Part shown: positions 1 to 21,313 of the stretch, piece by piece
Position numbering within the stretch: the first letter of the stretch is position 1
Layout of the letters: every line of letters begins with the position of its first letter
Virus record (IMG/VR): IMGVR_UViG_3300044491_001198
Coordinates: 1 to 21,313 of that record
Length of the DNA stretch: 21,313 nucleotides
Source of the DNA: a virus
Reading direction: 5' to 3' (one strand)
Notes under the pieces: model-generated
What the model saw: the letters and a program-made list of their open reading frames with translations, nothing else
Told to the model about the DNA's origin: nothing
Database searches by the model: none
Translations under genes and position numbers: made by a program

Positions 1-2060
1 ATTAAATATTCCGTGGAGTCGAACTCCAAATTATCAGTTGAAGTATCACCAAATTGACTTGGTAGTGATGTTGATGATGTTACACCAGTCGAAGGTGTGC
101 TATCTAAACTTGATGAATATGAACCACTCAATGTTGTTGAATTTGCAACATACAATTGACCACCGACTGCATTTACACTTTCTTTCTCGAACGTAGTAGT
201 TGCGAGTGTACCTCTAATCTTTACATTAGCAAACTCAGCAATACCAGTTTCATCTATAATCCAACCCTTGTTGTCTGGAATATAATCTCGTGTTTTGATT
301 TTACCAGTTGAGTTTATCTCTAAGTTATCACTAAAGATTGAACCAGTATCAACTCCCCAACCACCAATGGATGCTGATACGAATCTTGCGAAACCATCGG
401 ACTTAATAGATGATGATGAGTTGGTATCAGTTGATGGTGACCCATCTATTAGTGCTGGGGTTCTGATATTGTTAACACTCAAGTCAGCATCAATTACAGC
501 ATCAGCTCCAATGAACAATAGATTATTAGCAGGGTCTAAGTGGAATAGTGATGAACTTATTTCGATGTTACCATCAGAACCACTAATGAATTGAGTATTT
601 TCAGTACCTATGAAGAACTTATCAGTTTTGACATCCAACAACCCACCATCGTGAGTTGTGAATATGAGGTGTCTATCATCGTTATCACCAACGAATTGCA
701 TACCAACACCTTGTAGGACATCAGCTCCCATTTGAAGACCACCACTACCACTGTAAATGATGAATCCACCAGGACCACTACCATCCGATGCGGATGTTAC
801 GCCTTCATACCCAACCGATTTCATAAAACCAGATGAATGACCACCTATCTCTAAACCACTACCAATAGCATTGGATACAAATATAGAACCAGTGATTATA
901 GATTGGTCACCTCCAATATATACGTTACCACCCTCAAATATAACATCTTCAATTAATATTTCAGTAATTGATACATCGCCATTTTTATTTAAGAACTGTA
1001 TCTTTAAAGTCTTTGGGTCATTTAGTTGTTCGGTTGGTATTGCAACCTTATAAGATATTTCTCTTACATTAGGTACATCAGTATTTGCTAATAATTCAAA
1101 ATCTGCATTTGGCAAACCTTGTGATTTGATAAGAGTGTTTACAGAACTAACGCGGCCCGATACTGGATTTACATTACTTAATGTAATATTTGCAATAGCA
1201 GCTTGGTTTTGTGTAGTTACCAACGAGCCAGTAGATAGATACTTTATATCACCACTAAGTGTACCATCTGAATATTCGTATGTGTGTATTGACCCTCGAT
1301 TCCTATTATCACTTGCAGTAATTGGTAATGATACTCTAAATATGGTATCAGATACAATCTTGGTAATACTTGCGGTAACGTGTGTTGGTTGAGACTGACC
1401 TGTTAATCGTGGGAACAATATCGTTGATGATAAATCCAATTCAAGACTACCACTTATCATCTCACCATTAATTATAGCGGTAGATGCTTCAAATGAAACA
1501 TCATCACCATATATCGATTTCTTATATGTAAATTGTCCGGGTTGAATTGTGCGAGTTAATGAACCACCGGATTGTGGTACATCTGAGAATACTTCTATCG
1601 AAGCAGATACATTTCCCTTTGGTATTTCTTTAAAAACAACCTCAGAAATTGATTTTTTGTTTTTTACAACGTCTACGACACGTGACCATCTAATTTTTTG
1701 GCCATCTGGTAAAGTACCAACAATAATTACTTCACACGGGCCGTCTGGTGTGTTGTATTTTCTATCAGCAATATCATACACCCAAACCGAGATTAGTCGT
1801 GATTGGTCATTATCTTTATACGATGGTATTTCCCAATATACAACATTACCATTTACATCAATAACCTCTACATCAATTTTAGTGTTTGGTTTTAGTGAAC
1901 CAAATCGTGGTCGGATTCTAAATGAATTTTTACCCTCACCAAAGTATTTAGGAAAGTCGTTTAAACCAAAAAACTCTTCGGATAGCGGAGAAGTGTCCTC
2001 TATCGCAACTTTTTCTGATTTAAGATATATCTTTGATTTTCTTCTAAGTTCTAATGCCAT
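1..2060 (-). CDS. Large tail-fibre-like structural protein, N-terminal 686 codons (3' end beyond window)
   Basis: The frame is open from the ATG at 2058-2060 to the left window edge, so the C-terminus is missing. The start follows a strong AGGGAG site and begins MALELRRKSKIYL. The first ~200 residues look like beta-sandwich or fibronectin-like domains. The middle (~410-450) has the glycine/serine-rich SVGYEGVTSASDGSG stretch seen in large phage tail proteins. Residues ~600-640 carry GIAEFANVKIRGTL followed by TTTFEKESVNAVGGQ, a module I associate with the distal part of marine phage tail-tip and fibre proteins. There is no signal peptide or membrane segment. It lies directly downstream of the SbcDC-like gene, separated by 16 bases. 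A virion role in tail tip or host recognition is inferred from motifs and from the tail genes elsewhere in the window; the exact T4 counterpart is not clear. Confidence 0.8.
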   Translation of the reverse strand, partial: MALELRRKSKIYLKSEKVAIEDTSPLSEEFFGLNDFPKYFGEGKNSFRIRPRFGSLKPNTKIDVEVIDVNGNVVYWEIPSYKDNDQSRLISVWVYDIADRKYNTPDGPCEVIIVGTLPDGQKIRWSRVVDVVKNKKSISEVVFKEIPKGNVSASIEVFSDVPQSGGSLTRTIQPGQFTYKKSIYGDDVSFEASTAIINGEMISGSLELDLSSTILFPRLTGQSQPTHVTASITKIVSDTIFRVSLPITASDNRNRGSIHTYEYSDGTLSGDIKYLSTGSLVTTQNQAAIANITLSNVNPVSGRVSSVNTLIKSQGLPNADFELLANTDVPNVREISYKVAIPTEQLNDPKTLKIQFLNKNGDVSITEILIEDVIFEGGNVYIGGDQSIITGSIFVSNAIGSGLEIGGHSSGFMKSVGYEGVTSASDGSGPGGFIIYSGSGGLQMGADVLQGVGMQFVGDNDDRHLIFTTHDGGLLDVKTDKFFIGTENTQFISGSDGNIEISSSLFHLDPANNLLFIGADAVIDADLSVNNIRTPALIDGSPSTDTNSSSSIKSDGFARFVSASIGGWGVDTGSIFSDNLEINSTGKIKTRDYIPDNKGWIIDETGIAEFANVKIRGTLATTTFEKESVNAVGGQLYVANSTTLSGSYSSSLDSTPSTGVTSSTSLPSQFGDTSTDNLEFDSTEYL

Positions 2061-2067
2061 TCATTGA

Positions 2068-2073
2068 CTCCCT
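2068..2073 (-). promoter_or_regulatory. Shine-Dalgarno AGGGAG that fixes the start of the left tail gene
   Basis: On the minus strand AGGGAG lies 7 bases before the ATG at 2058-2060. A competing ATG at 2062-2064 is only 3 bases away and opens a very short frame in another phase, so 2060 is the better start. Confidence 0.7.
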
Positions 2074-2076
2074 ATA

Positions 2077-5000
2077 CTATAAATATGATACTTTAGAGAA
2101 CCCACGAACTTTATTGATATCAATTATCTGGTCTACCATATCTCGCGTCTTGTCAATGTGTGATATCGTAATAATAAAGTCGAATTGTGTCTTTAAGTAA
2201 TCAAATAATAAATATAAAGAATTAAAGTTATCCGTGTCTAATGAACCAAAGCCCTCATCTATTGCGATAAAGTTTGGTCTTGGTAGGTTGGATACGTTAA
2301 TTAGTGCGGTTCTGATTGCAATTGATGATATAAATTTCTCCATACCACTTGTAAGTTCTAATGGCCAATATTCTTCAGTACCATACGCAATGTAGGAGTT
2401 GATATTTTTACCATCGGTATTCAACATAATTTGGAAATCTACGATTGGAGATAATATATTGTTAATCTCAACTTCCAACTTTGGGAGAACATCTGAAATA
2501 AGATTGTATGGGATGCCATCTCTCTTTACACATTTGAGGTAATATTCGTATCCATCAAACCTAATTTCCATATCACGAAGCTTATCAATCGATTGATTTA
2601 CATTCTCAATAGTCTTTTCAGCAACCTTGATATCAGAATTAATTGTCATAATCTCATTAGTCACATCTTCAATATCATCTCGGATTTGGTCTCGTGTGAC
2701 TTTAAAAGATTTTATCTTTTGTTGTATTTCAGCATTATGGCTTACTGCTTGTTCTTGGTCTTTAGCTCTTTGGATTTTCTCCTCAAGTGACTTAATATCC
2801 AAGTCAATGTCTTTTACCAAGGATACACAATAATCATACGACTTACTTGACCTCAACCATTCTTTATCCAATTCAGCTTGTCTACTTAAAAGGTCTTCGT
2901 ACTCTTTGAGTTCTTTTGTAACATCAGACTTATCACGTTCGGTCATCGTGTCCAATCGTTCTGAAACAATTGATGAATATTTCTTACCCAACAACTCAAT
3001 CTCATCTTCAAGACCTTGTGCTTGTTTAGCAAATGGTGTATTCTTATTCTTTACACAATGTTCACAATTATCATCAAATGTTAACGACCCAATACCATCC
3101 AAATGTTTTTTGGCGTGAATCATTTCGGATTCAATTTTATCCAAAGATAATCCAAGTTCATTGAACTTTCTATCCAATGATTTGTATTGGTCGTTCTTTT
3201 CTTGAAGTTCCTTAATATCGTATTTAGATATTTTGGTTGTGATTGACTTTTGTTCAGTCTCAATGTTATGAACTTCTGCAAGATTCAATGCACATTCACT
3301 ATCTTGTCTCTTACGTTCTTTTTGTAAAGATTGTAGTTGAACTTCCAAATCGGATACATCACCCAAATCCTCAACTGATTTGAGACTACCCATCTCAAAT
3401 TCAATTTTAGTGTTTACCACATCACGTTTAGACTCTAACTCAACCTTTCTATCTTGTAGAGTGGTGAGAGACCCTGTAATCGATGTGAGTGTATCTTCTG
3501 CCTCTGCAAGTTGTGTTGGTAGGTCTTGATTTTTATAATCTTTTAAAAGAGCTGATAGTTCTTTAATCTCCTCACTTGCAATTTGGTAGAGATTCTCGAA
3601 GACATCCATATCGAGGAATTGTGCGAGCAACTCCTTACGTTCCTTTTGTGATTTCTCGATGAATCCACTATTGTTTGATTGGGTTGACATCGCAGTAAGT
3701 ACGAAGTCATCGTATGTTCCAACATATTCTCTAATAATTGCGTTTGTTTCTCTACGTTGTTCACCATTAAGAGATTCTACTTGACCATCTACCATACGAT
3801 AGAAGTTAGTGTCTACTTTTACAGTACCCCGCTTAGGTGACTTCTTAGCACTTCTCTCAATAGTGTATTCTACACCATTTAAATCAAATGTGAACTTACA
3901 ATCAAAAGACATCTTTGAGTAATTTAACACATCCTCCGCTTTTGAGGTTCTTGAACATTTATCAAATATACAAAACGAAAGAGCATCCCATAGGGTTGAC
4001 TTACCACTTGCGTTTGGAGCAAAGATACCATATGCTCCTTTCATTTGACTAAAGTCTATGACATTGTTAGTACCATACGAGAACATATTTGAGAATTCAA
4101 ACACCTTTGGTATCCAAGTTGAGTTGACAATTGCTCTCGTTGTTCCGAGTTTTGAATTGATATCATTGTTAATACCTTTAACAACTTTAAGTTGCTCCTC
4201 GGTGAGATGTTCCGTGTCATTTAAGAATTCCTCAATCAGTTTGTTTTGGAAAGCGGTGTCGCGGACATTCTGAAGAATAATCTTTTCGTGTTCACTACCA
4301 TCTTTACGGGTGATAACTTTTTGTATGGTTAATTCTTGAACCTTTCGACCTTTCTTTAGGTCAGCAATAATCGCGTTAAGTTCAGATGCCTTCGTGTCCT
4401 TTACACGAACTCTCATTCGTGGTTTTAAAGGAATTGGTATGTTAGAAACAATCTTACCTTCTTCTATATCTATTGTAACATATCCATAATCGTTTGGAAT
4501 GTTTACAAATTTATTTTTACAAGATTGGACATCCCATACTAAAATACCGTGGTTAGGGTATTTTGCTTCTCCGTGATTCTGAACGATTAATGAGCCGGGA
4601 TACTTGATAGTCTCCACACCTTGTACTGGATTATTTGGTTTATGAATGTCACCCAACATCACCATATCATACCCATCAAAGTTTCCTACATTTATGTTTT
4701 TGTTCTCAATAGCGAATCCGTGTTCAGTCTCAATCTTATCAACCGGTCCGTGGAATACCCCAATTTTTACATCACCACTATAATCACTTGCGGGTGGAAA
4801 TCCTGGCGACTTATCCCATACCGATTGATGAACTATTGTGAGGTCACCCAATGACCAAGCACCTGTATCTTTTAGGTAGAATAGGTTTGGATGTTTCAAT
4901 GCGTTAATAATTGGTGACAATGCATCCAACCTTGACGTATTGTTTAGATTAGCATCATGGTTACCAGGAATGACAATTGTTGGTAGTAAGTCTGCTAATC

Positions 5001-5244
5001 GAGTAAAGAACTCTTGAGTCAAGTCTACCACTTCGGGTGACATATCAGTCTTAGCATGAACAATGTCACCAGCAATGTATATGATGTCATTTTCATCCAT
5101 TGTGGATAGGATATACCCATAGAGGTGGGAAAATACCTCACGGTATTCTTTATGTCTCTTGAGGTTTCTTATATGTACATCTGCGATATGATAAACTTTG
5201 TTTACCTTTTCTATACCGACTTTTATTTTCTTGAGTTTTTTCAT
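2077..5244 (-). CDS. Fused SbcD/Mre11 (gp47-like) nuclease and SbcC/Rad50 (gp46-like) ATPase
   Basis: This 1055-residue protein combines two recombination subunits that T4 encodes separately. Residues 1-~390 are a calcineurin-type nuclease: D22-x-H24, G59-D60, GNHD at 94-97, H165 and GDIH at 198-201 are the expected metal-binding motifs. The ATPase follows: a Walker A-like loop APNASGKS at 409-416, long coiled coils, a zinc-hook C727-E-H-C730, then coiled coil again, the ABC signature TSGMEK around 966-969, and Walker B FIAIDEGFGSLD with D996/E997. The complex should process double-strand ends for strand invasion and recombination-dependent replication in the cytoplasm. All motif sets are present, so both halves look functional. 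The first Walker A glycine is alanine (A409). The start overlaps the primase stop by four bases (ATGA), suggesting translational coupling. Confidence 0.93.
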   Translation of the reverse strand: MKKLKKIKVGIEKVNKVYHIADVHIRNLKRHKEYREVFSHLYGYILSTMDENDIIYIAGDIVHAKTDMSPEVVDLTQEFFTRLADLLPTIVIPGNHDANLNNTSRLDALSPIINALKHPNLFYLKDTGAWSLGDLTIVHQSVWDKSPGFPPASDYSGDVKIGVFHGPVDKIETEHGFAIENKNINVGNFDGYDMVMLGDIHKPNNPVQGVETIKYPGSLIVQNHGEAKYPNHGILVWDVQSCKNKFVNIPNDYGYVTIDIEEGKIVSNIPIPLKPRMRVRVKDTKASELNAIIADLKKGRKVQELTIQKVITRKDGSEHEKIILQNVRDTAFQNKLIEEFLNDTEHLTEEQLKVVKGINNDINSKLGTTRAIVNSTWIPKVFEFSNMFSYGTNNVIDFSQMKGAYGIFAPNASGKSTLWDALSFCIFDKCSRTSKAEDVLNYSKMSFDCKFTFDLNGVEYTIERSAKKSPKRGTVKVDTNFYRMVDGQVESLNGEQRRETNAIIREYVGTYDDFVLTAMSTQSNNSGFIEKSQKERKELLAQFLDMDVFENLYQIASEEIKELSALLKDYKNQDLPTQLAEAEDTLTSITGSLTTLQDRKVELESKRDVVNTKIEFEMGSLKSVEDLGDVSDLEVQLQSLQKERKRQDSECALNLAEVHNIETEQKSITTKISKYDIKELQEKNDQYKSLDRKFNELGLSLDKIESEMIHAKKHLDGIGSLTFDDNCEHCVKNKNTPFAKQAQGLEDEIELLGKKYSSIVSERLDTMTERDKSDVTKELKEYEDLLSRQAELDKEWLRSSKSYDYCVSLVKDIDLDIKSLEEKIQRAKDQEQAVSHNAEIQQKIKSFKVTRDQIRDDIEDVTNEIMTINSDIKVAEKTIENVNQSIDKLRDMEIRFDGYEYYLKCVKRDGIPYNLISDVLPKLEVEINNILSPIVDFQIMLNTDGKNINSYIAYGTEEYWPLELTSGMEKFISSIAIRTALINVSNLPRPNFIAIDEGFGSLDTDNFNSLYLLFDYLKTQFDFIITISHIDKTRDMVDQIIDINKVRGFSKVSYL

Positions 5245-6176
5245 ACTCTAAATAGTTCATACTCCACCAACTTTCGTAAGTCTAATGCTGGAGTATTATA
5301 TATTAATTCATTAATTTTATCATAGCCCATATCGGATGGGTCTTCATCACCCAAATCTACTAAATGGGTCTGAATTCCATACGACATAAACTTCTTTGCT
5401 AAACGGATTGCATTCTTTATAGCATCCGAATCTAATACAATATACAACTTTTTTACGGAATTTCCAATTATTTTCTTCTCTAATTCAGATTGGATGGATT
5501 TTCCAAAGAGTGGTATTGTATTTCTACGAATAGCTAATGCGTCAAATGCACCCTCACATAATACTAATGGAGTGTCCCAATTAATAAGCAACTCAAATCC
5601 CACAATGTCTTTGGACACCTTCGGATTCTTATGTTTGTATTGGGTCTGATAGAATGACCTACCCACAAAGAAGTTTAATTTACCACGCTCATCATATGAT
5701 GGTATAATGATTTTATCTCTATACTCACCTTCATCACAAAACCCAATATTATACTTTACAATATCTTCAGGTCTAATACCACGGCCTAACAAATAGTTTA
5801 GTGCGTGTTTCCGTTTGTAGGATGATGTTGGTTTATAAAGTGGTTGGAATTCTTTTGGAAGTTGAACCTGCTCTATTACATCAGCAGTATCATACTCACT
5901 TCTATACCTATTTACCTTACTGAAGATTGAGTTGTATTCATCCCAAGTGTGTTTAGATACACGAAGTTTTTTGAATAGGGTTTTTATACTCCGACCCTTC
6001 TCATCAGAAATCCAACAATGCCACGGGTTGTTTCCTTTAGAATTAATTCGTATATTAATCTCTAACTTTGGTTTGTAATGGTCAACAAATGGTGAATAGA
6101 ATGCATAGTTATCCCCACTCGTTTTCTTGGATGACCCAAGTACGGACTCTAATAATTCAAGTAGTCTTTCTTCCAT
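5241..6176 (-). CDS. DnaG/gp61-type DNA primase with TOPRIM domain and degenerate zinc ribbon
   Basis: The 311-residue protein has a TOPRIM core: C207-E208-G209-AFDAL at 207-213 (catalytic Glu and D212), LDSD with D249 and D251, and a downstream DPSD. The region before it (YLLGRGIRPEDIVKYNIGF, then a KIIIPSYDERGKLNFFVGRS block) matches the RNA-polymerase fold of DnaG-like primases. It should make RNA primers for lagging-strand synthesis with a phage helicase. The length is near T4 gp61 (about 340). The N-terminus keeps the scaffold of a zinc ribbon (SPFVDHYKPKLE, then WHCWISDEKGRS), but positions where relatives would have Cys read S28, V31, C54 and S57. The gene sits 18 bases after the endonuclease stop with no clear Shine-Dalgarno site and overlaps the next gene by ATGA. 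A TOPRIM protein of another use is possible but less likely. Confidence 0.82.
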   Translation of the reverse strand: MEERLLELLESVLGSSKKTSGDNYAFYSPFVDHYKPKLEINIRINSKGNNPWHCWISDEKGRSIKTLFKKLRVSKHTWDEYNSIFSKVNRYRSEYDTADVIEQVQLPKEFQPLYKPTSSYKRKHALNYLLGRGIRPEDIVKYNIGFCDEGEYRDKIIIPSYDERGKLNFFVGRSFYQTQYKHKNPKVSKDIVGFELLINWDTPLVLCEGAFDALAIRRNTIPLFGKSIQSELEKKIIGNSVKKLYIVLDSDAIKNAIRLAKKFMSYGIQTHLVDLGDEDPSDMGYDKINELIYNTPALDLRKLVEYELFRV

Positions 6177-6194
6177 AACTACTAATATACGAAA

Positions 6195-6626
6195 TTATTT
6201 TGAATAATCAAAGAAATCAACGGAAGGTTTTTCGTCAATCCAGTCTTGAGGTATTTCCTTCTTAGCCCACTTGAATCCATTCTTCTCACACCATTGTGCG
6301 TAAGTGGTCTTAGAACCTTTGTAAATTTTACCATTAGGAGATTGTAAAACAAACCTTAAATCTACGTCAGGATTCTGCTCTTTGATTAAAAGATGCTTCT
6401 TCCTATCATCGGGCAAGAACCACCCCTTCGACTCTATGAATATACCATTAGGTAATCTAAAGTCTGGTTTGTATGTATGGTGAGTTGCAGGTATAGTATA
6501 CTTTACATCGTGTTGTTCATATTCACCATCAATACCTTGTGATTTGAGCTGTTCATCAATACGAGTTTCAAGGCCACTCTTGTGACCCTTTTGTTTTTGG
6601 ATGTGACTCCAATTACCTTTTGCCAT
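6195..6626 (-). CDS. T7 endonuclease I-type Holliday junction resolvase
   Basis: A 143-residue protein, close to the ~149 residues of T7 gp3. The nuclease site is plain: E20 in SGLETRIDEQL, D55 in YKPDFRLPNG, and E65-S-K67 in IFIESKGW. These fall at the same residue numbers as the T7 endonuclease I catalytic set (E20, D55, E65, K67). It should cut four-way junctions and branched DNA, resolving recombination intermediates before packaging. It may do the job done in T4 by gp49. The first ~18 residues are basic and glycine-containing, as expected for the DNA-binding, dimer-forming N-terminus. The start ATG at 6624-6626 has only a weak AAAAG upstream. It is the first of three DNA-metabolism genes in a row. 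The family call is firm; substrate details are inferred. Confidence 0.92.
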   Translation of the reverse strand: MAKGNWSHIQKQKGHKSGLETRIDEQLKSQGIDGEYEQHDVKYTIPATHHTYKPDFRLPNGIFIESKGWFLPDDRKKHLLIKEQNPDVDLRFVLQSPNGKIYKGSKTTYAQWCEKNGFKWAKKEIPQDWIDEKPSVDFFDYSK

Positions 6627-6632
6627 AACTTT

Positions 6633-8114
6633 TTAGTCTATATCAAATTTAACATTGACAGTTACGTCAACATCTCTTCTTTTCTTGAGTGGTGACCCTA
6701 ATTTACCAATCGCAAGTAAGTCACCAGTATCATTGTATAATCCAATTTGAGTGATGTATGGTCTGAAATCAGAACCTGTAACCATATTTTGTAGTCTTGG
6801 GTCGGTGTCGGTAGAATCAATTCTTAGAGATGGGTTTGATGATACATTGTATTCATTTCGTTTTATCTCACATAGGATTGATACTTCCTCTATTTGCTTA
6901 GTAGCACGATATTTTAATTCATAGTCTCTATTGGTGTAGTTCCAATTACCATTACCCAAAAATAGATTTTGATATCTGAATCGTGGGTCTGATGTTATAA
7001 TCATACCTTGCTTATAAAATACATAGCCTACTTCTTTTCGTTGAAGAGAAGAACCACTTGGCGAATTATCGGCTAAGGATGAAATCATATCGGATGATAA
7101 GCGCGTTCTATGAATTCTGAATTGAGACATTGAACCACTAAAGTTACCCCCAACAGTTTCTACATTTCTACTACCAATGAGTATATCACGATTATTGGTC
7201 ACCGAACCTCTAAATGAATATGATGACGTAATTTCATTTACAGTATCCACATATAATGATATATTATCACCAACCTTATTTAGTACATAGTGGTGTGGTT
7301 GCCCATCGTTAAAAGGGCTTGAAGAGGATACATTTAGTACTGATTTACCATCAGATGCTTTAACAAATATATGACCCGGACTTGTAGGGTGTAGTTCGGT
7401 ATAGAATGATATATCAAATGGATATTGACCAACACCATTCGACCTAACTTGCTCTAACCCAGCATCATCAATATATGTTTCAGTATTTTTCTTCTGAACT
7501 AAACTTTGGATTTGTCTACCTGCTAATGATTGTGATGGTGGTATATTTGCCCAAAATGAAACTGACCAATCATCATTCTTGTTTAATACATTGAAGTGTT
7601 CTTGGTGTCTAATCTGAATACTTCGGGTTTGTTCAAACAAATAAGAATTACCGATGCCCAATGTTGGGTTTGTTGATATTGATGAGTTTGAAGATAATAC
7701 CCCAGTTCCTGGCGGCGTAGGTGCTATTGAAACGGCAGCAGTACCACTTAGTGCTAAATTTAAGGTAACACCAGGATTAACTTGATGGATACCATCTATT
7801 TTAATTAACCCATTAACTAATGTAGCAGTCAAGCTGGTTGTGGCACCATCAGAGTAAAATTCAGACGGGCCAGTTGTTGATACTGGTGTAACTGGAGTTC
7901 CACCGTTTACAGTGTATGTTATTCCACTTATATCGTTTATTACATAGTCGTCATTCGGGTGTATATAAAATGTAAGATACAATATTGTACCATCGATACT
8001 ACTCGTTATCGACTTTGTAACCATTGGACCACCGAATGGGCTAGTGGTAGACCTTACTATGGTATTGGCTAGAAGATTATTTGCTTCTGAAATATTTATT
8101 TTAAATTCCGCCAT
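6633..8114 (-). CDS. Tail/baseplate structural protein with LamG-like domain and shared C-terminal module
   Basis: A 493-residue protein. Residues ~30-140 look like an Ig-like or other beta-sandwich domain rich in Thr, Ser and Gly. Residues ~150-347 resemble a LamG/concanavalin-type domain: NSYLFEQTRSIQI, then DDWSVSFWANIPPSQS, PHHYVLNK, SLYVDT and a GSMSQFRIH strand near the end. Residues ~360-400 contain VGYVFYKQGMIITSD and LFLGNGNWNY, a block familiar from phage structural proteins. The last ~90 residues (PYITQIGLYNDTGDLLAIGKL) match the C-terminus of the 412-residue protein encoded at 8693-9931. Its ATG overlaps the upstream stop (TAATG), with AGGA seven bases before. It is most likely an exposed tail or baseplate decoration that binds a surface glycan; this role is inferred from the fold. 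Confidence 0.75.
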   Translation of the reverse strand: MAEFKINISEANNLLANTIVRSTTSPFGGPMVTKSITSSIDGTILYLTFYIHPNDDYVINDISGITYTVNGGTPVTPVSTTGPSEFYSDGATTSLTATLVNGLIKIDGIHQVNPGVTLNLALSGTAAVSIAPTPPGTGVLSSNSSISTNPTLGIGNSYLFEQTRSIQIRHQEHFNVLNKNDDWSVSFWANIPPSQSLAGRQIQSLVQKKNTETYIDDAGLEQVRSNGVGQYPFDISFYTELHPTSPGHIFVKASDGKSVLNVSSSSPFNDGQPHHYVLNKVGDNISLYVDTVNEITSSYSFRGSVTNNRDILIGSRNVETVGGNFSGSMSQFRIHRTRLSSDMISSLADNSPSGSSLQRKEVGYVFYKQGMIITSDPRFRYQNLFLGNGNWNYTNRDYELKYRATKQIEEVSILCEIKRNEYNVSSNPSLRIDSTDTDPRLQNMVTGSDFRPYITQIGLYNDTGDLLAIGKLGSPLKKRRDVDVTVNVKFDID

Positions 8115-8680
8115 TAGATAATCCTATTTTGATAGTTAGACTTATCTGAAGTATCTGATTCAAAATCTAAATAAACTAAAGTGTCTGATGGTTTGGTGTA
8201 TACTGACCCGGTTTGTTCACTTGCAATTAGTAATCCATATTCATCATCAACCTTTTGGTCGTATAGATGTATAGATGATGATGGGTAATGTGAGTTATCA
8301 GTTACAAATACCGAACCCGGCTTTATACCATTGCCAAATTTGTTTTGTGGGATAGACACTACCGATGCGGTATCATATAATTTTATATCACTTCTTCTTT
8401 TAAAGAATGTTGAGTTAATTGAATTCCAAATAATGTATTGTGGTATTGAGTTTAACTCACGAGTTATACCACCAGATGATGTTAGAAACGTATCAACACC
8501 AATCTCGCCTGAAACTGATGTTGATACCTCTGTTAAAATACCATTGTCGGATATACCTCTGAGAACGGAAATCTCGAACGATGATGAGTGGTTTACGTTT
8601 GTAACCTCATATCGTTTATGTGCCTTGAAGGGTCTTGATTGGACACCCCCATTGAAGATTTTTTTGAATACTATTCCCAT
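8114..8680 (-). CDS. Phage structural protein, 188 residues, possibly a split partner of the next gene
   Basis: No enzyme motif is visible. Residues ~15-35 (SRPFKAHKRYEVTN) and ~110-130 (SIPQNKFGNGIKPGSVFV), plus LYDQKVDDEYGLL at ~139-151, resemble a conserved segment found in large tail proteins of T4-like marine phages. The last ~25 residues (LVYLDFESDTSDKSNYQNR) look like the opening strand of a LamG-like domain, yet the frame stops there. The rest of such a domain appears in the following gene, which starts at the overlapping TAATG. The start is preceded only by weak AAAGA. Virion role inferred from context and motifs; the precise position in the tail is unknown. Confidence 0.68.
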   Translation of the reverse strand: MGIVFKKIFNGGVQSRPFKAHKRYEVTNVNHSSSFEISVLRGISDNGILTEVSTSVSGEIGVDTFLTSSGGITRELNSIPQYIIWNSINSTFFKRRSDIKLYDTASVVSIPQNKFGNGIKPGSVFVTDNSHYPSSSIHLYDQKVDDEYGLLIASEQTGSVYTKPSDTLVYLDFESDTSDKSNYQNRII

Positions 8681-8692
8681 TGGTTACCATCT

Positions 8693-9931
8693 TTAGAAGT
8701 CGAGCTTAACCTTAATTAAAATCTCATTAGAGAATGATTTCAATAGAGGTTTAGACAACTTAGCAATTGCTAAAAGTTCGTTATCGTTATTGTAAAGACC
8801 AACAGTTGTAATATATGACTTAGGGTCACCTACAAAAGTTTGTTGGTTTAATTTACCATTTGAACCAGTAACATAAGATGGGTTGTTTGAGAAGTTATAT
8901 TCTGCATTCTTAGCTCTTACAAAGAAGAATGTTGATTTTACTTCCTCTTCACTTCTTGCTTGGAATCCGTTTGCCGAATCTTCAAATGCAGCACCACTAA
9001 TTGCGGTAAACAGCTTTCCGTGGTTTTGTGCATCGGTATTTGTTGTTCTTATAGTTCCTAATGAAGCAGAAGCGTCAAGACCGGCCGCACCTAATACAAT
9101 GATTCCAAATTGTGGGTATACTGCGCCGAATACTTTAGTTTCACTGTGAACACCATTAAGTAGTGAGCCGGATACCACATTGTATACGTTTTTGTTTGAG
9201 TTACCCAATTGATTAGTATCACCACTATTATCAACCAATCTAAGTGTTTCACCCGTTGAACCGGATAATACCAACTCCCAATTACCAGGGTCTAACTTAT
9301 CTTTGATACGTGCTCTATTGATTGAGATTACGTACACATCATCTTGCGCTACATCACCAAAGGTAAATGTTGTTTGAGATGCTGGAAGAAGAACTTGTTG
9401 GAATTGTGAGTAGATTGCATTTGATGGTGAGTCTTCATTTGTACCTAAAGAACCACTACCAGCGTAGTGTCCATACGCAATTGAGAATTGAGCTTCTTTA
9501 GTCGAATCAGCTGGGTTACCATTGTAAATCTCATAGTAATAACCCTTTTGAGTTGTAGATTGAAATGATGATGTAAAGAATGTTGTTAACTCACCCACAT
9601 TACCACTCCACAAACCACGAGTAACTCGTTGAGTGTTTCCTTCTACTACATCTTCTACTGTAAATGCAGTGTATACTTTACCACTACCATAATCATACGC
9701 ACCTGCTGGAATTAATGGAGTTGCATCTTGAGAAACATCATTTGCTGAAAGTTCACTAACTGATAACGAATTGTTTAGTGCGTTTAGAATTGCGGACCCA
9801 CCAGTGTTACCACCACCCGTAGGGCCAGTAGGACCACCAGTGTTTCCTCCGGGAGGAGTTCCACCAGGGTTACCAGAGTTACCACCCCCACCTAATCCGA
9901 AGCCACCGCCACCTATACCTTGTATTGCCAT
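8693..9931 (-). CDS. Tail structural protein with glycine/proline-rich N-terminus
   Basis: A 412-residue protein. Residues 5-45 are almost only Gly, Pro, Asn and Thr, partly collagen-like, suggesting a flexible linker or a trimeric fibre segment. Residues ~70-325 are a beta-rich region with many Ser, Thr, Gly and Tyr residues and no recognisable enzyme motif. The C-terminus (~327-412; NAEYNFSNNPSY, then SYITTVGLYNNDNELLAIAKL and a KVKLDF end) is closely similar to the C-terminus of the 493-residue protein at 6633-8114, so the two share a module. A clear AGAAGGA lies six bases before the ATG. No cysteine is present, which fits an intracellularly assembled virion protein. Function beyond structure or host contact cannot be told. 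Confidence 0.75.
   Translation of the reverse strand: MAIQGIGGGGFGLGGGGNSGNPGGTPPGGNTGGPTGPTGGGNTGGSAILNALNNSLSVSELSANDVSQDATPLIPAGAYDYGSGKVYTAFTVEDVVEGNTQRVTRGLWSGNVGELTTFFTSSFQSTTQKGYYYEIYNGNPADSTKEAQFSIAYGHYAGSGSLGTNEDSPSNAIYSQFQQVLLPASQTTFTFGDVAQDDVYVISINRARIKDKLDPGNWELVLSGSTGETLRLVDNSGDTNQLGNSNKNVYNVVSGSLLNGVHSETKVFGAVYPQFGIIVLGAAGLDASASLGTIRTTNTDAQNHGKLFTAISGAAFEDSANGFQARSEEEVKSTFFFVRAKNAEYNFSNNPSYVTGSNGKLNQQTFVGDPKSYITTVGLYNNDNELLAIAKLSKPLLKSFSNEILIKVKLDF
9797..9919 (-). repeat. Low-complexity Gly/Pro-rich coding repeat
   Basis: This stretch encodes residues 5-45 of the 412-residue tail protein. It is built from GGGG, GNPGG and TPPGG-like units and is much richer in G and C than its surroundings. 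On the opposite strand it gives a proline-rich open frame that is only a mirror of this composition. Confidence 0.8.
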
Positions 9932-9944
9932 CTTATATCCTTCT

Positions 9945-10613
9945 TTAGTTTGCGACTACCACAACATTAGTTTGTGTATCAGTTGCAACATTAACCGTTA
10001 CATCAATCTCAGTTCTACCACCAGTCTCATTACCTATGATAATAATACGAGTTGAAATTACAGTATCATTTGGTAGGTTAGCTGCAGATACAAACGTAAA
10101 TTGGTTTTTACCAACAACAGTTTGTGATTGTGCGGTGTTGTATGAACCAACATTAACGATTGGAGTTACATTACCAGGAACACCAGGATTACCAGTAATA
10201 GTACCAGCGTCACTGTTAAGTAGAATTGCCGTGTATCCCAAACTCTCGTTACCACCATTTTTAGTAGTTACTGCTATTAATGAATTGTTTGCACCCTCAT
10301 CTAATGTTAGTGAGGATGGTGAAACTGAAATATATGGTAACCGTGTAGTTGATTTTGGAAGTGATAACAATTTGTATTTCATTGCATAATTCTCATCCGT
10401 GATTGCTTCAATCACTGGCATATTCTCAATGACGATACCATAATAGTCAGAACCCAGCGAGTGTGCTGGATTCCAAAGTTCGTAATCTACCTCATCATCT
10501 GCTAATGCAAATTGAGTGATTTGAAATTTGTCACGGCCTTGTGCTAATAACTCTCTACCTTTTTTGGTGAGAATCGCATCTACCGTTACCGATGAATTAT
10601 CTAAAAATCCCAT
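9945..10613 (-). CDS. Tail structural protein with conserved N-terminal phage domain and Ig-like C-terminus
   Basis: The 222-residue protein starts with MGFLDNSSVTVDAILTKKGR, then ELLAQG and FQITQFALADDEVDYELW. This ~90-residue block is a conserved element I recognise from structural proteins of T4-like marine phages. Residues ~94-215 look like a bacterial Ig-like (Big) domain: alternating beta strands beginning ISVSPSSLTLDEGAN and ending EIDVTVNV. Ig-like domains on virions often bind carbohydrate weakly and help surface attachment. AGGA lies seven bases before the ATG. It is followed 13 bases later by the glycine-rich tail gene. Placement on the baseplate or tail is inferred from neighbours. 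Confidence 0.75.
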   Translation of the reverse strand: MGFLDNSSVTVDAILTKKGRELLAQGRDKFQITQFALADDEVDYELWNPAHSLGSDYYGIVIENMPVIEAITDENYAMKYKLLSLPKSTTRLPYISVSPSSLTLDEGANNSLIAVTTKNGGNESLGYTAILLNSDAGTITGNPGVPGNVTPIVNVGSYNTAQSQTVVGKNQFTFVSAANLPNDTVISTRIIIIGNETGGRTEIDVTVNVATDTQTNVVVVAN

Positions 10614-10659
10614 AGTGCTTTCCTATTGTTTGTGTATATAAATATGGTTTTTTAACTTT
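10614..10659 (-). promoter_or_regulatory. Longest gene gap: A+T-rich, possible promoter for the accessory tail genes
   Basis: At 46 bases this is the largest gap in the window. Read on the minus strand it holds an A-rich run, then CATATTTATA, then AATAGGAAAG with AGGA placed seven bases before the next ATG. CATATTTATA also occurs at 2078-2087, and a 9/10 version at 20385-20394, both at gene junctions. A transcription start for the five genes to the left is plausible. The motif is the reverse complement of the T4 late promoter box TATAAATA, so its orientation is wrong for a standard late promoter. No terminator-like hairpin was seen. Confidence 0.25.
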
Positions 10660-13600
10660 TTAAGTGTAGACCAATATTCTTATTTCTAAATCTTCGGTTC
10701 CTGTTACTGATTGTGAAACTCCTTTACCACCAAATCCGAACTGATAAGTCGTTGCGCCTTGAAGGTCTCCAGTTGAATAAACGATTTGCCCAGTTGACCT
10801 CTTTACTACAAAAATATACCCCAACTGAATAATTGTAGGTACATTATATACAGATGACAATGGGTTGGTTATAGAATTAACTACAATAGTATTTGTACCA
10901 TTAGTAGTCATATACCCATTGGTGGTTACGTTTCCGTTTAAAGACATTTGGTATGAAGTTCCGTTCACTTGCTGTAACGAGCCCCAACTGTAATTACCAG
11001 TTTGTAAATCATTTAAAAAGTTACTATCTAAGTAGAAGACGCTACCTGCAAATAACTTATACCCCAAGTTGTTTACAGTTCGTTTTGCTATCAATTCCAA
11101 TACACCATCCTGTCTGCCTCTTGAAGGTAGTCTAAGTTTAGGTCTCGTATTCTTCGGGTTGAATGGTAATGGTCTAAGAGTTTGTGTCTCAGATGCTCTT
11201 GATGGCCTTGGTTTTATTTTCTTTAATCTATCTTTTGTGGTAGATACCAAGTTATCAATTGGCATTGTTCGTGTAGCTCCAAGTTTGATATTAGGGTCAG
11301 TATCAAGCCCCTCACCTGGTCTTCCTGAGAATACGAGGACGTTTGAGTCTACTTCGGTAATCTCAACAACAGGACCACCATCTGGAGTATCTGGTGAATC
11401 GGTGGTTAGTGAGTCACTTGTAATTCTACACCCATTGTAATATAGATTTTCGATTGATAATGGTAATCGAGTATCTTGTGTATCGGTATATTCAAATGAT
11501 GTTGAACTTGGTGTCAATGTTACTGCATCGTCAGCTGATGTAAAGAAATACTTGGGCTTTTGATAAATCTTAGATGGTCTTGAATTTAAAACAGTAGACC
11601 CAGTTGGTGAATACTCCCAATACCCATTAGTTCGATTTACGTAAGTATCACCACTCAAAGTTGCAATTTGATATTGATATGTTGATGGTGAGAAGTCGTA
11701 TAAATCAATACCAACTACGTCATAATCATTACGACTTGCAGTTATAATATTACTACCCATATCAATTCTACCATCATAATGATGTCTTGAGATTGTGATA
11801 TCTCTCTCTCTTTGGTATTTATTTCTCTCAAAAACGTGTGGTTCAATCAAGATACCTTTGTGCCAATCTACACGAGCAGGAAGAAGTTGTTTGATTTGTT
11901 CAAACACCGACATATCATAACGAGATAACATATCCATAATTAAGTCGAGCGCAGTACCACTTGTGTATTTTTGGAAGTAGTTCTTTGCTCTATACTTGAG
12001 TAGTGGATAATCTTCGTTATATCTCTTGTCAGGATTACCCACCCAATCATCAGCTTCAAAGTAACCTTCTGAGTTGTAGATATCGAAGTTTACAGTATCA
12101 GTTGTTGTAAAGTATGTACCCAATAGATTAGAGTCCAATGGGGCGTAGTCAAATTCAGATAGTTCGTTTGACTTATCTGGATTTAATGTACCTTTTAATG
12201 ACGCCGATTCGATTCTGACTTTGTTGTTCATCAGGTTTAATGCACCCACAGATGGTATGGTTACAAATTGAGTGTCAACCTCACCTACCAAATCTAATGG
12301 TTTCATATTGATTAGTGATGCGGATAATACCAACCCACTATCTGATGATGTGAACTTTTGGTTTGGATGTATTGATGCAATAGACCCTGTATTTGTAGTG
12401 AATCCACTATCTGGAAATATACGATACATTAACTTATCAAACGAAGTGTCAATATCTAAATCAGTTGTGTTATCATCGCTAAAGTATGCTTCTCTATTCT
12501 TCGCGTGTTCGGTTATGATTTCATTTGAGATAGTATCTCTAAAGTATCTAATCTCTTGAATACTTGCAGTCTCATATGAGTTTACATTTGAATCCGTTGT
12601 AGGACCAGGTACTTGAACAGTACCTTCTGAAGTCCACACACTATTGAATGTTGAATTATTACCACTTAGTGTTGCTGTTGGATTGGCAAGTAACTCACCC
12701 CAATCATCAACCCATGCCGCGTTGATATCAATTGAACCTGAGTTCAGCGATACTGCAATTTCCCTACGTTGTTTGTAAGGAACATATGATGATGATATAA
12801 TATCAGTACTATTTATCTTTAGTCTAATTCTTGCGGTTTCATTTATATAATCCCAAAATAAATCTACGTTATCACCACCATCACTTAGTCGTAAGATGTG
12901 GTAATTACCCTTTGGCATTTTACCAATTACCTCGATTGAGTTTGGCCTATCCGATTGGATATTATCCCAAGGATTTGAGATATACTTCGATGGAGATGCT
13001 TGTAGTTTGTATACAAATCTATCGTGTTCATAAACATTCTTACGAGTTGAAATTGTAGGCCCACCCCACTCTCTAATCTTCAAGAATGCTTGTGGGATTC
13101 CGTATGTAGAAAGAATTGCTTTAATTGACCTAGCAGAACCTTTTGTCTTATACAACATTGGAATTGTATTTACAATCCTTCTCCAGGTTTCTCTTGTAAT
13201 ATCTTCTCTTGATTTGGATTTTAATGTTCCGGTTTGATTTAATGTTCCATCTGACTCAACACCTAAAGCGTATTTCCAAAGTGATACATCTGAATAACCA
13301 TTTGATAACTTCCATCCTAAAGATTCGGCAACTGATTTTAAAAGTTCATCAGCCATACCATCTTTTGGGTGTTCTTCACGTTGATTAATATCAGTCAATG
13401 ACTTTATATATGTCCATTGAATATCAAAGTGTTGGCCAATCATATCAACAAATGTAATATATTCGGAATTACGACCATCCGTTTGAAGATGAATTGGAAT
13501 CATCTTACGAAGATGAGCATCGTTAAACTCATCGTATAACGAGGCGGATACGTATACACCATTGTACCAATTCACACCTTCATTTGAAGTTGTACTTCTT

Positions 13601-15171
13601 AGAACGTGTGGATACGTACTTTGTTTTGGGTATGGTTCTATTGTATAATCAGAAGAAGACCAATGAGTATATATATTTGCGTCAGTATCATAGTATAGAT
13701 ACTTTTCGAAATCATCGAGACCACCAATGATTCTATCTCTACGAACCATTGATTGTGATATGTTTGTAAGCGCGTCTGACCCACTTACACGTTCCAATGT
13801 GTTTATACGTGCGTCATAGGTTTCTATTTGTTGTACTTTGTATTTAAAGTTATCAACTCGCTCGGTTGCTGAAGAGAAGTGTACAAAGTTTTGGAAGTCT
13901 GAGTAGTCTATATTTAAGGTTACGTTTCCAAGAGACCCACTAAAGTATTTGTTTATGAGTTGTTGTGATGTAGTTGCGTTAACATCCAATAGAGAGTTCC
14001 AATTTTGCCAATCAACACCATCAGCTCCTTTGTAATCGGACATATCCAATGAGAAGTCTGGTTGCGAGAAGTCAGGTCTATCTACGTTTTGAATACTTGG
14101 AAATGCAATAATTTTTTCAATCCAAGACTTCATAATACGAGCATCTACATCCACTAATTGATTTTCAATTACGGACTCATCCAATGGAGTACTAAGTTTG
14201 AACACCACCGTTTGAATGTTATTGATTGTGTTATCAAATCTTCTATAATCTAAATACAATTGATTTTGATTTACCGGCATTTGTAAAGCGCTACCACTAC
14301 CAATTGCTTCTTGAATTTGTGGTACTGCGTCATTTACATCGGATGGTGGGGTTGATAGTAAATTGGGTGCAGCTTCCCAAGATAAAAATCCTAACTCATC
14401 TCTATTTAGTCTATATTTTCTAAATTGGTATGTTAACTTACCTCGTTGGTTTGCATTAGATGAGTTTATGGATGGGTTTACAACCTCAACCATAGTTCTC
14501 CAAACACCAGTTTCACCTTCGAATTTTCGGTCAAATGGTAAGAATACAGTTGGCTGTCCAACGTTATTCACACCAGTTGGATACGATAGTATCTCATCTA
14601 CCAAACCAACACGTGTACCATCAAATGCAGCATTGGTTATGTCGTAAATGTTGTTTTCTTTTAGATTAAGAACAAGGTCTTTTTTTACACCAAGGGTATC
14701 AAATGCATTTACACCAGTATCATTTAAAAGTGATTGTATTGTAGGTATAAATCCATTGGTCACACCATTACCAGCATAACCTAACCTAACCTCAGTTCTA
14801 TCTGCTGATATACCCAATATCCTTAGTCTCTCCACTATATGGTGGTGGAAGTTGTATACTAATGAGTAAGCACCCTGTTGAATACCAAGATTTCTTAAAT
14901 CTAACTCTGGAATAGTATATACCTCAGGTCTTGATGATTTATTATCTGACTGAATAAACCCATCATACGTTGATTGTATAAGATTCGTATCGGAGTAAAT
15001 ATGTAGTTCTTGATTTGGAGTGAAGTCCAAACCTGCAACTAAGTCAAAGTCACCCTTGACTTCTGCATCCGACAAGAACAGCTCCTGAGTCTGAACCCCT
15101 TCAATTGTTTTACCAAATGTTGGAGTAAACCCAATTACTTGTTCTTTATTTAGGAATCTATCTAATGACAT
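10660..15171 (-). CDS. Giant baseplate/tail protein (1503 residues) with P2 gpI-like motif and lectin-like insert
   Basis: The largest gene here, at the place after gp6 where T4 has its large wedge protein gp7. The N-terminal ~600 residues have no familiar motif. Residues ~660-706 contain TWRRIVNTIPMLYKTKG, then RSIKAILSTYGIP and REWGG, a signature shared by large tail proteins and P2 gpI-like baseplate proteins. Residues ~735-895 resemble a LamG/concanavalin domain (HILRLSDGGDNVDLFW, then a late EIRYFRD strand). Residues ~1088-1120 carry EQIKQLLPARVDW and ILIEPHVFERNK, another conserved block of these proteins. The last ~100 residues are a Gly/Asn/Thr-rich beta domain. AAGG sits before the ATG, six to seven bases upstream. 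No transmembrane segment was seen. It is probably a wedge/periphery scaffold; equivalence to gp7 is positional inference only. Confidence 0.75.
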   Translation of the reverse strand: MSLDRFLNKEQVIGFTPTFGKTIEGVQTQELFLSDAEVKGDFDLVAGLDFTPNQELHIYSDTNLIQSTYDGFIQSDNKSSRPEVYTIPELDLRNLGIQQGAYSLVYNFHHHIVERLRILGISADRTEVRLGYAGNGVTNGFIPTIQSLLNDTGVNAFDTLGVKKDLVLNLKENNIYDITNAAFDGTRVGLVDEILSYPTGVNNVGQPTVFLPFDRKFEGETGVWRTMVEVVNPSINSSNANQRGKLTYQFRKYRLNRDELGFLSWEAAPNLLSTPPSDVNDAVPQIQEAIGSGSALQMPVNQNQLYLDYRRFDNTINNIQTVVFKLSTPLDESVIENQLVDVDARIMKSWIEKIIAFPSIQNVDRPDFSQPDFSLDMSDYKGADGVDWQNWNSLLDVNATTSQQLINKYFSGSLGNVTLNIDYSDFQNFVHFSSATERVDNFKYKVQQIETYDARINTLERVSGSDALTNISQSMVRRDRIIGGLDDFEKYLYYDTDANIYTHWSSSDYTIEPYPKQSTYPHVLRSTTSNEGVNWYNGVYVSASLYDEFNDAHLRKMIPIHLQTDGRNSEYITFVDMIGQHFDIQWTYIKSLTDINQREEHPKDGMADELLKSVAESLGWKLSNGYSDVSLWKYALGVESDGTLNQTGTLKSKSREDITRETWRRIVNTIPMLYKTKGSARSIKAILSTYGIPQAFLKIREWGGPTISTRKNVYEHDRFVYKLQASPSKYISNPWDNIQSDRPNSIEVIGKMPKGNYHILRLSDGGDNVDLFWDYINETARIRLKINSTDIISSSYVPYKQRREIAVSLNSGSIDINAAWVDDWGELLANPTATLSGNNSTFNSVWTSEGTVQVPGPTTDSNVNSYETASIQEIRYFRDTISNEIITEHAKNREAYFSDDNTTDLDIDTSFDKLMYRIFPDSGFTTNTGSIASIHPNQKFTSSDSGLVLSASLINMKPLDLVGEVDTQFVTIPSVGALNLMNNKVRIESASLKGTLNPDKSNELSEFDYAPLDSNLLGTYFTTTDTVNFDIYNSEGYFEADDWVGNPDKRYNEDYPLLKYRAKNYFQKYTSGTALDLIMDMLSRYDMSVFEQIKQLLPARVDWHKGILIEPHVFERNKYQRERDITISRHHYDGRIDMGSNIITASRNDYDVVGIDLYDFSPSTYQYQIATLSGDTYVNRTNGYWEYSPTGSTVLNSRPSKIYQKPKYFFTSADDAVTLTPSSTSFEYTDTQDTRLPLSIENLYYNGCRITSDSLTTDSPDTPDGGPVVEITEVDSNVLVFSGRPGEGLDTDPNIKLGATRTMPIDNLVSTTKDRLKKIKPRPSRASETQTLRPLPFNPKNTRPKLRLPSRGRQDGVLELIAKRTVNNLGYKLFAGSVFYLDSNFLNDLQTGNYSWGSLQQVNGTSYQMSLNGNVTTNGYMTTNGTNTIVVNSITNPLSSVYNVPTIIQLGYIFVVKRSTGQIVYSTGDLQGATTYQFGFGGKGVSQSVTGTEDLEIRILVYT

Positions 15172-15183
15172 ATGTTACCTTTA

Positions 15184-15462
15184 TTATGGGATGAATAGTG
15201 CAGATGCAACTAAACCCGAATTCAATGAAATGTTTGGGGTAGTGTCTTTATCTTCACTTAATAATTCATTTGAGACTGTTGTGTCTATAACAGTATTATA
15301 TGAATCTACCACAAACTTAGAAACCTTAGTACCATTCTCACCTACGTTAGTGAAGGTCGATTTACCATATGAATCTGATTGAACTTGCGAATCCAATGCG
15401 CCAAAAATTTCATAGGATATAATCTGACCTCTACCATTTCTTTTGATTTCTCTTTCTGCCAT
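15184..15462 (-). CDS. Small phage protein of unknown function (92 residues) within baseplate operon
   Basis: The protein begins MAEREIKRNGRGQIISYEIFG and is acidic and polar afterwards, with no cysteine, membrane segment or known motif. The start overlaps the stop of the 690-residue baseplate gene (TAATG) with AAGGTGG upstream, and the giant tail gene begins 12 bases downstream. This tight coupling to two large baseplate genes suggests a small structural or assembly component. I do not recognise the family. Confidence 0.65.
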   Translation of the reverse strand: MAEREIKRNGRGQIISYEIFGALDSQVQSDSYGKSTFTNVGENGTKVSKFVVDSYNTVIDTTVSNELLSEDKDTTPNISLNSGLVASALFIP

Positions 15463-17534
15463 TATCTAACCACCTTAAAGTAGAAGTTATCATCAAAGTA
15501 TTTAGTCATTCCATTTTGGTCTACTCTAAATACAAACTTATAGAATCTTTCCGGTTGCAATCCGTTAAACCAAAAGTTAAAATAATTACCTTCAGAATCA
15601 CAACCCACCTTAGTATAATTAGTATCGAACGGAATAATTACTTGCTCCGTTTCAGCATCAACTACCGAGTAATATGAGGTAGTTGGTAAGTATTTTACCA
15701 ATGTGTAATTTGATGTAGATGAGAATGTTCTTGTTGGGAATCTTTCTCTACCATAAACTCTAATCTTACCTTTAGATGATTCTTTGTATTCGGTATTAAG
15801 ATTCTTAACGTATACAATCATGTCATCGGTGTTGAGTGCTTCCAATGAACCAGTCACAAATGTTGTATCATCCCAACGAACTTCAAGAACTGGTGGGTAG
15901 ATTGTATTTGTATCTGACGAGAAGAGCTTAATAGAACCGAACTTCTTAGTTGATTGTTCATCTGCTTTTGATTTTTTAATAATCAAACCATTGTTAGAAC
16001 GTGTACCATCTAACCACTCATCAACATATTCAGTTACCTCAACATCTAAGTTAGAAGTATATTTATCGAACGACTGTTTGTAATGTGACCCACTATGGAA
16101 TGATGCAGTGTACCAAGTACCACCACCCTCATTAGTAATCCAATTAGCATCATAGTATATATCCGTGTATACTGAACCAGTTCTGTCGTGGTCACTTGAA
16201 TCTATTCTAACATTATCTAATGATGCACTATATTGACCACTACCACTTCCAAAGAAAGACCAACGGAATAAATACTCACCACTTTGTCTTGCTTGGAATG
16301 TATTAGTTGGTGAAGTACTGCTTGATATGTATCTATCATACCCACTTATATCAGTACTATCTACAACTCTACCATCTGGTGATAGAATTGTAAATTCAAT
16401 TGACCCGGTGTTAATATCGTTATACAATGGGTAATTACCATAATCTATATCAAAACTCGCAGTATAGTTTCTATTTTCTTGTAATGTTAATGTTCGATTA
16501 AGAGTAGCACCACCAAATTTTGATGATGATAAAAATAGTTTGTAATCCGAAATGATTGCAGCTGCTAATTCCCCATCTTCATTTTGTACGACCTCGTTAA
16601 TCAAGTAAGTCGATGGTAATGTTGTGATGTTGGATGAAAATTGGTCTAATACAAGTGTAGTCTCACTAACTTTTCTATACAAATAAAAATTATCAATCGT
16701 ACCCGATGACCCATTATTACCATTGTTATCAAAGAAAGTAAATTGTAGTTTATAAGCACCAGCATCACTTGCTGTGAAAGCCATCTTGTAAGTTGTGGTG
16801 GTTGTTAGTGTTTCTTGAAAACCTACAATTGCACTATCCAAATCAAACCCATTTGGGTCAATTACATTAAATTCAACTCCAGATAAAGTACCTTTATTAA
16901 AATCAAAATCAATATGGTATACCGAGCCTGCTTCTAATGATGCCGATAAATTTGCAGTACCCCCACTATAATTTGAAGATGACATAAGCATCTTGGCATC
17001 CGATACAATAAGTTGTGGATTAGTCCCATTAGTCCCTTTAATAGGTTCGACTAATTCAAAATTACCAATAGTTCCTGCAAAATCATAATATGCTTGTAAT
17101 GATGCAATTAAATCTGGGTTGGTTGGTCTGTCTACGGTTGCATTTGCAGTACCCCAAGTAGCATCAAGACTACGACTTACCCAAGTAACATCTAATATAT
17201 TATGTGGGGTATCTGCCTCAGACCCTAAACCTTCAGTCCAAGATTCCTTTATAGGATATACGAATAAATCATATGATGTTTGTATTTCACGACTCTCTAT
17301 GTTCTCTAATCGTAATCTATATTGTGGTGATGTGATATCACCACTTACAACTGATGCTGAAATTGAAGATAAATCAAATTCGAGTAGGGCTCTACTATTA
17401 CCCAATAACGTAGTATTATCGGTATCATAGAATTTACCGATTTCGAGAATCTCATCCTTACCCGTGTTTTGAACTTTACGAGGGGTGTCCTCATATAGGG
17501 TTGCGTCTTTATTTGGATATATTCTATAAATCAT
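15462..17534 (-). CDS. Baseplate structural protein with DNRLRE-like domain and two inserted carbohydrate-binding-like copies
   Basis: A 690-residue protein with three visible parts. Residues 1-~130 (IYPNKDATLYED, ALLEFDLSSI, WTEGLGSEADTP) and ~460-560 (GGGTWYTASF, YVDEWLDGT, NNGLIIKKS, IYPPVLEVRWDD) together resemble a DNRLRE-type beta-sandwich known in phage and cell-surface proteins. The last ~130 residues (VYVKNLNTEYKESSKGKIRVYGRERFP, abbreviated here; YLPTTSYYSVVD; ERFYKFVFRVD; FKVVR end) are a conserved tail-protein end. Between them, residues ~157-287 and ~310-445 look like two related carbohydrate-binding-type jelly rolls. GAGGT precedes the ATG by six bases. It directly follows gp6, so a baseplate location is likely. 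Confidence 0.75.
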   Translation of the reverse strand: MIYRIYPNKDATLYEDTPRKVQNTGKDEILEIGKFYDTDNTTLLGNSRALLEFDLSSISASVVSGDITSPQYRLRLENIESREIQTSYDLFVYPIKESWTEGLGSEADTPHNILDVTWVSRSLDATWGTANATVDRPTNPDLIASLQAYYDFAGTIGNFELVEPIKGTNGTNPQLIVSDAKMLMSSSNYSGGTANLSASLEAGSVYHIDFDFNKGTLSGVEFNVIDPNGFDLDSAIVGFQETLTTTTTYKMAFTASDAGAYKLQFTFFDNNGNNGSSGTIDNFYLYRKVSETTLVLDQFSSNITTLPSTYLINEVVQNEDGELAAAIISDYKLFLSSSKFGGATLNRTLTLQENRNYTASFDIDYGNYPLYNDINTGSIEFTILSPDGRVVDSTDISGYDRYISSSTSPTNTFQARQSGEYLFRWSFFGSGSGQYSASLDNVRIDSSDHDRTGSVYTDIYYDANWITNEGGGTWYTASFHSGSHYKQSFDKYTSNLDVEVTEYVDEWLDGTRSNNGLIIKKSKADEQSTKKFGSIKLFSSDTNTIYPPVLEVRWDDTTFVTGSLEALNTDDMIVYVKNLNTEYKESSKGKIRVYGRERFPTRTFSSTSNYTLVKYLPTTSYYSVVDAETEQVIIPFDTNYTKVGCDSEGNYFNFWFNGLQPERFYKFVFRVDQNGMTKYFDDNFYFKVVR
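16202..17066 (-). repeat. Tandem duplication of a beta-sandwich (carbohydrate-binding-like) module inside the baseplate gene
   Basis: Copy A (about 16674-17066) and copy B (about 16202-16607) share order and spacing of features: a VSDAKMLMSSSNYSGG versus ISDYKLFLSSSKFGG start, then NLSASLEAGS versus NRTLTLQENR, FDF/FDIDY strands, VIDPNG versus ILSPDG, a GAYKLQFTFF versus GEYLFRWSFF strand, and DNFYL versus DNVRI at the end. The copies are diverged at the protein level, so the duplication is old or came in as a unit. Confidence 0.65.
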
Positions 17535-17544
17535 TCTCTACCTC

Positions 17545-19458
17545 TTAAAATAATGATACTACTCTACCCTTGATGTCTACATCAGGATATTTTACCTCAA
17601 AACAAGTTGGGTCTTTTGGTGGGTATACAATCCCATCGCGAGTCGCGTTCTTAATTCCATATTTATTTGATGAGTAATTACCACCAGATTTGTTTACAAT
17701 TTGAAGACCACCTACTCCATCTCTATCAGGCCTAACTACCGACTGTACACCATCCACCTTGTCTAATAAAACATAAACATCAGTTAAAACGATTGGCTTA
17801 TTGATTCCCATCCTATCGATGTTAAAGTATTTTTTAAGAGCGTCAATACATTTAAGCAATACTTCATTAGAGTTATAATTTGGAAGAACAATAATGTCAA
17901 ACTCAACACCAATGTTTACAATGTATGCATTCTTAATATTTACCGCATCAGTTAAGATACGATAATACGATAAGTAGTTTTGTAAGTTTTGTTTTGTTGC
18001 TGGGTTTAGTTCAGTTAATTTTTTATTAAAATCATACCCTAATGTGTAGAAGTTGATAGCCAATGGATTTGGAATTGGGTCTGGCCCATCATCCAATAAA
18101 GTGTTGATTTGAAAGTCTGGAGCAACATATGCTTTTGCTACCGAACCAAATTGTGGTGGTAATGCGTATGCTCTCAACAAATAGTCTTCACGAGTCACTG
18201 CTCTATTTTGTGCTCTAAAATACGCTACTGCATTATTACGAACTTCTTCAAACTCTTCTTCGTATGCACCACCACCCGCGGCAACTTCATTTGTAACTGC
18301 GATTGAGTTTTGTACAACATTAACAACATCACTTACTAATGCTGATGTGTCAGTTTCGATTACACGTTCTATCAACTCAGTAAGGTCTGCCGATTGTACA
18401 TTATCATCCACACCATTCCCAACTCTATACTTAACAGTTAAAGTTGTATTTGATGGTGCTACTCCATATGTCTTTGCATACATAAAGTTCGATGGGTCAA
18501 TACCTTGGTCAAGGTCTCCACTTGCTGGATATAATGCCGAGCCAACGTTATCTGGATTTGGTAAAATTTCTTCATCGGCATTTGATGATACACCTGCACC
18601 AAACTGAATCTCAATCTCACCATCATCCGTGATGCGAGTTACATATCGTTTTGGGACTCTTTTTAGTTTAAGTAAAGCAGGTGTTTCATTAGCATACCCT
18701 GACATTGCTATTGAGTAGTCGGTTGTATTTGGTAACTCTTCAAACACAGTATCCTGTGCTAAGTATTCTACCTTCGTCCACTCGTCATTATCATCATCTA
18801 AGATTTCTATAACATCAATCAAACCCTCATCATCGGATAATCGTATCTTGTCGTATGGTTTTGGTGATTCGAAATCAAAGGTTGTTTCTTTCTCTTTACC
18901 ACTAACGGCTTTTACATATTTTTTAAGTAGATAGTATACCGGCTCATCAGTAGTCTCATCAATTTGATAAACTGAAACTTCCGTGGGGTCAAATGATGAT
19001 GAGAATCCAAATCTAACTTTATTGATTGTTGTGAATTCAACATCTGAGTTTGTAGATGACCCGACTATCATACCCTCTTTTAAAGTTAATGCGTAATCAA
19101 AGTTTGGCTTTACATTATCACCACTTCCTTTAGCGGGAACTAATTGGTAGACTGTTAGAGTTGTTGTAGCAGGAACATATAACTTTGGTTTGTATCCGAA
19201 CGACTGTGCGAGTGTAAATACATTTGACTTTTCTTGTGCTTCTTCTAAGATAGATTCTCTTAACTGAACATCGGTGTAGTATGATAATACATCACCTACG
19301 TATGAAGCCATTTCCATAAACATCATACCCGGCGATGACTCGTTAAAGTCATTGTAGGTATTTGGGAAATAGTTTTTAGTAAAGTCAATTAGGTTCTTAC
19401 GAATATCACCGAAATCCCTACCAACTAAGTTTACATCTTTTTTTACTTTATCTGCCAT
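17545..19458 (-). CDS. 6: Baseplate wedge protein gp6-like (baseplate J family)
   Basis: 637 residues, close to T4 gp6 (660). Early residues RKNLIDFTKNYFPNTYNDFN and SPGMMFMEMASYVGDVLSYY are the hallmark N-terminus. The middle has IEIQFGAGVSSNADEEILPN and the late region has FRAQNRAVTREDYLLRAYAL and PPQFGSVAKAYV, the core of the baseplate J/gp6 family. Gp6 dimers form the inner ring of baseplate wedges and control sheath contraction. The gene follows gp25 as in T4-like order, with GAGGA before the ATG and a nine-base gap. No sign of truncation. Confidence 0.93.
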   Translation of the reverse strand: MADKVKKDVNLVGRDFGDIRKNLIDFTKNYFPNTYNDFNESSPGMMFMEMASYVGDVLSYYTDVQLRESILEEAQEKSNVFTLAQSFGYKPKLYVPATTTLTVYQLVPAKGSGDNVKPNFDYALTLKEGMIVGSSTNSDVEFTTINKVRFGFSSSFDPTEVSVYQIDETTDEPVYYLLKKYVKAVSGKEKETTFDFESPKPYDKIRLSDDEGLIDVIEILDDDNDEWTKVEYLAQDTVFEELPNTTDYSIAMSGYANETPALLKLKRVPKRYVTRITDDGEIEIQFGAGVSSNADEEILPNPDNVGSALYPASGDLDQGIDPSNFMYAKTYGVAPSNTTLTVKYRVGNGVDDNVQSADLTELIERVIETDTSALVSDVVNVVQNSIAVTNEVAAGGGAYEEEFEEVRNNAVAYFRAQNRAVTREDYLLRAYALPPQFGSVAKAYVAPDFQINTLLDDGPDPIPNPLAINFYTLGYDFNKKLTELNPATKQNLQNYLSYYRILTDAVNIKNAYIVNIGVEFDIIVLPNYNSNEVLLKCIDALKKYFNIDRMGINKPIVLTDVYVLLDKVDGVQSVVRPDRDGVGGLQIVNKSGGNYSSNKYGIKNATRDGIVYPPKDPTCFEVKYPDVDIKGRVVSLF

Positions 19459-19467
19459 CTTCTATCC

Positions 19468-19902
19468 TCAGACAATAGAAACATTACCTTGTTCGGTAAC
19501 GAGTATTGTTATTTGTGTATTTGCACCATTCTCAGTAACTCTAACTCTCAATGTGATTGATACTTTATTATTATCTTCCTCAGCATCTACATTCACATCA
19601 TCCACTATAATATAAGGTAACCAAAATTCAATATCACCTCTAATTGAATCTTCTAATTCAACATTTATGTTTGCTGATATTTGTTCGAATAGTAATGAGA
19701 AAATGTCCGAGCCAAATAATGGTTGGAATGGCCTCTCACCCTTACGAGTCAGTAATAGGTTTTTAAGATTGGATAATGCTTGGTCCTCAGTAGTATAAGA
19801 CAATTGAAATATAGGGTCACCACCTAATGGTAACTTTACACCAATAGCCTTATTTGGTTTAAGGTCTAATGGATTTCTCTTATACTCCTTACGACTTGGC
19901 AT
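19468..19902 (-). CDS. 25: Baseplate wedge protein gp25-like
   Basis: 144 residues, near the 132 of T4 gp25. The conserved block is present: DQALSNLKNLLLTRKGERPF then QPLFGSDIFSLLFEQ, followed by a polar beta-rich C-terminus (VDDVNVDAEEDNNKVSITLRV). Gp25 joins the wedge inner ring to the sheath and, with gp6, triggers contraction; related proteins are found in all contractile injection machines. The start overlaps the upstream stop (TAATG) with AAGGTG upstream. The old 'lysozyme' label for this family is not supported by any catalytic motif. Confidence 0.93.
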   Translation of the reverse strand: MPSRKEYKRNPLDLKPNKAIGVKLPLGGDPIFQLSYTTEDQALSNLKNLLLTRKGERPFQPLFGSDIFSLLFEQISANINVELEDSIRGDIEFWLPYIIVDDVNVDAEEDNNKVSITLRVRVTENGANTQITILVTEQGNVSIV

Positions 19903-20381
19903 TAAGCACCTTTCTTAGCGTTTATATGTTTCATCAATCCAGAGTAGTCTTTTGTTAGTGCGTTAACCACAGCTTGACCTGCTTCAGTTTGTTGTAATTG
20001 TTCAGTAGATACGGCACGACCTTCTGCTGTTTGTAAAACTTGTGGTCCTTGACCTACCCTTCCACCAAATGATTGTGCTTGTGATGAATTAAACATCCCA
20101 CTACCAACGCCAGTTGAGTTAATACTTTTCCACTCACCACCTTGGGCGGTTTCATTTAACATTTCATTCAACATAGAATTGTTAGTAAATGATTTAGCGG
20201 GTTGTTCTGTTTTTTGTTCAAAAACGTGCTCAATGTCCAACGGGTCTCTTTCAACAACCTCTGATTGTTTGATTTCATTCATAAGAGATTTACGAAGTAC
20301 CTTTTCTTTTTTAGCAACTTCTTTCCTAACCTCTTCTTTTATAATGAGTTGAATTGCCTTAATTAGTTTTTTTGTGTCCAT
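19902..20381 (-). CDS. Baseplate-associated protein with N-terminal coiled coil, function unknown
   Basis: 159 residues. The first ~55 are charged and helical (LIKAIQLIIKEEVRKEVAKK), likely a coiled coil. The middle is low-complexity and rich in Gln, Ser and Gly. The end has AVVNALTKDYSGLMKHINA, a short segment recurring in proteins next to gp25 in marine T4-like phages. It lies between the spike-like gene and gp25, so a hub or wedge assembly role is likely. The ATG has no Shine-Dalgarno site; the 24-base gap before it is all A and T except for one C (minus strand). No enzyme motif was seen. Confidence 0.7.
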   Translation of the reverse strand: MDTKKLIKAIQLIIKEEVRKEVAKKEKVLRKSLMNEIKQSEVVERDPLDIEHVFEQKTEQPAKSFTNNSMLNEMLNETAQGGEWKSINSTGVGSGMFNSSQAQSFGGRVGQGPQVLQTAEGRAVSTEQLQQTEAGQAVVNALTKDYSGLMKHINAKKGA

Positions 20382-20405
20382 AATAATAAATATGTTTATA
20401 TATAA

Positions 20406-21313
20406 TTATTGTTTCATTAATGTTAACTGAGTTTTTACCTGAGTTATCGTAGATAATAGTTGAGGTCCTGCCGCAGTAAGACTCGGTACTGGGAATGGTC
20501 CTGCGGTTGCTGCGGTTATCGCAGGTGCTAATTGTAATAATGCATCTGTAATTGATTCCAACTGACTAAAGATAGTATCCATATCAGCTTTCCAATTTGT
20601 AGTTGATACATTTACTGACTTTTTACCGCTAATCAAAACCGAATCCGATTTTGAGTTCAATACTATTCGGTCAGAGTTAAATATTAGTTGTGGTTTGTTA
20701 TAAACGTTTTGTGGAGTCACGCCTAATGAGAATCCATTTGATGGTTTTAAACCAATGGTTTGTTGAGAACCCATCCAAATAGATGAGTCATCTTCATTGA
20801 TATCTTCTATAACAAATTTATTGTACCCGTTAGACTTACCCGCACCATTTCTGATGATAGTGATTGGAGATTCGGGCACGATTGACTTCCAAGAGGGTTC
20901 GTTGACTACACCATTTATTTTATTATCACTCTGCTTTGTATTTTTTGGTGTGTATCCAAATCGTATAGATTGGCCAAACCTACCCTCATTAATCACATCA
21001 CCCAAGAATGGTTGTAATTGAGATACACTTGAGTCTTCAATAAATCCAATTCCAAAGTCTACACCGGAATCAGCAGAACCCTGAATTGGTATACCATTAG
21101 ATACTTGTGAGAAGTTAGGTGTTGGTGTACCCTTACGATTGGTTAGAGTAGGTAATGCATTGTGGTTTACATTCTTTTGAAGACCTACTATCGATGTATA
21201 GTAGTTCCGAGTAGATTGGCTTGCGGCGGACGCATTATCTGAATTAGCTGTGATAACATAAACCTGCTCTCCTAAAATAGGGATATGTCTTGAGTTTGGG
21301 TTTAATGGATAAC
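20406..21313 (-). CDS. Baseplate hub/spike-like protein, C-terminal ~302 codons (5' end beyond window)
   Basis: The frame is open from the stop at 20406 to the right edge. The reading seen begins YPLNPNSRHIPILGEQVYVI, so the TTG at 21003-21005 is internal and not a real start. PILGEQVYVITA, then EGRFGQSIRFGY and SPITIIRNG, fit an OB-fold of the gp5/VgrG type. NSDRIVLNSKSDSVLISGKK is typical of the beta-structured stalk in phage spike proteins. The last ~85 residues are helical and Ala/Thr-rich. No lysozyme domain appears in the visible part. The order spike-like, small protein, gp25, gp6 fits T4-like baseplate clusters. The gp5-like call is moderate. Confidence 0.72.
   Translation of the reverse strand, partial: YPLNPNSRHIPILGEQVYVITANSDNASAASQSTRNYYTSIVGLQKNVNHNALPTLTNRKGTPTPNFSQVSNGIPIQGSADSGVDFGIGFIEDSSVSQLQPFLGDVINEGRFGQSIRFGYTPKNTKQSDNKINGVVNEPSWKSIVPESPITIIRNGAGKSNGYNKFVIEDINEDDSSIWMGSQQTIGLKPSNGFSLGVTPQNVYNKPQLIFNSDRIVLNSKSDSVLISGKKSVNVSTTNWKADMDTIFSQLESITDALLQLAPAITAATAGPFPVPSLTAAGPQLLSTITQVKTQLTLMKQ

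What the first reader, a model, noticed from the sequence alone, without database searches (positions are those of the whole stretch)
7074..8188. LamG-like domain apparently split between two overlapping genes
The 188-residue protein ends in LVYLDFESDTSDKSNYQNR, which resembles the first strand of a LamG domain, while the rest (DDWSVSFWANIP onward) appears in the next gene after a ~130-residue Ig-like stretch. The genes share a TAATG junction. An insertion and frame break in an older single gene, or two chains that complete one fold, would explain this.
Basis: inference. Interest (0 to 1): 0.5.

Follow-up and report, generated by a model that had tools for sequence, protein, structure and literature searches.

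The report
Phage lectin-like fold split between genes
In this phage, a lectin-like tail protein that close relatives make as one piece is cut inside its fold into two neighbouring genes, and the cut end has become a place where different extra domains are swapped in.

Summary
Chain 1 (8114-8680, minus, 188 aa) and chain 2 (6633-8114, minus, 493 aa) overlap by one base (TAATG). In relatives they are one gene: chain 1 residues 1-183 match residues 1-184, and chain 2 residues 140-493 match residues 191-544, of the 544-aa L054 protein. Of 67 sequences scored, 39 are fused and 28 split. In fused proteins the strand that ends chain 1 opens the LamG fold; chain 2 lacks it. In the window's group the strand stays under purifying selection. 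Two junction types occur; in each, chain 2 starts bare, with an Ig-like cassette, or with an unrelated "MAW" cassette. L001, the nearest relative, lacks the cassette.

Best reading: an adhesin gene broke after the first LamG strand; two coupled chains reassemble the domain, and the new N-terminus accepts exchangeable domains. Break, common origin and cassette exchange are shown. Assembly in trans is inferred: no two-chain structure could be run, and chain 2 alone also resembles pentraxin-type domains from near their first residue. Function is inferred from position and fold.

The parts
8114..8680 (-). Chain 1: 188-aa protein, homologous to residues 1-184 of the fused adhesin
8117..8200 (-). 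C-terminal tail of chain 1 (residues 161-188), homologous to the region of fused relatives that opens the LamG fold
   Evidence: in the fused model strand E168-174 lies here
8153..8185 (-). Core of the proposed donated strand (codons 166-176, DTLVYLDFESD), strongly conserved in the window's group
   Evidence: pN/pS 0.037 against 0.181 for codons 1-164
8122..8125 (-). AGGA, Shine-Dalgarno-like, 7 bases before the chain 2 start codon, inside the last codons of chain 1
   Evidence: Read from the sequence
8112..8116 (-). TAATG: stop codon of chain 1 and start codon of chain 2 sharing one base
6633..8114 (-). Chain 2: 493-aa protein, cassette + rest of LamG + C-terminal domain
7692..8111 (-).
   Evidence: Absent from L001, replaced in L003 and L012
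7083..7592 (-). Laminin_G_3 match (chain 2 residues 175-344), LamG without the first strand of its fused relatives
   Evidence: fold comparison
6636..7066 (-). C-terminal part of chain 2 (about residues 350-493); residues 400-492 are related to the end of the neighbouring 412-aa protein
   Evidence: 33% identity over 93 columns, E 2e-13 for this one comparison

Best explanation
An ancestral single-chain tail or baseplate adhesin, laid out as N-terminal domain, LamG domain and C-terminal domain, was broken just after the first beta strand of its LamG domain. Both halves were kept as adjacent, translationally coupled genes: the chain 1 stop and the chain 2 start touch, with a Shine-Dalgarno-like motif inside the end of chain 1. 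The two chains assemble, and the C-terminal strand of chain 1 completes in trans the LamG sandwich of chain 2. The break made a new N-terminus in a LamG loop, and at that N-terminus phages gain, lose and exchange whole domains (the window carries the Ig-like one, a likely host-binding accessory). Shown: common origin with a single gene, the position of the break, conservation of the strand in the window's group, absence from chain 2 of the part that opens the fold in fused relatives, exchange of cassettes. Inferred: assembly in trans, coupled translation, role in host binding.
For: (1) Single-gene relatives: 39 of 67 sequences are fused, 540-575 aa (one cut by the contig end), and 28 are split. 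Chains 1 and 2 tile the intact L054 protein with a 6-residue gap. A distant single-gene relative covers the fused query end to end at 27.7% in Microcystis phage Mel-JY01. (2) Missing part of the fold: against AbnA (5ho2) the fused model aligns to 641-846 (Z 21.5, 195 residues) and chain 2 alone to 683-846 (Z 16.1, 158); against 1diw the starts are 875 and 919. The family phrog_3545 is entered at position 721 or 740 by fused proteins and at 784 or 785 by split chain 2. (3) In the window's group the strand is not decaying: codons 166-176 have pN/pS 0.037 among 7 sequences, 0.043 among 5 lineages; over the whole tail the ratio is 0.171 in split and 0.283 in fused proteins. (4) L115 and L001 are split with no cassette and have 33 and 46 residues before the conserved W, so chain 2 has little or no room for such a strand of its own. 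(5) Cassettes: each junction type has all three states (none, Ig-like, MAW). L057 (type I) has a cassette 60-61% identical to those of type II members but 27-35% to those of the window, L002 and L005, while its LamG part goes the other way, 62-64% against 48-50%. (6) Window against L001: identity is complete up to the chain 2 start codon and resumes inside the second LamG strand.
Against: Both models are moderate (mean pLDDT 58.0 and 68.5), and chain 2 alone is still predicted to form most of the LamG sandwich. Its best fold matches are PAPP-A and PTX3 pentraxin-type domains, aligned from near their first residue (7y5n from 13, Z 17.6; 8pvq 2-185 of 200, Z 16.6), so a related fold without this strand may be stable by itself. 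The strand window is among the most conserved of chain 1 but not unique: 16 of 178 windows, itself included, are as low or lower. Over the last 24 codons the ratio (0.171) only equals that of the body (0.181), and in the two other split groups the tail is less constrained than the body (0.320 against 0.115, from 9 tail changes; 0.308 against 0.077, from 27). Pfam's Laminin_G_3 match covers the same profile positions in chain 2 as in the fused L017 (12-150 of 151), so Pfam does not see the missing strand. No virion protein data were found.
Confidence: 0.62

Rival explanations
1. The LamG of chain 2 works without that strand, much as a pentraxin-type domain. The chain 1 tail is kept for another reason, for example as a docking peptide onto another tail protein or as the carrier of the ribosome-binding site of chain 2.
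For: Chain 2 alone is predicted to form most of the sandwich and matches PTX3 and PAPP-A domains from near their first residue. The AGGA motif lies in the last codons of chain 1. Over all 24 tail codons the pN/pS is no lower than in the body, and in two other split groups it is higher.
Against: The most constrained codons (166-176) lie 28-60 bases upstream of the AGGA motif and vary freely at synonymous sites (pS 0.599), so the constraint is on the protein. Those residues are homologous to the strand that opens the LamG domain of fused proteins.
Confidence: 0.27
2. A programmed frameshift or stop bypass joins the chains, so that a fused protein is still made.
For: Stop and start lie within one base of each other in all 28 split sequences.
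Against: The two junction types need shifts in different directions (start at -1 or +1 relative to the end of chain 1). I see no slippery heptamer at either junction (my reading). In most split members (26 of 28) a fused product would carry the cassette inside LamG.
Confidence: 0.04
3. The first strand is replaced by a strand from the end of the cassette, so chain 2 is complete and chain 1 is an independent protein.
For: Short strands are predicted at 158-160 and 166-168 in chain 2.
Against: Split members without a cassette have little room for such a strand (L115: 33 residues before the conserved W).
Confidence: 0.05
4. Assembly or sequencing error in an intact gene.
For: The records are metagenome contigs.
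Against: The split recurs in 28 of 67 sequences, 15 of 47 distinct, with conserved junctions and with cassettes of about 128-237 residues that no frameshift error could create.
Confidence: 0.01

Closest known systems
LamG / Laminin_G_3 (PF13385) concanavalin A-like domains in phage structural proteins (phrog_3545, phrog_8510, baseplate wedge PHROGs such as phrog_13163)
   Same: Same domain family; found within single phage proteins, some named virion or baseplate proteins
   Different: Here the domain is cut after its first strand and coded by two genes
Carbohydrate-binding ConA-like domain of arabinanase AbnA (5hon, 5ho2) and the lectin-like part of clostridial neurotoxin binding regions
   Same: Among the best fold matches of the fused model (Z 21 to 23)
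   Different: About 18% identity; fold resemblance only, no toxin parts, no shared function shown
Pentraxin-type domains (PTX3, PAPP-A)
   Same: Best fold matches of chain 2 alone (Z 16 to 18)
   Different: 14-16% identity; single-chain domains, no shared function shown
Donor-strand complementation (chaperone-usher pili; recalled)
   Same: A beta strand of one chain completes the sandwich of another
   Different: There an Ig-like pilin takes an N-terminal strand from the next pilin of a polymer; here, if right, a LamG takes a C-terminal strand from the protein of the upstream gene, at a site where relatives are covalently joined
Modular exchange of receptor-binding domains in phage tail fibres (recalled)
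   Same: Domains swapped between phages by recombination at fixed boundaries
   Different: The usual exchange is at the tip of an intact chain; here the port is a break inside a fold

Membership tests
Laminin_G_3 (PF13385) | Score above the curated cut-off | tested here: met
   Chain 2: 44.2 bits, cut-off 27.6
Laminin_G_3 (PF13385) | Complete ConA-like sandwich within one chain | tested here: inconclusive
   Chain 2 lacks the first 42-44 residues of the fold as seen in fused relatives, AbnA and 1diw, but matches PTX3 and PAPP-A domains from near their first residue; models only
Donor-strand complementation | Strand of one chain inserted in the sheet of another | not testable with these tools
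T4-like contractile-tail baseplate region | Neighbouring gp25 and gp6-type wedge genes | tested here: met
   GPW_gp25 E 1.3e-13 at 19468-19902; baseplate wedge phrog_219 E 2.6e-25 at 17545-19458
Phage receptor-binding adhesin | Binds the host surface and is needed for infection | not testable with these tools
   Position and lectin-like fold only
Ig-like domain (cassette) | Match to an Ig-type family or fold | tested here: inconclusive
   No Pfam match to the cassette, no significant PDB sequence match; fold search rows do not cover it

The most novel reading that the evidence does not exclude
A break inside a beta-sandwich has become a stable, reusable docking port. Splitting a phage lectin after its first strand leaves a fold that re-forms from two chains and exposes a free N-terminus, where phages plug in, remove and trade whole domains that the 39 unbroken chains seen here do not carry. 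The split seems to have arisen or spread more than once: at least 3 changes on the tree, and one clade is rejected at p 0.0015.
Probability: 0.45. Interest if true: 0.7.

Novelty: new variant of a known kind. Interest (0 to 1): 0.56.

Why it matters
Phages change hosts largely by swapping domains of their tail tips (recalled). This locus would show a different way to do so: cut a binding domain into two chains that re-form it, and use the cut end as a socket. It gives a natural series (fused; split and bare; split with either of two unrelated cassettes) in which both the assembly in trans and the effect of each cassette on binding can be tested directly. It may also offer a natural split lectin.

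Tried and rejected
Frameshift joining: the two junction types have different frames and I saw no slippery sequence. Assembly error: excluded by recurrence. Insertion as the cause of the break: not required, since L001 and L115 are split without a cassette (a later loss of the cassette in those two is not excluded). Cassettes borrowed from another tail gene: pattern-based profile scans of IMG/VR confirmed each cassette only at this locus, 13 of 13 and 10 of 10 confirmed loci lying on contigs already in the set; these scans are not exhaustive, since the first missed known carriers such as L113 and L114. The search with the window's own cassette alone confirmed none, and the phage records gave none. 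Bacterial genome contigs: 81 stretches matched a pattern, none confirmed, so the host is unknown. PDB sequence searches with the cassettes gave nothing significant. Literature: seven searches, of which I saw only the listings and starts of abstracts (in only part of the hits was listed), showed no description of such a split; an eighth for virion proteomics and a ninth for Mel-JY01 gave nothing usable. No paper was opened. Not counted in the 67: L090 (weak partial match) and L108, L111, L118 (cut by the contig start before the junction could be read). L026, cut by its contig end, counts as fused but was left out of the LamG tree. L121 was left out of the MAW identity table because its LamG lacks the anchor motif. 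The first identity script placed the LamG start wrongly for L023, L116, L121 and L115, its first repeat failed, and its MAW rows are replaced by those.

Full report
What is there. The window is a 21,313-base virus record, part of a phage with a T4-like baseplate region: a gp25-type and a gp6-type wedge gene, then large structural genes, then the two genes in question, then an endonuclease, a primase-like gene and a joined SbcD/SbcC-like gene. Chain 1 (8114-8680, minus) has 188 residues, chain 2 (6633-8114, minus) 493. They share one base in TAATG.

The two genes are one gene in relatives. Chain 1 found 31 loci in IMG/VR, and its family alignment 59 (the same contigs plus more distant ones); the LamG part of chain 2 found 34. 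I scored 67 sequences, the window included; 47 are distinct. 39 are a single gene of 540-575 residues (one cut by the contig end) and 28 are split. The fused protein L054 (544 aa) is tiled by the two chains: residues 1-184 by chain 1 (70% identity) and 191-544 by chain 2 residues 140-493 (66%). A distant single-gene relative lies in Microcystis phage Mel-JY01 in a similar neighbourhood, before a GIY-YIG family protein and a primase-like gene.

Where the break lies. In the model of the fused protein a strand at residues 168-174 corresponds to LVYLDF near the end of chain 1. The fused model matches ConA-like domains such as 5ho2 641-846 and 1diw 875-1112, whereas chain 2 alone begins 42 to 44 residues later in the same structures (683; 919), with lower Z (21.5 to 16.1; 23.1 to 16.7). 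The same shift appears in the profile phrog_3545: fused proteins start at position 721 (L017) or 740 (L054), split chain 2 at 784 (window) or 785 (L001). So the break falls after the first strand of the LamG fold as fused relatives have it. Two cautions. Pfam's own match starts after that strand in fused and split proteins alike and cannot show the difference. And the best matches of chain 2 alone are PAPP-A and PTX3 domains, aligned from near their first residue (7y5n from 13, Z 17.6; 8pvq 2-185 of 200, Z 16.6), so some related domains may do without this strand. Both models are of moderate confidence, and each list shows at most 50 entries.

Two junctions, three kinds of N-terminus. In type I (19 of 28 split sequences) the start codon overlaps the stop codon (TAATG); in type II (9 of 28) one base lies between stop and start. 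In both types chain 2 begins in one of three ways: bare (L001; L115), with the Ig-like cassette of about 128-147 residues, or with an unrelated cassette of about 225-237 residues that starts MAW. The 39 fused sequences leave no room for a cassette, judged by their length. In profile scans of IMG/VR the confirmed cassettes all lay at this locus (13 of 13 and 10 of 10 loci), but the scans missed some known carriers.

History. On the tree of the chain 1 body (first 160 residues, so without the trait) the deepest branches are fused; at least 3 changes of state are needed, 4 if the junction type counts, and a tree with all split members in one clade is rejected (AU p 0.0015). The tree of the LamG part (quick method, 46 of 47 rows) also needs 3. 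Recombination between phages could have spread one split, so the number of origins is open. Cassettes move: the cassette of L057 and L058 (type I) is 60-61% identical to those of L113 and L119 (type II) but 27-35% to those of the window, L002 and L005 (type I), while the LamG part shows 62-65% and 48-50% the other way. The closest relative of the window, L001, is 99% identical in chain 1 and 97% in the shared part of chain 2. In DNA, the 170 bases up to the chain 2 start codon are identical, the cassette is absent, a short linker is 85% alike, and from the second LamG strand on identity is 98-100% per 100 bases for 800 bases, falling to about 90% near the end of chain 2; upstream of chain 1 it is 97-100% except one stretch at 83%.

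Is the strand still used? Among 7 distinct type I chain 1 sequences of 188 residues, codons 166-176 have pN/pS 0.037 (88 synonymous and 12 non-synonymous differences summed over 21 pairs) against 0.181 for codons 1-164. With 5 lineages it is 0.043 against 0.191; of 178 windows of this length 16 (7 sequences) or 17 (5 lineages), this one included, are as low or lower, nearly all in one block near the N-terminus. Over the whole tail (codons 165-188) the ratio is 0.171 in this group and 0.283 in eight fused relatives. Against this: in the two other split groups the tail is less constrained than the body, 0.320 against 0.115 (one pair, 9 tail changes) and 0.308 against 0.077 (three pairs, 27 tail changes). 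The pairs are not independent. In the window's group the result excludes a decaying strand; it does not by itself say what the strand binds.

Mechanism. The simplest account of a conserved LamG strand in chain 1 and a LamG without it in chain 2 is that the two chains meet and re-form the domain. Members without a cassette (L115: 33 residues before the conserved W; L001: 46) show that chain 2 has little or no room for such a strand of its own. Adjacent stop and start codons with a Shine-Dalgarno-like AGGA (in the window) suggest coupled translation and balanced amounts; this is read from sequence only. The free N-terminus of chain 2 then sits at a LamG loop, a natural place to show an extra domain. 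A role in binding the host is inferred from fold and position. The main rival is that chain 2 folds by itself in a pentraxin-like way and the tail does something else.

Novelty. Nine literature searches (listings only, some cut) showed no description of this arrangement. LamG domains in phage structural proteins are known, and strand donation is known elsewhere; a lectin-like fold cut into two genes, with the cut used as an exchange site, is a new variant as far as these searches go.

Noticed in passing
window 2077-5244, minus: A 1055-aa gene joins a metallophosphatase (SbcD/gp47-like) and an SbcC/gp46-like ATPase in one chain.
   Followed up: partly
L113 5041-5748 and L114: An extra 235-aa LamG protein follows chain 2 (Pfam match seen for L113). 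In L115 the endonuclease begins with the same first residues (MAITFTNG) as that extra protein, which looks like the scar of its loss.
   Followed up: no
L121 3257-4927: Chain 2 lacks about 16 residues inside the LamG domain (between SQSIL and the SFW motif) that the other 14 distinct split members have: a real deletion or an assembly fault.
   Followed up: no
window 8693-9931, minus: The last 90 residues of the neighbouring 412-aa protein are related to the end of chain 2 (33%, E 2e-13): a shared C-terminal module of two adjacent tail proteins; a module like it is also in Flavobacterium phage immuto.
   Followed up: partly
window 3-2060, minus: An open-ended 686-aa reading frame with no PHROG match; it looks like a structural protein.
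   Followed up: no
window 8693-10613, minus: Relatives of the 222-aa and 412-aa genes precede chain 1 in the same order in 10 of the 13 loci listed (the other 3 are cut by the contig start); neither has a significant PHROG or Pfam match.
   Followed up: no
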